Shown: in pieces, positions 1 to 64,000 of the stretch
How positions within the stretch are numbered: the first letter of the stretch is position 1
Layout of the letters: every line of letters starts with the position of its first letter
Assembly: GCF_000226295.1 (NCBI RefSeq)
Contig: NC_016024.1
Span: 1,595,501-1,659,500 of the forward strand
DNA: 64,000 nt
Direction: 5' to 3'
From: Chloracidobacterium thermophilum B
Lineage (GTDB): Bacteria; Acidobacteriota; Blastocatellia; Chloracidobacteriales; Chloracidobacteriaceae
Program-made: the position numbers and the translations under genes
The notes under the pieces: generated by a model
Databases searched by the model: none
What the model saw: only the letters and a program-made list of their open reading frames with translations
Told to the model about the DNA's origin: nothing

Positions 1-1707
1 CGGAATCGGCCCCGTGAAGCTGCCATCATAGTTCCGGGGCGACCAGTTGCCGGACTGAAACGGGGTATCGGAGACGAGATCATCCGGCGTCCATCCGTTC
101 TCGATGGCTGCGGTGTAAATGAAGGGCTTGAAGCAGGAACCGGTCTGCCGGTTCGCCTGGGTGGCATTGTTGAACTTGGATTGCGAAAAGTCATAGCCGC
201 CGACCATGGTCTTGATCTCGCCCGTCCTGGCATCGAGGCACAGCAGGGCCCCAGCCACAGCCGGAAGGGAACGCAGTTCAACCTGAAGGACCCCGTTGGG
301 AGCTGGCACCGTAGGAGGCGGACTTGACTCGCGCCGTCCCTTGCGGCCCGGCGCTGAAGTTGACGCCGGTGCCGACGGCAGTGGGGTATCAATCACCGGC
401 TCCATGGCGCTGTTGCGCGGCGCACCACTTTTGATGACAAACATCGGCAGGTCCCCTTCGCGCAGGGGATGGTCGGGCGAAAATGTGACCGTCGCCCGGT
501 ACTTGCCGAAGGAAACTTCGGCCGTCCGACCGGTGACGCGCATCACCAGTCCGTGCAGATACATGCCGTTGAACGGCTCATAGGCCCATTCCGGGTGCCG
601 GTACGTGGAAAGGTCCTTGCCCTTGAGTTCTTCCAGAATGTTCGGAATGGGGGTATCCCGCCGGCTCCCGCCGTGGCGCTCTTCATACCGGTGCAGCCCC
701 CATCGCACCGCATTGACGGCCTGAATCTGCGCCGGGGCATCAATCGTGGTGATGACCTGCAAGCCGCCGGTGTGGGTTCCCCGCGTTCCGAAGCGGCTTT
801 CAAGTTCGCGGCGGACTTCTTCGACAACGTAAGCAAACGGCCCGCTGGTGTTGAGTTCCCGCGCTGAAGTGACGTTGAGCTTCAGCTCAGTGGCTTTGGC
901 GGCTTCGGCCTCGGCCGCCGTGATGTAGCCCGCTTCGAGCATGTTGGTAATCACCAGATTGCGCCGGCGCTTGGCTTCCTGCGGACGCAAAATGGGCGAG
1001 TAACCGGAAGGGGCCTTGGGAATAGCCGCCAGCAGGGCGCATTCCTCAATCGAGCAGTCCTTGATGGATTTGCCAAAGTAGTACTGCGCGCCAGCTTCAA
1101 CGCCATACGCGCCCCCACCCAGGTTGATCTGGTTGCAGTACAACTCCATGATTTGCTCTTTGGTGTACTGCCGTTCAATTTGCAGCGCCAGGATGGCTTC
1201 CTGAATTTTGCGCTCGATGGTTCGCTCCGGCGACAGGAACAGAATCTTGGTCAGTTGTTGGGTGAGGGTTGAGCCACCTTCCACCGTCCGCCCGGCGAGA
1301 AAATTTTTCCAGGCGGCCCGGGCCAAACCAATCGGGTCCACGCCCCAGTGATACTCAAAGCGGGCGTCCTCAATGGCCATGATGGCCTGGCGCATGCGCA
1401 GCGGGATTTCGTCGTAGGACAGCGGAACCCGCCGCTCCAAGGCAAATTCCCCAATCACCGTCCGCCCGTCATCGGCATACACGCGCGTCACCACACTGGG
1501 CTGAAAGTCGGCCAGAGCCGCCACCTGCCGGTAGTCATCCGTTGTGGCAAACCACTGCAGGAACAGCAGTGTGGTGAGCGCTCCCAAGGATGCGGAGATG
1601 ACAAGTGACAGGGGCAGGGCAGCCCAGCGCCACCATCGGGACCAACCCGGACGTGCTACCGCTGCCGGGTCTTCCACCAGGTGCGAAAGGTTGAGGGCGT
1701 TTGACAT
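1..1707 (-). CDS. mrcA: Class A penicillin-binding protein (PBP1A-type), 3' end cut by window edge
   Basis: Bifunctional peptidoglycan glycosyltransferase/transpeptidase of the cell envelope. The 569 visible codons hold a short cytoplasmic tail, one membrane helix (about residues 30-50), then the GT51 motifs EDARFEYHWG and GGSTLTQQLTK, and further on the transpeptidase SxxK motif as SCFK in the context QTGSCFKPF. The SxN and KTG motifs would lie beyond the window edge, so the gene is partial and not necessarily broken. The ATG at 1707 is preceded by AGGAG at good spacing. A Ser/Pro/Ala-rich stretch lies between the two enzymatic domains. The nearest upstream gene is tRNA-Sec. Family assignment is secure; PBP1A rather than PBP1C or 2D is by overall organisation. 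Confidence 0.93.
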   Translation of the reverse strand, partial: MSNALNLSHLVEDPAAVARPGWSRWWRWAALPLSLVISASLGALTTLLFLQWFATTDDYRQVAALADFQPSVVTRVYADDGRTVIGEFALERRVPLSYDEIPLRMRQAIMAIEDARFEYHWGVDPIGLARAAWKNFLAGRTVEGGSTLTQQLTKILFLSPERTIERKIQEAILALQIERQYTKEQIMELYCNQINLGGGAYGVEAGAQYYFGKSIKDCSIEECALLAAIPKAPSGYSPILRPQEAKRRRNLVITNMLEAGYITAAEAEAAKATELKLNVTSARELNTSGPFAYVVEEVRRELESRFGTRGTHTGGLQVITTIDAPAQIQAVNAVRWGLHRYEERHGGSRRDTPIPNILEELKGKDLSTYRHPEWAYEPFNGMYLHGLVMRVTGRTAEVSFGKYRATVTFSPDHPLREGDLPMFVIKSGAPRNSAMEPVIDTPLPSAPASTSAPGRKGRRESSPPPTVPAPNGVLQVELRSLPAVAGALLCLDARTGEIKTMVGGYDFSQSKFNNATQANRQTGSCFKPFIYTAAIENGWTPDDLVSDTPFQSGNWSPRNYDGSFTGPIP

Positions 1708-1824
1708 CAGCAACTCCTACGTCGAAAGGTACGCGCTTGGGACGATTATTCGCCAGCACGCCGCATGACCGCAATCCGGCCTCGGACTGGGGCCATTTTG
1801 GCTTCATAACACAGCCTTTGGAGA

Positions 1825-1919
1825 CGAAGGCGTGTGGGAGTCGAACCCACCCATCCGTGTTGCCACACGGACGCAGCGAATTTGAAGTTCGTGACGGCCA
1901 CCGGACCGCATGCGCCTCC
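1825..1919 (-). tRNA. selC: Selenocysteine tRNA (anticodon UCA)
   Basis: A 95-nt tRNA on the minus strand with the hallmarks of tRNA-Sec. It has an acceptor stem starting GGAGGCG, a six-pair D stem (GCGGTC/GGCCGT) closing a four-base CGGT loop, anticodon loop CTTCAAA with the anticodon at 1883-1885, a long variable arm with a seven-pair stem (TCCGTGT/ACACGGA), and T arm GTGGG-TTCGACT-CCCAC. The discriminator base is G, as in other tRNA-Sec. The eighth acceptor pair is a C-A mismatch and CCA is not encoded. It implies that selA, selB and selD and at least one UGA-decoded selenoprotein exist elsewhere in the genome. Confidence 0.93.
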
Positions 1920-1963
1920 GCGAGTTTTCCTTTTGGCACGCCACCTCCTCCCACCCGGAAGCC

Positions 1964-3094
1964 TCACTGGAGCCGGGCTGCGGCAATGCCCCGTTCCGTT
2001 GCCATCACCACCATCCCCTGCTCCACGTGCAGCACCGAGAAGATGCGCTCGGTGGCAAGCTGCCATCGCGCCACGATACGTCCATCCGGCACCTGCACGA
2101 CCGTAATTTCAGAGTCGTCGAGGGCGGCCACCGCCAGGGTTGTCTCCGTCAACCAGGAGGGAGGCGACGCCAACCGACCTGCCATCTGCTGTTGCCAGCG
2201 TAACTCACCGGTCTGCGGATGGAAGGCGTAAAGAAAGTTATCATACGAGGCAACAAGAACCTGTCCGTGACGGATAAGCGGCGGGGTCATAACGGCAGCC
2301 CCCGTTCGCCGCCGCCACCGCAAGCGGCCATCGGCACGTCTGACAGCGACCACCTCACCATTGGAAGTACCACAGTACACCATCTCTTCCCCAGCAGCCG
2401 CTGGCCCGGGCGTTGCTCCCAGCACACAGGTCCACCGGCGGCGACCGTCTTTGGCGTCCAACGCCCAGAGCGCGCCGGCAGAAGTGCCAACGAACACCGC
2501 ACCTGCAGCATAGGCGAGATGTTCTGTAAAATCGCCAGTGACGGACCAGCCGCGGGAAAAATCCTGTGGGTTCAGCGCTGCAATCTCGTTCGTTCCGAGC
2601 CGGACATAGAGCCAGAGGCCGTCACTCACCACCTGCGAGGTGATGGGCGCCGGCAGCGTCACTTCGCGGCGAACCACGCCGGTTGTCAGGTCGAGCAGGC
2701 GGACAATACCGCCCGGCGGGGAGCCATCCGCCGCCGGGCTGGAGGCACAGGCCAGAAGGGCATCTCCCAGGCGATACAGTTTGGCCGTGGTGGCCACGCC
2801 CGGCGCGCTTTCCCACAGTCGCGCGCCGTCCGTTCGCGCCAGAGCCACGACCTTCCCAGTGCGCAGCGGGACATACACTGCGTTTTCCGTCACCAGCGGT
2901 TCCTGGCGCGCGCTGTCCGGGTCGAGATAAAGCCAGTCCGTGGGAAGTGTGGTGGGGGCGATGGCGACCCGGCCATTCAGCGGCGGCGCAGGGCGCCAAC
3001 GTAAACGCTGCTGCGCCACCAGCATCTGGCTCAGAGCGAGAGCCAACCCAACGACAACAACGACCTGGGTGCTCCGCCAGGCTGGGCGCTTCAT
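1964..3094 (-). CDS. Exported PQQ-like beta-propeller repeat protein
   Basis: A 376-aa protein with an N-terminal signal or anchor segment (hydrophobic residues about 10-27) followed by repeated blades of the quinoprotein/BamB type. The blades are recognisable from recurring motifs such as GxVxALxxxxGxxxW (for example GALWALDAKDGRRRW and FLYAFHPQTGELRW). It probably folds as a seven- or eight-bladed propeller outside the cytoplasm. No catalytic Ca/PQQ signature is obvious, so a binding or scaffold role is as likely as a dehydrogenase role. Its ATG overlaps the stop of the upstream crotonase gene by four bases (ATGA), implying translational coupling. Not a convincing BamB: the context is not an OMP-assembly locus. 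Confidence 0.8.
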   Translation of the reverse strand: MKRPAWRSTQVVVVVGLALALSQMLVAQQRLRWRPAPPLNGRVAIAPTTLPTDWLYLDPDSARQEPLVTENAVYVPLRTGKVVALARTDGARLWESAPGVATTAKLYRLGDALLACASSPAADGSPPGGIVRLLDLTTGVVRREVTLPAPITSQVVSDGLWLYVRLGTNEIAALNPQDFSRGWSVTGDFTEHLAYAAGAVFVGTSAGALWALDAKDGRRRWTCVLGATPGPAAAGEEMVYCGTSNGEVVAVRRADGRLRWRRRTGAAVMTPPLIRHGQVLVASYDNFLYAFHPQTGELRWQQQMAGRLASPPSWLTETTLAVAALDDSEITVVQVPDGRIVARWQLATERIFSVLHVEQGMVVMATERGIAAARLQ

Positions 3095-3858
3095 TCAAAG
3101 GCTCCGTGGCGACCGGCACCACCCGCAAAGCGTTGGGCGCCAGCTTGGGTTTCGCCCGTGGCCAGCACATCCATTCCGCGCCGGAACTCATTTCGGAGCG
3201 CCTGTTCCCAGTCCAACCCGGCCTGTTCATACAGCGACTGGCGGTCGCTGCGCAGACAGGTCTGGGGAAAAGCCGCGATGGATTGCGCCAAAGCCAACGC
3301 AGTTTCCAACGCCTTGCCTTCCGGGCAGAGACGATTGACCAGCCCAATGGCCAGCGCTTCTTCGGCGGCAACCGGGCGGCCTGTCAGAATCAGGTCCATA
3401 GCCCGCCCAAATCCGATCAGCCGGGGCAGGCGGACGGTTCCGCCATCCACGAGGGGCACGCCAAAGCGACGGCAAAACACACCGAACACCGCCGTCTGGG
3501 CGGCAACCCGCAGATCACACCACAGGGCCAGTTCCAGCCCCCCGGCAACCGCATAACCTTCAATGGCAGCAATCACCGGCTTCGGAAGACGACGGCGGGT
3601 GGGTCCCATTGGAGCCAGTCCCGTCTCGTGCAGATTGACTCTGGCCCCGGCACCGACGGCCTTGAGGTCAGCTCCGGCGCAAAAGTGACCACCCGCGCCG
3701 GTCAGGATGGCGACCGCACAGGCGTCATCACCTTCAAAGCGGTCAAAAGCGGCATCCAGTGCCGCCGCAGTGGGGTCGTCCACGGCGTTGCGCACTTCCG
3801 GCCGCCGCAGCGTGATGACGGCGACCCCTGCCTGGACTTCATACGTGACCGTTTCCAT
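3091..3858 (-). CDS. Enoyl-CoA hydratase/isomerase family protein (crotonase fold)
   Basis: A 255-aa crotonase-superfamily protein. The oxyanion-hole segments are clear: HFCAGADLKAV near residue 60 and EGYAVAGGLELALWCDLR near residue 105. The segment that normally carries the two catalytic glutamates reads FGVFCRRFGVPLVDGGT, so the first Glu is not in the usual place and the second is Asp. It belongs to a crotonase subgroup with unclear chemistry; hydration of enoyl-CoA should not be assumed. The stop overlaps the start of the downstream propeller gene, and a PhaC-like hydrolase lies immediately upstream in the same direction (23-bp gap), suggesting an acyl-CoA or polyester context. Confidence 0.85.
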   Translation of the reverse strand: METVTYEVQAGVAVITLRRPEVRNAVDDPTAAALDAAFDRFEGDDACAVAILTGAGGHFCAGADLKAVGAGARVNLHETGLAPMGPTRRRLPKPVIAAIEGYAVAGGLELALWCDLRVAAQTAVFGVFCRRFGVPLVDGGTVRLPRLIGFGRAMDLILTGRPVAAEEALAIGLVNRLCPEGKALETALALAQSIAAFPQTCLRSDRQSLYEQAGLDWEQALRNEFRRGMDVLATGETQAGAQRFAGGAGRHGAFE

Positions 3859-3881
3859 GGATTGACCGGACTGAGGGGACT

Positions 3882-5057
3882 TCAGGAGACCTTGCGCAGG
3901 ACGGCCGGCAGCGGGAGGGAAGCCGCCGGCAGCGGAACGACCGTGGCCGGCTTGTTCTTGACCCTAGTCGTCGCCCGGTAGCGGGCCTGGTAGCGGGAAC
4001 GGGTGTCGAGCCACTCGGCCGTGATGCGCCAGGTTCGTTCCGCCCGTGAACCTATCAGCATCCCCAGATGCCCTCCCTTGACGAACCGTACGGTCACATC
4101 CTGAGTTGTCAGTTTTTTGGTCACGGCCGTGACGGCTGCCGGTGGCACAAGCCGGTCTTCACGGCTGGCCAGAACAAGCGCCGCCGCCCGGATGCGTCCA
4201 TAGTTGACCCGCCGGCGGCCAATGGTGAACTGGTCCTGCATCAGCTCATTGCCCATGACGAAGTTATGCCACAACTGCCGGAAGGCGGCTTCCGTCAGGT
4301 TGACGTATTCGAGATATCGGCCTCCGTCCGGGCGAAGCGACGCGGCAAAGTCCGGGTCACGCAGGCTGCGCCAGAACTCCAGCGGGTGACGCAGGATGGC
4401 GTCCGGGTGCAGCAGATGGAAGGATGCGTTGCAGACGGCCGCCGGAATGTAACCGTAAGTGGCCGCCAAAGTTTCGAGCGGCTGGCGGGAAACTCCAGCC
4501 AGAATCCGCTGAAGTGGCATGGCCGAAAAATCCGTCGGCGTGCCAATCGTGACGATATTGCGGATGCCGGATTGCGGATGCAGCGCGGCATAGCAGTTGG
4601 CAAAAATACCGCCCAGGCAGTAACCAATGAGCGACAGTTCATCCGATCCCGTCACCTGCTTGACCATCCGCACCCCGGTATGTACCCGGTGCTCGATGTA
4701 GCGCCCCAGTGACAGGCGACGGTCACGCGACTGTGGCTTACCATAGTCGAGCAAAAAGACATCATAGCCCTGTTCGACCAAGTAACGCGCCAGGCTGCGC
4801 CGCGGATGCAGCTCGAAGACATCGGCCGTCACCATCAGCGGTGGAACGAGCAGGACCGGAAGACGCCGGCGCGGACGACGCAAAGGGAGGTAGTGCCGGA
4901 GCTTGAGGGTGGGCGCATCCAGCAGCAGTTCATATTGCAGTGGGCGTGCCGTGCTCGGACGGGCAGGACGGCGCTCCGCGTAGCCCTCGTCATACAGCGG
5001 CCCAGTGGGTTCGCCAAATAAGGCGGTAAACAGGCGTTCGGCAAGCAGGAAAGACAT
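3882..5057 (-). CDS. PhaC-like alpha/beta hydrolase (poly(3-hydroxyalkanoate) synthase family)
   Basis: A 391-aa alpha/beta hydrolase resembling polyhydroxyalkanoate synthases. The lipase-like box is GYCLGG with Cys as likely nucleophile, the Asp is in SREDRLVPP and the His in KGGHLGML, matching the PhaC Cys-Asp-His triad order. The N-terminal part VLLVPPLMVTADVFEL followed by YDVFLLDYGKP is typical of class III PhaC-like proteins. A TTG at 5069 would add four residues, but the ATG at 5057 is preferred. No phaE, phaA, phaB or phasin gene is next to it, so it may be an acyltransferase or hydrolase rather than the main PHB synthase. The adjacent crotonase could supply hydroxyacyl-CoA. Confidence 0.75.
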   Translation of the reverse strand: MSFLLAERLFTALFGEPTGPLYDEGYAERRPARPSTARPLQYELLLDAPTLKLRHYLPLRRPRRRLPVLLVPPLMVTADVFELHPRRSLARYLVEQGYDVFLLDYGKPQSRDRRLSLGRYIEHRVHTGVRMVKQVTGSDELSLIGYCLGGIFANCYAALHPQSGIRNIVTIGTPTDFSAMPLQRILAGVSRQPLETLAATYGYIPAAVCNASFHLLHPDAILRHPLEFWRSLRDPDFAASLRPDGGRYLEYVNLTEAAFRQLWHNFVMGNELMQDQFTIGRRRVNYGRIRAAALVLASREDRLVPPAAVTAVTKKLTTQDVTVRFVKGGHLGMLIGSRAERTWRITAEWLDTRSRYQARYRATTRVKNKPATVVPLPAASLPLPAVLRKVS

Positions 5058-5087
5058 GGCGCAGTCCAAGCCGGCTTTTCAGAATCA

Positions 5088-5852
5088 ATGACAACCTCTT
5101 ACTTAAACCAGACTCCCAACCAATCGGCAACTCCGGCGAAGGCGCAGCCCGTGCTTTCCTCTGCTGCTGTTCATCTCTGGTGGCTGCCCCTGCCCCAGTC
5201 AGCCCCTGTGGAAGCTGTGGAAAGTCTGCTCAGCGCCGATGAGCGGCAGCGGGCCCGGCGCTTCCGGCGGCCGGCGGCTGCCCGGCAGTTCTGCCTGGGA
5301 CGCGCCCGCCTGCGCACCATTTTGGGAAGCTACCTCGGTCTGCCCCCCCAGCACCTGCGGTTCGCCTACACGCCCAACGGCAGGCCCTATCTGCCAGAAG
5401 TTCCCCACCTGATGTTCAGCCTGACGCATGCCGGCGACCTCGGACTGCTGGCCGTCACCCTCCACCAGCGGATTGGAGTGGATGTTGAAGTCACTTACCG
5501 ACGGGCCAACTGGCGGGGTCTCGCCCGCCGGTGTCTGCCCGATGCAACCCATCGTAGGCTCTGCGCCCTGTCGGATGAGGAACAACGCCGGGCAATGGCC
5601 TGGTACTGGGTGTGCCACGAGGCTCTGCTCAAAGCACAGGGCAAAGCCAGCCTGCGCCGCCTGCTGCACATTGATCTCCCCTGGGAGGGGACTTGCACGG
5701 GTTACGTCTCCCACTTCACCATACAGGATGCTTCCGGGCAGACCTGGCTCGTCAGGGATGTCTCACGAGAGGAGACCCGTGCCGCGCTTGTCGTCGAGTG
5801 CCCGCCGGACGCTGGTCCCGAAGTCGTCACCTTTGACTGGGACTTGAACTGA
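5088..5852 (+). CDS. 4'-phosphopantetheinyl transferase (Sfp/AcpT family)
   Basis: A 254-aa protein that would transfer phosphopantetheine from CoA to a carrier-protein serine. It has the family motifs: FSLTHAG before the Mg-binding GVDVE (about residues 126-130), and WYWVCHEALLKAQGKA (about 175-190), the equivalent of the WxxKEAxxK motif with His in place of Lys. It is transcribed divergently from the PhaC-like gene with only about 30 bp between the starts. Its TGA stop overlaps the ATG of the following histidine kinase (TGATG), so the two are translationally coupled. No PKS/NRPS genes are visible nearby, so the substrate is unknown. Confidence 0.88.
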   Translation: MTTSYLNQTPNQSATPAKAQPVLSSAAVHLWWLPLPQSAPVEAVESLLSADERQRARRFRRPAAARQFCLGRARLRTILGSYLGLPPQHLRFAYTPNGRPYLPEVPHLMFSLTHAGDLGLLAVTLHQRIGVDVEVTYRRANWRGLARRCLPDATHRRLCALSDEEQRRAMAWYWVCHEALLKAQGKASLRRLLHIDLPWEGTCTGYVSHFTIQDASGQTWLVRDVSREETRAALVVECPPDAGPEVVTFDWDLN

Positions 5853-7690
5853 TGCTGGCTGCCGCAGGCCTACGGTTTATGAATCCGCTCTACACCCGCC
5901 TTCTCAACCTCATCGTCTCGCGGCTCGTCGTCGTCTCGATTCTGCTGGCGCTGGCCGTAGCCATGGCGCGCGCCGATACATCGTGGGCCAATGCCGACAT
6001 CAATCCCCAGCCTCTGGTTTTGCTGGTGGTCGCCGTGGGGTTTCTCTCGGTGGTGTATTTCACCTGGCTGCGGATGTCCGAGCAATATCTCTGGCAGGCC
6101 TACGTCCAGTTGCTGGGTGACGTGCTGGCCGTCACCTGGCTCACCCACCAGATGCGGGATTCGGCCTTCCCGCTTGTGCCGCTTTACCTGGTCATCATCT
6201 TTGTGGCGGCCATGATTTTGCCGCGCCTGGGAACGATTGCCATTGGCGTAAGCTGTGCTGTGGCTTACGTCGGGCTGCTCGTTTCCTTCAAGGTCGGGCT
6301 TCTCGTGGGCGGCTATGCCATCGTCGAGCAAAATGAACGCTACCTGCAAAACAATCCGCTGCTTTATGTCGTTGCCATTCTGGCGCTGACGGTGCTCGGC
6401 GGCCAGCTTGCCGAGCGGTTGCGGCGCAGCGATGCCGAACTGGAAGCTGCCGCCCGCGATCTGGCCCAACTGCGCGTCCTCAATGAACGCATCATTGAAA
6501 GCATCAAGAGCGGACTCGTCACCGTGGATTTGCAGGGCAAAATCATCACCTTCAATCGCGCTGCCGAGGAAATCACCGGCCACTCCGCCCGCGTGGTGCG
6601 CGGCAAGTCCCTTCAGGAAGTTTTCGGCGACCTCAACCAGAAGTTTGACCTCACCACTACATCGGGGTCTTTTCGGTCAGGCCACCTGGAGAAGGATACC
6701 TTTCACCGGTTTGAAGCCGACTGCCCGGCTGCCGACGGGCGCTCCCTGCACCTTGGTTTTGCTGTCTCCCCGCTCACCAGCGAGTCGGGCAAAACGACCG
6801 GTTATGTTTTTTCCTTCCAGGACCTGACCGAAATTCTCAAACTTGAGGAAGAAATCCGCCGCCAGGACCGGCTGGCGGCGCTCGGCAAGATGGCCGCTGG
6901 GATTGCCCACGAGATTCGCAACCCGCTGGCTGCGATGCGCGGCGCAATTCAGATGCTTCAGTCCGAACTCCAGCTCGACGAAGAGCAAAGCAAGCTCATG
7001 CGTATCGTGCTGCGCGAATCCGACCGTCTGAACCGAACCATCGAGGACTTTCTCAGGTATGCCCGCCCACGGCCTCTGCAACTGAAAACCATCCAGCTTG
7101 ACCGGCTCATCAGCGATACCATTTCCCTGCTGCAACACAGCCCGGAAACCCGTCCTGACCACACCTTCACGCTCCAGTTCCCCCCTGATCTGCCGTCCAT
7201 CGTGGCCGACGGCGACCAGCTCAAACAGGTTGTATGGAACCTGGCCCGCAATGCCCTTCAGTCCATGCCACACGGGGGCGAACTCCGCATCACGCTCACG
7301 CCACTGGCTGACCAGATTGAAATCCGGCTCCTGGACAATGGGACGGGCTTCCCCCCGGACAACTTGGAACGTCCGTTTGAACCGTTCAACTCCAACCGGG
7401 AGGGTGGCACCGGGCTGGGACTGGCGATTGTCTATCAGATTATCTCGGATCACGGCGGACGGATTTATCTCTGCAACCGTACGGATGGCGTTTCGGGGGC
7501 GGAAGTCATCGTCCTTCTGCCCAGGGAAGCCAGGGCGACGCCGTTGCGGGAGGAACCGGCGACAGACTCACGGTTACAGGGACGGCGTACGCCAACCGGC
7601 ACTCCGGCACCGGTCTTTTCTCCCTCGCCGGAAACGACCGCATCGGGGCAGTTCCCCCCACCGGCAAAACCGCAGGTCTCCACGTCCTGA
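5852..7690 (+). CDS. Membrane sensor histidine kinase with PAS domain (NtrB/PilS-like)
   Basis: A 612-aa kinase. Residues about 15-190 form an MASE/PilS-like block of some six membrane helices, followed by a short coiled coil, a PAS domain (about 205-320, containing SGLVTVDLQGKIITFNRAAEEITG), HisKA with phospho-acceptor His353 in GIAHEIRNPL, and HATPase_c with a DNGTGF G1 box and GGTGLGLAI. The C-terminal 45 residues are Pro/Thr-rich and probably unstructured. The HEIRNPL form is characteristic of NtrB/PilS/AtoS kinases that pair with sigma-54 enhancer-binding regulators, and rpoN is in this window. No response regulator is adjacent; the next gene converges 8 bp away. Confidence 0.92.
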   Translation: MLAAAGLRFMNPLYTRLLNLIVSRLVVVSILLALAVAMARADTSWANADINPQPLVLLVVAVGFLSVVYFTWLRMSEQYLWQAYVQLLGDVLAVTWLTHQMRDSAFPLVPLYLVIIFVAAMILPRLGTIAIGVSCAVAYVGLLVSFKVGLLVGGYAIVEQNERYLQNNPLLYVVAILALTVLGGQLAERLRRSDAELEAAARDLAQLRVLNERIIESIKSGLVTVDLQGKIITFNRAAEEITGHSARVVRGKSLQEVFGDLNQKFDLTTTSGSFRSGHLEKDTFHRFEADCPAADGRSLHLGFAVSPLTSESGKTTGYVFSFQDLTEILKLEEEIRRQDRLAALGKMAAGIAHEIRNPLAAMRGAIQMLQSELQLDEEQSKLMRIVLRESDRLNRTIEDFLRYARPRPLQLKTIQLDRLISDTISLLQHSPETRPDHTFTLQFPPDLPSIVADGDQLKQVVWNLARNALQSMPHGGELRITLTPLADQIEIRLLDNGTGFPPDNLERPFEPFNSNREGGTGLGLAIVYQIISDHGGRIYLCNRTDGVSGAEVIVLLPREARATPLREEPATDSRLQGRRTPTGTPAPVFSPSPETTASGQFPPPAKPQVSTS

Positions 7691-7698
7691 AGCTCTGC

Positions 7699-9303
7699 TT
7701 ACCCGGCTGAGGATTGGAATTTGAACGCCTGGGGCAGAAAACGCAGGATGTCGGAAGCCACCAGCGAACGTTCTCCCAGCGCCTCGTTTGCCAGATCGCC
7801 CGCTTTCCCGTGCAGATAGACCGCAGCCAGAGTGGCTTCAAGGGGAAGATGGGGCGTCTGTGCCAGCAAACCGGCCACGATGCCGGTCAGAACATCACCA
7901 CTACCTCCCGTGGCCATGCCGGCGTTGCCCGTCGGGTTGATGTACACGTCACCTTCCGGCGTCGCAATCAGCGTGTAGTACCCCTTGAGCACCACAAACA
8001 GATGGTGGGTCGTAGCCAGGCGACGGGCCGCGCCCAGCCGGTCAACCAGCACATCATTGACGGACACCCCCAGCAGCCGCGCCATCTCTCCCGGATGGGG
8101 CGTCAGGATGATGGGGCGCTCCGGTGTGCCGCGTCCGGTCTGCCAGGGCGCCAGGCAGTTGAGGGCATCGGCATCGAGCACCGCAGGCGACTGCCCTTCC
8201 TGCACAATCCACTGCACAAGGCGACGCACGGCCGGGTCCGTACCCAATCCGGGCCCAATGGCACAGACCGTATGTTGATTTGCCGCCGCAAAACCGGCGC
8301 GCAGGCCCTCTTCCGTCAGCCGGCCGTGGCTGTCATCCGGCAAGGCGAGCGTCATGGCTTCCGGCAGACACTGGCTGACGAGCAGAGCCTGGGCGCTGGC
8401 CGGAATCGCCATGGTGAGCAGTCCGGCCCCGGCGCGCAGCACGCCTTCGCCCGCCAGTGCCGCCGCGCCGGTTTTTCCACGCGACCCGGCCGTCAGCAGC
8501 ACATGCCCGACATGACCTTTATGCGCATCCGGCATCCGGCGGGTGCGCTCCAGGTACGCCCGCACCCCCTCTTCCGTGACCAGAAACAACGTCGCCCGGT
8601 GATTCGGGGTGGCGCGTAGCAGAGACTCCGGCGAACCGATGTCCACCACCCGCAGTTTTCCGTTGACGTGTCCGGCCGGCGGCAGCACGTTGGCCACCTT
8701 TGGTGCCGTAAAGGTCACGGTCAAATCCGCCACGACGTGGACACCCACCGGATGGGGCAGATCGGCTGCCAGACCGGAAGGTATATCCAGAGAGCAAACC
8801 GGGACGTACGGGCGAGTGCTGTTGAGGTACTCCACCACCTTGACAAACATCCCTTCCAGACCGCGTGCCAGTCCTGTCCCGAACAGGGCATCCACGTGCA
8901 GGTTGAACCGCGAGGGGCTGTTGTTGAGCAGGGCCGCGAAGTCGCTTTCACTCTGAAGTTCCACCAGCCGAATCTGCGGCGACGCCTGCGCCAACTGCGC
9001 CACGATGTCGAAATTGACGCGCGCATCGCCACGGGCCGTCTCGCGTTTCCCGAAGAGCAGCACTTCGACCTGTGCGCCGCGCATCCAGAGTTGTCGCGCC
9101 ACGGCCGCGCCGTCACCGCCGTTGTTGCCTTTGCCGCAAAACACCCGGACGCGCCGCCGCTGAACCGGACCAAAGTGCTGCTCGATGGCCAGGGTGGCAC
9201 CCACGGCCGCATTTTCCATCAGCAACAGTCCGGGAATTCCAAACTGCTCACTGGTGAGCCGATCAACTTCGGCCATGTGGGCCGCAGAGAGAATGGGTTG
9301 CAC
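7699..9303 (-). CDS. nnr: Bifunctional NAD(P)H-hydrate epimerase / ADP-dependent dehydratase
   Basis: A 534-aa NAD(P)HX repair enzyme. The N-terminal epimerase domain (YjeF_N, about 1-220) contains VFCGKGNNGGDGAAVARQL and SLDIPSGL. The C-terminal dehydratase domain (carbohydrate kinase-like, about 235-525) contains HKGHVGHVLLTAGS, AIGPGLG, LTPHPGEMARLL and the catalytic segment TGGSGDVLTGI. The length and domain order match the fused enzyme. The start codon used is GTG at 9303, ten bases after the DHH gene's stop, so the two are probably one operon. It repairs hydrated NADH/NADPH, which accumulates faster at high temperature. Confidence 0.95.
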   Translation of the reverse strand: MQPILSAAHMAEVDRLTSEQFGIPGLLLMENAAVGATLAIEQHFGPVQRRRVRVFCGKGNNGGDGAAVARQLWMRGAQVEVLLFGKRETARGDARVNFDIVAQLAQASPQIRLVELQSESDFAALLNNSPSRFNLHVDALFGTGLARGLEGMFVKVVEYLNSTRPYVPVCSLDIPSGLAADLPHPVGVHVVADLTVTFTAPKVANVLPPAGHVNGKLRVVDIGSPESLLRATPNHRATLFLVTEEGVRAYLERTRRMPDAHKGHVGHVLLTAGSRGKTGAAALAGEGVLRAGAGLLTMAIPASAQALLVSQCLPEAMTLALPDDSHGRLTEEGLRAGFAAANQHTVCAIGPGLGTDPAVRRLVQWIVQEGQSPAVLDADALNCLAPWQTGRGTPERPIILTPHPGEMARLLGVSVNDVLVDRLGAARRLATTHHLFVVLKGYYTLIATPEGDVYINPTGNAGMATGGSGDVLTGIVAGLLAQTPHLPLEATLAAVYLHGKAGDLANEALGERSLVASDILRFLPQAFKFQSSAG

Positions 9304-9313
9304 GGCACGTCAC

Positions 9314-10300
9314 CTACACCGTTTCACCGGTAGTTTCACCGGTGGACACATCCCGCAGTTCGGCGGCAATTTCACGCGCAATGACCTTGGCACGCTCCAG
9401 GGCTTCCGGCGCCAGCGAGACAGCCCCAACCACCGCGTGCCCGCCGCCGCCATACCGCTCGCAGATACTGGCAATGTTGTGCTCGCGTGGGCGTCCGCTC
9501 CAGGGGTTGTAACCAACCGACACTTTTGACCGATAGGCGCCACGGCTGACGCTGACGCTATAGCGCGCCTGCGGATACAGCCAGTAGGCAATGAACTTGT
9601 TGTAGCCTTCGATGTCGTAGCCGGTCAGATCGAAGAACACCACGCCGTCGTGACATTCGCCCACCTGACGGAAAATCTCGATGGCGCGCTCATGACGCGC
9701 CCGGATGGGCGCAAAGGCCGCCTGGATTTCCGGCTCGGCAGCGACTTCGGCCAGCGAGCGTACCTGCAGTGCCTTGACGATGGATTGCCGCAGCCGATGG
9801 TCTTTCGACCCTTCCAGCACCAGCGTCAGTTGCATGGCCGGAGCAGTCAGATTGACGGCCGTTTCAGCATCCGGGTACTGCGCTCCGTCAATGATGTCCG
9901 CCCAGTGAATCAACTCGGCCAGTTCCGGCAGCTCCACTCCGAACCGGTCGCGCGCAATGTCGGCAATGAACTTGGTACAGGACTTGTAACTCGGATCAAA
10001 GAACTTCCTGCCACTCGTATCCGCCCGGAACAGAGCTTCATCCACGACGGTCAGAAAGGCGCTCTGGTGATGGTCAAACCACCAGGTGATTTTTTCACTT
10101 GGATGAAACTTGAAATCGAGGAGGGCATGCTCATCAGCATCAAACTGCATCTCGCCAAAACTGCCCCCCGGACGGTGCATCAGGCCGGCGTAACTGAACT
10201 CGGTCTGTGCGTCAAAAGCCCGCCGGTAAAAACAGGCAAAGACGGCCGCTGAGCAGGCACCATCGAAACAGTGATCGTGGTAGAAAATCTTGACCCTCAT
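9314..10300 (-). CDS. DHH/DHHA1-type phosphoesterase-like protein
   Basis: A 328-aa protein. The N-terminus carries HDHCFDGACSA (the D-x-D-G metal-site pattern of DHH phosphoesterases), then LLDFKFHP and WWFDHHQS (the DHH motif). The C-terminus has GGGGHAVVGAV, the DHHA1 substrate-binding loop. Proteins of this type cleave short oligoribonucleotides, pAp or cyclic-dinucleotide products (NrnA, GdpP), but this one is divergent and the substrate cannot be read from sequence. The ATG at 10300 is preferred because the DHH core begins right after it; a GTG at 10336 would add 12 residues. It lies between a 77-aa gene and nnr, all leftward and closely spaced. Confidence 0.8.
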   Translation of the reverse strand: MRVKIFYHDHCFDGACSAAVFACFYRRAFDAQTEFSYAGLMHRPGGSFGEMQFDADEHALLDFKFHPSEKITWWFDHHQSAFLTVVDEALFRADTSGRKFFDPSYKSCTKFIADIARDRFGVELPELAELIHWADIIDGAQYPDAETAVNLTAPAMQLTLVLEGSKDHRLRQSIVKALQVRSLAEVAAEPEIQAAFAPIRARHERAIEIFRQVGECHDGVVFFDLTGYDIEGYNKFIAYWLYPQARYSVSVSRGAYRSKVSVGYNPWSGRPREHNIASICERYGGGGHAVVGAVSLAPEALERAKVIAREIAAELRDVSTGETTGETV

Positions 10301-10377
10301 GGCGTCAGTACGGAGATCGCGCCGGACGCCGGACACCGTTCAGGGCCGGCACCACAGCCCGTTCTTCCGTTCGGTAT

Positions 10378-10611
10378 TTACAGGGCGTGATAATCACCCG
10401 ACAGTTCAACGTAGGCCACGCCCGGCACCCGTTCAAGCTCGGGCAGACGCTCCCGTGGCACAGAACCTGTCACCTGGCCAAGTGCAAGCAGCTGGCGGGC
10501 CACCGTCAATCCGGCCGCCTGCAAAGCGGCCACGACTTCGGCCATGCGTTCCCGGTGACTTTCAGCCACGCTGACGACAACCGCAACGGAAGGTGAAGAC
10601 GAAACCGACAT
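10378..10611 (-). CDS. Small conserved protein, I9-inhibitor-like fold (often mislabelled ketohydroxyglutarate aldolase)
   Basis: A 77-aa acidic protein starting MSVSSSPSVAVVVSV. The pattern beta-(V-S-V), helix (RMAEVVAALQAAGL), VTGSVPRERLPELERVPGVAYVE resembles small cyanobacterial and bacterial proteins of about 80 aa. Their fold resembles peptidase inhibitor I9 propeptides, and they carry the historical label ketohydroxyglutarate aldolase without enzymatic support. The ATG at 10611 was chosen because the family similarity starts there; in-frame codons further upstream give an atypical N-terminus. It probably heads a leftward operon with the DHH protein and nnr. Function unknown. Confidence 0.65.
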   Translation of the reverse strand: MSVSSSPSVAVVVSVAESHRERMAEVVAALQAAGLTVARQLLALGQVTGSVPRERLPELERVPGVAYVELSGDYHAL

Positions 10612-10819
10612 AGGCGCTACCCTGAAAATAAAGATGTGCCTTGCTGGGCCGAACGCGCTCATCATGACTGAAATGTATCGTTTCGGCGATATGTCTTTTC
10701 TGGAAAGGCCCTTCAATGCAGTCAAGGGCGCTTGCCGAAGTCACTGTGGATGGGCACAATCGCCGTTTCACCCGGACCGTGCCAGCAACACGAAACCTGA
10801 AGGGTGAGCGGTTGGACGT

Positions 10820-12784
10820 ATGCTGTTTCGCTTTGAAGATGTCCACAAAAGCTACGGCGGGCACGACATCCTGTGCGGCGTGACATGTCAGGTCAATCCA
10901 GGCGAAAAGATTGGCCTCGTCGGGCGCAACGGGGCCGGCAAATCCACCATGCTGCGGCTGCTGTGTGGACTGGACCAACCCGACCGGGGGCAGATTATCC
11001 GCGCCACCAACCTGTCGTTCGGCCTTCTGGAGCAACACCCTCACTTCCCCCCGGAAGTGACCGTGCTGGAAGCGGCCCTGAGTGTCTTTTCCGCACTCCA
11101 GGCCATGGAGCGCGAGATGCGCCAGCTTGAACACGCCATGGCTGAACCGGGGCAGGGTTCAGACTGCCTGGCAGACCTGCTCGAACGCTACAGCGAACTC
11201 CAGCACCGTTTTGAAGAACAGGGGGGCTTCACCTACCCGGCCCGCACCGAGGAAGTCCTGCTCGGTCTCGGCCTCACCAGGGAGGACTTTTCCAAGCCGG
11301 CCGTCCGGCTGAGCGGCGGCCAGCAGGGCCGCCTCCACCTGGGGATGCTGCTGCTGCGGCAACCCGACCTCCTGCTGCTTGACGAGCCAACCAACCACCT
11401 CGATCTGCGCGCTATCGAGTGGCTGGAAGAATTCCTGACCAACTATGCCGCTGCCTATCTGGTCATTTCCCACGACCGCTTTTTTCTCGACCGGGTGACG
11501 ACCCGCACCATCGAACTCGACCGTGGCAGGACGACTTCCTACACGGGCGGCTTCACCGAATATGTCGCCAAACGGGATGCCCTGCGGGAAATCCAGCAGC
11601 GGCACTACGAAAAACAGCAGGAAGAGATTGCCCGCCAGGAAGAGTTCATCCGGCGCAACATCGCCGGACAGAAGACCAAACAGGCCAAGTCGCGGCGCAA
11701 CCTGCTGGCCCGTATGGAGCGCATCGAAGCCGCCACGGTGGATGCCCCGCAGGGCAACTTCTCGATGAAGCACGTGCCGCGTTCGGGCGAATGGGTTCTC
11801 ACGCTCGAAGACCTCCGCGTGGGGTATGGCGGCAAGGCGGTGGCCGGCCCTTTCAATCTGGTGGTCCGCCGGGGTGAAAGGCTGGGTATCGTTGGCCCCA
11901 ACGGTGCCGGCAAGACCACCCTGCTCAAAACGCTGCTCGGCATCCTGCCGCCGGTCACCGGCACGCTACGCTGGGGAACGGGCGTCAAAACCGCCTACTA
12001 CGACCAACGGCTGGAGTCATTGACCCTCGCCAACTCGATTTTTGCTGAACTCCAAAGCGTCAACCCGTCGGCCACTGAATTCGAGCTGCGGTCATTTCTG
12101 GCCCGGTTTCTGTTTACCGGCGACGATGTATTCAAACCCATCCGTACCCTGTCCGGCGGTGAGCGGGGCCGGCTGGCGCTGGCCAAGCTCATTTACAGCC
12201 GCTCAAACGTGCTGATCCTCGACGAGCCGACCAACCACCTCGATATTCCCTCCTGCGAGGCGCTGGAAATGGCGCTGGTGCAGTATCCGGGCACGTGCCT
12301 CATCGTGTCGCACGACCGCTATTTTCTGGACAACGTCGCCACCCGCCTGCTCTGGCTTGAACCCGGCAGCAGCCGCGATTTTGACGGCAGCTACAGCGAG
12401 TTGTGGGAAATCCGCCAGGCGGAGCAGCGCGAAGCCGCCCGGCGCGCCAAAGCCGCCGAGACCGCCAGACCCGCTGCCCAGCCGGCCGAGACGCATGCTC
12501 AGGCGCATACTCCGTCACCGGCTGCGCCCCCAGCCGCCCCCACCGGGACATCACCCGGAGCCAAAAAGAAACCCAGGGGCAAGGTGCGCCCCGTGGAAGC
12601 CATCGAGTCCGACATTGCCCGCGCCGAGGCCGACCTGGCCACGGTCTCCGCCGCCATGGCCACGCCGGAAGTGGCGACCGACCCGGTTCGTTACAGCGAG
12701 TTTCACCAGCAGTACGAAAAGCTGACGCAGCGGCTCGAAGCCCTCTACGCCGAGTGGGAACTCGTCGCCCAAGCCAGCGCGTAG
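10820..12784 (+). CDS. ABC-F family ATPase (ribosome-associated, Uup/YheS-like)
   Basis: A 654-aa soluble protein with two ABC ATPase domains and no membrane segments. Domain 1 has Walker A GRNGAGKST, signature LSGGQQGRL and LLLLDEPTNHLDL. Domain 2 has Walker [10 protein letters not shown], signature LSGGERGRL and LILDEPTNHLDI. Between them is the charged interdomain linker (about 240-320) that reaches into the ribosomal E site in this family. An Ala/Pro-rich tether (about 550-590) leads to a C-terminal coiled coil of about 60 residues, as in Uup. It probably relieves ribosome stalling. It is the only rightward gene between two leftward blocks, with a GAAGGGTGAG ribosome-binding sequence. Confidence 0.92.
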   Translation: MLFRFEDVHKSYGGHDILCGVTCQVNPGEKIGLVGRNGAGKSTMLRLLCGLDQPDRGQIIRATNLSFGLLEQHPHFPPEVTVLEAALSVFSALQAMEREMRQLEHAMAEPGQGSDCLADLLERYSELQHRFEEQGGFTYPARTEEVLLGLGLTREDFSKPAVRLSGGQQGRLHLGMLLLRQPDLLLLDEPTNHLDLRAIEWLEEFLTNYAAAYLVISHDRFFLDRVTTRTIELDRGRTTSYTGGFTEYVAKRDALREIQQRHYEKQQEEIARQEEFIRRNIAGQKTKQAKSRRNLLARMERIEAATVDAPQGNFSMKHVPRSGEWVLTLEDLRVGYGGKAVAGPFNLVVRRGERLGIVGPNGAGKTTLLKTLLGILPPVTGTLRWGTGVKTAYYDQRLESLTLANSIFAELQSVNPSATEFELRSFLARFLFTGDDVFKPIRTLSGGERGRLALAKLIYSRSNVLILDEPTNHLDIPSCEALEMALVQYPGTCLIVSHDRYFLDNVATRLLWLEPGSSRDFDGSYSELWEIRQAEQREAARRAKAAETARPAAQPAETHAQAHTPSPAAPPAAPTGTSPGAKKKPRGKVRPVEAIESDIARAEADLATVSAAMATPEVATDPVRYSEFHQQYEKLTQRLEALYAEWELVAQASA

Positions 12785-12822
12785 CGATCCGTCACACAGC
12801 CGGGCAGACGGGCCTCGATTCG

Positions 12823-12850
12823 CCACTCGCCACTCGCTACTCGCCACTCG
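12823..12850. repeat. Four tandem copies of a 7-bp unit (CCACTCG)
   Basis: Four head-to-tail 7-mers (third copy CTACTCG) between the convergent 3' ends of the ABC-F gene and hmuV. It is not part of any gene, and no hairpin or T-run accompanies it. Confidence 0.8.
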
Positions 12851-12861
12851 CGTACATGCGC

Positions 12862-13728
12862 CTACCGTGAAACCAGGCGGAAACGCAGGATCGGTGAGGA
12901 CATCGGGCGTTCCCGCCGCCCTTCACTGCCCGGCCGGGACGGCGGAAGCGGCACGACACAGGGCCGGCCGTGATGCGGGTGTGGCGTCACGACGACATCC
13001 AGCCCGAATACGGCCCGGATGCGCTCCGCCGTGAGCACGTCTTCCGGGCGGCCTTCCGCCGTGATGCGTCCCCGGTCAAGCAGCACAATGTCATCGGCCA
13101 CGTAAGCCGCCAGGTTGAGGTCATGCACGACCACCACGACGCCGACGCCCTCCTGGGCAAGCTGCCGCGCCACGGCCATCGCTTCGTACTGGTGCGCCAG
13201 ATCGAGGCTGGAAGTTGGCTCGTCGAGCAGCAGCCACCGTGCGGACCCATCGGGCAGGGCTTCCCAAATCTGGGCCAGGGCGCGGGAAAACTGCACGCGC
13301 TGGCGTTCACCGCCGGAAAGTGACGGATAGGCCCGCGCAGCCAGATGGTCAACACGGGTCTGCGCCATGGCCTGCTGGGCAATGGCGACATCCTGCGGTG
13401 TTTCACGCAGAGCCACGTGCGGCGCGCGCCCCAGCAGAACAACCTCAAAGGCCGTGAACGGAAAAGCCAGGGAGGATTCCTGGGGCACCACGGCCCGCCG
13501 CCGTGCCCGCTCCACGAGCGACCACCCCTCCAGCGGGCGGCCATCGAGATACACCGCGCCGTAGGTCGGCGTCACATCGCCGGTCAGCACCTTGAGCAAC
13601 GTGGACTTCCCCGCTCCATTCGGCCCCAGCAGGGCCGTGACCTGACCGGGCAGCAGGGTCAGCGAAATGTTGTCCAGCAGGACTTTGCCGCCCAGAACGA
13701 CGCCAACCTGACGCGCTTCAAGCATCAT
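12862..13728 (-). CDS. hmuV: Heme ABC transporter ATP-binding protein
   Basis: A 288-aa cytoplasmic ATPase that would energise heme import through HmuU. Walker A is GPNGAGKST, the signature is LSGGERQRV, and Walker B and D-loop are LLLDEPTSSLDL. The order and spacing match the FepC/HmuV/BtuD group. The start is one of two adjacent ATGs (13728 or 13725) and overlaps the hmuU stop in an ATGATGA arrangement, so the subunits are translationally coupled. The C-terminal 35 residues after the HmuV core are Arg/Pro/Ser-rich and unusual. It is the last gene of the heme operon. Confidence 0.93.
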   Translation of the reverse strand: MMLEARQVGVVLGGKVLLDNISLTLLPGQVTALLGPNGAGKSTLLKVLTGDVTPTYGAVYLDGRPLEGWSLVERARRRAVVPQESSLAFPFTAFEVVLLGRAPHVALRETPQDVAIAQQAMAQTRVDHLAARAYPSLSGGERQRVQFSRALAQIWEALPDGSARWLLLDEPTSSLDLAHQYEAMAVARQLAQEGVGVVVVVHDLNLAAYVADDIVLLDRGRITAEGRPEDVLTAERIRAVFGLDVVVTPHPHHGRPCVVPLPPSRPGSEGRRERPMSSPILRFRLVSR

Positions 13729-14807
13729 GACCGAAACCCCCGCTCCCGTAACAACAGCCACAGAAAACACGGCGCACCCAGGCTGGCTGTGACAACCCCC
13801 AAGGGCATTTCAGCCGGACTGACGATGGTCCGGGCCAGCAAATCCGCCAGCACGACCAGACATGCTCCGAGCAGGGCCGACCCCGGAAGCAGCGTCCGGT
13901 GGCCCGGGCCGGCGGCAAGCCGGATGAGATGGGGCGCCACGAGACCGATAAACCCGATGATGCCGGCAAAAGCCACGGCGGCGCCGACGATGAGCGTCGC
14001 GGCCAGCATTGCCAGGCGTGTGACCGTGGTGACATCGAAGCCAAGATGCCGGGCTTCGGCCTCGCCCAGCAACAGGGCATCGAGCGGGCGCGCCAGGCGT
14101 CCCAGCCAGACCATAGCCGGGACAGCCAGCACAGCGACAATCGAGAGATTCACCCACGAAGCGGCTCCCAGACTCCCCAGACTCCAGAAGGTCACGCTCC
14201 GCAGTTGGTCATCTGTGGCGGCAAAAATGAGCGCTCCCCGCAACGCCTCCGCCAGCATCGCCAGGGCAATGCCGGCCAGCAGCAACAGACCGACCGACAG
14301 CGTTCCTTCGCGGCGTGCCAGGCGATAGACGATGAAAGCCACCAGACTTCCGCCAAGAAACGCCGCAAGGGGCAACTGATAGACGGCCAGCGTCCCGCCA
14401 GCCTTGCCAAACAACCACCCGTTGGTGCGAATGCACAGCACGGCAGCCAGCGCCGCGCCGCTCGAAACCCCGATGATGCCGGGGTCAGCCAGGGGATTGC
14501 GAAAAACGCCCTGCATCGCCGCGCCGGCCATGGCGAGGCCGGCCCCGACCAGCGCGCCAAACAGCACCCGTGGCAGACGAATCGTGAGCAGCACCGCCTG
14601 TTGCTGTTCGGTAAAGGGCACGCCAACGTCCAGTCCAATCAACTCAGCCAGAATGGAAAGGCTTTGCGCCGGTGTGATGGCCACGGCGCCAATGCCCACG
14701 GCCAACAACACGATACCGCACAGTACGCCAGCCAGGCCACCAATCAGCCAGTGGCCGGGAAGTCGAAGGGCTTGCGGACGGGTCGCCAGGATGTTCACAG
14801 CCGCCAT
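13725..14807 (-). CDS. hmuU: Heme ABC transporter permease (FecCD family)
   Basis: A 360-aa inner-membrane permease with about ten hydrophobic helices. Typical FecCD sequences are RLPRVLFGALVGAGLAMAGA followed by FRNPLADPGIIGVSSGAAL, and later LGFDVTTV, GIIGFIGLVAPHLIR and PLGVVTASLGAPCFLWLL. The ATG at 14807 fits the family N-terminus and sits 7 bp after the hmuT stop; upstream in-frame codons lie inside hmuT. It works with HmuT (binding protein) and HmuV (ATPase). Confidence 0.94.
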   Translation of the reverse strand: MAAVNILATRPQALRLPGHWLIGGLAGVLCGIVLLAVGIGAVAITPAQSLSILAELIGLDVGVPFTEQQQAVLLTIRLPRVLFGALVGAGLAMAGAAMQGVFRNPLADPGIIGVSSGAALAAVLCIRTNGWLFGKAGGTLAVYQLPLAAFLGGSLVAFIVYRLARREGTLSVGLLLLAGIALAMLAEALRGALIFAATDDQLRSVTFWSLGSLGAASWVNLSIVAVLAVPAMVWLGRLARPLDALLLGEAEARHLGFDVTTVTRLAMLAATLIVGAAVAFAGIIGFIGLVAPHLIRLAAGPGHRTLLPGSALLGACLVVLADLLARTIVSPAEMPLGVVTASLGAPCFLWLLLRERGFRS

Positions 14808-14814
14808 GCCACGC

Positions 14815-15756
14815 TCACTTTTCGGGTGCGTTTTCGGGGTGCAGCAACCGCGCCAGTTCCATGACGCCCTGCCCGGTTCGCGGGCCGAAGCCCAGCAGCA
14901 ACAGGTCATCCACCGCCACAATCCGCCGGTTGCGCCCGGCCGGAGTCTGGTTCACACCGGGCATGGACAGCACCCCGGCAATACCGCCGGAGCTTTCCAA
15001 TCCACGCGCCGGGAGCAGAATGACCTCCGGGGCCGCGGCCACGGCCGCCTCGGCCGTCAGCGGCTTGTAGCCTTCAAAATCAAAGGCATTGACGCCACCC
15101 GCCAGCCGAATCATCTCCGCTGCCGCCGTATCGCGTCCGGCGACGTTGGCCGCGCCCTGCCCACGGGCGTAGATGAACATCACCTTCGGTCTGGAAGGCC
15201 GTTCGGCAAGGTAGGTCTGAACCTGCGCCATGTCAGCTTCCAACTGCCGGATGAGCGCCTCGCCCTGGGCTTCGCGGTCAAGCGCCTGCGCCACAGTGCG
15301 AATCTTGCGCCTGACGCCTTCCAGTGAAGGCTCAGCCGGTACGGTCAGAACCGGTGTCCCGCTGGCGCGCAACTGCGCCAGCGCCTCCGGCGGACCGGCT
15401 TCCGGGACGGTCAACACCAGCGTCGGACGCAGTGACAGGACTCCTTCGGACGACAGGGCCCGGACGTACCCCACCTGCGGCAGTTTCGTGGCGGCTTCCG
15501 GGTAGAGACTCGATGCGTCACACCCCACCAGCAACGACTCTGCGCCCAAGGCATAGACAATTTCGGTGACGGACCCGCCGGCGGCGACCACCCGCGACAC
15601 ATCCCGGATGGCCACCGGCTGCCCGGCGGCGTCTGTCACCGTCCGCACCGCGGCCTGGGTCGTCACATCGCGCCGACAACCGCTCCCGGCCCCCAGAATG
15701 CCCAGGCCAAGGCTGACCAGCCCGACAACGGCACACCAACGTCTCAGGGTCATCAT
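14815..15756 (-). CDS. hmuT: Periplasmic heme-binding protein of the ABC importer
   Basis: A 313-aa protein with a signal peptide ending near Cys27 (GAGSGC), possibly a lipoprotein although the lipobox is not ideal. The segment QVGYVRALSSEGVLSL is characteristic of heme-binding PhuT/ShuT/HmuT proteins, where the Tyr (here Tyr97) ligates heme iron. Later VAGRDTAAAEMIRLAGGVNAF is also typical. It is preceded by AGGGAAGCC. It receives heme from the TonB-dependent receptor and passes it to HmuU. A 202-bp gap separates it from hmuS upstream in the operon. Confidence 0.92.
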   Translation of the reverse strand: MMTLRRWCAVVGLVSLGLGILGAGSGCRRDVTTQAAVRTVTDAAGQPVAIRDVSRVVAAGGSVTEIVYALGAESLLVGCDASSLYPEAATKLPQVGYVRALSSEGVLSLRPTLVLTVPEAGPPEALAQLRASGTPVLTVPAEPSLEGVRRKIRTVAQALDREAQGEALIRQLEADMAQVQTYLAERPSRPKVMFIYARGQGAANVAGRDTAAAEMIRLAGGVNAFDFEGYKPLTAEAAVAAAPEVILLPARGLESSGGIAGVLSMPGVNQTPAGRNRRIVAVDDLLLLGFGPRTGQGVMELARLLHPENAPEK

Positions 15757-15958
15757 GGCTTCCCTTTCATCAGGCCTTTCATCAGGCGGCGCGGTTCCGC
15801 CAGAAGCCGCGCCGGAGGATCAAGAAAAAAACGTCGGGGCCGAGTTGCGAAGTACGCGACCTGACCAACCAATACCCCGTCCGTACCCCGACGGCCGCGC
15901 AGGTCTCAGGAGTGTTTTGGCTTTCCCTGCGCGGCAAAAAGCCTTTGTTCCAACCGCG

Positions 15959-17050
15959 TCATGAAACCCGCGTCAGACACTCACACAGCTCCGCCCAGAA
16001 CGGAGAGGGCGTCTCACCTTCCCGGCGTTTGGCATGGAGAATGGCAATCTGTTCGCCGGTTGCATCGAAAAACTCCACTCCGGTCACAATCCCGCGCACC
16101 GTCGGCTTTTTGACCACCCAGGCGCTGTGGACCTTCGGCTCGTGAACGTGGAGGTTGAACCCGTCATCCAGAACGTTGAGCCACTCGCCAATGAGCTTGA
16201 CGTTGTGAATCGGCCCGCTGTGAATCTGGATGCAGCCCGGGTTGCCGACGAAAATCATGATGTTTTCCCGCGCGGCGGCGACTTCTTCGAGAATGCGTCC
16301 GAAGCTGTCCGGGCGCACCTGCCAGGCCATTTCCGGTTCCGCCAGACGGAGCGCCTGCGTCCGGCTCAGCTTGAAGCGATGTGTCAGGCGGATGAAGTCG
16401 TGCGTGTCTTTGAGTTCGCGCCAGCCCTGCCGAAAACCGGCCACATCCACTTCGGCATCGGGGATTTCGGCCACTGGCGGCGGCGGGGCACTTACAGCCT
16501 GTTCCCGGCTCTGATCGGGCGCGGCAAACCGTTTGCTCAATGCCTCGAAAGCTTCCACGTGACTGGCTTCCCGCAGGTAGGTTTTGTGAATGGCCGTGCC
16601 CGTGGCGTCAAAAAACTGAAAACTGCGGCGCGGCCCACGGGGCGAGTCTTCGCACACGGCAAAGCCGATGGCCCAGCGGTCGAGGAACAGCCGCAGATCA
16701 ATGCCGCTGTCGAGCACCTGCCCCATCCGGGTGTGCCCGGCAAAGATTTCGACGTTCCGGTAGTGGCCGTCCTTTTCGCTCACCGCGCCGTCATTGCGGG
16801 TCAGCGCCATGACGGGCCCCAGGGCTTCCAGTTCGCGGATGAAGTCGCCCCAGTCGGCGCTCAGGCGGGTGGCCGTTGTCCCACAGCCCAGTGCCACAAG
16901 CTGGGCCTCGCTGACGCCCAGCTTTGCAGCCGCGTCACGGATGCGGAGTTTGGGTTCGGTCTGGCGCAACTGTGACCACTGCTGCGCAATGTCTTCGGCC
17001 GTATAGCCGGCGTCGGTTGTCAACTCAGCCGCTGGATTTGGTGTAGTCAT
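15959..17050 (-). CDS. hmuS: Hemin-degrading/heme-trafficking protein (HemS/HmuS family)
   Basis: A 363-aa cytoplasmic protein with two homologous halves, as in HemS/ChuS. The first half includes RIRDAAAKLGVSEAQLVALG and GPVMALTRNDGAVSEKDG; the second includes IHNVKLIGEWLNVLDDGFNLH and SAWVVKKPT. Family members bind heme after import and either release iron or hand heme on. AAAGGAG precedes the ATG at 17050. The first half's HTH-like segment (KLGVSEAQLVALG) is a normal family feature. It is separated from the 85-aa gene upstream by 150 bp that contain a GC-rich repeat. Confidence 0.93.
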   Translation of the reverse strand: MTTPNPAAELTTDAGYTAEDIAQQWSQLRQTEPKLRIRDAAAKLGVSEAQLVALGCGTTATRLSADWGDFIRELEALGPVMALTRNDGAVSEKDGHYRNVEIFAGHTRMGQVLDSGIDLRLFLDRWAIGFAVCEDSPRGPRRSFQFFDATGTAIHKTYLREASHVEAFEALSKRFAAPDQSREQAVSAPPPPVAEIPDAEVDVAGFRQGWRELKDTHDFIRLTHRFKLSRTQALRLAEPEMAWQVRPDSFGRILEEVAAARENIMIFVGNPGCIQIHSGPIHNVKLIGEWLNVLDDGFNLHVHEPKVHSAWVVKKPTVRGIVTGVEFFDATGEQIAILHAKRREGETPSPFWAELCECLTRVS

Positions 17051-17130
17051 CGGATGGTTCTCCTTTGTGTGTCAGGTCGGAATGAACAACATGCGGCATG
17101 TTCCGGGAAATGGTCATGCACCGGCACTCT

Positions 17131-17180
17131 CCCTGGGAGGGCGGGCATTTTGCCCTGGGAGGGCGGGCATCCTGCCCGCC
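17131..17180. repeat. GC-rich dispersed repeat (GGGAGGGCGGGCA type), two tandem units plus inverted end
   Basis: Two copies of CCCTGGGAGGGCGGGCAT in 22-bp phase, the second running into CCTGCCCGCC so that GGCGGGCAtccTGCCCGCC forms a hairpin. The same family occurs as a longer inverted repeat at 30521-30615. Here it lies inside the heme operon between the 85-aa gene and hmuS. Confidence 0.85.
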
Positions 17181-17200
17181 ATGTGCCTTTTCTCTATCTC

Positions 17201-17458
17201 CTAATTTTGCGCCCCGAACGGATCGGTGGCGCAGCACTGGCGCAGGGTTTCGGCAAACCCGACGCCACTCAGTCCATAGTGAACGGCGCACTCGTTGACG
17301 CCACGCACAAAGTGGCGAAACTGCTCCGGCGAAAATGTGTAGTGGGCGCCACCGATGGCCAGGTGAAAGTTGCCACACTCCAGACACAGCCACATTCGCA
17401 CAGGGATGGGTATCTGGTCCGGGTCTTCGGGCAGACGAAACAGCGATTGAATGTCCAT
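17201..17458 (-). CDS. Small CxxC protein in the heme operon
   Basis: An 85-aa protein starting MDIQSLFRLPED, preceded by CAGGAGCC at good spacing and only 21 bp after the TonB-receptor stop. It contains WLCLECGNFHLAIGG (a CxxC followed by His) and SPEQFRHFVRGVN, a pattern seen in small bacterial proteins that pair an N-terminal CxxC/H segment with a short FSxEQFxxF helix. Two further cysteines (CC) lie near the C-terminus. It is not HmuP by sequence. A metal- or heme-handling role is only inferred from location. Confidence 0.7.
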   Translation of the reverse strand: MDIQSLFRLPEDPDQIPIPVRMWLCLECGNFHLAIGGAHYTFSPEQFRHFVRGVNECAVHYGLSGVGFAETLRQCCATDPFGAQN

Positions 17459-17479
17459 AAGTGACAGGCTCCTGGAGCA

Positions 17480-20110
17480 TTAGAAAAACCGCAACCGCAC
17501 TCCGGCGACGAACGCACGCCCCCGCGCCGGCGCATCGAACAGTGAAAACAGGTCCTGGTAAAAGCGATTGCCCAGGTTTTCCACCCCAAGGGTCAGCGCC
17601 ACACCGTAGCGTTCGCGGTCAAAGTTGACGCCGCCGCGCACGTCGTGCACCGTGAAACCCAGGCGTGCCGTGCCCGGCCGTGCGTAGAGGCTGCCGGGCG
17701 GCAACCGGCGCTGGGTCGTGACGATGCGCGACCGATACTCCATCCAGTAGCGGTTCGTGGCCGAGTTCCAGCGCGTCCCCAGCACGGCTTTGACCGGCAC
17801 GACCGGAAAGTTGAACGGGTCCACCGGCTGGTTCGCCTGCAGGTCATCTCCGCGCGTCACACTCAGATTGCCCAGCAGCGTCACGAACGATGACCGCAAT
17901 GCATCGGGCAGCCGGAAGGGCGCTTCAAACTCGGCTTCAATCCCCTGCATGCGGATGCGGCCGAGGTTCTGGCGCTGAAGCACGGCCAGCGGCACGCCCC
18001 CTGGAATCGGATTGGGTATCGGCGCTAGCCCCGGCACTGGCGCGCCGAAGTTGCTGATGAAGTTGGCGTAGTTGTTTCGGAAATAGGTAAAGGCGCCTGA
18101 AAACCGCGTGAAGCGCACCTTCGCTCCCAGATCGAGATTGATGCCGGTTTCCGGGCGCAGGTTCGGGTTTGGAATCGTGATACTGCGCGTCGTCGGGCTA
18201 AGCGTGTGGGATGCCCCGGCATTGTAGCGGTCATAGATGTTCGGTTCGCGGTAACTGCGCGCCACCCGCGCCACGAGACTGACCGCCGGGATAGGGCTGA
18301 CGACGATGCCGCCCGACCCCGTGACGGCCACATTCGCATGGCGCAGCGACTCCAGACCGTTGATACCAGCCGTTCCGGGCGGTATGAGGTTGAAGATGTC
18401 GTAACTCGGTGTATCCAGCGCTCGTGAACGGTAGCCATCCACCCGCAGCCCGCCGATCAGCCGCACATAACGGCTGGGGGTGTATTCGTCCTGCACGAAA
18501 AAGGCCAGGTCCTGAAAGTTGGCGTTCGGAACATCCCGCCGGGGCTGGCTGTTGCGCAGCGAACGCAGCACATCGCCGTCGGTACGGATGCGCGCGGCCA
18601 GCGTCTGCGCCTGAGCCGGGGTCAGACCGCCAGGCGGCGTCGGCAATGTTCCCCGGATGACAATCCGATCATCGGCGCTGGTGTCCCGGTAGAAACTGAT
18701 CCCGGCCGTGATGATGTGGTTGCGGAACGGCGTCAGGATGACCTGCCCATCAAAGCCGCCCGTCGTGGGATTGATCTGCCGGTCCGTGACCTGAAACAGC
18801 GCTGGCAACGCCCGTACGATGACCTGGTCGCGCCGCTGCTGCCACTGGTAGTAGCCGCTGATCTGGACACTGGCAATCACCGGTGACAGATCACGGACGA
18901 CGAATCCCATATTGACCTTGTCGCGGTTGCTGAACAGGAAGTCGAACGTGCCCTGAAGCGGATACCGGTAGGGCGCGGACGCAAGCCGCTCATAACTCGA
19001 CCGCAGGAAAGTCTGCTCCGTGAAGAAGAACCGACCTTCGACGCGCGTGGCATTCGTCCGGTAGGTCGAACCCGTCACCCGGCGCGTCACCGGGTCAAAC
19101 TGTGGCACCACCGAGGCATAGCCGGCTTCCACGGGGCCGCCGGCCGTGTAGTCGCTGAAGTTTTCAAACGACTGCCGGACGCGGGCCGTGAAGCGGCGGG
19201 TCGCCAGACTCAGGCTGCCGCCGTAGCGTCCACCGGGGCCGTTCGAGGTGAAAAAGGGATCAACCACGCTGCTCACCCGCACCCCGCTGTCCACCGTGGC
19301 CGGCGGGCGCGTGATGAAGTTGATCGTACCGCCCAGCGCCTCCGTGCCGTAGAGCACCGACCCGGCCCCACGGATGACTTCAATGGCTTCCAGCGTACCG
19401 ACATCCACCAGTCCCGTCTCGACGCCATTGCCGACGTGGCTCGTCGGCGTGCGCCCGTGGTTGAGGCGCTCGCCATCCACCAGCACCAGCACGCGGTTTC
19501 CTTCGAGTCCACGGATGATGGGGCGCGTCTGGAAGCTCTGCGACTGGGTATAAGTTCCGGGCAAATCGCGGAGAATGTCGGCGGCCGTCCCCGGCAGCCG
19601 TTCCTGCAACTGCTGCTCCGTCACGACCGAAACGGCTTCCGGCGTTGTCATCGTGTCGCGAACGGTACGGCTGGCCGTGATGGTGACGATTTCCCGGATC
19701 GTCCCCGGCGCAAGGCGAATGGGATCGAGGGTTGCACTTGGTGCCGCAAGCCGCACTTCGACGACGGCATCTGAAAATCCTTCCCGTGTGACACGGATTT
19801 GATAGACGCCATAGCGCAGTTCGCCGACGGTAAACGTGCCATCGGCGGCCGTCAGGGCCATGCGCGTACTTCCGGTCGCCACACTGCGGACAAGCACACT
19901 GGCTTCGGCGATTGGTGCTCCCTGCCCATCGGTTACGCTGCCGGTCAAAGCACCCCGGTCTTCAGCCTGCGCACCGGCAATGCCCACCACCCCCAACCAG
20001 ACGGCCATCACCAGAACACCAATCCACGAATAACCACGGCCAGCCCGGAGGCCAGACCAAGGGAAAGCCGCGCGTTTCGCAAACGAAATCACCATCACTG
20101 CATTTGACAT
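17480..20110 (-). CDS. TonB-dependent heme/hemoglobin receptor
   Basis: An 876-aa outer-membrane receptor. After a signal peptide (hydrophobic residues to about 55, ending GIAGAQA) comes a carboxypeptidase-regulatory-like domain (ALTGSVTDGQGAPIAEASVL), then the plug (RPIIRGLEGNRVLVLVDGER), then a beta-barrel ending in F (VAGVRLRFF). It has FRAP/NPNL-like motifs: SYREPNIYD and NPNLRPETG, with a His (GASHTLS) between them, the arrangement diagnostic of heme receptors. The ATG at 20110 was chosen for its upstream GGAGTGGAG; in-frame codons further out lie in the leader. A Fur-type operator lies over the promoter about 230 bp upstream. First gene of the heme operon. Confidence 0.92.
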   Translation of the reverse strand: MSNAVMVISFAKRAAFPWSGLRAGRGYSWIGVLVMAVWLGVVGIAGAQAEDRGALTGSVTDGQGAPIAEASVLVRSVATGSTRMALTAADGTFTVGELRYGVYQIRVTREGFSDAVVEVRLAAPSATLDPIRLAPGTIREIVTITASRTVRDTMTTPEAVSVVTEQQLQERLPGTAADILRDLPGTYTQSQSFQTRPIIRGLEGNRVLVLVDGERLNHGRTPTSHVGNGVETGLVDVGTLEAIEVIRGAGSVLYGTEALGGTINFITRPPATVDSGVRVSSVVDPFFTSNGPGGRYGGSLSLATRRFTARVRQSFENFSDYTAGGPVEAGYASVVPQFDPVTRRVTGSTYRTNATRVEGRFFFTEQTFLRSSYERLASAPYRYPLQGTFDFLFSNRDKVNMGFVVRDLSPVIASVQISGYYQWQQRRDQVIVRALPALFQVTDRQINPTTGGFDGQVILTPFRNHIITAGISFYRDTSADDRIVIRGTLPTPPGGLTPAQAQTLAARIRTDGDVLRSLRNSQPRRDVPNANFQDLAFFVQDEYTPSRYVRLIGGLRVDGYRSRALDTPSYDIFNLIPPGTAGINGLESLRHANVAVTGSGGIVVSPIPAVSLVARVARSYREPNIYDRYNAGASHTLSPTTRSITIPNPNLRPETGINLDLGAKVRFTRFSGAFTYFRNNYANFISNFGAPVPGLAPIPNPIPGGVPLAVLQRQNLGRIRMQGIEAEFEAPFRLPDALRSSFVTLLGNLSVTRGDDLQANQPVDPFNFPVVPVKAVLGTRWNSATNRYWMEYRSRIVTTQRRLPPGSLYARPGTARLGFTVHDVRGGVNFDRERYGVALTLGVENLGNRFYQDLFSLFDAPARGRAFVAGVRLRFF

Positions 20111-20230
20111 AACACTCCACTCCCTGCACGCCGGACAAACGGCTGTCAGAGCTTCATTGCGGACGGCGCATCGGGTAGAGTGCCCGCGCACACGCGCCAT
20201 CCTGTTGCCTACCGGGTGGACACTGTGCTC

Positions 20231-20264
20231 AAAGCCTTCGGTGTTGCCGCACCGGAGGCTTTTT
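20231..20264. promoter_or_regulatory. Hairpin in the heme-receptor leader
   Basis: Inverted repeat AAAGCCTtCGGTG / CACCGgAGGCTTT with a six-base loop. On the plus strand it is followed by TTTTT, like an intrinsic terminator, but no rightward gene precedes it. On the minus strand it lies in the about 230-nt 5' leader of the TonB receptor, about 120 nt before the ATG. Role unknown. Confidence 0.5.
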
Positions 20265-20321
20265 GCTTGGGGGGCGTCAAGGGTTCAGGGCGGCATGGCG
20301 GCACTTGGCAAACTTAGTAAA

Positions 20322-20336
20322 TGAAAATGATTTTCA
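20322..20336 (-). promoter_or_regulatory. Fur-type operator (perfect 7-1-7 palindrome)
   Basis: TGAAAAT-G-ATTTTCA is a perfect 15-bp palindrome with a single central base, the spacing of Fur-family boxes. It lies 10-25 bp downstream of the -10 element of the heme operon promoter, over the expected transcription start, a repressor position. Confidence 0.75.
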
Positions 20337-20346
20337 AGTTGAAGCC

Positions 20347-20375
20347 AACATGCTACACCAAGCTGCGGTTGTCAA
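20347..20375 (-). promoter_or_regulatory. Predicted sigma-70 promoter of the heme operon
   Basis: On the minus strand TTGACA (20370-20375), a 17-bp spacer and CATGTT (20347-20352). The -35 is perfect and the -10 is weak, with the Fur-type box immediately downstream. The local region is notably richer in A/T than its surroundings. Confidence 0.6.
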
Positions 20376-20520
20376 GCCCTGTGCTCGCCCGGACGGAAGA
20401 ATTGCATGGAAGAATTGCACGGGCACACCCTTCCCACGGGCGCGTCTGCGGCAGAGGCACAACGCGGGTCCGGCCAGTGGGCGTGGCCAACGGATGATCA
20501 GCCGCCAGCGTAGCGTCGGA

Positions 20521-20560
20521 TGAATGTAAGGGTGTTCAGGTGAATGTAAGGGCGTTCAGG
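20521..20560. repeat. 20-bp tandem duplication covering the nuoM stop codon
   Basis: Units 20521-20540 and 20541-20560 read TGAATGTAAGGGyGTTCAGG and differ at one base. The second unit includes the nuoM TGA stop on the minus strand, so the first is a duplicated tail lying outside the gene. Otherwise the 445 bp between the heme receptor start and the nuoM stop (20111-20555) hold only the promoter, operator and hairpin listed separately. Confidence 0.85.
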
Positions 20561-22058
20561 ACGGGCGGGAGGTTGCCGTGACCACCGGCGGCACCGCCGG
20601 GCGCGTGGCCTCCAGAAAGAACCGGGGGGCGATGCCCATCACCAGCATCAGAGCTGCCAGCGGCACCACGGTCAGCACTTCCCGCCAGTCGGCATCCGGC
20701 ATCTCGAAGGTGGCTTTGTGCGGCCCAAAAAGCGTACGCCGCACGGCCGTCAGCAGATACACCGCCGACAACACCATGCCGCTGGCCGCCACGACGGCAA
20801 ACCAGCGTCCCGGCGTGGCCGTGAAAGCCCCCAGCAGAGTCAGGAACTCACCGATGAAGCCGTTGGTGAACGGTACGCCGGCTGAGGCCAGGCTGGCCAG
20901 AACCATCAGGAAGGCAAACCGGGGCATCGCTTGGGCCAAACCGCCAAACTCGCCCAGGTCGGTCGTCTGCCGCCGGGTTTCCAGCATGGCGACGAGCAGA
21001 AAGAGCGCGCCGGTTGTGACGCCGTGCGCCACCATGTGAAACATCGCGCCTTCGACGCCATACGCCGTGAACGAAAAGACCCCCAGCGTTACGAACCCCA
21101 GGTGACTGAGCGATGAATAGGCCAGCAGCCGTTTCAGATCGGTCTGCACCATGGCGACCAGCGCCCCGTGCAGGATGCTGACCACGGCCAGCACCAGCAC
21201 CGGCAGCGCCCACGCCTGGGCCTCTTCGGGAAACAGTCCGACGCCAAACCGGACGAGGGCATAGGTGCCCATTTTCGACATAGCCCCCGCCAGCAGCGCT
21301 GTGATGGGCGTCGGGCACTCGGCGTAGGTGTCAGCCTGCCAGGTGTGGAGCGGAAACACCGGAATTTTGACGAAAAACGCAATGGCAAACCCCCAGAAGC
21401 ACCACTGGCGCAGGTCCGGCGAAAGCAGATTGCGCGCCTTGACGAGCGTTTCCAGGTCAAAGGTATAGCGCCCGGTGGCTTGACCGTGCGTCACATAGAG
21501 GCCGATGATCGCCGCAAGCATCAGCAGGCTTCCGGCAACGGTGTAGAGGAAAAATTTGGTGACGGCTGCCAGACGGTTCTCCCCGCCCCACAGGCCGATG
21601 AGGAAGTAGGCCGGGATGAGCACGACTTCCCAGAACACATAGAACGTCACCAGGTCGCGCGCCAGAAAAACGCCGATCAGCCCGCTTTCAAACAGCAGCA
21701 CCAGCATGAAGTAGATGTGGCGCCGGGTCGTGATCGCCGTACTGGCCAGCATCGCCAGCGGCGTCAGCAGCGTCACCAGCAGGATCAGCCACAGGCTGAG
21801 ACCATCCACGGCCAGGTGAAACCAGATGCCCAGCGTGGGAATCCACGGTGCATTGACGACGAGCGCCGGGTCGGTCTGGCGGCCAATCAGCCGCCACGAC
21901 AGCCCGCAGGTCAGCAGCGCCGTTGTCAGCGCCACGGTCAGGGCGTACCGCCGGCCGGCTTCGGCCGACGTAGCCGCCAAAGCGGCAATGACGAGCGCGC
22001 CCATCACCGGCGCAACAATCAGAAGGACGAGCAACAGTCCGGAATCAAGGAACGTCAC
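20556..22058 (-). CDS. nuoM: NADH-quinone oxidoreductase subunit M
   Basis: A 500-aa proton-pumping membrane subunit of complex I with about 14 helices. Conserved parts include FYVFWEVVLIPAYFLIGLWGG (with the key Glu), FALAFFVKIPVFPLHTWQADTYAECP-like text (read here as FAIAFFVKIPVFPLHTW), TDLKRLLAYSSLSHLGFV and HMVAHGVTTGALFLL. The GTG at 22058 is the probable start; a TTG at 22082 is possible. It is the last gene of the leftward nuo cluster; nuoN, which normally follows, is not present downstream. Confidence 0.94.
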   Translation of the reverse strand: MTFLDSGLLLVLLIVAPVMGALVIAALAATSAEAGRRYALTVALTTALLTCGLSWRLIGRQTDPALVVNAPWIPTLGIWFHLAVDGLSLWLILLVTLLTPLAMLASTAITTRRHIYFMLVLLFESGLIGVFLARDLVTFYVFWEVVLIPAYFLIGLWGGENRLAAVTKFFLYTVAGSLLMLAAIIGLYVTHGQATGRYTFDLETLVKARNLLSPDLRQWCFWGFAIAFFVKIPVFPLHTWQADTYAECPTPITALLAGAMSKMGTYALVRFGVGLFPEEAQAWALPVLVLAVVSILHGALVAMVQTDLKRLLAYSSLSHLGFVTLGVFSFTAYGVEGAMFHMVAHGVTTGALFLLVAMLETRRQTTDLGEFGGLAQAMPRFAFLMVLASLASAGVPFTNGFIGEFLTLLGAFTATPGRWFAVVAASGMVLSAVYLLTAVRRTLFGPHKATFEMPDADWREVLTVVPLAALMLVMGIAPRFFLEATRPAVPPVVTATSRPS

Positions 22059-22094
22059 GGCACACTCACTGTTTGTATGCAATCGCCGGGCGTA

Positions 22095-24029
22095 CTATCC
22101 GGGGCCAAACACGAAATAGCCCAGGATGAGCAGCGCCGCGAGAAAGATCATCACGACGTAGCCACGGGCATAGCCCGACTGCATTTCACGCAGGGTAGCC
22201 CCAAGTCCCGACAGGCTGCGCCCGATGCCGCCCACCAGTCCGTCCACCACGGAGACATCCAGCCCCTGCCACAGGCCGCGCCGGGCCAGGGCTTCCAGCG
22301 GACGCGCCACCGCCAGGTCATACGCTTCATCCACCCAGTATTTCGCCTGCAGGATGCGCGGCGCTTCCCAGAGCGGATGGCGTTGAAAGAACCACCATCC
22401 GCCGGCAATGCCGGTCAGGGCAATGGCGGCGGAAACGCCCATGAGCACAAGTTCCGTCGTATGGGAAGCCGCTTCGTGGGTGAACTCGGTCGGCATCGTC
22501 ACCAGTGGACTGAGGAAGCCGCGCATCCACGGATGGGCGCCAAAGGCTTCCGGCAGACCGAGCACGCCACCAAACACTGACAACACGGCCAGCACCACCA
22601 GCGGCAGGGTCATCACCAGCGGCGATTCGTGCGGCTGGCCGTGGGCGACGGCCTCACGCGGTTCCCCGTGGAAGGTCAGCACCATAAGCCGCGTCATATA
22701 GACGGCCGTAAGCAGCGAGGTCAGCAGGCTCACCACCCAGAGGGTTTTGGCCAGTCCACCGGGCAGCACGGCCGAAGCGAAGGTTTCCAGCAACACTTCA
22801 TCCTTGCTGAAAAAGCCCGACAGCAGCGGAAAACCGGCCAGGGCCAGCCAACCGGCCGTCATCGTCCAGCGGGTCAGGGGCATGAAGCGTCCCAGCCCAC
22901 CCATGCGCCGCAGGTTCTGCTCTTCGTGCAGCGCGTGAATGACACTGCCGGCGCCCAGAAAGAGCAGCGCCTTGAAGAAGGCATGCGTGGTGACGTGAAA
23001 GATGCCGGCCGTAAAGGCTCCGGCTCCGCAGGCCATGACCATGAGACCGAGCTGGGAAACCGTCGAGTAGGCCAGCACCTTTTTGATGTCGTCCTGCCCA
23101 AGGGCAATCGTGGCGGACAGCAGCGCCGTTGCCCCGCCGACAACCGCAACGACGACCAGCGCCGTCGGCGCGTGCAGGAAAACAACATTGAGCCGCGCCA
23201 GCAGATAGACTCCGGCCGTAACCATCGTTGCCGCGTGAATGAGGGCCGAAACCGGCGTTGGCCCCGCCATGGCATCGGGCAGCCAGACGAACAGCGGAAT
23301 CTGCGCACTTTTTCCCGTGACCCCCAGCAGCACCAACAGGCCGACGGTGGTCAGGCCGCCCGCGCCAACCGCCGCCCAGCCCAGTGTTTCGACGGGCTGC
23401 TGCGCCGCCCAGCGTGCAATGTCCGCAAAGTTGACACTTCCGGCTTTCGTCACCAGCAGCAGGATGGCCAGCACCAGCCCGGCATCCCCGATACGGTTGT
23501 AAATGAAGGCTTTGCGGGCAGCTTCAGCGGCTTCGTCCCGGGTGAAGTAGTGCCCGATGAGCAGGTAGGAACAGACCCCGACACCTTCCCACCCGACAAA
23601 CATCAGCAGCAGGTTGTCAGCCAGCACCAGCGTCAGCATGGCCGCCACAAAGAGATTCAGCGCAGCAAAAAAGCGGACGTAGCCTTCGTCGCCGTGCATG
23701 TAGCCGGTGGCAAAGATGTGGATGAGCAGTCCGACGCCCGTAATGAACAGCACCATGACGCCCGACAGCGGATCGAGCGCCAGACCAAAGTCAGCGGTCA
23801 GACTGCCCACGCTGAACCACATCCCGAGGCGTTCCGTCACCCGGCGTACGCCTTCTGCATCCGGCGCCGCCGGCAGCAGCTTCAGAAAAAAGACCGCGAA
23901 AGCCAGTCCCGCTGCCACGGCCACAGCGAGGCAGGCCAGGGCCCCGGCCAGACGTTCGCCCAGCCGGCGTCCAGCCACGGTCAGCAGCAGTGCGCCAAAC
24001 AGGGGCGCGAGAATCATCACGGTCAACAT
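22095..24029 (-). CDS. nuoL: NADH-quinone oxidoreductase subunit L
   Basis: A 644-aa complex I subunit with some 16 membrane helices. Landmarks are LLMFVGWEGVGVCSYLLIGHYF, GKSAQIPLFVWLPDAMAGPTPVSALIHAATMVTAGVYLL (a recognisable antiporter-like core), DDIKKVLAYSTVSQLGLM and the C-terminal lateral helix region. Length is normal for NuoL. It is followed by nuoM with a 36-bp gap and preceded by nuoK. Confidence 0.95.
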   Translation of the reverse strand: MLTVMILAPLFGALLLTVAGRRLGERLAGALACLAVAVAAGLAFAVFFLKLLPAAPDAEGVRRVTERLGMWFSVGSLTADFGLALDPLSGVMVLFITGVGLLIHIFATGYMHGDEGYVRFFAALNLFVAAMLTLVLADNLLLMFVGWEGVGVCSYLLIGHYFTRDEAAEAARKAFIYNRIGDAGLVLAILLLVTKAGSVNFADIARWAAQQPVETLGWAAVGAGGLTTVGLLVLLGVTGKSAQIPLFVWLPDAMAGPTPVSALIHAATMVTAGVYLLARLNVVFLHAPTALVVVAVVGGATALLSATIALGQDDIKKVLAYSTVSQLGLMVMACGAGAFTAGIFHVTTHAFFKALLFLGAGSVIHALHEEQNLRRMGGLGRFMPLTRWTMTAGWLALAGFPLLSGFFSKDEVLLETFASAVLPGGLAKTLWVVSLLTSLLTAVYMTRLMVLTFHGEPREAVAHGQPHESPLVMTLPLVVLAVLSVFGGVLGLPEAFGAHPWMRGFLSPLVTMPTEFTHEAASHTTELVLMGVSAAIALTGIAGGWWFFQRHPLWEAPRILQAKYWVDEAYDLAVARPLEALARRGLWQGLDVSVVDGLVGGIGRSLSGLGATLREMQSGYARGYVVMIFLAALLILGYFVFGPG

Positions 24030-24079
24030 GCCAGTCGTTTATCCACAGCGTCCCCGGAGGGGCGTCCACGCAGGGGCCG

Positions 24080-24382
24080 TCAAAGTTTCAGGAGGCTGGA
24101 TTCATCCACATCGAGGGTTTCGCGGTTGCGGAACAGCGCAATGACGATCGCCAGTCCCACACCGGCTTCGGCGGCGGCCACCGCCATGACGAGGATGACG
24201 AAAAGCTGTCCTTCCACCGTCCCCTGGAACACCGAAAACGCCACAAAAGCCAGATTGGCCGCGTTGAGCATGAGTTCCAGGCACAGCAGGGTCGAAATAA
24301 TGTTGTTTTTGACGAAGACACCGGCCGCCCCGATGGCAAAGAGGGCGGCGCTGAGGATGAGATACCAGGACAAAGGCACCAT
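24080..24382 (-). CDS. nuoK: NADH-quinone oxidoreductase subunit K
   Basis: A 100-aa subunit with three membrane helices. It has the family core [19 protein letters not shown] (conserved membrane Glu) and [18 protein letters not shown]. It starts [22 protein letters not shown]. Eighteen bases separate it from the secreted-protein gene that intervenes between nuoJ and nuoK. Confidence 0.95.
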
Positions 24383-24400
24383 AGTGTTTCACCCGACGTT

Positions 24401-25090
24401 TCACCTGGCGGTGGTCAGCAGACCGATGCCGACTTCTCCGGTTGACCAGGCCAGACGGTAGGCATTTCCTTCCTTGGTAATCGTGACGGCGGCTTCGTAG
24501 GGCTGTCCCGTAGGCGATACGCCCTTGGTGCGATGGGTGGCGGTCAAGCCGCCGCCGCCGTAGAACTGCTCGCGCCCGATTCCCCCTTGCATGTCCAAGG
24601 TTGTCCATCCACCATCGCCGCTGCCGTCGGCTTTGAGGGCATAGAGCGCAACACCGGGCTGCTCACCATAGCCGACCACGAGCACCTGCCCGGCCAGAAT
24701 GCCGACGCCGGTTTCGCCATTCGTCCAGGCGAGGAGATACACCTTGTCGCCGAGTTTGCGGATGCCCAGTTTGCCACGGTACATCCGGCCGTCAGGATTC
24801 GTGCCGGTCGTTTCGTAGGTTCCTTCGATGCCGTCAGTCAGGGACTGCGGGACAGCCGTTTCAGTCAGAATGCGCCCCTGCGCCTGCCCGTTTGTCCACC
24901 GGCCGCGCAAGGTCCCGTTTTCATTGCGATACACAGCCACCCCTGGCACCCGCCCCTTGGAGGTATAGCCCACCATCAGGTATTCAGTGCGCCCGGCATC
25001 CTGGGCGCGCGCCTGCCCTTCCGGCCGACCGACGCCGGCCGGCAGCAGCCACAGACATAACCCCAGGAACACCCAAAGCCCGGAACGCAT
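24401..25090 (-). CDS. Secreted repeat protein inserted between nuoJ and nuoK (unknown function)
   Basis: A 229-aa protein with a clear signal peptide (MRSGLWVFLGLCLWLLPAG) and an exported body made of repeated units. The recurring pattern is hydrophobic-L-x-W-x-x-GExGxGxL, seen as YLLAWTNGETGVGIL and YRLAWSTGEVGIGLL, with related VGYxxxxGVAxYxxxxxGxxxGxWT segments. I do not recognise a characterised family. The ATG at 25090 lies 4 bp from the nuoJ stop, and the stop is 18 bp from nuoK, so it is transcribed within the complex I operon. It has no cysteines or metal motifs suggesting an electron-transfer role. Confidence 0.8.
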   Translation of the reverse strand: MRSGLWVFLGLCLWLLPAGVGRPEGQARAQDAGRTEYLMVGYTSKGRVPGVAVYRNENGTLRGRWTNGQAQGRILTETAVPQSLTDGIEGTYETTGTNPDGRMYRGKLGIRKLGDKVYLLAWTNGETGVGILAGQVLVVGYGEQPGVALYALKADGSGDGGWTTLDMQGGIGREQFYGGGGLTATHRTKGVSPTGQPYEAAVTITKEGNAYRLAWSTGEVGIGLLTTAR

Positions 25091-25094
25091 GGCG

Positions 25095-25592
25095 TTACTC
25101 CTTCTCACGTTTTGCCAGGTGCAAAGCACCAACCACAGCCAGCAGAATCAGCACCGAGGTCAGCTCGAACGGCAGCAGATAACGGGTCATGAGGTTTTTG
25201 CCGACCCGCTCGACCGTACCGGCTTCGCCGGAAGGCGCGCGCTCACCCGTCATGCCCCAGACGGCAAACCAGACCTGCACCGTGAATGCGAGTCCCAGTG
25301 GCAGCGCCAGCCAGACGAGAAAGCGGTGCCGTGGCGGACGTTCTTCATCGGCGCGTACATTGAGCAGCATGATGACGAACACGAACAGCATCATAATGGC
25401 CCCGGCATAGACGACAATCTGTGCCGCGCCGATAAACTGCGCGCCCATCAGAACGTAGAGCGCCGACAGTCCGACAAAGGAAGTAATGAGCGCAAAAGCG
25501 CCGTAGAGCGGGTTGCGCAACAGCACCACCGACACGGCGCCACTGAGCACCAGGGCCGCAAAACCGACGAACAAAAGCTGCTGAAAGGTCAT
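25095..25592 (-). CDS. nuoJ: NADH-quinone oxidoreductase subunit J
   Basis: A 165-aa membrane subunit with five helices. Family landmarks are RNPLYGAFALITSFVGLSALYVLMGAQFIGA (cited in parts: RNPLYGAFALI and YVLMGAQFIGA) and QIVVYAGAIMMLFVFVIMLLN. The ATG at 25592 (MTFQQLLFVGF) is preferred to in-frame codons upstream that give a charged, non-family N-terminus. It begins the nuoJ-[secreted]-nuoK-nuoL-nuoM series and lies 165 bp downstream of the CBS-domain gene. Confidence 0.94.
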   Translation of the reverse strand: MTFQQLLFVGFAALVLSGAVSVVLLRNPLYGAFALITSFVGLSALYVLMGAQFIGAAQIVVYAGAIMMLFVFVIMLLNVRADEERPPRHRFLVWLALPLGLAFTVQVWFAVWGMTGERAPSGEAGTVERVGKNLMTRYLLPFELTSVLILLAVVGALHLAKREKE

Positions 25593-25757
25593 GGCTGCGT
25601 TTGACGATGGACCCCGGCCGCGCAAGGCACGGCTGTCACCCATCGTGAGTTTTCATACACCCCGATGGAATGCTTTTCGCGGCCAAAAATCAAGCCTTTA
25701 CTGCCAGGGTACGGGGGATGAAACCCGGCATTGATGCGGCGGCAGCACCCAAAATGC

Positions 25758-26138
25758 CTACCGGAAATGGCGGATGATGTCGGTAATGGAGACAATGCCG
25801 ATGATTTTTCCGACTTCGACAACCGGCGCACGGGTGAGTTTATGGGCCCGGAGCAGCCGGGCGATGGCGCGAATGTCGTGCAACGGCTCGACAAAGAACA
25901 TGGGTTTCGTCATCACCTGGTGGACGTGCGCCTTGTCGAGGTTGCCACCCGTGGCAATGACCTTATAAACGATGTCGCGGTCAGTAATGATGCCGTGGGC
26001 ATCGTACTCATCGCGTGGCAGGACGATGAGGCAATGGACGCGCGTCTGGTTCATCAACTCCAGGGCCTGCCGCACGGTCGCGTCGCCGGAAATGAAATCA
26101 AAGTCACTGGTCATCAAGTCTTTGGCTCTCATGCCCAT
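25758..26138 (-). CDS. Tandem CBS-domain protein
   Basis: A 126-aa soluble protein made of two CBS domains and nothing else. The first runs DLMTSDFDFISGDATVRQAL to GIITDRDIVYKV; the second runs VMTKPMFFVEPLHDIRAIARLL to GIVSITDIIRHF. Such stand-alone pairs bind adenine nucleotides and act as energy or redox sensors. It lies between a Cys-rich protein gene (44 bp upstream) and nuoJ, so it could tune the neighbouring membrane complex; that is inference. Confidence 0.9.
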   Translation of the reverse strand: MGMRAKDLMTSDFDFISGDATVRQALELMNQTRVHCLIVLPRDEYDAHGIITDRDIVYKVIATGGNLDKAHVHQVMTKPMFFVEPLHDIRAIARLLRAHKLTRAPVVEVGKIIGIVSITDIIRHFR

Positions 26139-26182
26139 GGCTCCAGAACGGCTGGCAGCGGCCGGCGCAGATTGTCGGGCGG

Positions 26183-26482
26183 TCAGCTCTTTTTCTTGAA
26201 CAACTGCTCAAAGGCTTTGCGGGCATCATCCGCAGCCGTGCGGGACTTCGAGGCGCCGGTCAGTGCCACTTTTGTGTTTGGAGCAAAATGCTCGCAATGA
26301 TTGGCGGCAGCCTTGTCGCGTACCGGCTCGGCAATGGGTTCACGGCATTCAAACCGTGCGCCAGCGTCAAAAAAACGACAGTTGCGGCAGCAGTGCAGGT
26401 CGGCGCCACATTCGTTGCAGCGGTCGAGGCGTCCGACCCTCCCCAGCAAACGCACTTCGCGCCCACAGGCGTGGCAAATCAT
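26183..26482 (-). CDS. Cys-rich (zinc-ribbon-like) small protein
   Basis: A 99-aa protein starting MICHACGREV, with nine cysteines in the first 63 residues: CxxC at 3-6, CxxC at 22-25, CC..C at 31-35, then C46 and C63 (NHCEHF). The pattern suggests two small metal-binding knuckles. The C-terminal 35 residues are charged and end in lysines. Its ATG overlaps the stop of the NapH-like gene by four bases (ATGA), so the two are translationally coupled and may form one functional unit. Confidence 0.75.
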   Translation of the reverse strand: MICHACGREVRLLGRVGRLDRCNECGADLHCCRNCRFFDAGARFECREPIAEPVRDKAAANHCEHFAPNTKVALTGASKSRTAADDARKAFEQLFKKKS

Positions 26483-27126
26483 GCAGTTTTCCCCCGGTTG
26501 GTGGTGGCATTGGCAGCGGCCTCAGCAGCAGGCGTCGTGGGACTCACCCGGCGGCGTTTGAGTGTGACGAGGCCCGGCTGCGACGACGCTTGGTGCATCT
26601 TACGGCATCCGTCCACCACCATGCCAAACGGACAGAAGTACCGGCAAGCGCCACGTTTTCCGAGAACGAACACACTGCCGACGACGAAAGCCAGCAGCCC
26701 CAGGTGCAGGGCGTGCGACCACCAGTTTTCGGCATCAAAGCCCATGGAGCTGGTGTGGGCGGTCATGGCATCGCGCCAGAACAGCCAGGCCAGCGGCACC
26801 CACAGGGCAGCCACCACCAGCACGCCGATTTGCGTCCACCGTGGGTTGAACGACACCCGCGCCCTGGCGAAGCGAGCAAAGAGGTCCTGCGCGCCGCCCA
26901 GCCAGCAAATCCAGGCACACACCCACCGGCCTGTGCGCATCGTCAGATAGACCAGCGCCGCCCAGAAAAGAATGCCATAGATGGCCCAGGCCAGGTTCGG
27001 GATGGCCGCGCGGATGAGCAGGACGTGAATGAGCACGAACACCATCTGCGTTGCCAACCGGTACGGCAGCAGGTTGCGCCGGGGTGGCGTGGGCGCGGAC
27101 GTAACGGATGTCGTCACAGAGGCCAT
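26479..27126 (-). CDS. NapH/CcoG-like membrane protein with two CxxxC motifs
   Basis: A 215-aa membrane protein with four probable helices (about 25-45, 48-65, 100-117, 140-157). It carries the two membrane-edge motifs of NapH/CcoG/NosR-type electron-transfer proteins: CAWIC (Cys70, Cys74) and CRYFCP (Cys161, Cys165), with a further Cys174. It lacks the C-terminal ferredoxin-like 4Fe-4S motifs of full-length NapH. The ATG at 27126 (MASVTTSVTS) was chosen because the in-frame region upstream lies in the leader and is not membrane-protein-like. It is coupled to the Cys-rich gene by a 4-bp overlap. Confidence 0.75.
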   Translation of the reverse strand: MASVTTSVTSAPTPPRRNLLPYRLATQMVFVLIHVLLIRAAIPNLAWAIYGILFWAALVYLTMRTGRWVCAWICWLGGAQDLFARFARARVSFNPRWTQIGVLVVAALWVPLAWLFWRDAMTAHTSSMGFDAENWWSHALHLGLLAFVVGSVFVLGKRGACRYFCPFGMVVDGCRKMHQASSQPGLVTLKRRRVSPTTPAAEAAANATTNRGKTA

Positions 27127-27497
27127 GGAAGAACCCAACTTTCTTCGGGAAATGTTGGTTGCCGTCGCCAGGGGGATGGCAACACCACTGAATTTCACAC
27201 TACATTGCGCCCATAAAACTTCAGCAATCCTTTTTCGGAAGGCGTCCAGAGTGCGGGCGGCGGGTACTTCGCCACGGGGCTTCGGTTTCGGCATTTTGCG
27301 TTCATCGCCTGGATGGTGCTGATTGGGCAGGACTGGGATGGTGTCGGAAACCTGTCGGGCAGGAAGTCAAAAAAATCCAAACTTTTCCGTGCCCGGTCGC
27401 CTCTCTCAAACAAACACAACGGCTTTACCTGGCCGCCAGGTCTCCTTCTCCCTGCAGGGTGTAGAGACCCACGGCCACGTCTTCAGGAGACAACGTC
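27127..27497. other. Divergent intergenic region, no gene seen
   Basis: 371 bp between the leftward NapH-like gene and the rightward DUF1800 gene. It must carry both promoters, but I find no convincing -35/-10 pair. TTCAGGAGACAACGTC directly before the DUF1800 ATG is its ribosome-binding site. No tRNA, repeat or strong hairpin was recognised. Confidence 0.6.
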
Positions 27498-29201
27498 ATG
27501 ATCTCGGCTACTGCTTCCTACGCCTGGTGTCATTGGTTCGAGGGGTTTACCGGCCTCAGTAACCAGACCACCAGCGATGATCCGCCTCTGTATCAGGACA
27601 CAACCAAGGCGGCAGGCGTTCCTGACCGTCCACCACTTGAAGTCATTGCAGCCAACCGCATGGGGTTTGGGCCGCGTCCCGGCGATCTCGACCGCATTCG
27701 GACCATCGGATTCAGGGCATACGTTGAAGAGCAGCTTCATCCAAATGACGCCGACGATGCCCTCTTTCTGGCCAAGCGCCAGAGCGCCCGCCTGCGCATC
27801 AGCTACTCAGCCGGTGATGGTTATCCGGCACTCGATGAACTGCGCCCTCTCACCGCGCTCAACAAGCCGCTGAGTGAGTTATGGCGGCTGGGTGATTTCA
27901 GTATTCCCATGGGCTTTCCCGAACGGACGCGCCCGCTGGAAGAAGTCCGCGCGGAAACGGTGCTGCGGGCCGTGTACAGCAAGTGGCAACTCCGGGAAGT
28001 CCTGGTGGACTTCTGGCACGACCACTTCAACGTGGATGCGCGCACCAACGGCCGCATTTATGCCACCTGGCCCATCTACAACCGCCTGTTCCGGCAGCAT
28101 GCCTTTGGCAACTTCCGGGTTCTGCTCGAAGAAGTCACCAAGAGCATTGCCATGATGTACTACCTGAACCTGGTCAGCAGCCGGAACACCGCCCCCAACA
28201 AGAACTTTGCCCGTGAGTTGCTTGAACTTCACACGCTGGGCGCACGCAACTACTTCCCCAACGCGGCCGATGCGCCGGTGTTCCCCAGCGGACAGATGTC
28301 CACCGGTTACACGGAAAACGATGTCAACCAGATTGCAGCCGCGCTGACCGGATGGACTATTGCTGCCGGGCAGCGGGTGGGGAGTACCACTTTGCCCAAC
28401 ACCGGGCAGTTTATTTTCGTCCCCCAGTGGAACGACCCAGCAGCGCGTACGGTCCTCAACGTACCCATTCCGGCCGCCACATCGTCCAACCCGATGATCC
28501 AGGGGCAGCGCATCCTGGACCTGCTGGCGGCCAACCCAAGCACGGCGATCTTTGTGTGCAGCAAGCTCTGCCGCCGACTCATCGCCGATAACCCGCCTCC
28601 CAGCGTCATCAAACAGGCGGTTGTCACCTGGCGGGAGAACCTGTCCGCCCCCGACCAGCTTGGGCGGGTCGTGCGCACCATTCTGCTGTCGCCGGAATTC
28701 GCGGAAACGTGGGGGCAGAAAACCAAGCGGCCGTTTGACTACATGATGTCGTTCCTGCGCGCGATAGATGCCAATCTGGTTGACAACGGGGGGAGTTATA
28801 CCCCCTACAACCTTGTGACCGAAGCCGGTCAGCAGCTTTTTGCCTGGCCGCCACCAAACGGGTTCCCCGATGTCAGTGCCTACTGGCTCAACACCAATAC
28901 CTTCCGCGCAAGCTGGCGGAATGTGCTTGTCACCCTGACCAACGGCTACTCATCTATCCAGCACAACCTGCGCGCCAGCCTGCCCTCCGGTGTGACGACC
29001 ACCCGCCAGATCGTGGATTTCTTCATTGCGCGCATCATGGGACGGCCCGTGCGGCCGGAAGTGTACAACGAGCTTATCGAGTACCTGCGCGGCAGCGCAC
29101 CCCCGGATGCGCCGCCATCGGGCACGACGGCAGAAGTGACCAACCGCATCAACCTGACCGTGGCACGCCTGTGCGTGTCGCCGGATTTCTGGTGGCGATA
29201 A
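27498..29201 (+). CDS. DUF1800 family protein
   Basis: A 567-aa protein of the DUF1800 family, with its recognisable core: NRMGFGPRPGDLDRI, LVDFWHDHFNVDARTNG (the WHxHF motif), NKNFARELLELHTLGARNYF and YTENDVNQIAAALTGWTI. Known families of this type are usually exported and almost always followed by a DUF1501 gene, as here. No standard signal peptide is apparent at this start, which is supported by AGGAGA at 27488-27493. The pair has no established biochemical role. Confidence 0.9.
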   Translation: MISATASYAWCHWFEGFTGLSNQTTSDDPPLYQDTTKAAGVPDRPPLEVIAANRMGFGPRPGDLDRIRTIGFRAYVEEQLHPNDADDALFLAKRQSARLRISYSAGDGYPALDELRPLTALNKPLSELWRLGDFSIPMGFPERTRPLEEVRAETVLRAVYSKWQLREVLVDFWHDHFNVDARTNGRIYATWPIYNRLFRQHAFGNFRVLLEEVTKSIAMMYYLNLVSSRNTAPNKNFARELLELHTLGARNYFPNAADAPVFPSGQMSTGYTENDVNQIAAALTGWTIAAGQRVGSTTLPNTGQFIFVPQWNDPAARTVLNVPIPAATSSNPMIQGQRILDLLAANPSTAIFVCSKLCRRLIADNPPPSVIKQAVVTWRENLSAPDQLGRVVRTILLSPEFAETWGQKTKRPFDYMMSFLRAIDANLVDNGGSYTPYNLVTEAGQQLFAWPPPNGFPDVSAYWLNTNTFRASWRNVLVTLTNGYSSIQHNLRASLPSGVTTTRQIVDFFIARIMGRPVRPEVYNELIEYLRGSAPPDAPPSGTTAEVTNRINLTVARLCVSPDFWWR

Positions 29202-29226
29202 GCCGAGAACAGAAAAGGAGCCAAGT

Positions 29227-30516
29227 ATGCCCCTTACAAGACGCCAATTCGTTGTCGGTTCGAGTCTGACAGCGGCCTATGCCGCCAGCGGTGTGGCCCG
29301 CATCGGGGGACTGGTTTACGGCCAGACCAGTGGCGTCAATGACATTCTTGTGGTGCTCTACCTGCGCGGTGGAATTGACGGCCTGAATTTCGCGGCACCA
29401 GTCAATGAGCCGAACTATGTGGCTTCGCGGTCCAATCTCCGCCTGCGCGAAAGCGGCACGGACGCCGGACTGCCACTCGCGAATCCCATCGGGAACGGGA
29501 TTGACTTCCGGCTGCACCCAAGCGCCCGGCCGTTGCTTGATGTGTATCAGGCGGGCGCGCTGGCGATTGTTCATGCGGTAGGGTTGACGGTAGCCAACCG
29601 GAGCCACTTTGACGCCCAGAGCCTGATGGAAGGCGGTGTACCTTCCTCGCGCCAGCCGACCGGGTGGCTTACGCGCCATATCACCACTTCCGGCGGCCAG
29701 AGCGGGGCGATCCCCACGGTGGCGGCATCCAACAGTCTGCCCGGTTCGTTGATTGGCAGTGGCAGCGCCATTGCGATGCCCAACCTGACCAACTTTGCCC
29801 TGCCGGGCGATCCGACCATCTTTCCGGCGATGACGCGGATGTACAGCGGCACGACGCCGCTCCACATGGCTGGCTTCAATGCCATCAGTGCCATCCAGAA
29901 CGTCAACAATGCCATTGGGCGGCCGCCAACGGGAGGGGCACTCCCGGCCTACAGCCCGGAAAATGGGGCAAGCTACGCCCAGCCGGAAACGCAGACCGGC
30001 TCGCTGGGCAGTGCGCTGATCACCATTGCGCGGCTCATCAAGCTCGACATCGGCCTGCGGATTGCAACGCTCGATGTCGGCGGCTGGGACACCCACAACA
30101 ACCAGGGACTGACCACCGGCACGTATGCGACGAATGTGGACTCGCTGGCGCGCAACCTGCTGGCGTTTTACAACGACATGGTGCGCTATCGGCAGCGGGT
30201 CACGCTGGTGGCGATGAGCGAGTTCGGCCGGACGCTGCGGGAAAACCAGAGCGGGGGCACTGACCACGGACGGGCATCAATTATGCTGGTTCTGGGCGGC
30301 GCAGTGAATGGCGGAAGAATGTATGGGACGTGGCCAGGTCTGGCCAGCCAGGCATTGGACGGCGGAGACCTGGCGGTGACGACGGACTACCGGCAGGTGC
30401 TGGCAGAGATTGTCGTCCGGCGCCTGCGGAATCCGCAGTTGAGTGCGGTATTTCCAGGCCTTGGGAACTATCGTCCGCTGGGTATCGTCCAGGGCAGCGA
30501 TCTGCCCACCACATAA
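29227..30516 (+). CDS. DUF1501 family protein, Tat-type signal
   Basis: A 429-aa protein beginning MPLTRRQFVVGSS, a twin-arginine signal, followed by the DUF1501 core: VVLYLRGGIDGLNFAAPVNE, FRLHPSARPLLDVYQAGALA, VGLTVANRSHFDAQSLMEGG, LDVGGWDTHNNQG, MSEFGRTLREN and GTDHGRASIMLVLGGAVNGG. The fold is related to alkaline phosphatase/sulfatase enzymes; the Asp/His-containing segments resemble their metal ligands. It is 25 bp downstream of DUF1800, with AAAGGAG before its ATG. It probably folds in the cytoplasm and is exported with a cofactor. Confidence 0.92.
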   Translation: MPLTRRQFVVGSSLTAAYAASGVARIGGLVYGQTSGVNDILVVLYLRGGIDGLNFAAPVNEPNYVASRSNLRLRESGTDAGLPLANPIGNGIDFRLHPSARPLLDVYQAGALAIVHAVGLTVANRSHFDAQSLMEGGVPSSRQPTGWLTRHITTSGGQSGAIPTVAASNSLPGSLIGSGSAIAMPNLTNFALPGDPTIFPAMTRMYSGTTPLHMAGFNAISAIQNVNNAIGRPPTGGALPAYSPENGASYAQPETQTGSLGSALITIARLIKLDIGLRIATLDVGGWDTHNNQGLTTGTYATNVDSLARNLLAFYNDMVRYRQRVTLVAMSEFGRTLRENQSGGTDHGRASIMLVLGGAVNGGRMYGTWPGLASQALDGGDLAVTTDYRQVLAEIVVRRLRNPQLSAVFPGLGNYRPLGIVQGSDLPTT

Positions 30517-30520
30517 CCAG

Positions 30521-30615
30521 AGAGGGCGGGCGTCACCCTGGGAGGGCGGGCGTCCCGCCCGCGTGAAACAGGCGGGCGGGACGCCCGCCCTCCCAAGGAC
30601 GCCCGCGCTCCCAGG
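30521..30615. repeat. GC-rich inverted repeat, second copy of the GGGAGGGCGGGC family
   Basis: A perfect 22-bp inverted repeat (30541-30562 and 30572-30593, GGAGGGCGGGCG in one arm) with a 9-base loop, flanked by partial units on both sides. It fills the gap between the convergent DUF1501 and TolC genes, so it may act as a bidirectional terminator despite having no T-run. Confidence 0.88.
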
Positions 30616-30616
30616 T

Positions 30617-32167
30617 TTAGAACTGCATCGTGGCGAGGCGGAGTGCGGCCCGCGCCTGTTCGTACTCCGCCTGCACGTCAATCAACTTGTTGCGGGCTTC
30701 CGCTGTGGCGCGTTCACGCTGGTTGACCAGAAACAGCGAGCTGTCACCGAGCATGAAACGTTGGTTTTCGCCCCGCTCCAGAACAATCGCAGCTTCAAGT
30801 TCGCGTTTCGTGGCGAGATACCGCTGCCAGGCGGTATTGATGGCCGAGGCGGTGTCGTAGATTTCGGTCATAATCTGCTGGCGCAGCGTCCGTTCTTCGA
30901 GATCGAGCTTCTGGAGCTTCAACTGCGCCTGGGCAATCCGCCCATCGGCCGTCCGCTGCCGCAGAGGGAGTTCAAAAATCACGCCGGCTTTGAGCGTCGT
31001 TCCAATGCCCCCGGGCCCGGCATCGCGTCCCGGCACAAGCGCCAGGTCGAGAATGGGACGCCGTTGGTTGCGGGCCAGCTCAAGGTCCAACCGCACCGTG
31101 TCCTTCAGGACAGCAATGGCCTGCAACTCCGGGCGGCGCTGAAGCGCCAGCGCAATGGCATCGTTGATTTCAGCCGCCGTGATTTCCGTTGGCTCAAGTT
31201 GCAGGCTGACATCGAGTACACTGCCTTCGTCTGGCGGCGGCTGGGTCGTGACATCATCCAGCCACAGGGAAAGAGAAAGCTTGAACTGCGCCTTCTGGAA
31301 GTCACGCTCGGCTTTGGCCAGTGCCGCCTGGCGACGCTGCACTTCCTGCTCGGCTTCGACGGCGTCAATAGGCGGGAGGTCGCCGACAACTGTACGCTGC
31401 CGGATGGCGTCGTTGCGGATTTCAGCCAGTTTGAGCAGGTTGCGCGCCACATCCAACCGGCGCTTGGCGGCGACCCAGTCCCAGTAGTCATCGGCCGCCT
31501 TGCGGAACAGCTCCAGGCGGGTTTGCACGACGGCAATATCCGCCTGGGATTCGCCCAGAAAAGCCTGCCGCTCCCCGACGGATTTTTCATTGATGCGGAA
31601 ATCCCGGAAAAGCGGCACTTTGAGACCAAACTCGTAGGTGCCGAAATCCCCGGTGGCAGAAAGCGGAGACTTGGTCGCGCCCAGATTGAGATTCGAGGAC
31701 GCAAAGAATTTGATCCCGGAGCGGGTCAGGAAGTTGACTTCCGTCCCAATGCCAAAGGCCTCCGATACTTTTCCCCGTTTGGAGGCGCTGTTGTAACGCA
31801 GGTAGTCAGTCGAAATGGACAGGATGGGATCAAAAGCCCCCTGTTTCTCAATGCGCTTCGCCGTGGCGACACGGCGTTCGATGACGGAGCCACGCAGTTT
31901 TGGGTGCTGGTTCTCAATGATTTGAAAAACACGCTCCAGAAGCAGCGGCGGCGCACCGCCCGGGCCGGGAGTTGGTGCACCGGTGCGGCGTCCCGATTGC
32001 GGATCAGGTCCGGCATGGGCGACGGCAGCAGCCAAGCGGCGTTCATCCTCGGTTGGGGACACAACGATACCCGGCAGGGGGGCCTGCGCCCAGGCCGCTG
32101 ACGCACAGCCGCCGCCCAGCCATATCCCCAGCCAGGCCACAGCGCCAAACCACAGCTTACTTGTCAT
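30617..32167 (-). CDS. TolC-family outer-membrane efflux protein
   Basis: A 516-aa outer-membrane channel protein. A signal peptide with possible lipobox (LGGGCAS) is followed by an extended Pro/Gly linker, then long amphipathic helices of the OEP type with two repeats (for example FRKAADDYWDWVAAKRRLDVARNLLKL, cited in part as DDYWDWVAAKRRLDVA, and RQQIMTEIYDTASAINTAW). The ATG at 32167 overlaps the 3' end of the HlyD gene by 11 bp. It is the third gene of a leftward ABC-HlyD-TolC cassette and would form the exit duct of a type I exporter. Confidence 0.9.
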   Translation of the reverse strand: MTSKLWFGAVAWLGIWLGGGCASAAWAQAPLPGIVVSPTEDERRLAAAVAHAGPDPQSGRRTGAPTPGPGGAPPLLLERVFQIIENQHPKLRGSVIERRVATAKRIEKQGAFDPILSISTDYLRYNSASKRGKVSEAFGIGTEVNFLTRSGIKFFASSNLNLGATKSPLSATGDFGTYEFGLKVPLFRDFRINEKSVGERQAFLGESQADIAVVQTRLELFRKAADDYWDWVAAKRRLDVARNLLKLAEIRNDAIRQRTVVGDLPPIDAVEAEQEVQRRQAALAKAERDFQKAQFKLSLSLWLDDVTTQPPPDEGSVLDVSLQLEPTEITAAEINDAIALALQRRPELQAIAVLKDTVRLDLELARNQRRPILDLALVPGRDAGPGGIGTTLKAGVIFELPLRQRTADGRIAQAQLKLQKLDLEERTLRQQIMTEIYDTASAINTAWQRYLATKRELEAAIVLERGENQRFMLGDSSLFLVNQRERATAEARNKLIDVQAEYEQARAALRLATMQF

Positions 32168-33650
32168 CTTTGTCCCCGTCGTCGTCTTTGCCGGACTTGC
32201 CCTTGGCTTTGACCTTGTCCTTGTCGTCCTTGGGCTTTTTCTTTCTTTCGATGGGATTGCGGTCAAACATCGGCGGGAAGCCGTTGAACTGCCGCCACAG
32301 CTCAAACCCAAGCGACACCACCCGGAGCATCACCCAGCCCGTCACCTGGGTTCCCGGACGAAGAATGGTCGGGTCGGGCCAGGGATCATCCTTGCCGAGA
32401 TTGATGGCGTCGTAGTCGGGTCGGATGAGGAGACGAAAGCGACTGAGTCCGTCATCCACGGAATCTATGGAGACGACGCGCCCGCCAAACGTGCCAATGG
32501 CCACCGAAGGCCAGCCGACAAACTGTACAGCCGGAAAGCCCTCAAACTGCAGGCGTACCGGATCGCCAAGCCGCACCAGTGGGGCGTCGAAGTCACTGAT
32601 CAGCAGTTCCACGGCCTGCTCCTCCTCTTTCATCTGGGGAATCAGGACGCAGAGGACATCGCCCGACTTGAGGGTTTCGGTTTCACCGACGGCCCGCAGT
32701 TGGGTCACCTGCCCTGCGCGTGGCGCGATGACCTGCCGCTGCTGGATGCGCTCGCGGAAGTTCTGAATTTCGATGTCGAGCTTTTGAATGCTGTTACTGA
32801 GGGAGGCAATGGTTTCCTGCGCCGAGGCGTACGAGCTTTGGGCGCTGCTCAGGGTAGCCAGCGTGTCATTTTCAACCCGGCGGGCATCAAGTTCCCCCAC
32901 CTTCGTGTCACGAATGGCGGCGTCGAGCAGGGCTTGCAGGCGGATGACATCAGCGCGTGATGTCTCCACGGTCTGCCGGGCCAACTCGAAGTCGCGGTCT
33001 GAACGGAGACCCGGTTGGATGATCCAGTTGCCATCAGCGTCTTTTTTTCCTTTGTTGAGGTCACGAATCCGCTCGAAGTTGAGTTCATCGGCCAGAAGTT
33101 TCTGCTTGGCCGCTTCCAGTGCCTGCTCAGCCGAGCGGAGGCGGTCGGCGGCCTGCCGTGCCCGCTCCTCAGCCGCCGGGATAGCAAGGTTGCGCGACTG
33201 TTCGAGCGCCTTGATCTGCTGAAGCAGAGCGGCGGCACGGGACTGGGCCGCTTCCCGCTGGGCAATCAGAAACTCACGCTGGCGCTCCAGGCGTTCAAGC
33301 TGATTCGGGTCAAGAAACTTCGAATCAATCTCGGCAATTTCGGCAATGACGGTCCCGGCTTCAACAAAATCACCTTCCTTGACTTTCCATCCCTTGAGGC
33401 GGCCGGGTATCTGCGCCTGAACGTTCTGGGGGCGGTCATTTGGTGAAAACACGATTATCTGCCCAACACCAGTGATGGATTGCTGCCAGGGAACATAAAT
33501 CAGCGCAAGGACAAGCAGGATCAGAAACAGCACCAGGATAAGCGCCAGCGGGCGCGCCGGCCGCGGCGACTCAACCAACTGCAAAGCCTGTGGTTTGGAC
33601 GACGGCAACGTGGCCGGGATCGCTTTCAGTTGACGCGCAGGTTGTGCCAT
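32157..33650 (-). CDS. HlyD-family membrane fusion protein
   Basis: A 497-aa periplasmic adaptor. One N-terminal membrane helix (about residues 33-53, LALILVLFLILLVLALIYV) is followed by a biotinyl-lipoyl-like half (VQAQIPGRLKGWKVKEGDFV), a long coiled coil of about 200 residues, the second lipoyl half (APRAGQVTQLRAVGETETLKSG) and a beta-barrel domain. The C-terminus is a highly charged Lys/Asp tail (KDDDGDKDDK). It connects the ABC transporter encoded upstream with the TolC protein encoded downstream. Confidence 0.9.
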   Translation of the reverse strand: MAQPARQLKAIPATLPSSKPQALQLVESPRPARPLALILVLFLILLVLALIYVPWQQSITGVGQIIVFSPNDRPQNVQAQIPGRLKGWKVKEGDFVEAGTVIAEIAEIDSKFLDPNQLERLERQREFLIAQREAAQSRAAALLQQIKALEQSRNLAIPAAEERARQAADRLRSAEQALEAAKQKLLADELNFERIRDLNKGKKDADGNWIIQPGLRSDRDFELARQTVETSRADVIRLQALLDAAIRDTKVGELDARRVENDTLATLSSAQSSYASAQETIASLSNSIQKLDIEIQNFRERIQQRQVIAPRAGQVTQLRAVGETETLKSGDVLCVLIPQMKEEEQAVELLISDFDAPLVRLGDPVRLQFEGFPAVQFVGWPSVAIGTFGGRVVSIDSVDDGLSRFRLLIRPDYDAINLGKDDPWPDPTILRPGTQVTGWVMLRVVSLGFELWRQFNGFPPMFDRNPIERKKKPKDDKDKVKAKGKSGKDDDGDKDDK

Positions 33651-33682
33651 GGCGTGCGGTTTCCTCCCTCAAGAGATGGGGC

Positions 33683-35503
33683 TTACACCTTGCCCGTCGT
33701 GAGCCGCTTGCCGACAAGCTGCCGGGAAACCTCCGGGAACAGCGAGGCAAAGGCTCCACCACGTCGCCAGGAGAGTTCCTCCGGCGAGCCGGTTTCGACA
33801 ATTACGCCCTTGTCCAGAACGTGAATGACGGAAGACCGGACAACGACTTCCGAATCGTGGGAGATGTCAATGATCGTCCAGCGATGGGTGCGGTCATAGA
33901 TGGCATCCAGAATTTTCAGCTTGGTACGTTCGTCAATGCCCATGAAGGCCTCATCGAGGATGAGCAGCTTGGGCCGCCGCACGATGGTCCGCGCCAGAAG
34001 CAGGCGCTGGATTTGCCCACGCGACAGGTTATAGCCCCCGCTGACCAGCAGCGTTTGCAGTCCCCGCGGGAGTTCAGCCAGTTCATTCGTCAGATGCACC
34101 ATCTCCAGGGCCCAGCGCAAGTCTTCCTGGGTCAACCAGTCGGCACCAACCCGGATGTTCTCTTCGATGGTGCCCTCAAAGATTTCCTCCCGGTCGCCCA
34201 CCATACCAACGATCAGCCGGAGTGCGTCGAGATTGGCGTCCCGGACATCAATCCCGTTGACTTCGACCGTCCCGTGCGATGGTTCGAGCAATCCGCAGAT
34301 CAGCGCCATGAGTGTGGATTTCCCGGCCCCGCTCAAGCCGACGACACTGACCCACTCACCGGGCTTGATGGTCAAATCCACTCCCGACAGGATTTCCACA
34401 CCTGGACGGTAACTGAAGCGGACATTACGACACACCACCGTCGCCCCCTCATCGCGGGATGGAACCTCAATGCCTTTTGTCCGCTCAATGGGCAGGTCCT
34501 CGACTTGTCCCACTTTGTCGAGGGCTGTCAGCAGGTCATAGACGTGTTCGAGCTGGCTGATGACCTTATCCATTCCGGCCAGCACCGATACGACCACGAT
34601 TTCGGAAGCCACCAGTTGGCCGATAGTCAACTCACGGTTGATAACGAGCCAGCCTCCAACGGCCAGAATGCCGGCGCTGGCAATGGCATAGAAAAAGTAG
34701 TTGCCAACGGCCTGTCGAAAGAGAACAGCGAAGTGCGCGCGGCGGGCTTTGAGATAGGCGACAGAAAGGGCATCCGTCCGTTCCCCCAGAAAATCCAGCG
34801 TGCCGCTCATCTTGAAACTGATGTGGCAGCGCGCCAGTTCTTCGAGCCAGGCCGCGACTTTGTATTTCTTCTTGGATTCGAGAATGCTGGTGCGCAGGCC
34901 ATTGATGCCCAGTACGAAAATGATGAACAGCCCGGCCAGCACCACGGCTACGTCAAAACCAAGCAGGTAACGACTGTAGAAGGCCAGCAGAAGCAACCCG
35001 ACGAACACCTTGAGGACGGCGTCGAGCCCATCGAGCGCCAGCTTGGCGAAGGCCTTCTGAATGTTGATGACATCAAAGAAGCGGTTGACCAGCTCCGGGG
35101 CATACTCACCGGTCAGCGAGCCAAGTTGCACCCGTGGCAGGCGCTCTCCCAGGTTGATAGCCACCCGAACAAAGATGCGCTGCTGCAAACGCTCAATGAG
35201 CACCAACTGGAACAGCCGCAAAATACCGCTCAAGCTCAGAAAAAACAGCACCAGCGAGGTGAGGACCACGAGTTGCTGCAGGGACTGCCCCTGAGCAATG
35301 TTGTTGACGAGCACCTGCGCCGTGATAGGCACGGCCAGGGAAAACAATCCGGCGACGGCCGTGTAGGCCAGAATCGCCAGGATGTCGCGTGAGTCGAGGG
35401 AGACGAGACGCCAGAACCGCTGGGAGGGTGTCAGGTGCGCGTGTTCGCCGTCTGGGGCTGACAAGGTTTTCGTCCCTTTGTGAACAATGGCGTCATCACC
35501 CAT
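33683..35503 (-). CDS. Type I secretion-type ABC transporter (fused permease-ATPase)
   Basis: A 606-aa ABC exporter half-transporter: six membrane helices (about 40-330) then an ATPase domain with Walker A GLSGAGKST and Walker B LLILDEAF. The signature loop is LSRGQIQRL instead of the canonical LSGGQ. There is no C39 peptidase domain at the N-terminus; instead a soluble charged stretch of about 40 residues. GAGGAGAG precedes the ATG. It heads the ABC-HlyD-TolC cassette. With no RTX or bacteriocin-like gene nearby, the cargo is unknown. Confidence 0.9.
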   Translation of the reverse strand: MGDDAIVHKGTKTLSAPDGEHAHLTPSQRFWRLVSLDSRDILAILAYTAVAGLFSLAVPITAQVLVNNIAQGQSLQQLVVLTSLVLFFLSLSGILRLFQLVLIERLQQRIFVRVAINLGERLPRVQLGSLTGEYAPELVNRFFDVINIQKAFAKLALDGLDAVLKVFVGLLLLAFYSRYLLGFDVAVVLAGLFIIFVLGINGLRTSILESKKKYKVAAWLEELARCHISFKMSGTLDFLGERTDALSVAYLKARRAHFAVLFRQAVGNYFFYAIASAGILAVGGWLVINRELTIGQLVASEIVVVSVLAGMDKVISQLEHVYDLLTALDKVGQVEDLPIERTKGIEVPSRDEGATVVCRNVRFSYRPGVEILSGVDLTIKPGEWVSVVGLSGAGKSTLMALICGLLEPSHGTVEVNGIDVRDANLDALRLIVGMVGDREEIFEGTIEENIRVGADWLTQEDLRWALEMVHLTNELAELPRGLQTLLVSGGYNLSRGQIQRLLLARTIVRRPKLLILDEAFMGIDERTKLKILDAIYDRTHRWTIIDISHDSEVVVRSSVIHVLDKGVIVETGSPEELSWRRGGAFASLFPEVSRQLVGKRLTTGKV

Positions 35504-35793
35504 GACGGTACTCTCTCCTCAAAGCAGAACAGTGCACAAGGCGCGGACATTGCACTCGTTTGTAGCCGAGCGCCAAGATACCTCAGTGCGAGATTCCACA
35601 CGTTTCCGACTTTTATGGCTGCTTACACTGCAAGTTGAAAAACTTGGCACGTCTGTGGTTTTGGCAACGAATCGGCACCCAAGCCCATACCTTGCATAAG
35701 GTCGGGCAGACCGACTAGATTTTTGCACACCAGACCGTCGTGACTCGCTGAATTCACTGTATCCTGATCTGTATCCTTAGCGGAGGGTGCGCC

Positions 35794-37521
35794 ATGTCGG
35801 CGACGATTGAAAGCCTGCTCAAGGACCCGCGGATGGCGGGCGCTGATCAGCTTGTTCTCCAGGCGGGTAAGGCTCCGACCGTCTTCAACTCATCCGGGGC
35901 AACGGAACTGACCCGCAGCCCGATGACCCCGTTTGACATTTATCGGCTCCTGCAACCGCACCTCCCCGATGACAAGAAAACCGCCCTGATGAGTCAGCCG
36001 ACCACCAATTTCCGGTTGAACGTCAACGGTGCCGGGACGTTCGACGTGTCCATCACGAAAGAAGGCGGGGGGATGAAAGTCTCGTTCGTCCCGGTTGGCA
36101 GCGCCCCGGCCAAGCCTTCAACGCCGAGCGCGCCCATGCCTCCGCCTTCTGCCGCCAGAACCTCTGGAACATTTACTCCGGCAGCCAGCGTCACCCCACC
36201 CCGCCCGATGCCGCCGATTCCGCCCACCCGCCCGGTGCCCCGTCCCCCGACACCGGCTTCCGGGATGACCGTGCCGGAACAGGTATCCGGGCGGCAGCCG
36301 GCGGTCAACCCGCCAGCTTCCACCACTGGCTCCAGCCCTCCTGTGGCCCCGGCGCACAGTCCGGCAACAACCGGTGCGGGTCCGGCTGTCCATCTGCGCA
36401 AACGTGGGCCACTCGAAATTGACAAGCTGTTCGAGAAACAGCTCGAACTCAAGGCTTCCGACATGCACATTTCGGCGTCCGTGCCGCCGATGCTGCGTCT
36501 GGATGGGGATATGGTCGTCATGCCGGGGTATGAAGGGCAACCCCTGACACCCGCCGACACCGAACGCATCCTGTGGGAACTGATGCCGGATAAAAACCGC
36601 GAGGAGTTCAATCGCCGGCACGACACCGACTTTGCCTACGAGTTCGGCGATGCCGCCCGTTTCCGCTGCAACATCTTCATGGACCGCAAAGGTATGGGCG
36701 GCGTGTTCCGGGTCATCCCCAGCAAAATCCTGACGGCGGAAATGCTTGGTCTCTCCAAGGAAATCCTCAAGCTCTGCTTTCTGAGCAAGGGATTGGTACT
36801 GGTGACAGGCCCGACGGGGAGCGGCAAGTCCACGACCCTGTGCGCGCTCATTGATTTCATCAACCGCCACCGCCGCGACCACATTATCACCATCGAAGAC
36901 CCCATCGAGTTTGTCCACGAAAACAAAAACTGCCTCATCAACCAGCGCGAAGTACACAACCACACCGACTCGTTCAAGGATGCCCTCCGTGCGGCCCTGC
37001 GCGAAGACCCCGACATCATCCTCGTCGGCGAAATGCGCGACCTCGAAACCATCTCCATCGCCATTGAAACCGCCGAGACCGGACACCTCGTGTTTGGAAC
37101 ACTGCACACATCCACAGCGCCTTCCACCGTTGACCGTATCATTGACCAGTTCCCGGCTGACCGGCAGGCGCAAATCCGGGTGATGCTTTCTGAATCGCTC
37201 AAGGGTGTTATTGCCCAGACGTTGTGCAAGAAAATCGGCGGCGGACGGGTGGCCGCCCTTGAAACGCTCATCTGCGACACCGGGATTGCCAACCTCATCC
37301 GTGAAGGCAAAACCTTCCAGATTCCCTCGGCTATGCAGACCGGCAAGGCCAAAGGCAATGTCACGCTCAATGACGCACTCCTCGACCACGTCAAAAACAA
37401 ACGGGTCGAACCACAGGAAGCCTACATCAAAGCCGTGGACAAAAACGGCTTTGAAGCCTTGCTCAAGCGCCACAACCTGGACGTGAGCTTCCTGACCAAC
37501 CTGGCCAACACCAACGCCTGA
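35794..37521 (+). CDS. pilT: PilT/PilU-family type IV pilus ATPase with extra N-terminal domain
   Basis: A 575-aa ATPase. The C-terminal 365 residues are a complete PilT: PAS-like N-domain (KASDMHISASVPPMLRLDGDM), Walker A GPTGSGKST, Asp box TIEDPIEFVH, Walker B DPDIILVGEMRDLETI and the His box TGHLVFGTLHTSTA. Before it, residues 1-100 form a second, degenerate copy of the PilT N-domain (GADQLVLQAGKAPTVF), joined by a Pro/Ala-rich linker of about 100 residues. Pilus retraction or twitching is the likely role. Ribosome-binding sequence GGAGGGTG. Divergent from the ABC transporter across 290 bp. Confidence 0.9.
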   Translation: MSATIESLLKDPRMAGADQLVLQAGKAPTVFNSSGATELTRSPMTPFDIYRLLQPHLPDDKKTALMSQPTTNFRLNVNGAGTFDVSITKEGGGMKVSFVPVGSAPAKPSTPSAPMPPPSAARTSGTFTPAASVTPPRPMPPIPPTRPVPRPPTPASGMTVPEQVSGRQPAVNPPASTTGSSPPVAPAHSPATTGAGPAVHLRKRGPLEIDKLFEKQLELKASDMHISASVPPMLRLDGDMVVMPGYEGQPLTPADTERILWELMPDKNREEFNRRHDTDFAYEFGDAARFRCNIFMDRKGMGGVFRVIPSKILTAEMLGLSKEILKLCFLSKGLVLVTGPTGSGKSTTLCALIDFINRHRRDHIITIEDPIEFVHENKNCLINQREVHNHTDSFKDALRAALREDPDIILVGEMRDLETISIAIETAETGHLVFGTLHTSTAPSTVDRIIDQFPADRQAQIRVMLSESLKGVIAQTLCKKIGGGRVAALETLICDTGIANLIREGKTFQIPSAMQTGKAKGNVTLNDALLDHVKNKRVEPQEAYIKAVDKNGFEALLKRHNLDVSFLTNLANTNA

Positions 37522-37558
37522 TGCCCGGCGATGTACCCCTGCCAACCGGCCGAACGGA

Positions 37559-37616
37559 AAACCGGCCGATGGGCAGGTTTCGGGCGTCCGGCGCGGATGC
37601 CTCGGCCGGCTTTTCT
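37559..37616 (+). terminator. Possible intrinsic terminator after pilT
   Basis: AACCGGCCGA (37559-37568) pairs with TCGGCCGG (37602-37609), which is followed by CTTTTC. The loop is long (over 30 bases) and contains a second GC-rich inverted segment. It fits the gap between pilT and glyS. Confidence 0.45.
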
Positions 37617-37772
37617 CTGTCAGCCCGTCCGCAGCACAACCACCATCCAGCGCGAAAAAGGTGTGACAACCCCCCAACGCGCGGTGTATAGTTACCAGCT
37701 TGCGCAAGTGACCCAACGCTTCGCCACAGCAAGACCAGAAACGACGGACCTGACACAAAGGTAAGCCAGCTC

Positions 37773-39221
37773 ATGGCGGCGGCCGATATTGGAATCATTG
37801 TTTCACTGTGCAAACGACGCGGATTCATCTTCCCGGCAAGTGAAATCTACGGGGGGCTGGGTTCGACGTGGGACTACGGCCCACTGGGCGTCGAACTCAA
37901 AAACAACGTCAAACGCGCCTGGTGGAAAGCCGTCGTCTATGACCGTGATGACATCGAAGGCATGGACGGCGCGATTCTGATGAATCGCCTTGTGTGGAAG
38001 TACTCCGGGCACGAAGCCACCTTCAGCGACCCGCTGGTGGATTGCCGCGAGTGCAAGGGACGCTTCCGGGCCGACAAAACCTACGAACTTGATTGCCCCC
38101 GGTACAAACGCAAGGTTGCCGCCTGTAGCGCCAACCTCACCGAGCCACGGGCGTTCAACCTGATGTTCAAGACCCAGGTCGGCCCTGTCGAAGAGGATGC
38201 CGCAGTGGCGTACCTGCGCCCGGAAACCGCGCAGAGCATATTCGTCAACTTCAAAAACATTGTGGATTCGCGCTGGCGCAAGATTCCCTTTGGCATTGCC
38301 CAAATCGGCAAGGCCTTTCGCAATGAAATCGTGCCCGGCAACTTCACCTTTCGGACGCGCGAATTCGAGCAGATGGAAATCGAGTTTTTCTGCAAGCCGG
38401 GAACGGACGCCGACTGGCACGCCCACTGGATTGAGGAGCGCCACAACTGGTATCTGCGCTATGGCATCCAGGCCGAAAACCTGCGCCGGTACGTCCAGCA
38501 GCCGGAGGAACTCGCGCACTACGCCCGCGCCTGCACGGACTTGCAGTACCGCTTTTTTCCCGAACGCGAAGACGAAGAAAAACAGTGGGACGAGCTGGAA
38601 GGTATCGCCAACCGGACGGACTACGACCTTAGTGTTCACTCCAAAGGCAAGCACGACAAATGGCAGGTGCACAACGAGCACTCGACGCAGAGCCTCGTGT
38701 ACCGCGACCCCGTGACGAATGAAAAATACTTTCCCTACGTTATTGAACCGTCGGCTGGCGCCGACCGCGCCACGCTGGCGTTTTTGATGGACGCCTACAG
38801 CGAAAAACCCGGCCCGGACGGTGAACCACGGGTCGTCCTGAAGCTGCACCCGGCGCTGGCACCCATCAAAGTGGCGGTGCTGCCGCTGGCGCGCAATAAA
38901 TCAGAACTTGTCGAAAAGGCCAAAGCCATCAAGGCTGACCTGCAACGTCATGGCATCCGCGCCGTGTATGATGACACGGCTGCGATTGGCAAACTCTATG
39001 CCCGGCAGGACGAGATTGGCACACCGTTTTGTGTCACGGTAGATTACGACACGCTGGGTATCGGTAAGACCAAGGATGGCGCAAAGGAAGAAGACGCCCC
39101 AGCTTCTCCAGCCGGTTTACTGGATACCGTCACCGTACGTGACCGCGACACCTGGGAACAGGTTCGTGTCCCGATTGCCGGGCTACGGGACTTTCTTGCC
39201 GACCGTCTTGGCACGGTGTAA
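37773..39221 (+). CDS. glyS: Glycyl-tRNA synthetase, single-chain alpha2 type
   Basis: A 482-aa class II aminoacyl-tRNA synthetase of the eukaryote/archaea-like homodimeric type (glyQS), not the alpha/beta bacterial form. Motif regions are [43 protein letters not shown] (cited as [17 protein letters not shown]) and [17 protein letters not shown] (motif 3). The cysteine-containing insertion DCRECKGRF is present. The anticodon-binding domain closes the protein ([18 protein letters not shown]). It is single and independent of the genes around it. Confidence 0.95.
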
Positions 39222-39272
39222 CGGTTGGCACAACAGCCCCTCGCACATTCCTTTCAAGGAGTTTTATCCGGT

Positions 39273-39749
39273 ATGCACAACCTGAAGCGATTCCTGACCC
39301 TCTGCGCCGCTGTGGCGGCCGGCGTACTGTCTGCCTGTGTTGTCAAAGACAACGTTCCTCCACCGCCGCCGATGAAGCCCAAGGAAGAACAGGTCAAGAC
39401 GGTTGAACCAACCAAACCCACGACGGAAACGAGCGCCAAGCCGGCGGAACCGGCCAAGCCGGCCGAAGGAGCGGAAGACCCGCTGATTGCCAAAGGGCGG
39501 GAGTTATATAACGCCAACGCCTGCGCCAGCTGCCATGGAGACAAGGGGCAGGGTGTGCTTCCCAATGCGCCCAAGTTCACCGATGCCGCCTGGCAGCAGA
39601 AGGAAAAAGACGAGGAAATCGTTGCCTCCCTCAAGGGGGCCAAGGCTGCCCAGGGCATGCCGGCCTTCAAAGGGGGTAACGGCACCGACGAAGAACACAA
39701 GGCGCTGGTGGCTTACATCCGCTTCCTGGGCAAACCGGCCGGGAAGTAA
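39273..39749 (+). CDS. Monoheme cytochrome c lipoprotein
   Basis: A 158-aa exported cytochrome. A lipobox (LSAC, Cys22) ends the signal peptide, followed by a Pro/Lys/Glu-rich tether of about 45 residues, then a class I cytochrome c domain with CASCH (residues 84-88) and axial Met129 in QGMPAFKG. A membrane-tethered electron carrier, periplasm-facing. The ATG at 39273 was chosen because it starts the lipoprotein signal and has AAGGAG upstream; the frame is open further out. Followed by a terminator and a second, related cytochrome. Confidence 0.92.
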   Translation: MHNLKRFLTLCAAVAAGVLSACVVKDNVPPPPPMKPKEEQVKTVEPTKPTTETSAKPAEPAKPAEGAEDPLIAKGRELYNANACASCHGDKGQGVLPNAPKFTDAAWQQKEKDEEIVASLKGAKAAQGMPAFKGGNGTDEEHKALVAYIRFLGKPAGK

Positions 39750-39790
39750 GCACCACCACAACCCTTTTGTCGTCGCTGACAGGCGTGTGG

Positions 39791-39831
39791 AGCCGGGCAC
39801 AAGGTCGCTGGGAGACCAAGCCCGGCTTTTA
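39791..39831 (+). terminator. Intrinsic terminator between the two cytochrome genes
   Basis: AGCCGGGC (39791-39798) and GCCCGGCT (39820-39827) form an eight-pair stem, followed by TTTTAT. It separates transcription of the first cytochrome from the second. Confidence 0.75.
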
Positions 39832-39878
39832 TCGTGCTGCATCGAAAGCAAGGTCGTCGCCAGGTTGGGGAGGTAGCC

Positions 39879-40238
39879 ATGCAGTCAAAAACGTTTGTCG
39901 CCGGGCTGGCCGGGATGGCGTTCCTGACGACACTGTTGGGTAGCGGACCGGCAACCGGACGCGCACCGGCCACGCGGGACGAAAGCGCCGGGAAGCGGCT
40001 TGCCCGTGGAAAGCGGCTTTACAACGGGGCCGGGGCCTGTGTGGCCTGTCACGGGACGGACGGGCGTCCCACCGTACCCGATGCTCCCGACCTGACAGAC
40101 GCCGACTGGCAGCGCCAACGTACGGATGAGGAACTGTCCAAATCCATTGCCAACGGCAAAGGAACGATGCCGGCTTTCAAAGGCTCACCGGCGGACATTG
40201 AAGCTCTGGTGGCTTACGTCCGGTCACTGGCCAGGTGA
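39879..40238 (+). CDS. Small exported monoheme cytochrome c
   Basis: A 119-aa class I cytochrome c with an N-terminal signal (MQSKTFVAGLAGMAFLTTLLG), heme motif CVACH at residues 54-58 and axial Met97 in GTMPAFKG. It is similar to the preceding lipoprotein cytochrome over the heme domain (both have LxDADW or FTDAAW and MPAFKG), so the pair arose by duplication. GGGGAGG precedes the ATG. It lacks the lipobox and would be soluble or anchored by an uncleaved signal. Confidence 0.9.
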   Translation: MQSKTFVAGLAGMAFLTTLLGSGPATGRAPATRDESAGKRLARGKRLYNGAGACVACHGTDGRPTVPDAPDLTDADWQRQRTDEELSKSIANGKGTMPAFKGSPADIEALVAYVRSLAR

Positions 40239-40267
40239 CACCGGCACGGGCTGCGTGAGCACCGGTC

Positions 40268-41317
40268 ATGGTTGAAGGTCATCTGGAAAATCCACACGAC
40301 CGCTTCTTCAAGGACCTGCTCGGCCGGCCCGGCGTCGCTGCCGACTTTCTGGCGAATTACCTGCCCCCGGAGTTGCTTGCCCACCTGGATGTCACGGACC
40401 CGGAGGCGCTGTCCGGCACCTTTGTGGACGACGACTTGCGGGAGCACCTTTCTGACGCCCTGTTTCGCGTGCGTGACCGGACCGGAGCGGCGGCGCTGGT
40501 GTACGTCCTGCTCGAACACAAAAGCACCCCCTGGCCGTGGACGCCGCTTCAGCTTTTGCGGTACGTCGTCGCCATCTGGGAACAGGCGCGACGCGAAGGC
40601 CACACCTCCCTGCCGGTCATCATTCCGGTGGTGTTCTATCACGGGCAGACGCGCTGGAACGTGGCCACGGACGTTGCCGGGCTGGTGGCACACCACGACG
40701 AGCCGGCGCTGCGCGCCTGGACGCCCTCTTTCCGGTACTGGCTGTGTGACCTGTCCCGCTTCAGCCCGGAAGTCATCAAAGGCGGGGCCCTGTTGCGGGC
40801 TGGCTTATCGGTGTTACGTTATGTCTTTACCGATGAGCTGCCGGAGCGGCTGCGGGAGATTTTTCAGCTCATTGCCCTGCTGGAGCAGCAGAGTGTGACA
40901 GAATATCTGGGAACGGTGCTGCGGTATCTGGCCGCTACCGGAACCCCCCTTCGGTGGCAAACCGTCAAGACAGCCGCCAGGGAAGCCTTGAAGGAGCAGG
41001 CAGAAGCACTTATGAAAGCGCCATTTGTGACAGAAATCTGGCAGGAAGCCTTGGCACAAGGTCTGGAGCAAGGTCGGGAGCAAGGCCACGCCCAAGGGAG
41101 TGAACAGGGCAAACGGCTCGAAGCCCTGCACATTGTTCTGCGCCAACTCCGGCGGCGCGTCGGGCCGCTTCCGCCTGAGCTGGAGTCCACGCTCACGACC
41201 TTTCCCCTGGAAACCCTGGAAGCCCTGAGCGAGGCGCTGCTGGACTTCCAGACGCAGGCGGAAGCCTTGGCCTGGGTGCAGCAGGCACAGCACCAGACAC
41301 CGCCTCGTGCCGAATAA
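40268..41317 (+). CDS. Rpn family recombination-promoting nuclease/putative transposase
   Basis: A 349-aa protein of the Rpn/YhgA group. The N-terminal PD-(D/E)XK nuclease core has HDRFFKDLLGRP, LFRVRDR and the catalytic-like YVLLEHKST followed by LQLLRYV. The C-terminus has Gln/Gly/Glu repeats (GLEQGREQGHAQGSEQG), typical of the family, and a DUF4351-like helical end. Family members are multicopy, cleave DNA and raise recombination, and need no transposon ends; I find none here. Solitary, 30 bp after the second cytochrome. Confidence 0.88.
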   Translation: MVEGHLENPHDRFFKDLLGRPGVAADFLANYLPPELLAHLDVTDPEALSGTFVDDDLREHLSDALFRVRDRTGAAALVYVLLEHKSTPWPWTPLQLLRYVVAIWEQARREGHTSLPVIIPVVFYHGQTRWNVATDVAGLVAHHDEPALRAWTPSFRYWLCDLSRFSPEVIKGGALLRAGLSVLRYVFTDELPERLREIFQLIALLEQQSVTEYLGTVLRYLAATGTPLRWQTVKTAAREALKEQAEALMKAPFVTEIWQEALAQGLEQGREQGHAQGSEQGKRLEALHIVLRQLRRRVGPLPPELESTLTTFPLETLEALSEALLDFQTQAEALAWVQQAQHQTPPRAE

Positions 41318-41344
41318 TCTTCACCTTTCTGGAATCAGACACTT

Positions 41345-42403
41345 ATGAAAGTAGGCATCGTCGGCTTCGCCGGCGCCGGCAAAACCACTGTCTTCAACGC
41401 CCTGACGGGCCTGACGGCCGAAGTTGGCGGCTACGGCAGCAAGGAACGCCCCAACCTTGGCAACATCAAAGTTCCGGATGCCCGTGTGGACACCTTGGGC
41501 GACATCTACCGCACCAGAAAACGCACCTACGCGGAAGTCGCTTTTGTGGATGTAGCCGGCCCGACCGAACAGCGCAGCACAACGGGCCTGGATACCAAAC
41601 TCGTCACCGCGATGCGCGATGTGGATGCTCTGGCCCACGTCGTGCGCGCCTTTCCCGACCCGCTGGGAACCCGACCGACCGACCCGGCGGCCGACATTGC
41701 CAGCTTTGACGCCGAACTCATGCTGTCCGACCTGATCCAGGTCGAAAACCGGCTGGCGCGTCTCAAAAAGGACCAGAAAGCGACACCCCAGGAACGCGCG
41801 CTGTTTGAGCGGTGCCACTCCGCCTTGGACGCTGGGCAACCACTTCGGTCGCTGGATTTCGATGACGAAGAACGCCAGCTTATGGCCGGTTTCCGGTTTC
41901 TTTCACTCAAGCCACAGATGATTTTGCTCAACGTGGCGGAAGCTGACGTGGCGGCCGGTGTCCCGCCAGCCATCCAGGAAGCCGCTCGGACGCAGGCGAT
42001 TCCAACGCTTGTCGCCATGTGCGGGCAAACGGAAATGGACATCGCCCAGCTTGACCCGGCGGAACAGGCAGAGTTCCTGCGTGACCTGGGGCTGACCGCC
42101 CCGGCGCGGGACCGCTTCATTGTGGCCGCCTACGGGCTGCTCGACCTCATCAGTTTCCTGACGGCCGGCGAGGACGAATGTCGCGCCTGGCCTGTCCGGC
42201 GTGGAACCAAAGCCCAGCGGGCAGCCGGAAAGATTCACTCGGACATTGAACGCGGGTTTATCCGCGCCGAAGTCATTGCCTACGAGGACTTCATCAGCCA
42301 TGGCTCGGAAGCCAGGTGCAAGGAAGCCGGCAAGCTTCGCCTCGAAGGCAAAGACTACGTCGTCCGGGACGGCGACATCATCCACTTCCGGTTCAATGTC
42401 TGA
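41345..42403 (+). CDS. YchF/Obg-like GTPase with TGS-type C-terminus
   Basis: A 352-aa P-loop protein related to YchF (OLA1). G1 is GFAGAGKTT; the switch and G3 region is FVDVAGPTEQR; the DUF933/TGS-like C-terminus ends ISHGSEARCKEAGKLRLEGKDYVVRDGDIIHFRFNV (cited as GKLRLEGKDYVVRDGD). The G4 position (NKxD) is not clear: the expected segment reads LLNVAEAD, the NxxE form seen in YchF, which prefers ATP. It may be a second YchF paralog rather than the canonical copy. It converges with the thioredoxin-like gene. Confidence 0.85.
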   Translation: MKVGIVGFAGAGKTTVFNALTGLTAEVGGYGSKERPNLGNIKVPDARVDTLGDIYRTRKRTYAEVAFVDVAGPTEQRSTTGLDTKLVTAMRDVDALAHVVRAFPDPLGTRPTDPAADIASFDAELMLSDLIQVENRLARLKKDQKATPQERALFERCHSALDAGQPLRSLDFDDEERQLMAGFRFLSLKPQMILLNVAEADVAAGVPPAIQEAARTQAIPTLVAMCGQTEMDIAQLDPAEQAEFLRDLGLTAPARDRFIVAAYGLLDLISFLTAGEDECRAWPVRRGTKAQRAAGKIHSDIERGFIRAEVIAYEDFISHGSEARCKEAGKLRLEGKDYVVRDGDIIHFRFNV

Positions 42404-42422
42404 TGAACTTCAGCGGTTTCAG

Positions 42423-42458
42423 CCTTGGACGGGCCGGTTCCGGCCTGCTCAGCCAAGG
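42423..42458. terminator. Bidirectional hairpin between convergent genes
   Basis: CCTTGG ... CCAAGG enclosing the perfect palindrome GGCCGGTTCCGGCC, centred between the YchF-like stop (42403) and the thioredoxin-like stop (42500). No T-run on either side, so termination is only inferred from the position. Confidence 0.45.
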
Positions 42459-42499
42459 TACTCTCCCCTGACGCTTGAGGATGTGTTCCCCCTGACAAC

Positions 42500-42736
42500 T
42501 CAGGAACACAACCACTGCTCAATCCTGTCACGGGACGGCATCCCGCCGGCATGGACGACCTTCCCATCAACCACGACAGCCGGCGTACTCATCACCCCAT
42601 AATGCATGATGTCCTTGATGTCCTCGACCTTTTGCAGCGATACCGCAATGCCCTTCGTCCGGGCAACTTCCTCAATGAGGGCAACTGTGCTTTTGCAAGT
42701 GGCGCACCCCGTACCAAGCACCTTGATGTCTTTCAT
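42500..42736 (-). CDS. Small thioredoxin-like protein (TM0996/MTH895 type)
   Basis: A 78-aa thioredoxin-fold protein with an N-terminal active-site-like CATC motif (GTGCATCKST, Cys11 and Cys14) and the cis-Pro region YGVMSTPAVVVDGKVVHAG. Size and layout match the minimal redox-active family that commonly accompanies YraQ/ArsP-like permeases. It starts 10 bp after the permease stop, so it is co-transcribed as the third gene of the sigma factor-permease-thioredoxin set. Confidence 0.92.
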   Translation of the reverse strand: MKDIKVLGTGCATCKSTVALIEEVARTKGIAVSLQKVEDIKDIMHYGVMSTPAVVVDGKVVHAGGMPSRDRIEQWLCS

Positions 42737-42746
42737 GGCAACCTCC

Positions 42747-43784
42747 TTATAACACCCAGTTGAAGACGTATCCCACGATCAAAATGCCGGTGGCGACGAT
42801 GCCAATGAAGGCAGCTATCAGCCTGACTTTGAGCACCTTGCGCAGAATCACCATCTCTGGCAGGGACAACGCGATGACGCTCATCATAAAGGCCAGCACT
42901 GTGCCGACGGCTGCCCCCTTGTCCAGCAGTGCCTGAACCACCGGAATGATCCCGGCAGCGTTGGTGTACATCGGAACACCAAGCACAACCGCCAGCGGCA
43001 CCGACCACCAGGCGGATTTGCCCATGAAGCTGGCCATGAAGTCCTGCGGCACATAGCCGTGAATGCCAGCCCCAATGGCAATGCCGGCCAGAATATACGG
43101 CCAGACCTTCCCGACGATGTCGCGCACACTTTGAAAGCCGGCGGCGAGACGTTCACCAAAGTCAACCTCCACGGCGGTGAACTGGGCTTCAGCTCTGGGA
43201 ATGTCGCGCACCCAGTCTTCCAGATACGGCTCCATGTTCAACTTGCCGATGATCAAGCCAGCCACGATGGCCACGGATAAACCAAGTCCCAGATACAGCA
43301 GGGCGATTTTCCAGCCCAGCATGCCAAACAGGAGCGTCAGGGCAACCTCATTGACCATCGGGGCGGCAATCAGGAATGAGAATGTCACACCAAGCGGCAC
43401 CCCGGCCTGTAAAAAGCCGATAAACAACGGCACGGCTGAACACGAACAGAAGGGCGTCACAATTCCCAGCAAAGCCGCCATGACATTGGCCAGCCCCTCT
43501 CTCCGACCAGCCAGCAGGGCGCGGGTTCGCTCAGGCGTGAAATAGGTATTAATCACCCCCATCACAAAGACAATGCCCGTCAGTAGCAGCAGCACCTTGG
43601 GCGTGTCGTAGAGGAAAAATTGCAACGCCGCACCAAGGTGGCTTTGGCGGTCAACCGGCAAAGCAGCCACTACCACTTCTGAAAGGGGCTGCAAGGTTTG
43701 ATACAGGCCCCACCACAGCAGGGCCGCCAGGACAAGAAAGATTCGCGGGTGGTGTTGTGTCCAACGCACAGCCAGGGCACTCAT
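42747..43784 (-). CDS. YraQ/ArsP-family permease
   Basis: A 345-aa membrane permease with about eight helices. The diagnostic segment PFCSCSAVPLFIGFLQAGVPLG with its paired cysteines is present, along with FLIAAPMVNEVAL and GVPMYTNAAGIIPV. Members export organoarsenicals, or are implicated in metal and sulfur-compound handling. The ATG at 43784 is preceded by GGGGGAGAG; another ATG 15 bp upstream is less well placed. It follows the SigZ-like gene by 85 bp and is followed closely by the thioredoxin-like gene. Confidence 0.9.
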   Translation of the reverse strand: MSALAVRWTQHHPRIFLVLAALLWWGLYQTLQPLSEVVVAALPVDRQSHLGAALQFFLYDTPKVLLLLTGIVFVMGVINTYFTPERTRALLAGRREGLANVMAALLGIVTPFCSCSAVPLFIGFLQAGVPLGVTFSFLIAAPMVNEVALTLLFGMLGWKIALLYLGLGLSVAIVAGLIIGKLNMEPYLEDWVRDIPRAEAQFTAVEVDFGERLAAGFQSVRDIVGKVWPYILAGIAIGAGIHGYVPQDFMASFMGKSAWWSVPLAVVLGVPMYTNAAGIIPVVQALLDKGAAVGTVLAFMMSVIALSLPEMVILRKVLKVRLIAAFIGIVATGILIVGYVFNWVL

Positions 43785-43869
43785 GGCTCTCTCCCCCATT
43801 GTTCTCGGCAGCACAAAATCACTGGCTAGCAGCCATCTGTCAGGGAGACGAACAAGGTGGCAAAAGGAT

Positions 43870-44427
43870 TCAGGATGCAGCCGAAGGTGACACGTGGCAA
43901 CAGACGCGCCCGGACTCATCAAAGCGCACCTGGCAGTTCTCCACCAGGCGGTCGCGTAATCGTTTTCTGGCGCGCAGCAGGCGCGACTTGGCGGCCGGCA
44001 ATGTCAGACCATGGGCTTCGGCGTAGGCGCGCACCGTTTGCCCCCGAAGATCGCAGGCTTCAATAATGTGCCGGTCCTCGGCTTCCAGTCGCAGCAGGTT
44101 GTGGCTGAGACACGCCTCCAGTTCATCTACGGGACGCCGTTCCACAACCGGTGCCGCCGCCAGGTGCTCCGGCAAGGACTCAACCGGCTTGGACAGACGC
44201 GCCCGGTCAATCACGGCATGACGGGCGACCTGGAACAGCCAGGCGCGGGGATTGTCGAGCGCGCAAAACGCCTGCCCCTGCCGCAGGGCCTTGAGAAACA
44301 CTTCCTGGAGGAGGTCTTCCGCCGCGTCAGGATCGCTGGTCCGGTGTAACAGAAAAGCCAGCAGGGCTTTTTCGTATGCCTGCCAGGCATCCAGGAGACA
44401 CCCGGACGCGCTATGTGCCTGGTTCAT
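43870..44427 (-). CDS. SigZ-like ECF sigma factor with Cys-containing tail
   Basis: A 185-aa sigma-70 factor of the ECF type. Sigma region 2 is DAAEDLLQEVFLKAL and PRAWLFQVARHAVIDRAR; region 4 is HIIEACDLRGQTVRAYAEAHGLTLPAAKSRLLRARKRL (cited as LTLPAAKSRLLRARKRL). The C-terminal extension ends with NCQVRFDESGRVCCH, holding three cysteines, the arrangement seen in SigZ proteins; it may sense redox or metal. No anti-sigma factor is adjacent. The ATG at 44427 is preferred; a TTG at 44496 would translate a tandem 14-bp repeat. Confidence 0.85.
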   Translation of the reverse strand: MNQAHSASGCLLDAWQAYEKALLAFLLHRTSDPDAAEDLLQEVFLKALRQGQAFCALDNPRAWLFQVARHAVIDRARLSKPVESLPEHLAAAPVVERRPVDELEACLSHNLLRLEAEDRHIIEACDLRGQTVRAYAEAHGLTLPAAKSRLLRARKRLRDRLVENCQVRFDESGRVCCHVSPSAAS

Positions 44428-44437
44428 GATTTTCGTA

Positions 44438-44465
44438 CCACGGTTTTTTGGCCACGGTTTTTTGG
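44438..44465 (-). repeat. Tandem 14-bp repeat just upstream of the sigma factor gene
   Basis: Two perfect head-to-tail copies of CCAAAAAACCGTGG (minus strand), ending 10 bp before the sigma factor ATG at 44427. It lies in the divergent region with the GDCCVxC gene. Fourteen is not a multiple of three, which argues for a regulatory or leader site rather than coding sequence. Confidence 0.8.
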
Positions 44466-44642
44466 CATTGTTGGCTGGCGTTGACGGCTCTGACAACCAG
44501 ACTTTGACAGCTCTTGAGGCGCAATGGCATCCTCACTGACTTTGGGCCAGTGGCTTTGGCCAACCATGACCACTATGGAATGTGGTCGCTTTGGATGTCC
44601 AGTCAAGGTCACGCCCCCTCCCCAAGTACAGGATGCGCGGCC

Positions 44643-44858
44643 ATGACCTCCATCATCTGGGAATCGCAACTTACCTGCCCGGTCTGTGGGGCAACCACCG
44701 TGGAAACCATGCCGGCCGATGCCTGCCAGTTTTTTTACACCTGTGCCACCTGTGCAACCCTGCTGCGTCCGCAGCCCGGCAACTGCTGTGTGTTCTGCTC
44801 GTTTGGCTCAGTTCCCTGCCCACCGGTTCAGTTGATGCAGCATTCTGACCGACCATAA
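44643..44858 (+). CDS. GDCCVxC-family small Cys-rich protein (Cys form)
   Basis: A 71-aa protein starting MTSIIWESQLTCPVCG. It contains CPVCG, ACQFFYTCATC and GNCCVFCSFGSVPCPPVQ, the variant of the GDCCVxC signature, with nine to ten cysteines in all. The family is known to include both Cys and selenocysteine members; here every position is Cys. It is encoded divergently from the SigZ-permease-thioredoxin set, an arrangement that suggests a common redox or metal-related function. Its stop is 58 bp before the lepB start. Confidence 0.85.
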   Translation: MTSIIWESQLTCPVCGATTVETMPADACQFFYTCATCATLLRPQPGNCCVFCSFGSVPCPPVQLMQHSDRP

Positions 44859-44916
44859 CTCTGGACTGGCTTCGCCCGGACGGCCTTTGCGTCCGGCGCG
44901 CGACAACCTGAACCCT

Positions 44917-45750
44917 ATGGAAACCAAAAACAGCTCCCAGACTTCCACGGCGTCCGAAAAGCCCAAGCGATCGGAGCTGCGCGAGTTCATCGAGATGATC
45001 ATCACAACGCTCATCATGGCGTTGTTTGGCATCACCTTCGTCGTCCGTTCGGTCAATGTCCCGACCGGCTCGATGAACAACACCATCTATTCCGGCGATT
45101 TTCTGCTCGTCAACAAGTTCATTTTCGGCTACGAGGGCGGTATCCCCCTGGACGGCTTCACCCCCCACCGCCCCATCCGGCGGGGCGACATCATCGTGTT
45201 CAAGTTTCCGCAAAGCGAAGACCAGAACTACGTCAAACGGGTCATCGGACTGCCGGGTGAGACCATCGAGATTCGGGGGCAGCGCGTGTACATCAACGGG
45301 CAGGAACTCCCTGAAACGCGCGTCATTGCCGAAAGCGACCTGGAAGACAGCGGCCGGCTGAACATTCTCGAAGAACATCCCACCGCCGGGGCGCAGTGGA
45401 AGGTCTATTACCGTCCGGGATCAGACTTTGAGTATGAAACCCAGGATGCGGAGCCGCTCCCGGAACTGCTCCTGCCAAGCGGACGCTACCGCGACTACAA
45501 AAACGAACCGCACTATGGCATCGGGCGGCCGTTCAAGATTCCAGAGGGTTGCTACTTCGCCATGGGGGACAACCGCGACAACAGCCTCGACAGCCGCTAC
45601 TGGGGGCCCGTTCCACGGGACTACGTCATCGGGCGGCCGCTGTTTGTCTATGCCTCGTTCGACCCCAATCCGCAGGCTTCGCTGGGCGAACGGCTGGGCT
45701 CCTTCTTCTCCAAGGGGCGCTGGAAACGGCTGGGGTCGCTGGTGAAGTAG
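44917..45750 (+). CDS. lepB: Signal peptidase I
   Basis: A 277-aa membrane serine peptidase that removes Sec and Tat signal peptides. One membrane segment (about 25-45) precedes the catalytic Ser52 in PTGSMNNT, and the general-base Lys107 is in YVKRVIGLPGE; box E is GDNRDNSLDSRYWG. The central insertion is moderately long. The ATG at 44917 is preferred because the family N-terminus follows it, although the ribosome-binding site is weak. It lies 125 bp upstream of acsF, separated by an inverted repeat. Confidence 0.95.
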   Translation: METKNSSQTSTASEKPKRSELREFIEMIITTLIMALFGITFVVRSVNVPTGSMNNTIYSGDFLLVNKFIFGYEGGIPLDGFTPHRPIRRGDIIVFKFPQSEDQNYVKRVIGLPGETIEIRGQRVYINGQELPETRVIAESDLEDSGRLNILEEHPTAGAQWKVYYRPGSDFEYETQDAEPLPELLLPSGRYRDYKNEPHYGIGRPFKIPEGCYFAMGDNRDNSLDSRYWGPVPRDYVIGRPLFVYASFDPNPQASLGERLGSFFSKGRWKRLGSLVK

Positions 45751-45809
45751 GCGCTCTGGTGACGCACGGCGTCCCCGCCAGAAAATTTATTTCAAATCGG
45801 GCCGGCCGC

Positions 45810-45849
45810 AAAGTAGGTTGGAAACGAAGTTTCGGCTTCCACCCACTTT
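45810..45849 (+). promoter_or_regulatory. Leader hairpin upstream of acsF (attenuator or terminator candidate)
   Basis: AAAGTAGGTTGGAA (45810-45823) and TTCCACCCACTTT (45837-45849) form an imperfect 13-14 bp stem. The loop region also contains an alternative short stem GAAAC-GAA-GTTTC (45821-45833). T-rich sequence follows, and the acsF ATG lies 25 bp downstream. An AT-rich stretch (45781-45798) just upstream could hold a promoter. It may end lepB transcription or control acsF. Confidence 0.5.
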
Positions 45850-45874
45850 GGTTCCTTTTGCGAGGTCGTGCCCT

Positions 45875-46975
45875 ATGATTGCCACGGAATCCGTCATTCA
45901 GGAGACGAAAGCGGCGGCGGCAGACAAAAGTCTCATCAGTCCGCGTTTTTATGTCACGGATTACAAGAAGATGAATGCCCTGCGGTTCGATCACATGGCC
46001 GAAGCGTTCAAGGCCATGCACAAACGCTTTGCCGATGATCCGAACAAGCATTTCTTCAAACGGGACGACGACCCAGACTTCGAGCAGGATTTCTCCCATC
46101 TCCCGCCGTCGTTCAAGGACTTTCTCATTCGTGGTTGTTTGGGTGAGTTTTCAGGGGCGCTGCTGTACAAGGAAATTGCGGACCGCATCGAAGACCCCAT
46201 CCTGAGCGACACCTACCGGCTGATGGCGCGCGATGAAGGACGGCACAGCGGCTTCATCCGGCTGGCGATGCGCGATATCAATGCCGATCTCGACCTTCAG
46301 ATGCTGCAAGGCGAAAAGGAATTCGTCAGCATGCATCCGAAAATCATCCTCTACACCACGTACCTTTCGGAAGTCATCGGCTACTTCCGCTACATCAACA
46401 TCTATTCCCACCTCGAAGCCCATCCTGAATACCGTTACCATCCGATCTTCAAGTACTTCGGTGGCTGGTGCCAGGATGAACTCAAGCACGGCGACTTTAT
46501 CGGCCTTCAGCTCGAAGCCCAGAAAAACATCTACCTGGACGGTGGCATCAACCGGTTGCTCATTCGCTTCTTCTCACTGGCCGTCTATGTGACGATGTGG
46601 TTGCGCGATCTCAAGGCGCAGGACTTTTATGCGTCCATCGGCCTGAACTGGCGGGAATATGACCTGAAGGTAATCCGGGAAACGAATGCCTATGCGCAGC
46701 GCGTGTTCGGGCTGCGGCTCGACGTGGACAATCCAAAGTTCATCCGCATTCTGGATCGCATGGCGGCACGTTACACGGAGATGACCAAACGTGAAGCCGA
46801 AGGCGCTGGCAAGCTGTCCCTCCTGCCACTGCAAGCGGCGATGACGATTGATTATCTGCGTTTGTTTGCCATGAAAGTGCGCACCGATGCGCCGCCGCCC
46901 ATCCCCGAATACCCGGTGGCGCCAGTCATCAAGGGCTTCGCCAGCAAGTACAAAGGCCAGCCAGCCATGGCCTGA
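45875..46975 (+). CDS. acsF: Mg-protoporphyrin IX monomethyl ester oxidative cyclase (aerobic)
   Basis: A 366-aa di-iron enzyme that uses O2 to close the fifth ring (ring E) in (bacterio)chlorophyll synthesis. It contains the AcsF/CHL27 core: EFSGALLYKEI (Glu91), the first DExxH motif DEGRH (Asp120, Glu121, His124) and the second DELKH (Asp201, Glu202, His205). Upstream of the core are RFYVTDYKKMNALRFDHMAEA and the partial Glu/Asp-rich DDDPDFEQDF. The ATG at 45875 is chosen for the family N-terminus and a nearby GAGG. Marker of aerobic phototrophy; the following gene, 11 bp away, is very likely co-transcribed. Confidence 0.95.
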   Translation: MIATESVIQETKAAAADKSLISPRFYVTDYKKMNALRFDHMAEAFKAMHKRFADDPNKHFFKRDDDPDFEQDFSHLPPSFKDFLIRGCLGEFSGALLYKEIADRIEDPILSDTYRLMARDEGRHSGFIRLAMRDINADLDLQMLQGEKEFVSMHPKIILYTTYLSEVIGYFRYINIYSHLEAHPEYRYHPIFKYFGGWCQDELKHGDFIGLQLEAQKNIYLDGGINRLLIRFFSLAVYVTMWLRDLKAQDFYASIGLNWREYDLKVIRETNAYAQRVFGLRLDVDNPKFIRILDRMAARYTEMTKREAEGAGKLSLLPLQAAMTIDYLRLFAMKVRTDAPPPIPEYPVAPVIKGFASKYKGQPAMA

Positions 46976-46986
46976 GGGCCATTTCC

Positions 46987-47973
46987 ATGCCCACCGTCCT
47001 TGGCATTGCCATTCTGGGCAGCGGGCGCGTCGCACGCGCCCGCCTGCGCGAACTGCACGAGCGTTACGACACCCGTGTGGCCGTCGTTGCCTCCCACGAT
47101 TTCAATCGGGCCTACGAACTGGCATTCCCGATTGCGGCGGCAGCCACTGAAGACTGGGAGGAAGCCATTGCGCGCCCGGATGTGGATGCCGTCATGGTGT
47201 GTTCGACCAACCCGCACCATGCCCGCATGGCACAGGCGGCAATTGCGGCCGGCAAACCGGTCAGTGTGGACTACCCGCTGGCGCTGACACTCGCCGACGC
47301 CGAACAGTTGGTTGAACAGGCCCGGGCGCGTGGCGTCGTGCTGCACGTCGAGCACATCGAGCTGCTTTCCGCCTGGTTTGAGGCTTTTCGGAAAGCCCTG
47401 CCCCGCATTGGGCGGATTCACCACATCACCTGGAACAACCTCAGCTCCCGCCCGGCAACTCCCGAAGACTGGACGTTTGACCGCGCACACGGCTTCTCGC
47501 TGTTCCAGCAGGCCAGTGTGCCCAGCCGCATCGTCGCCTGCGTGGGACAAATCACCTGGATTGAAGGCGAGGAAACGTTTTCCGATGAGCAGGGCACCCG
47601 CTTTGGGCGGCGTGCCACGCATCTGCGCTTCGGCTTCGGCGCAGAAGGCCGTGGAGACATCAACGATGTGCTCACCCGGCACGAGGAAACAGGGCCAGCG
47701 GCCGAATTACAGGCCGTGGGCGAGTCCGGCACACTCATCGGACGACAACACCGGGAGGTGTGGTACACAAACCCAGAGGGCGCAACGGAGTCCGTGCCGG
47801 TCATGCCGCGCAGCGGTCTGTTTGCCCACGACATCGCGGCGTTCCTCGACGCCATTGCCGGCCGTGGAACGCCGTATGTCTCTCTCGACCATGTACTTGA
47901 AGCTCTCCGTTTTGCCGATGCCGCCGAACGGGCAGTGAAAAGCGGTCAGCGGGTCACGCTGACATCGGACTGA
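46987..47973 (+). CDS. bvdR: Gfo/Idh/MocA oxidoreductase similar to cyanobacterial biliverdin reductase
   Basis: A 328-aa NAD(P)-dependent oxidoreductase. The Rossmann motif is GIAILGSGRVARARL, and DYPLALTLADAEQL followed by VVLHVEHIELL is very close to the corresponding segment of cyanobacterial BvdR, which reduces biliverdin to bilirubin. The C-terminal half (LYTNPEG region, GLFAHDIAAFLDAIAGRGTPYVSLD) is the Gfo/Idh substrate domain. Its ATG is 11 bp after acsF, so it is probably translated from the same message. Biliverdin reduction is inferred by similarity; another tetrapyrrole could be the substrate. Confidence in the fold is high, in the substrate moderate. Confidence 0.75.
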   Translation: MPTVLGIAILGSGRVARARLRELHERYDTRVAVVASHDFNRAYELAFPIAAAATEDWEEAIARPDVDAVMVCSTNPHHARMAQAAIAAGKPVSVDYPLALTLADAEQLVEQARARGVVLHVEHIELLSAWFEAFRKALPRIGRIHHITWNNLSSRPATPEDWTFDRAHGFSLFQQASVPSRIVACVGQITWIEGEETFSDEQGTRFGRRATHLRFGFGAEGRGDINDVLTRHEETGPAAELQAVGESGTLIGRQHREVWYTNPEGATESVPVMPRSGLFAHDIAAFLDAIAGRGTPYVSLDHVLEALRFADAAERAVKSGQRVTLTSD

Positions 47974-48032
47974 TCCCCTGCTCACCGGCAGCGAATCCAT
48001 CACGTGGGGGCTGGACTCGTGGGCGACGGGAG

Positions 48033-48389
48033 CTAAATGGACTGGACGTAAGGCAGCAGTGCCAGGTGTTTGGCGCGTTTGATGGCCCGTGCCAGCCGAC
48101 GCTGCATAGTTGGGTTCACGCCGGTCAGACGGCGCGGCAGGATACGCTTGTTGTCGCCGATGAACCGCTCAAGCAGCTTCACGTCCTTGTAGTCAATGTA
48201 GTCAATCTTGGCTTCCAGCAGCGGACACCGTTTCTTGCGCCGTCCCACCCGGCGGTTGCCACCGGGACGGTTGCCACTACCGGCAGCGCGGCGGGCAACG
48301 GTACTCCCCGCTGCACCCGCAGGACGCCGTTCCGGGCTGGATGTCGTTCCGGTGACGACTTCGGTTGTTTCGGTTGTTTCGTCTGACAT
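48033..48389 (-). CDS. rpsR: 30S ribosomal protein S18, with long N-terminal extension
   Basis: A 118-aa S18. The conserved core is the last 65 residues ([24 protein letters not shown], cited as [15 protein letters not shown], and [32 protein letters not shown], cited as [21 protein letters not shown]). The first 50 residues are a Thr/Gly/Ala/Arg-rich extension absent from typical 75-aa S18 and likely disordered. Encoded alone; rpsF and rplI are not adjacent, and only one cysteine is present. Confidence 0.93.
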
Positions 48390-48488
48390 ACGCCTCTTTT
48401 TCTCCCTCAATAAATATACCGGCTGCCGGCAGCAGCCTTGGACACAAGTGCCGCCGGGTCCGGTATGGATTAATGAAGACTGGAATCC

Positions 48489-49595
48489 TTAGTGGATAAG
48501 CTCTCCCGGTGGCAAGGTCAGACGGCGTAAAACCTCATCGGCTTCGCTGACACCCAGAGTCGCCAGCCGCCGCAGGTCAGCACTGAGTTCGGCCACAGCC
48601 TGGGCGTCCAGTTCATCTCCCTGCAAACCATCCACAATCTCATAAGCCCGCTGGGATTGTCCAAGCCCCAGCAGGGTGATGATTTCCTCGTAGCACATGT
48701 CACTGGATTCGCCTCCCTGTGACCGTTCCTCTTCAAGCAGATCGTACGCCTGCTGAAATGCCTCACGGGATTCTTGCAGTTGACCGGCCATGCGGAGGGC
48801 GATGCCCAGTTTGACAAATGTCAGTGGCACTTCCAGACCATCCACGATAGCATCCTTCAGCTCGTGGGAAGCCGCTTCGGCTTCGCCGCGCGCCAGCAAT
48901 GCCGTTCCCAGACCATACCGCGCCAGAGCGTTGTGAGGATCAATCCGCACAGATTCACGGTATGCCTTCAAGGCTTCCTCAACCCGCTCCATCGCCATGA
49001 GTAAATCCCCCAGGTCGAGATAGATGCGCGGGTCATGGGGGTCAAGGTCAAGTGCCATCTGAAACTGCCGGAGGGCTTCATCATATTTTTCGAGGTCGGC
49101 CAGCAGTCCGCCCAGCCCCAGGTAGTGCAGCGGCTCCTCCGGCCCCAGTTCAATAGCCCGCCGGTAAGCCACTTCGGCTTCGGGAAACCGCCCCATTTCC
49201 GAAAGGAAGTTGCCATAGTTGTAATGGCTCAGGGCCTCGTTTGGTTCGAGCTTAAGCGCACGCTTGAAGTATTCTTCAGCCAGGTCAAACTCTCCTTCTT
49301 CAACGTAGAACGCACCGAGCAGGTGAAGCGGACGCACGTCGTCCGGGGCCAGGCGCTCGACTTGGCGCAGGTAATCCACGCCTTCGTTATAGCGTTCTGT
49401 TTCGAGGAGCAGAGCCCCCAACCGGATGAGCACTTCCGGTGATTGCGGAGCCAGGGCCAAAGCCTTGGCATAGGCAGCTTCGGCTTCCTCCAGTTCCCCC
49501 TCTTCAAAGTAGGCATCACCCTTTTCCAGAAGTTTTTCCAGGGAGGGTGAAGTTGACTTCGGAGATGTTTTCGATTTGTGTGATTTCCCAGGCAT
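48489..49595 (-). CDS. Tetratricopeptide repeat protein
   Basis: A 368-aa soluble protein made of about eight or nine TPR units with the usual W/L-G-Y-A-F-A-P pattern (for example EEAEAAYAKALALAPQSPEVL, cited in part, and EEALKAYRESVRIDPHNALARYG). An N-terminal Lys/Ser-rich segment (MPGKSHKSKTSPKSTSPSL) precedes the repeats. It lies just downstream of the COG0523 GTPase gene, starting about 80 bp after its stop. A scaffold or assembly role is plausible but the partner cannot be read from sequence. The ATG at 49595 is preferred over a GTG at 49670. Confidence 0.9.
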   Translation of the reverse strand: MPGKSHKSKTSPKSTSPSLEKLLEKGDAYFEEGELEEAEAAYAKALALAPQSPEVLIRLGALLLETERYNEGVDYLRQVERLAPDDVRPLHLLGAFYVEEGEFDLAEEYFKRALKLEPNEALSHYNYGNFLSEMGRFPEAEVAYRRAIELGPEEPLHYLGLGGLLADLEKYDEALRQFQMALDLDPHDPRIYLDLGDLLMAMERVEEALKAYRESVRIDPHNALARYGLGTALLARGEAEAASHELKDAIVDGLEVPLTFVKLGIALRMAGQLQESREAFQQAYDLLEEERSQGGESSDMCYEEIITLLGLGQSQRAYEIVDGLQGDELDAQAVAELSADLRRLATLGVSEADEVLRRLTLPPGELIH

Positions 49596-49676
49596 AAAAG
49601 TGTCGTAAATGGTATCCGTGACGCTCAAAAAAACAGGTTTTCCTCTGGACAAAAGGGCGTTGTTCTCCACGTATGC

Positions 49677-50699
49677 TTATAGAACCGCCAGGGCGCGCCG
49701 CCGCCCTTCGCAAGCCACCAGGGCACTGGCAAGCTGGGCATGGTCAAGCCTGGCGCCAATGAAGACAAGGTGTTCTTCGGGTGAAGGTGACAGGGTCACA
49801 GGCCGAATGTAGAGGTCGCCATTGACATACATCATAACCCACAACCCGTCTTCGCCCTCGAAACGTACGAAGCCCTTGGCGCGCACAATGTCCGGGGGAA
49901 GCTGCCGCATGAATTCCTCGAAACGCTCCCGCACCAGTGGGCGCAGCAACCGGCACGACATCGAGTGAAAGTCCGTATGGGCCTTGTACTCCTGCTCGTT
50001 GAGCGCAGCGAGTTGTTCCCGCATCGCCGCCCGGCGGCGTTCGCGCTCGGCCGGCTCGACCTCGGCCAGCAACCACTGGAAGGACTCATCCCCGGCCACG
50101 ATGCCATGAGTGGCAAGGTACACCTGGGCGTACGGGTTGTTTTCTTCAACATACCGCCGGATGTCAGCAATCTGCTCCGGCGTAGCTTCATCGGCCTTGC
50201 CGATAACAATGACATCGGCAAACTGGGTCTGGCGTTTGACAATCGCCTTGAGCACCTTTGACAGACGGGTGAAGTTTTTGGGGTCGGCCACTGTCACCAG
50301 TCGGGTAATCGTCACGCGGTCGAGCAGGTGTGGCGCTGTCGCCTGATCGAGCAGGTCCACCGGATCGGCCAGCCCCGTGGCTTCGACGAAAATCACTTCC
50401 GGCTGCCGGGTAGCGACTTCGGTAAACGCCTGCACAAAGTCTTCCCCGATCTGGCAGCAGATACAGCCGTCGCTCAGCTCCATGACGCTGAAGCCTTCGC
50501 CCCGCAGGATTTCACCATCAATGCTGATGTCGCCAAACTCATTCATCAGCACGGCCACCTTACGTCCCAGGCGGCGCATGTGGTGCAGCACGGCGAGCAG
50601 CAACGTCGTTTTGCCACTTCCCAGAAAACCGGAAATGACAATCGCCGGCACGGGCGAAGCCCCACCGGACGACTCCGGCACAGGTGTCTGAACGCTCAT
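49677..50699 (-). CDS. G3E (COG0523/CobW) family metallochaperone GTPase
   Basis: A 340-aa GTPase of the COG0523 group. Walker A is GFLGSGKTT, the metal-binding CxCC motif is GCICC, the ExxGLxxP motif is EATGLADP, and the base-recognition motif is IGKAD. The His/Glu-rich C-terminal domain (CobW_C) includes FHSMSCRLLRPLV and KGFVRFEGEDGLWVMMY. Such proteins insert zinc or cobalt into client enzymes. The ATG at 50699 is preceded by GGGGGAAAC. No metal-starvation operator was identified, and the client protein is not apparent from the neighbours. Confidence 0.92.
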   Translation of the reverse strand: MSVQTPVPESSGGASPVPAIVISGFLGSGKTTLLLAVLHHMRRLGRKVAVLMNEFGDISIDGEILRGEGFSVMELSDGCICCQIGEDFVQAFTEVATRQPEVIFVEATGLADPVDLLDQATAPHLLDRVTITRLVTVADPKNFTRLSKVLKAIVKRQTQFADVIVIGKADEATPEQIADIRRYVEENNPYAQVYLATHGIVAGDESFQWLLAEVEPAERERRRAAMREQLAALNEQEYKAHTDFHSMSCRLLRPLVRERFEEFMRQLPPDIVRAKGFVRFEGEDGLWVMMYVNGDLYIRPVTLSPSPEEHLVFIGARLDHAQLASALVACEGRRRALAVL

Positions 50700-50816
50700 G
50701 GCAGTTTCCCCCAGAAATGGTTTCTCATCGCGGGCGCCAGTCAGGTGTAAAGCAGGCGATAGTATCACCCGGACGCGGTGTTACCAAGCATATATCGGAA
50801 AGGCATCGCCTGAAAC

Positions 50817-52247
50817 TCATTCGCCGACCCGCTGGAGATGGACAAGGTTGTTGACCGGCAGGCCCTTGATTTTGCCGGCCAGCACTACGAGGCGTTCACC
50901 GGCTTCAATCCACCCCAACCGCAGCAGCAGCCCCACCCCTTCAGCAAACAGGTCCTTCATGTCCGGCGGATTGGGCATCAGCAGTGGTTCAATCCCCCAC
51001 ACGGCCGAAAGCTGCTGATAGACCCCGACATCCGCCGTAATGGCCGCAATCCGTTGCTTCGGGCGCAGCAACGCCAGCGCCCGTGCCATCTTGCCCCCCT
51101 CGGTGAACACGGCAATGACCCGCGCGCCGACATTTTCGGCCGCAAAAACGGCCGCTTCCGACAGTGCGCGCAGGGACGAACTGCCCTGCAGGTTCATGAA
51201 CTTGTTGGAACCGGCGCGCCAGGACTGCTGCCCGGCAAAAGCCTCTTCAGTGTACTCCACAATGCGCCGCATCGTGCGTACGGCTTCGACCGGATACTTC
51301 CCGGCCGCCGATTCGGCTGACAGCATGACGGCATCAGTGCCATCCAGAATGGCATTCGCCACATCCGACGCTTCGGCGCGCGTCGGGCGCGGATTGTCCA
51401 CCATGGACTGCAACATCTGCGTCGCCGTGATGACAATCCGCCCCTTGCGGTTGGCGTGCCGGATGATTTCTTTCTGAAAAATCGGCACCCGCTCGGTTTC
51501 GGCTTCAACGCCCAGATCGCCCCGCGCCACCATGACCCCATCCACGATGTCGAGGATTTCATCGAGGTGGTTCAGGGCTTCGGGCTTCTCGATTTTGGCA
51601 ATGAGCGGCGTCTGGGCTCCAAGGGCGGCAATGTAGTTTTTGCACTGCCGGCAGTCCTCGGCCGAACGTACGAACGACAGCGCCACGTAATCCACGCCCT
51701 GCTCAATGCCAAAGCGCAGGTCATCGCGGTCCTTGTCGGTCATCGAGGGAAGCGACGTCGGGATGCTCGGCAGGTTGATGCCCTTGCGCTCGCCCAGCAC
51801 CCCGCCGTTGAGAATGAGGCACTCCACGTCACTGCCATGAACGGCCGTGACACTCAGCTCGATGAGTCCGTCATCAATCAGAATGCGATCACCCGGCTTG
51901 GCATCGTAAGCCAGGCCCCCGTAGCTGCAACTGACACGTTCGGCATTGCCGGGAATATCCTCCGGCGTAATCACAATCCGGTTGCCCGTGACCAGCACGA
52001 CCGGCTCGCCACCAATCAACCGTCCGGTGCGGATTTTGGGACCGCACAAATCCAGCAGGATGGCGAGCGGCTGTTGTAGTTCTGCCGCCAACTGACGGAG
52101 TGACCGGATGACCTCGGCGTGTCCCTCATGGTTGCCGTGCGACATGTTGATGCGGGCCACGTTGATCCCGGCAACCAGCAGGGTGCGGAGAATTTCGGGG
52201 GACCGGGAAGCCGGGCCAATCGTGGCGACGATTTTGGCGCGTGCCAT
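50817..52247 (-). CDS. pyk: Pyruvate kinase
   Basis: A 476-aa glycolytic enzyme converting phosphoenolpyruvate and ADP to pyruvate and ATP. Landmarks are MARAKIVATIGPASRS, INMSHGNHEGH, LLDLCGPKIRTGRL, the GIEQGVDYVALSFVRSAED region, MVARGDLGVE (substrate and Mg site), TRAEASDVANAILDGTDAVMLSAE and the allosteric C-terminal domain. The ATG at 52247 gives the family-typical start; AAAGGAAACG lies 9-18 bp upstream. Length is normal. Confidence 0.96.
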   Translation of the reverse strand: MARAKIVATIGPASRSPEILRTLLVAGINVARINMSHGNHEGHAEVIRSLRQLAAELQQPLAILLDLCGPKIRTGRLIGGEPVVLVTGNRIVITPEDIPGNAERVSCSYGGLAYDAKPGDRILIDDGLIELSVTAVHGSDVECLILNGGVLGERKGINLPSIPTSLPSMTDKDRDDLRFGIEQGVDYVALSFVRSAEDCRQCKNYIAALGAQTPLIAKIEKPEALNHLDEILDIVDGVMVARGDLGVEAETERVPIFQKEIIRHANRKGRIVITATQMLQSMVDNPRPTRAEASDVANAILDGTDAVMLSAESAAGKYPVEAVRTMRRIVEYTEEAFAGQQSWRAGSNKFMNLQGSSSLRALSEAAVFAAENVGARVIAVFTEGGKMARALALLRPKQRIAAITADVGVYQQLSAVWGIEPLLMPNPPDMKDLFAEGVGLLLRLGWIEAGERLVVLAGKIKGLPVNNLVHLQRVGE

Positions 52248-52335
52248 AGCGGTTCGTTTCCTTTGCAGTGTGGCGGTGACGACCTGCCACAGCATAGCCC
52301 AGCCACCCGGCCAGGTCATGGCCGGACGCAGTGCC

Positions 52336-55300
52336 CTATCGTTCCGGCCAGGATGGAAACCGGCCGGGCGTGTAGGGCGCGCCCAGCGACTCCAGCGTTT
52401 TCTCGATCCGCCCCAGATCATCGGTCAGCGCGCGTAAGTCACCCAGCGCCTGCCGCAGTCCTTCGGCCACGATGGCGTACTGGGCTTCGTGGGTTTGCGT
52501 GGGACGGGTGAGCGTCGCGCTGCGTTCGGACACAATTTCCGACAACCGCTCGGCCAACCCCGGCGGTGTATTTTCATTGCGCGCCTGAAGCACACGGTCC
52601 CCGCGCAGGCGGACCATCAGGGCATCGAGTCGCCGGGTCAGCGCCGTCGTCTCATCGAGCAGCCTGGCATCCGCTGCCGGCGTCTCCAGAATGGCTTGTT
52701 TGACAGCCGTGAGCCGCTTCTGGACTTCCTGTGCCGTCTCCAGTGCACCGTGCATCGTGCGCTGCGCCGTCAGCAGCCGCCGGTGAAAATCCTCAAAGGC
52801 GCGGACATCCTCGGCCGCCCGCTCATCGAGGAAACGTACGCGGAAGGTCTGGGGTGTGCCAAGCTGTTTGGTAACACCATCGGCGCGCTGATACAGGGTG
52901 ATGGTGTATGTCCCCGGCGGCACGAACCATCCGACCGGCGGACGGGCAAAGGGATTTTCCTCCTCCCGTGGCGGAGGCGGAAGTTGAGGCGCGGGCGTGC
53001 GCAGGTCCCAGGCCACGCGGTTGAAGCCGGCTTCCTGGGGCGCGGTGATGCGCCGGACAACCTGCCCCTGCTCATCCGTCACCACAGCAAACGTCATCGG
53101 CGCTTCTTCCTGCGCCTCCTCCCGCAGTTCGTCGCGGGTTGGATAAGGCACGTCGTCGCCTTTCTTTTCGGCTTCCTGGCGGCGCTGTTTTTTCGTTTTG
53201 GGAGCTTCCTTCAGGTAGTAGGTCAGGACGGCTCCAAACGGCGGGTTGTCGGCCACATACAACGCATCCCCCTGGAAACCGCGTTTTCCGCCCCCCAGCG
53301 GTTCGGACTCGACATACAACCAGGCATCACGCACCGGAAAAGTCTGCGCTGGCTGCGCCAGCAGGTCTTCCGTCACCGTACGCAGCGCGCGGTAATCATC
53401 CAGAACATAAAAACCGCGCCCGAATGTGGCGATGACCAGATCATGCTCGCGGGTCTGAATGGCAATATCCCGCACCGCGATGGTCGGCAGTCCCCCCTTG
53501 AGCTGCACCCAGCGGCCACCGCCGTTGGGCGTAAACCACAACCCGAACTCCGTACCGACAAACAAAACATTAGGATTAACCGGGTCTTCAGCCAGACACT
53601 TGACCGAACCCCGCTCCGGGAGGTTGCCCACACAGGCGCTCCACGTCCGCCCCAAATCAGATGACTTGAGCAGGTAGGGCCTGAAATCGCCGTTTTTGTG
53701 GTTGTCAAAGGCGACATACACCACATTGGCATCGTGCCGGGACGGGACAATACGGCTGACGAAGGTTTGCTCCGGCACACCGGGGAAGGTTTCCAGCTTT
53801 CGCCAGTTTGCGCCGCCATCTTCGGAAATCTGCACCAGACCGTCGTCGGTTCCGACAAACAGCAGGTTTTCCCGCATGGGCGACTCGGCAATGGTCGTGA
53901 TGTTGCCGTAGAAGGAAGTCGAGGCGTGTTTGGCTACGGCGTCGGGCCCCCAGACCTTGCCGAAGACCTTCAGTTTGTCACGGTCGAGCTGACGGGTCAG
54001 GTCGCCACTGACAGCCCGCCAGCTATTTCCCCGGTCATCACTGCGAAAGAGCCGGTTGGCGGCAAAGTACAATCGCTTGGGATCATGCGGACTGATGATA
54101 AACGGTGAATCCCAGTTCCAGCGCAACGGCGGTTCATTGGGGCCGATTTTGGGCTGAATCCCGACGCGCTCGCCGGTGCGGCGGTCGAAACGAAACAGAT
54201 TGCCGTACTGGTACTCGCAATAGACGATGTTCGGATCGGTTGGGTCCACGCGCACGTGGAAGCCGTCCCCGCCGACGGTCACAAACCAGTCGGCATTGGT
54301 GATCCCGTGGGCATGGCGCGTCCGCGACGGGCCGCCAAGGGTGTTGTTGTCCTGTGTCCCCCCATAGATGAAGTAGAACGGCTCGCTGTTATCCACCGTC
54401 ACGTCATAAAACTGCGTCACCGGCAGGTTGGCTTTGAACTGCCAGGACTGCCCACGGTCAAAGCTCTCATAGACGCCGCCATCACAGCCCACGAGGTAGT
54501 AATCCGGGTCAGCCGGGTCAATCCACAGCGCATGGTGATCCACATGGACGTGCCGCATCCCCGGCATCGGCGTCAGGGTCTTGCCCCCGTCATTGGAAAC
54601 CATGAGAAACACGTTGAGGACGTACACCCGCTCGACCTGGCGCGGATCGGCGACAATCGTGCTGAAATACATCGCCGTCTGGTCGAAGGGGTTGCGCCGT
54701 TCCCAGGTTTCGCCGCCATCGAGCGAACGGAAAATGCCGCCTTTGCCGTCGGCGGCTTCGACACAGGCATAGATGACATCCGGGTTGGCCGGCGAGATGG
54801 CCAGACCAATCCGGCCCAGGTCCGCCGTTGGCAAACCAGCCGTGACTTTGCGCCAGGTTTTGCCGCCGTCCGTCGTTTTGTAGATGGCGCTTTCGGGCCC
54901 GCCATCAATGAGCGTCCAGACGTGCCGCCGCCGCTGATATGCCGCGGCCAGCATCACGTCCGGGTTGCGCGGGTCCATGACCACTTCGGTGACGCCGGTG
55001 TCGGGGCTGATGTCCAGAATGCGCTGCCAGGTCTGTCCGCCGTCGGTGGTTTTGTACAGCCCACGGTCGCCGCCTGACCGCCAGAGCGGCCCCTGTGCCG
55101 CCACATAGACCGTTTCGGAATCCCGTGGGTCAACGAGAATACAGGCAATGTGCTCGGAGTCCTTCAGCCCCATGTTGCGCCAGGTGCGGCCGTCGTCGTC
55201 CGAACGATACACACCGTCGCCGTAACTCACGCTGCGCTGCGAGTTGTTTTCACCTGTACCGACCCAGATGCGGAAGGGATGTTTCGGGTCCATGGTGACA

Positions 55301-55662
55301 GCGCCGATGGAAAAGGAGGGCTGGCTGTCGAAGACCGGCGTCCAGGTCACACCGGCGTTAGTGGTTTTCCAGACACCGCCTGAAGCCACAGCAGCGAAGT
55401 AGCGGCGGCGGTTACGCGGGTCAACGGCCAGCGCAGCAATGCGCCCGGAGGCCACTGCCGGGCCGAGCGCGCGGAACTTCAGCCCGGCCAGCGCGGCTTC
55501 GTTCAGTGGAGACGTTTCTTTTTTCGTGTCCGGGGCCGGAGGTGCGGCCGGCTTGGTTTCCGGTTTCCGACGGGTGGACTGCGCCAGCGCCCCAAGGTGC
55601 AACCAGGGGATCACAACCAGGCTGGCGACCAGACAGCGTACCAGCAGGAGACGATATGACAT
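52336..55662 (-). CDS. Large exported Asp-box (BNR/sortilin-like) repeat protein
   Basis: A 1108-aa secreted protein. A signal peptide (LLLVRCLVASLVVIPWLHLGALAQ) and Pro/Lys linker are followed by at least ten Asp-box repeats of the form S/TxDxGxTW (for example RSDDDGRTW, KTTDGGKTW, RSLDGGETW, KSSDLGRTW), as in VPS10/sortilin and BNR proteins, forming two beta-propellers. The C-terminal 330 residues are a different domain with an immunoglobulin-like piece (FAVVTDEQGQVVRRITAPQEAGFNRVAWDLRTP, cited as GFNRVAWDLRTP) and a helical end. Such proteins are common in Acidobacteria; their ligand is unknown. No enzyme active site is apparent. Confidence 0.88.
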   Translation of the reverse strand: MSYRLLLVRCLVASLVVIPWLHLGALAQSTRRKPETKPAAPPAPDTKKETSPLNEAALAGLKFRALGPAVASGRIAALAVDPRNRRRYFAAVASGGVWKTTNAGVTWTPVFDSQPSFSIGAVTMDPKHPFRIWVGTGENNSQRSVSYGDGVYRSDDDGRTWRNMGLKDSEHIACILVDPRDSETVYVAAQGPLWRSGGDRGLYKTTDGGQTWQRILDISPDTGVTEVVMDPRNPDVMLAAAYQRRRHVWTLIDGGPESAIYKTTDGGKTWRKVTAGLPTADLGRIGLAISPANPDVIYACVEAADGKGGIFRSLDGGETWERRNPFDQTAMYFSTIVADPRQVERVYVLNVFLMVSNDGGKTLTPMPGMRHVHVDHHALWIDPADPDYYLVGCDGGVYESFDRGQSWQFKANLPVTQFYDVTVDNSEPFYFIYGGTQDNNTLGGPSRTRHAHGITNADWFVTVGGDGFHVRVDPTDPNIVYCEYQYGNLFRFDRRTGERVGIQPKIGPNEPPLRWNWDSPFIISPHDPKRLYFAANRLFRSDDRGNSWRAVSGDLTRQLDRDKLKVFGKVWGPDAVAKHASTSFYGNITTIAESPMRENLLFVGTDDGLVQISEDGGANWRKLETFPGVPEQTFVSRIVPSRHDANVVYVAFDNHKNGDFRPYLLKSSDLGRTWSACVGNLPERGSVKCLAEDPVNPNVLFVGTEFGLWFTPNGGGRWVQLKGGLPTIAVRDIAIQTREHDLVIATFGRGFYVLDDYRALRTVTEDLLAQPAQTFPVRDAWLYVESEPLGGGKRGFQGDALYVADNPPFGAVLTYYLKEAPKTKKQRRQEAEKKGDDVPYPTRDELREEAQEEAPMTFAVVTDEQGQVVRRITAPQEAGFNRVAWDLRTPAPQLPPPPREEENPFARPPVGWFVPPGTYTITLYQRADGVTKQLGTPQTFRVRFLDERAAEDVRAFEDFHRRLLTAQRTMHGALETAQEVQKRLTAVKQAILETPAADARLLDETTALTRRLDALMVRLRGDRVLQARNENTPPGLAERLSEIVSERSATLTRPTQTHEAQYAIVAEGLRQALGDLRALTDDLGRIEKTLESLGAPYTPGRFPSWPER

Positions 55663-55863
55663 GGGCAACAGAAGTGAGCTATCACCAGATGGTGACGACG
55701 CGCGTTTGGATTGATGATTCGGATTGCATACCCAAAGGGACGAGTGGAAAGCAATCACCAACCGATCTGCCTCACGCAGAGCCGCGATTCTCCACGGCCC
55801 ATGCTCCACGGCTTCGCGTGAGATTCGACTGCAATTGTCTCCAAACCCTCTGGCAGACCGGTG

Positions 55864-56781
55864 CTATCCGGCTGTTTCGAGCGCAATAAGCCGCTGCAGG
55901 TCATCGGCCGAGAGCCGATACACGGCATTGCAGTAGTGGCAGATCAGTTCGGCCTGTCCCTGTTCGGCCAGCAGGGACTGCATTTCTTCCACTCCAAGCG
56001 CCACGAGCAGGCGCTCCGTCCGCTCCAGCGAGCAGGCACAGACAAACTTCAGCGGCCGTTCCGCCAGCGGCCGCCAGTCCAGCTCGCCAAGCGCCTCCCG
56101 GATGAGGTCTTCCGGCGTCGCCCCGGCCCTGACCATCTCGGTAATCGGCGGCGCTGCCGCCACAGTGCGCTCCAGGTGAGCCACTGTGGACTCATCAGCG
56201 CCTGGCAGCACCTGCACCAGAAAACCACCCGCCGCGCCTACCACGCCGTCTCCGGCTTCCATATACACCCCCAAGCTCATTGCGGAGGGAATCTGCTCGG
56301 AGCTGGACAGGTAATAGGTCAAATCTTCAGCAATCTCGCCCGACACCAGGGGAACCGAGCCACGGTAGGCTTCCATCAGGCCAATCTCGAAACCGCCTTC
56401 CCGGATGACGTGCAGCACGCCCTTGCCCACAGCCGCGCCAATGTTCAGCTTGCCATCGGGACGCAGCGGAACATCGGTCTGGGGATGCTGCACGTAGCCA
56501 CGGACTTCCCCCTGCGCATTGGCTTCCGCCGTGATCGTGCCCAGAGGACCGCGCCCTTCGATGTGGATCGTCACCCGTTCACTGGTTTTGAGTGAACTGG
56601 CCAGCAGTGCCGCCCCGGTCAGCGTTCGTCCCAAGGCCACGGTAGCCGTTTTCCAGGACTTGTGCCGCCGGCAGGCTTCCTGCACAAGGTGAGTGGTCGT
56701 GGCCGCCACGACACGCACGCTATCCCCGGCCGCCACAGCTTGCAGCAGGCGGTCAGGCGTCGGAGAAGGTGAAAGCTTCAT
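55864..56781 (-). CDS. hslO: Redox-activated chaperone Hsp33
   Basis: A 305-aa cytoplasmic holdase switched on by oxidation. It has the four zinc-binding cysteines at the C-terminus as CAC and CHYC (FVCACSLER and ICHYCNAVYR), plus the core GYVQHPQTDVPLRPDGKLN and KPYRGSVPLVSGEIAEDLTYYL (cited as YRGSVPLVSGEIAEDL). The length is normal. It lies 36 bp after rpoN in the same direction, so it may share a message with rpoN and lptB. Confidence 0.95.
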   Translation of the reverse strand: MKLSPSPTPDRLLQAVAAGDSVRVVAATTTHLVQEACRRHKSWKTATVALGRTLTGAALLASSLKTSERVTIHIEGRGPLGTITAEANAQGEVRGYVQHPQTDVPLRPDGKLNIGAAVGKGVLHVIREGGFEIGLMEAYRGSVPLVSGEIAEDLTYYLSSSEQIPSAMSLGVYMEAGDGVVGAAGGFLVQVLPGADESTVAHLERTVAAAPPITEMVRAGATPEDLIREALGELDWRPLAERPLKFVCACSLERTERLLVALGVEEMQSLLAEQGQAELICHYCNAVYRLSADDLQRLIALETAG

Positions 56782-56817
56782 GGGATGGAAATTCCAGCAG
56801 TCGGGATGGCGGTCACG

Positions 56818-58398
56818 CTAGCCCGTGACCAGGCGGCGCTCACGCGAGCCAGGAATATGCATCTGTTCCCGATATTTCGCCACTGTTCGCCGCGAAAGAC
56901 GCTGCCCTTCCCGGGCCAGCAGGCGGGCAATCTGATCATCGGTGAGCGGCTCACGCGGGTCTTCCTCGGCAATGAGCTTTTTGATTTTCATCTTGATGAT
57001 GTCGGTCGAGACCACTTCGCCATTGTCGTTGGGCAGTCCTTCAGTAAAGAAGCGCCGCAGTTCAATGATGCCCAGCGGCGTCTGCACATACTTGCCGTTG
57101 ACCACCCGGCTGACCGTTGACAGATGGATCCCAACCCGCTCGGCAATATCCTTGAGCATCATGGGCTTGATGTGGGCCGGGCCGTGGTCGAGAAAGTCCC
57201 GCTGGCACTCGATGATGGCCTCGCAAATCCGGTAGATCGTCCGGCGGCGGTAGTCAATGTTGCGGATCAGATCAACGGCCGCCCGCAAACGGTCGCGGAT
57301 AAATTCACGTTCTTCACGCGAAGCGTTTGGGTTTTCCAGAATGCGGCGGTATTTGGCATTGATGCGCAACTGTGGCAGCCCGTCGTCATTGAAGCGGATG
57401 ATGTAGTCATTTCCCAGCTTCTCGATGAACAACTCCGGCTGAACCAGTTGCGCTCCCTGAAGCAGTCCGTCGCCAATGCGGGCAAACCGCCGGCCGGGAA
57501 AGGGATCGAGCTGGCGGATGAGCGCGACTTCCCCGGCAATGACCTCACAGCCGACGCCCAGCGTTTTGGCGAGTTCCGGCCAGCGAAACGGCACGAGCCG
57601 GTCGAGGTGATCGCGCACCAACTGTACGGCCAGCCGGTCGCCATGGCCCTGCTGTTCGAGCTGGACGACGAAGCACTCACGCACATCACGGGAAGCGCAG
57701 CCAACCGGGTCAAGCCGCTGTACCACCTGGCGCGCTGTTTCCACCACTTCGAGCGGCCAGCCGCCAATCATTGCAATTTCCTTGCAGGAATCGGCCAGAA
57801 AACCGCGCTCGTCCAGACTGGCGGCAATGGCTTCGGCTGCGGCTCGCGTGGCCTCATCCAAGGGTAACAAGGCAATCTGGGCCTGCAGGTGTTCCTGCAG
57901 GGTCAGGTGATGCCTCAGCCGGTTTTCAAGGTTCTGCTCTTCGCGTTCTTCATACTCGCCCAGCGTACGGTAGCCGGGATCAAGGTAATGCTCAAACATT
58001 GCGCCGAAATCCACTTCCGCAAAGGGATCAGGCGCTTCGGTCGGTTCTTCGTCCGCCGGTGAGACGGCTTCCCCATCCAGCGCCGGGGCGGCCGTCTCTG
58101 TTTCGGCCCCGGTCAGTGCTGGCGCATCGTCTCCGGCGTCTCCCGGAAGCCCACCTATCTCCCCTTCAACTTCCGCCGCCAGCTCATCCACCGGCGTGAT
58201 GTCCTCCACCGGCTCGTGGGGGTCCACCTCTTCCAGAATCGGGTTTTCCACGATTTCCTGCATGGTGAGTTCGGCGAGGTCGGTCAGCGTCATGCTGAGC
58301 ATCTCGATGCGTTGCCGCATCTGGGGCGTCAGCACCAACCCAAGACGCTGTTCCGTGCGGGGCGCAAGTTGCGGACGCAGGTTCATGGCCAATGACAT
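56818..58398 (-). CDS. rpoN: RNA polymerase sigma-54 factor
   Basis: A 526-aa alternative sigma factor. Region I (residues 1-55) has the Gln/Leu-rich QRLGLVLTPQMRQRIEMLSM and LAELTMQEIVENPILEE. A long acidic region II insert (about residues 57-130, rich in Asp/Glu/Ala/Pro) follows, then the core-binding domain and the DNA-binding end with the RpoN box as RRTVAKYRE (canonical ARRTVAKYRE). The lptB-rpoN order is widely conserved; the stop of lptB lies 5 bp upstream. Needs an AAA+ enhancer-binding activator, none of which is encoded here. Confidence 0.95.
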   Translation of the reverse strand: MSLAMNLRPQLAPRTEQRLGLVLTPQMRQRIEMLSMTLTDLAELTMQEIVENPILEEVDPHEPVEDITPVDELAAEVEGEIGGLPGDAGDDAPALTGAETETAAPALDGEAVSPADEEPTEAPDPFAEVDFGAMFEHYLDPGYRTLGEYEEREEQNLENRLRHHLTLQEHLQAQIALLPLDEATRAAAEAIAASLDERGFLADSCKEIAMIGGWPLEVVETARQVVQRLDPVGCASRDVRECFVVQLEQQGHGDRLAVQLVRDHLDRLVPFRWPELAKTLGVGCEVIAGEVALIRQLDPFPGRRFARIGDGLLQGAQLVQPELFIEKLGNDYIIRFNDDGLPQLRINAKYRRILENPNASREEREFIRDRLRAAVDLIRNIDYRRRTIYRICEAIIECQRDFLDHGPAHIKPMMLKDIAERVGIHLSTVSRVVNGKYVQTPLGIIELRRFFTEGLPNDNGEVVSTDIIKMKIKKLIAEEDPREPLTDDQIARLLAREGQRLSRRTVAKYREQMHIPGSRERRLVTG

Positions 58399-58403
58399 CC
58401 AGC

Positions 58404-59198
58404 CTAAAGACGAAAGTTCTCTCCAAGATAGACCTGCCGCACTTCCTGGTCGGAAGTCAGCTCTTCTGGCCGGCCTGACCGAAAGATGCGCCCCTCACTG
58501 ATGATGTAGGCGCGATCGGTGATGGCCAGTGTTTCCCGTACGTTGTGGTCGGTAATCAGAACACCGATCCCCTTTTCCCGCAAGCGGGCTACAATGCCCT
58601 GGATTTCAATCACGGCCTTGGGATCAATCCCGGCAAAGGGTTCATCGAGCAGGATGAATTTGGGTTCAATGGCCAGACAGCGGGCAATTTCCGTCCGGCG
58701 GCGCTCGCCACCTGAAACGGCATAGCCCATCGTGCGGCGGACATGCTTGATGTCGAGTTCATCGAGCAGGGCCTCTAGGCGCGTCTGGCGCTCCATGGCC
58801 GACAGATTGAGCGTTTCGAGGATGGCGAGAATGTTGTTTTCGACGGTCAGTTTCCGAAAAATCGAAGCTTCCTGCGGCAGATAGCCAATCCCCCGGCGGG
58901 CGCGCCGGTACATCGGCAGCGCCGTGATGTCCTCGCCATCGAGGGTAATGATGCCGGCATCCGGTGTTTCCAGTCCGACAATCATCGCAAAGGTCGTCGT
59001 TTTGCCGGCCCCGTTGGGTCCCAAAAGCCCGACGACTTCCCCGCGCCCGATGTGCAGGGTGACATCTGAAACGACTTCGCGCCCACGGTAGGATTTCCGC
59101 AGCCGCCGGGCGGTCAGCGTCTCCGTCTTCTCCGGCCGCATGACAGGCGCAGGTGTGGCGTCAACAACCTGTAGGCGGGCAACTTTCTTCTTGAGCAT
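58404..59198 (-). CDS. lptB: Lipopolysaccharide export ATP-binding protein LptB
   Basis: A 264-aa ATPase powering LPS extraction with LptF/G. Walker A is GPNGAGKTT, the signature is [12 protein letters not shown] and Walker B is [13 protein letters not shown], followed by the family's [10 protein letters not shown]. The Walker A and D-loop are embedded in a context typical of LptB ([18 protein letters not shown]). A 20-residue N-terminal extension precedes the usual start. ATG at 59198 (a TTG one codon earlier is possible). It is followed at 5 bp by rpoN. Confidence 0.95.
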
Positions 59199-59340
59199 CA
59201 ATCGTCACAGACGACACACAAAGGATTTACACCTGGGCAGCAGGCGGTCAGAGGCAGGAACACCGCGAATGTAGTGAGAAGCCTGCCGGGGCGTCAATCA
59301 GGCCGCAGCCACTGGATTGACACCGGCATCAGAAACGCGC

Positions 59341-61572
59341 TCAGCGCCGGGGCAGCTTGGTCAGGGGGGCGGCGGCCGCCACAAACCGCTTGATGCCCTT
59401 GCCCGGAAAAGCGATGTCGAGCTTGCCGTCGGCCACCCGGACGACCTGCCCTGCGCCGTAGGTTGCGTGCTCCACCCGGTCGCCCAGCCGGAAACCCTCC
59501 GCCGTACTGGCTGCCGGCTGACTTCGTGGCAGTTCCACGGCCGGTTTGGCCGCCGATGGGCTGGCCGGCGCGCCATACGGTGCGCCATACGACAGGGGCG
59601 ACTGGGTAACGCCGCCGGATGAGGACGGCACTGCCTCGAACTGCACGATCTGTTCCGGGACTTCTTCCAGAAAGCGGGAGGGGTCGGTGATCCGTTCTTC
59701 GCCATACACCCGGCGGCGCTGCGCCTGTGTCAGATAGAGCTGATGCCTGGCGCGGGTGATGGCGACGTAAAAAAGCCGTCGTTCTTCTTCGAGTTCCTCC
59801 CCGTCGTCCACAACGCGCGCATGGGGAAACAGCCCTTCTTCCAGACCGACGACAAAGACCAACGGGAACTCAAGCCCCTTGGCGCTGTGAATCGTCATGA
59901 GCGTGACGCGGGCGTTGTCCACGAGGTCATCGGTGTCGGACACCAGCGCGGCCTGGTCCAGGAACTCCCGCAGCGAAGCCCCCCGTTCGTCGGCTTCGGC
60001 CGCCGCCGTGACGAGTTCTTCCAGGTTCTGCCGACGACTTTCGGCTTCGAGCGTGCCTTCCTGGGCCAGCATGTCCAGGTAGCCGGAGCGGTTGACGACC
60101 GCCGACACCAGGGTGGACAGCGGAGAGCCTTCCAGTCGGGCTTGTAGGTCACGAATCAGACCGGCAAACCCGGCCAGCGCCGTTGCCGCACGTGGATTCA
60201 GTGCGCCTTCCGCCAGCACCTGCTCCATGGCGGTCCAGCGTGAAAGCCCGTCGCGTGCGGCCCGGGCGGTGATGATTTCCAGGGTGGCCTTGCCGATGCC
60301 CCGCGCCGGCACATTGATGATGCGCTCGAAAGCGGCGTCGTCATGCGGATTGAGCAGCAGCCGGAGGTAGGCCAGGGCATCCTTGATTTCGGCCCGCTGG
60401 TAAAAGGAAAACCCACCCACCAGAACGTAGGGCACGCCACGCCGCCGACAGGCTTCCTCAAACAACCGGGACTGGGCATTCGTCCGGTACAGGATGGCCG
60501 CACGGGTTTCGGCTTCCGGCAGGTGCGACCGCTGGCGCTGCCACTGCAGCAAGGCTTCCACAACGAGGTCGGCTTCGGCCTCGGCCGTCGGGGCGATGAG
60601 ACCCCGAATCGGCTCACCAACCGGATTTTGCGTCGTAAGCTGTTTTTCCCGGCGGGCGCGGTTGTGCCGGATGACGGCATTGGCCGCCTGGAGAATGACT
60701 TTCGTCGAACGGTAGTTCTGCGCCAGAACAATGGTTTTGGCCCGTGGGTAGTGCCGCTCGAACTCCAGAATGTTACGGATGTCCGCTGCCCGAAACCGGT
60801 AAATGGACTGGTCGGGATCGCCCACGACGCACAGATTCTGATGGCGTTGCGTCAGCAGCCGCACCAGGTTGAACTGCGGGGGATTCGTGTCCTGGTACTC
60901 GTCAATGAGGATGTAGCGAAAACGGTTCTGGTAGGCATCCGCCACGTCCGGGAACTGCCGCAGGAGCCGTACCGTCATCAGCAACAGGTCGTCAAAGTCG
61001 AGCGCATTGGCTGCCGCCAGGCGCATTTCATACAGCCGGAAGGTTTTGAGGATGGCGTCCCGCTTCGGATCGGATGCCGGGGCCAGGGTCTCCGGCGTCT
61101 CGCCCTGATTTTTGGCGCGGCTGATGGCGTACTGAATCATCCGGGGCGGAAACTGCTTTTCGTCAATCTGGAGTTCCTTCAGACAGGCCTTGATGAGCCG
61201 CCCCTGGTCGTCGGTGTCGTAAATGGTGAAATCGCGGGTGTAGCTTCCGCCAAAGCGGTCGAGATGGCGGCGCAGGACGCGGACACAAAAGCTGTGAAAC
61301 GTCGCCACGAGCAGTTCTCCGTAGCGGCGGGAAGGCGGCAGAAGCTGGTGGACGCGCGTTTTCATTTCGAGCGCGGCCTTGTTGGTGAAGGTCACGGCCA
61401 GAATCTGTTCGGGCCGCGCCAGCCCCTGGTCAAGCAGGTAGGCGATGCGGTGAACGATGACCCGGGTTTTCCCGGAACCGGCGCCGGCAATGACGAGCAG
61501 GGGGCCGTCCGTCGTGGTGACGGCGGCGCGTTGTTCGGGGTTGAGTCCATCAAGCAAAGCGTTCATAGCCAT
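59341..61572 (-). CDS. pcrA: UvrD/PcrA superfamily I DNA helicase
   Basis: A 743-aa ATP-dependent 3'-5' helicase. Motif I is AGAGSGKT, motif II is ILIDEYQDTN, motif III is VVGDPDQSIYRFR, motif IV and V regions are IVLAQNYRS and TIHSAKGLEF, and motif VI is VAITRARHQLYL. The C-terminal PcrA-type Tudor-like domain GDRVEHATYGAGQVVRV is present. Length and layout match PcrA, which works in nucleotide excision repair and displaces RecA. It begins 27 bp after the NfeD-like gene. Confidence 0.95.
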   Translation of the reverse strand: MAMNALLDGLNPEQRAAVTTTDGPLLVIAGAGSGKTRVIVHRIAYLLDQGLARPEQILAVTFTNKAALEMKTRVHQLLPPSRRYGELLVATFHSFCVRVLRRHLDRFGGSYTRDFTIYDTDDQGRLIKACLKELQIDEKQFPPRMIQYAISRAKNQGETPETLAPASDPKRDAILKTFRLYEMRLAAANALDFDDLLLMTVRLLRQFPDVADAYQNRFRYILIDEYQDTNPPQFNLVRLLTQRHQNLCVVGDPDQSIYRFRAADIRNILEFERHYPRAKTIVLAQNYRSTKVILQAANAVIRHNRARREKQLTTQNPVGEPIRGLIAPTAEAEADLVVEALLQWQRQRSHLPEAETRAAILYRTNAQSRLFEEACRRRGVPYVLVGGFSFYQRAEIKDALAYLRLLLNPHDDAAFERIINVPARGIGKATLEIITARAARDGLSRWTAMEQVLAEGALNPRAATALAGFAGLIRDLQARLEGSPLSTLVSAVVNRSGYLDMLAQEGTLEAESRRQNLEELVTAAAEADERGASLREFLDQAALVSDTDDLVDNARVTLMTIHSAKGLEFPLVFVVGLEEGLFPHARVVDDGEELEEERRLFYVAITRARHQLYLTQAQRRRVYGEERITDPSRFLEEVPEQIVQFEAVPSSSGGVTQSPLSYGAPYGAPASPSAAKPAVELPRSQPAASTAEGFRLGDRVEHATYGAGQVVRVADGKLDIAFPGKGIKRFVAAAAPLTKLPRR

Positions 61573-61598
61573 GTTCCGGGCGGCGGAGAGGTTGGATG

Positions 61599-61952
61599 TC
61601 AGACCGGCGCGGGGGCGTCACCGGGGAAATGGCGTTGCCCGGCCAGCGCCGTGCCCGCACTCCCTTCCTGTCTGCCCGCTGGCGAACCAGCCTTGACGGT
61701 CAGCGGACGCACAATCAGCCAGACGCCTTCGCTTCCGACCACCTGCACCGCTTCCCCACGCGCAACAGGAAATGGAGAGCGGGCGGCCCACAACTCTCCG
61801 GCCAGGCAGACAAAGCCCTGTGGGGCCAGGGCGGTTACAGTCTGCCCGGCAACGCCCAGGCCGGCCGCCGCAAATCCGGTGCGCTTGTTTTGCCAGCCGC
61901 GCCACCAGCCGGATGCCCCGCGCCTACAGACGGAGAAAAATGTCTTCATCGA
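61599..61952 (-). CDS. Short NfeD C-terminal (OB-fold) domain protein
   Basis: A 117-aa protein with the NfeD OB-fold signature GVAGQTVTALAPQGFVCLAGELWAA followed by GEAVQVVGSEGVWLIVRPL (both cited in part; the match is to the G-x-x-G...G-x-V-x-x-G-E-x-W-x-A pattern). It lacks the protease and membrane regions of full NfeD. The proposed start (ATG at 61952, MKTFFSVCRRGASGWW) overlaps the upstream gene's 3' end by 29 bp; a later start is possible. It falls in an open frame that is otherwise easy to overlook. Partner of a stomatin-like protein in other bacteria; none is here. Confidence 0.6.
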   Translation of the reverse strand, partial: SMKTFFSVCRRGASGWWRGWQNKRTGFAAAGLGVAGQTVTALAPQGFVCLAGELWAARSPFPVARGEAVQVVGSEGVWLIVRPLTVKAGSPAGRQEGSAGTALAGQRHFPGDAPAPV

Positions 61953-62931
61953 GCTTGGCCAGCCGGAACCGGACATCCCGGAACTCAATCCGCTGCTTGA
62001 ACTTGCCGTTTTCATACAGTTCCTTGCGCATGGGCACGAGCAGGTTCTGTACCGGGCGAAAATCATAAAACGACTCCCGAAACCGCAGCGGCTTGTCGCC
62101 CGGCGTGGGCTGCACTTCATATTCGAGGTGCAGGATACGGTAGGTCTGGCTGCTGATGAAGTATTTCGTCTTGGTGCCGTCGCGATGGGTCAGTTCCAGG
62201 CCAATCGTATCAATGCCCATGATGCGCTCGCCGGGAACGCGCGTCACCGTCGTTCCGTCTTCCTTGTAGCGCAAAAGCGCAAAGTAATCGTGCTTGAGCG
62301 AGGCCAGAAAGGTCGCCTGGGCTTCCGGGGTCAGGGTGATGGACTGGCGGTTTTGTGCCGCCCAGTTGGTGTAGCCGTTGAATCCAAACACCAGTTGCTG
62401 CGGTTCATCGCCCTGTGGGCTGGGAAGTTCCACCTCGATACGGACACAGTTGCGGTCAGAAGTCTCACGGCGCAGGATGTGTTCCACGATTTTGCCTTCA
62501 ATCGGCGGACGGTTGTCGTCGGTGGCAATTTTGATGACGCCTTCAAGCCGCGCATTCGTGAACACATAGTCTATGACCGGCCGGCTGCCGTAGGCATAGA
62601 TGACAATTTCAGCAACAGTTTCGCCATCCCAGGTTTCAGGTTTGTTGAGCTTGACAGCTTTGGGTTTTTCGGGCTTGGGTGTCTTGTCGCGGGCAGCCTC
62701 GTCCGGGTTGTCGCTGCGCTTCTTCCCACCGCTTTTGCCGTTCTCACCCGGTTTGCTGTTTTCCCGGGCTTTTTCTGCATCCGGCTTGGCCGGTGCTCCC
62801 GGATTCGGCGTCTGCCCGGATGGAAGCCGCCCGGCAGCCGAGCGTACCGGTGGCGGGGTCAGGGCAACAACGAAAAAGTAACTCCACAGAGCACAGAAGC
62901 AGACAAGCGTCCACCGCTGAAAACCAGGCAT
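61924..62931 (-). CDS. Exported protein with charged linker and LolA-like C-terminal half
   Basis: A 335-aa protein with a signal or anchor segment (about residues 6-24, WTLVCFCALWSYFFVVAL). A 90-residue Lys/Glu/Pro/Gly-rich linker follows, then a C-terminal domain (about 115-335) with TKYFISSQTYRILHLEYEV and FYDFRPVQNLLVPMRKELYENG. This beta-rich text is like the outer-membrane lipoprotein-sorting (LolA/LppX) fold. GGAGG precedes the ATG at 62931. Function unknown; the similarity is a judgement of pattern, not of a diagnostic motif. Confidence 0.65.
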   Translation of the reverse strand: MPGFQRWTLVCFCALWSYFFVVALTPPPVRSAAGRLPSGQTPNPGAPAKPDAEKARENSKPGENGKSGGKKRSDNPDEAARDKTPKPEKPKAVKLNKPETWDGETVAEIVIYAYGSRPVIDYVFTNARLEGVIKIATDDNRPPIEGKIVEHILRRETSDRNCVRIEVELPSPQGDEPQQLVFGFNGYTNWAAQNRQSITLTPEAQATFLASLKHDYFALLRYKEDGTTVTRVPGERIMGIDTIGLELTHRDGTKTKYFISSQTYRILHLEYEVQPTPGDKPLRFRESFYDFRPVQNLLVPMRKELYENGKFKQRIEFRDVRFRLAKLDEDIFLRL

Positions 62932-63256
62932 GTTTTTCCTCCACAAACCGTCTTTTGGGATGCCGTCGGCACGAGTCATCCCTGTTTTGCCGTCACCGTC
63001 GCATCCCAATCTCATCCGCAAACCTTACACACAACCCGCACAGCTTACACGTGCGAACCTGTCCACGTTCCATAGAAAGCACACGCGGCTGGAATCAACT
63101 TTTTCGTCCGGCGCGCCGGCAGCGTGCTGACGACGATTTGGCTTCGGCGCAGGCTGTTTACAGCCCAAAAAGATGTTTGTTTCCAGTCCGGGGGTTGCGC
63201 TATATCTGCATCACACCAGACACGTTATCCCGCTGCTCAGTCTCATTCGTCCCCCA
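62932..63256. other. Divergent intergenic region, no gene seen
   Basis: 325 bp between the start of the leftward exported-protein gene and the rightward methyltransferase gene. It is somewhat A/T-richer than average around 63020-63100. I find no convincing promoter pair, RNA gene or repeat. Confidence 0.6.
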
Positions 63257-63832
63257 ATGAAGAGTACGACGGCCATTTTCTGGAAGTCCTTTGTCAAGCA
63301 TCCGCGCTATACCGGTGCCCTTGCCCCCAGCTCAGAGAAACTGGCCCAGGGTATGCTTTCCAAAACTGACTTGCGAACCGCCCGCTTCGTCGTGGAGTTG
63401 GGCCCTGGGACAGGGGCGTTTACCGCATCCATTCTGGCAGCCCTGCCGCCCGGGGCCGAGCTGCTGGCTATTGAACGCAATCCCGAACTGGCCAGCTTTT
63501 TACGCTGCCGCTTACCCCGCGCCCGCGTCGTGTGTGACGATGCCGCGAACCTGGGACGGTATCTGGCAAACCGTCCCCACCCGCCGGCGGCGATTTTCTG
63601 TGGGCTGCCCCTGTCGTGGCTTCCAGCGCGCGAGCGAACGCGGATTCTCGATGTGGTCGCGGACGCGCTGCCGCCGGGAAGCACGTTCACGCTGTTTCAG
63701 TACGTCCACGCTGCGCCGACCCCACCGGGGCAACAGGTTCACCGGGCGCTCCGGGCACGTTTCCAACACATCGAACGCTTCCCGGTCTGGTGGAACTTGC
63801 CCCCGGCCTATGTTGTACACTGCGTCAAATGA
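63257..63832 (+). CDS. Small SAM-dependent methyltransferase (PmtA/rRNA dimethylase-like)
   Basis: A 191-aa class I methyltransferase. It has motif I VVELGPGTGAFT, the acidic loop ELLAIERNPELAS and motif IV-like AAIFCGLPLSWLP. The N-terminal FWKSFVKHPRYTGALAPSS is typical of phospholipid N-methyltransferase-like or KsgA-like small methyltransferases. It ends at the family length. Start ATG 63257 (MKSTTAIFWK) is preferred over in-frame codons 84 bp upstream. The substrate is uncertain; ethanolamine lipid methylation is one possibility. Confidence 0.8.
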   Translation: MKSTTAIFWKSFVKHPRYTGALAPSSEKLAQGMLSKTDLRTARFVVELGPGTGAFTASILAALPPGAELLAIERNPELASFLRCRLPRARVVCDDAANLGRYLANRPHPPAAIFCGLPLSWLPARERTRILDVVADALPPGSTFTLFQYVHAAPTPPGQQVHRALRARFQHIERFPVWWNLPPAYVVHCVK

Positions 63833-63886
63833 CCCCATCGCCAGTCCTGCCGATGATCTGTATCTGATTTCTGGAGACTTTCCCGC

Positions 63887-64000
63887 ATGTCCAAGCGCCA
63901 TCTGGTGACGCTCCTGACCGACTTTGGCACGATGGACCACTTCGTCGCGGCCATGAAAGGCGTCATTCTTGACATCCACCGGGACGTGGACATCGTGGAC
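63887..64000 (+). CDS. SAM hydroxide adenosyltransferase (DUF62 family), 5' part only
   Basis: The first 38 residues of a DUF62 protein: [23 protein letters not shown], followed by the [15 protein letters not shown] segment. The TDFGxxDHFVxxMKGV pattern is diagnostic of the S-adenosylmethionine hydrolase/chlorinase/fluorinase superfamily. The usual bacterial member hydrolyses SAM to adenosine and methionine. GGAG precedes the ATG. Cut by the window edge; adjacency to a SAM-dependent methyltransferase is noted. Confidence 0.85.

Follow-up and report, generated by a model that had tools for sequence, protein, structure and literature searches.

An acsF gene pair of Chloracidobacterium thermophilum with a biliverdin reductase-family partner that lacks the catalytic arginine

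In Chloracidobacterium thermophilum B, the aerobic cyclase gene acsF and the biliverdin reductase (BVR)-family gene that follows it form a real, conserved gene pair. By its sequence, the product of the second gene (the partner) falls with the BVRs of the Gfo/Idh family rather than with its sugar dehydrogenases, and it is most likely a co-expressed reductase with a substrate that is perhaps tetrapyrrole-like. We give a probability of roughly one half to the reading that the partner is a non-canonical NAD(P)H reductase of the BVR branch, restricted to one order, which would predate phototrophy and would have been coupled secondarily to an acquired acsF. Its clade, found here in one order only, is without the arginine reported to be indispensable for biliverdin reduction; the hosts are bacteria without a recognised heme oxygenase, and the gene adjoins the aerobic cyclase gene in all eight of the bchL-bearing genomes examined. 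Taken with the published bilin-reductase cluster of Chloracidobacterium, itself devoid of heme oxygenase, this makes testable the question of which open-chain tetrapyrrole, if any, such bacteria make and reduce. A bilin role, if true, would be notable in the absence of a recognised heme oxygenase; inactivity on tetrapyrroles would be a warning against naming acidobacterial BvdR homologues biliverdin reductases. No published account of the pair was found among the literature matches listed on Chloracidobacterium, acsF, biliverdin reductase and vinyl reductases. The term 'bvdR' is absent from the available parts of two Chloracidobacterium papers (PMC8245765 and PMC12816986), and the available part of PMC10608806 describes cyanobacterial BvdR with no mention of Chloracidobacterium or Acidobacteria.

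The gene pair and its surroundings

The window, a stretch of 64,000 nucleotides, corresponds to positions 1595501–1659500 of contig C1 in a genome of 3,695,372 bases on two contigs. It contains 54 predicted ORFs, 17 of which were scanned against Pfam in addition to acsF and the partner. The original prediction that acsF and a BvdR-like gene lie 11 nt apart on the same strand was confirmed (Table 1). A promoter and terminator scan of the window was uninformative, with no promoter-like sites (0.9 expected) and three terminator-like sites (2.8 expected).

Table 1. The acsF gene pair, its flanking genes and the codons of key residues (window positions)
Feature	Position	Strand	Size	Remarks
Signal peptidase I gene	44887–45750	+		PF10502; upstream flank, outside the pair
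acsF	45875–46975	+	366 aa	TIGR02029 (NCBIfam), 335.5 bits vs. cut-off 192.5
Intergenic gap, acsF/partner	46976–46986	+	11 nt	
BVR-family Gfo/Idh oxidoreductase gene (partner)	46987–47973	+	328 aa	Without the BVR catalytic arginine
Tyr96 codon (BVR Tyr102)	47272–47274	+		DYP replacing Gfo/Idh EKP; invariant in 11/11 orthologues
Val178 codon (place of BVR catalytic Arg185)	47518–47520	+		V, L or I in 11/11 orthologues
Arg181 codon (BVR Arg188, propionate ligand)	47527–47529	+		Invariant in 11/11 orthologues
Ribosomal protein bS18 gene	48033–48410	−		PF01084; downstream convergent flank, outside the pair

Elsewhere in the window, ARAGORN located a tRNA-SeC with anticodon tca (1825–1919, −). The ORF at 40268–41317 (+) encodes a YhgA-like putative transposase (PF04754) with DUF4351, and 39225–40238 (+) holds a tandem of two small c-type cytochromes, each with a PF13442 match. 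The frames of an ArsP-type permease gene and a sigma-70-family factor overlap at 42747–44496 (−), and three ORFs (30443–32101, +; 61924–63021, −; 24401–25132, −) have no Pfam match at E 0.001.

Kinship and key residues of the partner

The partner contains a Rossmann domain (PF01408, 80 bits vs. a cut-off of 24). Its top match in the PDB is the Synechocystis biliverdin reductase (5b3t, 1.2e-32, 116.6 bits), with the next at 64.5 bits (best 60 of 86 matches), and a profile of nine orthologues retrieves the same protein at 153.3 bits, followed by 78.5 bits; the label 'BvdR-like' given in the original prediction is thus right by sequence. Eight NCBIfam families are listed for the partner, all far below cut-off and all sugar/inositol-type or unnamed Gfo/Idh models; the best is inositol 2-dehydrogenase (78.1 of 355 bits), and the listed matches include no BVR model. 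There is no FrhB/BciB-type or Ycf54 match among the eight Pfam families listed (E up to 1). A maximum-likelihood tree of 26 rows splits the 11 orthologues and the Synechocystis BVR from 14 other Gfo/Idh rows with support of 100/99, and an N-domain tree of 28 rows that includes rat BVR places 13 rows on the BVR side and 15 on the other (100/98), so that grouping with sugar or inositol dehydrogenases, the outcome that would have spoken against the predicted kinship, was seen in neither. With two BVRs only in the two trees, one cyanobacterial (Synechocystis) and one mammalian N-domain (rat), and with several long branches flagged, the exact placing of the orthologues among the BVRs is uncertain. 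The motif DYP is present in 11/11 orthologues, and EKP in 12/12 other Gfo/Idh proteins read from the same genomes, weaker family matches without a locus being left out of this count. Profile, tree (100/99) and motif (DYP vs. EKP) are the grounds on which the partner sides with the BVRs and not with the sugar dehydrogenases. A homologue with 76% identity occurs in a record of Chloracidobacterium sp. CP2_5A; a tblastn search of plasmids with the partner protein matched 54 records, all below 60% identity, the 15 listed among them lying at 23–31%.

The BVR residue numbering was checked (18 of 18 tested residue letters agree), and the alignment with BVR is free of gaps between the GF motif and the place of Arg185. 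The places of BVR His84, Tyr102, His129, Trp168, Thr169, Arg188 and Asp287 are kept in all 11 orthologues, and that of Ser184 holds serine in eight and alanine in three. The place of Arg167 is aspartate throughout, Lys237 is not kept and, at the second stacked bilin site, Thr169 is retained in all 11 and Arg246 lands in an alignment gap. Arg185 is kept in none of the 11 orthologues, being replaced by V, I or L. In the available text of the work on Synechocystis BvdR (Takao et al., 2017; PMC5309722), Arg185 is the proton donor to biliverdin and is essential, with kcat/Km falling to about 0.25% in R185A and R185K; it is described there as completely conserved among BVR homologues, with rat Arg171 and human Arg172 stated to be its equals, and Arg188 as the residue that binds the proximal biliverdin by its other propionate. 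Because the partner is without this proton-donating arginine, bilirubin formation is probably not its main job. Another residue, such as the invariant Arg155, could stand in for Arg185. An AlphaFold model built from a two-sequence alignment (mean pLDDT of 40.1) was too poor to judge such a substitute. By analogy with the Synechocystis structure paper, Tyr96 would lie at the nicotinamide and Arg181 would hold one carboxylate, and the partner would most likely transfer hydride from NAD(P)H onto an acceptor that is conjugated and bears a carboxylate.

In a post hoc look, 21 positions were found to be identical in the eight phototrophs (defined here as genomes with bchL over the cut-off) and different in all three other orthologues. 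Six of them (159, 166, 174, 179, 185 and 186; likewise post hoc) lie within the stretch that matches the BVR substrate helix and would fit a new substrate in the phototrophs. One such substrate could come from the cyclase reaction, as a product, a by-product or a damaged form, e.g. an Mg-porphyrin with a single free propionate. These changes near the substrate helix are consistent with such a role, as are the adjacency of the two genes in 8/8 genomes and the fact that one of the two arginines that bind the proximal propionates is retained, the other position being hydrophobic, which would fit one free propionate. Against it, position 178 is valine also in the three genomes without bchL and acsF, so that the loss of the arginine is not tied to the acsF link, and the cyclase, BchL and a FrhB/BciB-like protein already cover the neighbouring steps. 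We regard an action on a cyclase product as improbable.

Distribution and linkage among relatives

Some match to the partner family was found in 10/10 genomes of the taxonomic family, with an orthologue by score in nine (42–100% identity over nearly the whole length); the tenth genome (G009) holds 7e-9 matches only. The partner gene is present in 11/14 genomes of the order and in 5/396 genomes of a phylum sample, all five from the same order (threshold 1e-25, up to five candidates scored per genome, whole-genome searches confined to the phylum). A single acsF match occurs in each of 8/10 family genomes, and none of the six remaining order genomes has acsF over the cut-off, two of them (G344 and G401) giving matches of 23.8 and 22.9 bits. 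bchL is over the cut-off in 8/14 order genomes, and PF04432 is found in the same eight, adjoining bchL by coordinates. Three genomes (G008, G344 and G401; completeness 99, 95 and 87%) carry the partner gene with no match to bchL or acsF over the cut-off, and no tetrapyrrole genes were seen by eye near the partner gene in them. Because it also occurs in these three relatives, the partner is not apparently a dedicated bacteriochlorophyll gene and most simply predates phototrophy in the order; the three genomes could instead have lost phototrophy, rather than phototrophy having been gained in the other branch. Published accounts of acsF within the genus disagree: all Chloracidobacterium strains can use AcsF or BchE according to the available part of one paper (PMC8245765, 2021), and acsF is missing from most C. 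aggregatum strains according to that of another (PMC12816986, 2026). The acsF difference among strains constitutes a natural experiment.

The gene acsF adjoins the partner gene in 8/8 order genomes with bchL over the cut-off, and the predicted conservation of the linkage in relatives is borne out to this extent; seven of the eight genomes belong to one genus (Chloracidobacterium) and hence are not independent. The gap between the two genes is 1–11 nt in 7/7 Chloracidobacterium genomes and 137 nt in the eighth (G007, of genus g2), in which AcsF is 74% identical. This longer gap contains a 14-pair terminator-like hairpin, which has a T-rich tail, and a long inverted repeat that is nearly perfect (L034 1390–1535); the folding energy of the stretch is −90.6 kcal/mol (z −12.3). 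The inverted repeat is possibly a REP-type element or a small mobile one. Because of this gap and its hairpin, tight coupling of the two genes is a feature of the genus; the statement in the original prediction that the genes are clearly one operon is plausible, from spacing alone, for the seven same-genus genomes. By eye, the gene downstream of the pair differs in G007, and adjacency in 8/8 genomes together with this difference suggests selection for the link. Pairwise dN/dS values (NG86, with dS often near saturation) are 0.064–0.118 for the partner and 0.035–0.104 for acsF in six same-genus pairs, and 0.242 and 0.135, respectively, against G007; these low values indicate that both genes are maintained.

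The adjacency could also be without functional meaning, acsF having landed by chance in front of a gene already resident there, with inheritance of the pair ever since. The presence of the partner gene in three genomes without acsF over the cut-off, the hairpins between the genes in G007 and the shared genus of seven of the eight pairs all agree with such an origin; the gaps of 1–11 nt in 7/7 genomes and the retention of the pair in two genera despite a different downstream gene (by eye) argue against it. We consider chance adjacency a real possibility, if an unlikely one. In the preferred reading, of a resident reductase coupled secondarily to acsF, an acquired acsF would have come to sit directly upstream of the partner gene in the phototrophic branch, and in Chloracidobacterium the two genes are now probably transcribed together, to judge from their spacing. 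Joint transcription would most simply reflect low-oxygen co-expression rather than a second cyclase subunit. Counting against the preferred reading are the signs of selection for the link, the phototroph-specific positions near the substrate helix, the pre-PcyA cluster reported for Chloracidobacterium, the potential of another residue to replace Arg185 and a possible loss of phototrophy in the three genomes without bchL.

Tetrapyrrole context and comparison with known systems

In the bchL neighbourhood of the same genome (contig C2), bchH, bchL and bchF are over cut-off. An FrhB-family protein beside bchL is BciB-like by place and domain, with an frhB NCBIfam match below cut-off (106.6 of 331.5 bits); an FrhB/BciB-like gene adjoins bchL in all eight bchL genomes and is a candidate 8-vinyl reductase. 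The 40 kb around bchL contain 37 predicted ORFs, of which eight were scanned against NCBIfam (three of these also against Pfam), and no bilin reductase was found among these eight. Near bchF, two B12-binding radical SAM proteins (L070 4290–5678 and 5752–7170, contig C2) have BchE as their best NCBIfam match, far below cut-off (165.6 and 107.4 of 481 bits); we take them to be perhaps BchQ/BchR-type methylases, or other pigment enzymes.

To our knowledge, Gfo/Idh proteins have no one-electron carrier, which counts against their powering a cyclase. A role of the partner as supplier of reducing power for the cyclase, suggested in the original prediction, is made unlikely also by the available part of a 2026 review (PMC13297055), which lists AcsF as the one component of the cyclase in Acidobacteria and describes an assay of the purified protein with NADPH, ferredoxin and FNR. 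The same listing weighs against the partner being an accessory cyclase subunit, and the FrhB/BciB-like gene beside bchL in eight genomes (its frhB match being below cut-off) against its being a new type of 8-vinyl reductase; orthologues in three genomes without bchL speak against both. An NAD(P)H-binding fold beside acsF is what favours these two roles, which we regard as very unlikely.

Heme oxygenase (PF01126) was found in 0/14 order genomes (control genomes positive, 3/14) and the PHY domain in 0/14 (control genomes positive, 1/14). Together with the replacement of Arg185 in 11/11 orthologues, the absence of PF01126 matches speaks against a canonical heme-to-bilirubin branch; the search of the genome for heme oxygenase, which the original prediction called for, gave no PF01126 match, although some heme oxygenases diverge too far to be picked up from sequence (PMC10151467, as available in part). 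The available text of the same study (Rockwell et al., 2023) reports that a heme oxygenase is typically part of pre-PcyA clusters with V4R proteins and bilin-binding globins, that the Chloracidobacterium pre-PcyA cluster is without one, and that biliverdin was reduced by one enzyme per pre-PcyA lineage, taken from other bacteria, though poorly in the case of the pre-1 enzyme. Bilin chemistry may therefore occur in Chloracidobacterium without a recognised heme oxygenase, and because of this published cluster a bilin role for the partner retains some probability. In that case, the partner would be a working reductase of biliverdin or another bilin, fed by an unrecognised heme-cleaving enzyme, in an antioxidant bilin cycle expressed along with the oxygen-using cyclase and analogous to the cyanobacterial acsF-ho2-hemN cluster (PMC4500134, as available in part). 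Its place in the BVR clade of the tree, the retention of the places of Arg188, Tyr102 and Thr169 in 11/11 orthologues, the cyanobacterial precedent and the reported pre-PcyA cluster are in keeping with such a role; the non-arginine residue at the place of Arg185 in all 11, the roughly 0.25% of kcat/Km left in R185A and R185K, and the lack of PF01126 in 14 genomes make it unlikely. As a quite speculative extension, Chloracidobacterium might, in the absence of heme oxygenase, run a branch of bilin-like or ring-opened Mg-porphyrin compounds. In it the BVR-family protein, perhaps with the reported pre-PcyA reductase and bilin-binding globin, would serve repair, signalling or antioxidant defence by reducing a linear tetrapyrrole; the latter would come from an oxygen-dependent reaction that is not that of heme oxygenase and that possibly takes place at the aerobic cyclase or close to it.

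Among known systems, the partner resembles the cyanobacterial BvdR of Synechocystis (5b3t/5b3u/5b3v) over a near full-length alignment (25–30% identity, about 300 columns), including the YPLAL and HVEHIELL stretches and the places of Arg188, Thr169, Trp168 and Asp287. It differs at Arg185 (V/I/L), Arg167 (Asp), Lys237 (not kept) and Arg246 (in a gap), and in its setting, a genome without a PF01126 match. Mammalian biliverdin reductase A (1gcu, 1lc0 and 2h63) shares the N-domain, with EYP and H.EH.ELL, and the rat enzyme falls on the same side of the N-domain tree; the alignment by sequence is restricted to this domain, with the Arg171/Arg172 region outside the comparison. With the Gfo/Idh sugar/inositol dehydrogenases the partner has the Rossmann domain PF01408 in common, but it carries tyrosine for the EKP lysine and lies on the other side of the tree. 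The pairing itself, called unexpected in the original prediction, is less so in light of the low-oxygen-induced cyanobacterial chlAII(acsF)-ho2-hemN cluster, in which, in the available part of PMC4500134, acsF likewise lies in a cluster with a heme/bilin-side gene; there it is joined by the genes for heme oxygenase 2 and HemN, whereas in Chloracidobacterium the partner is a BVR-family protein.
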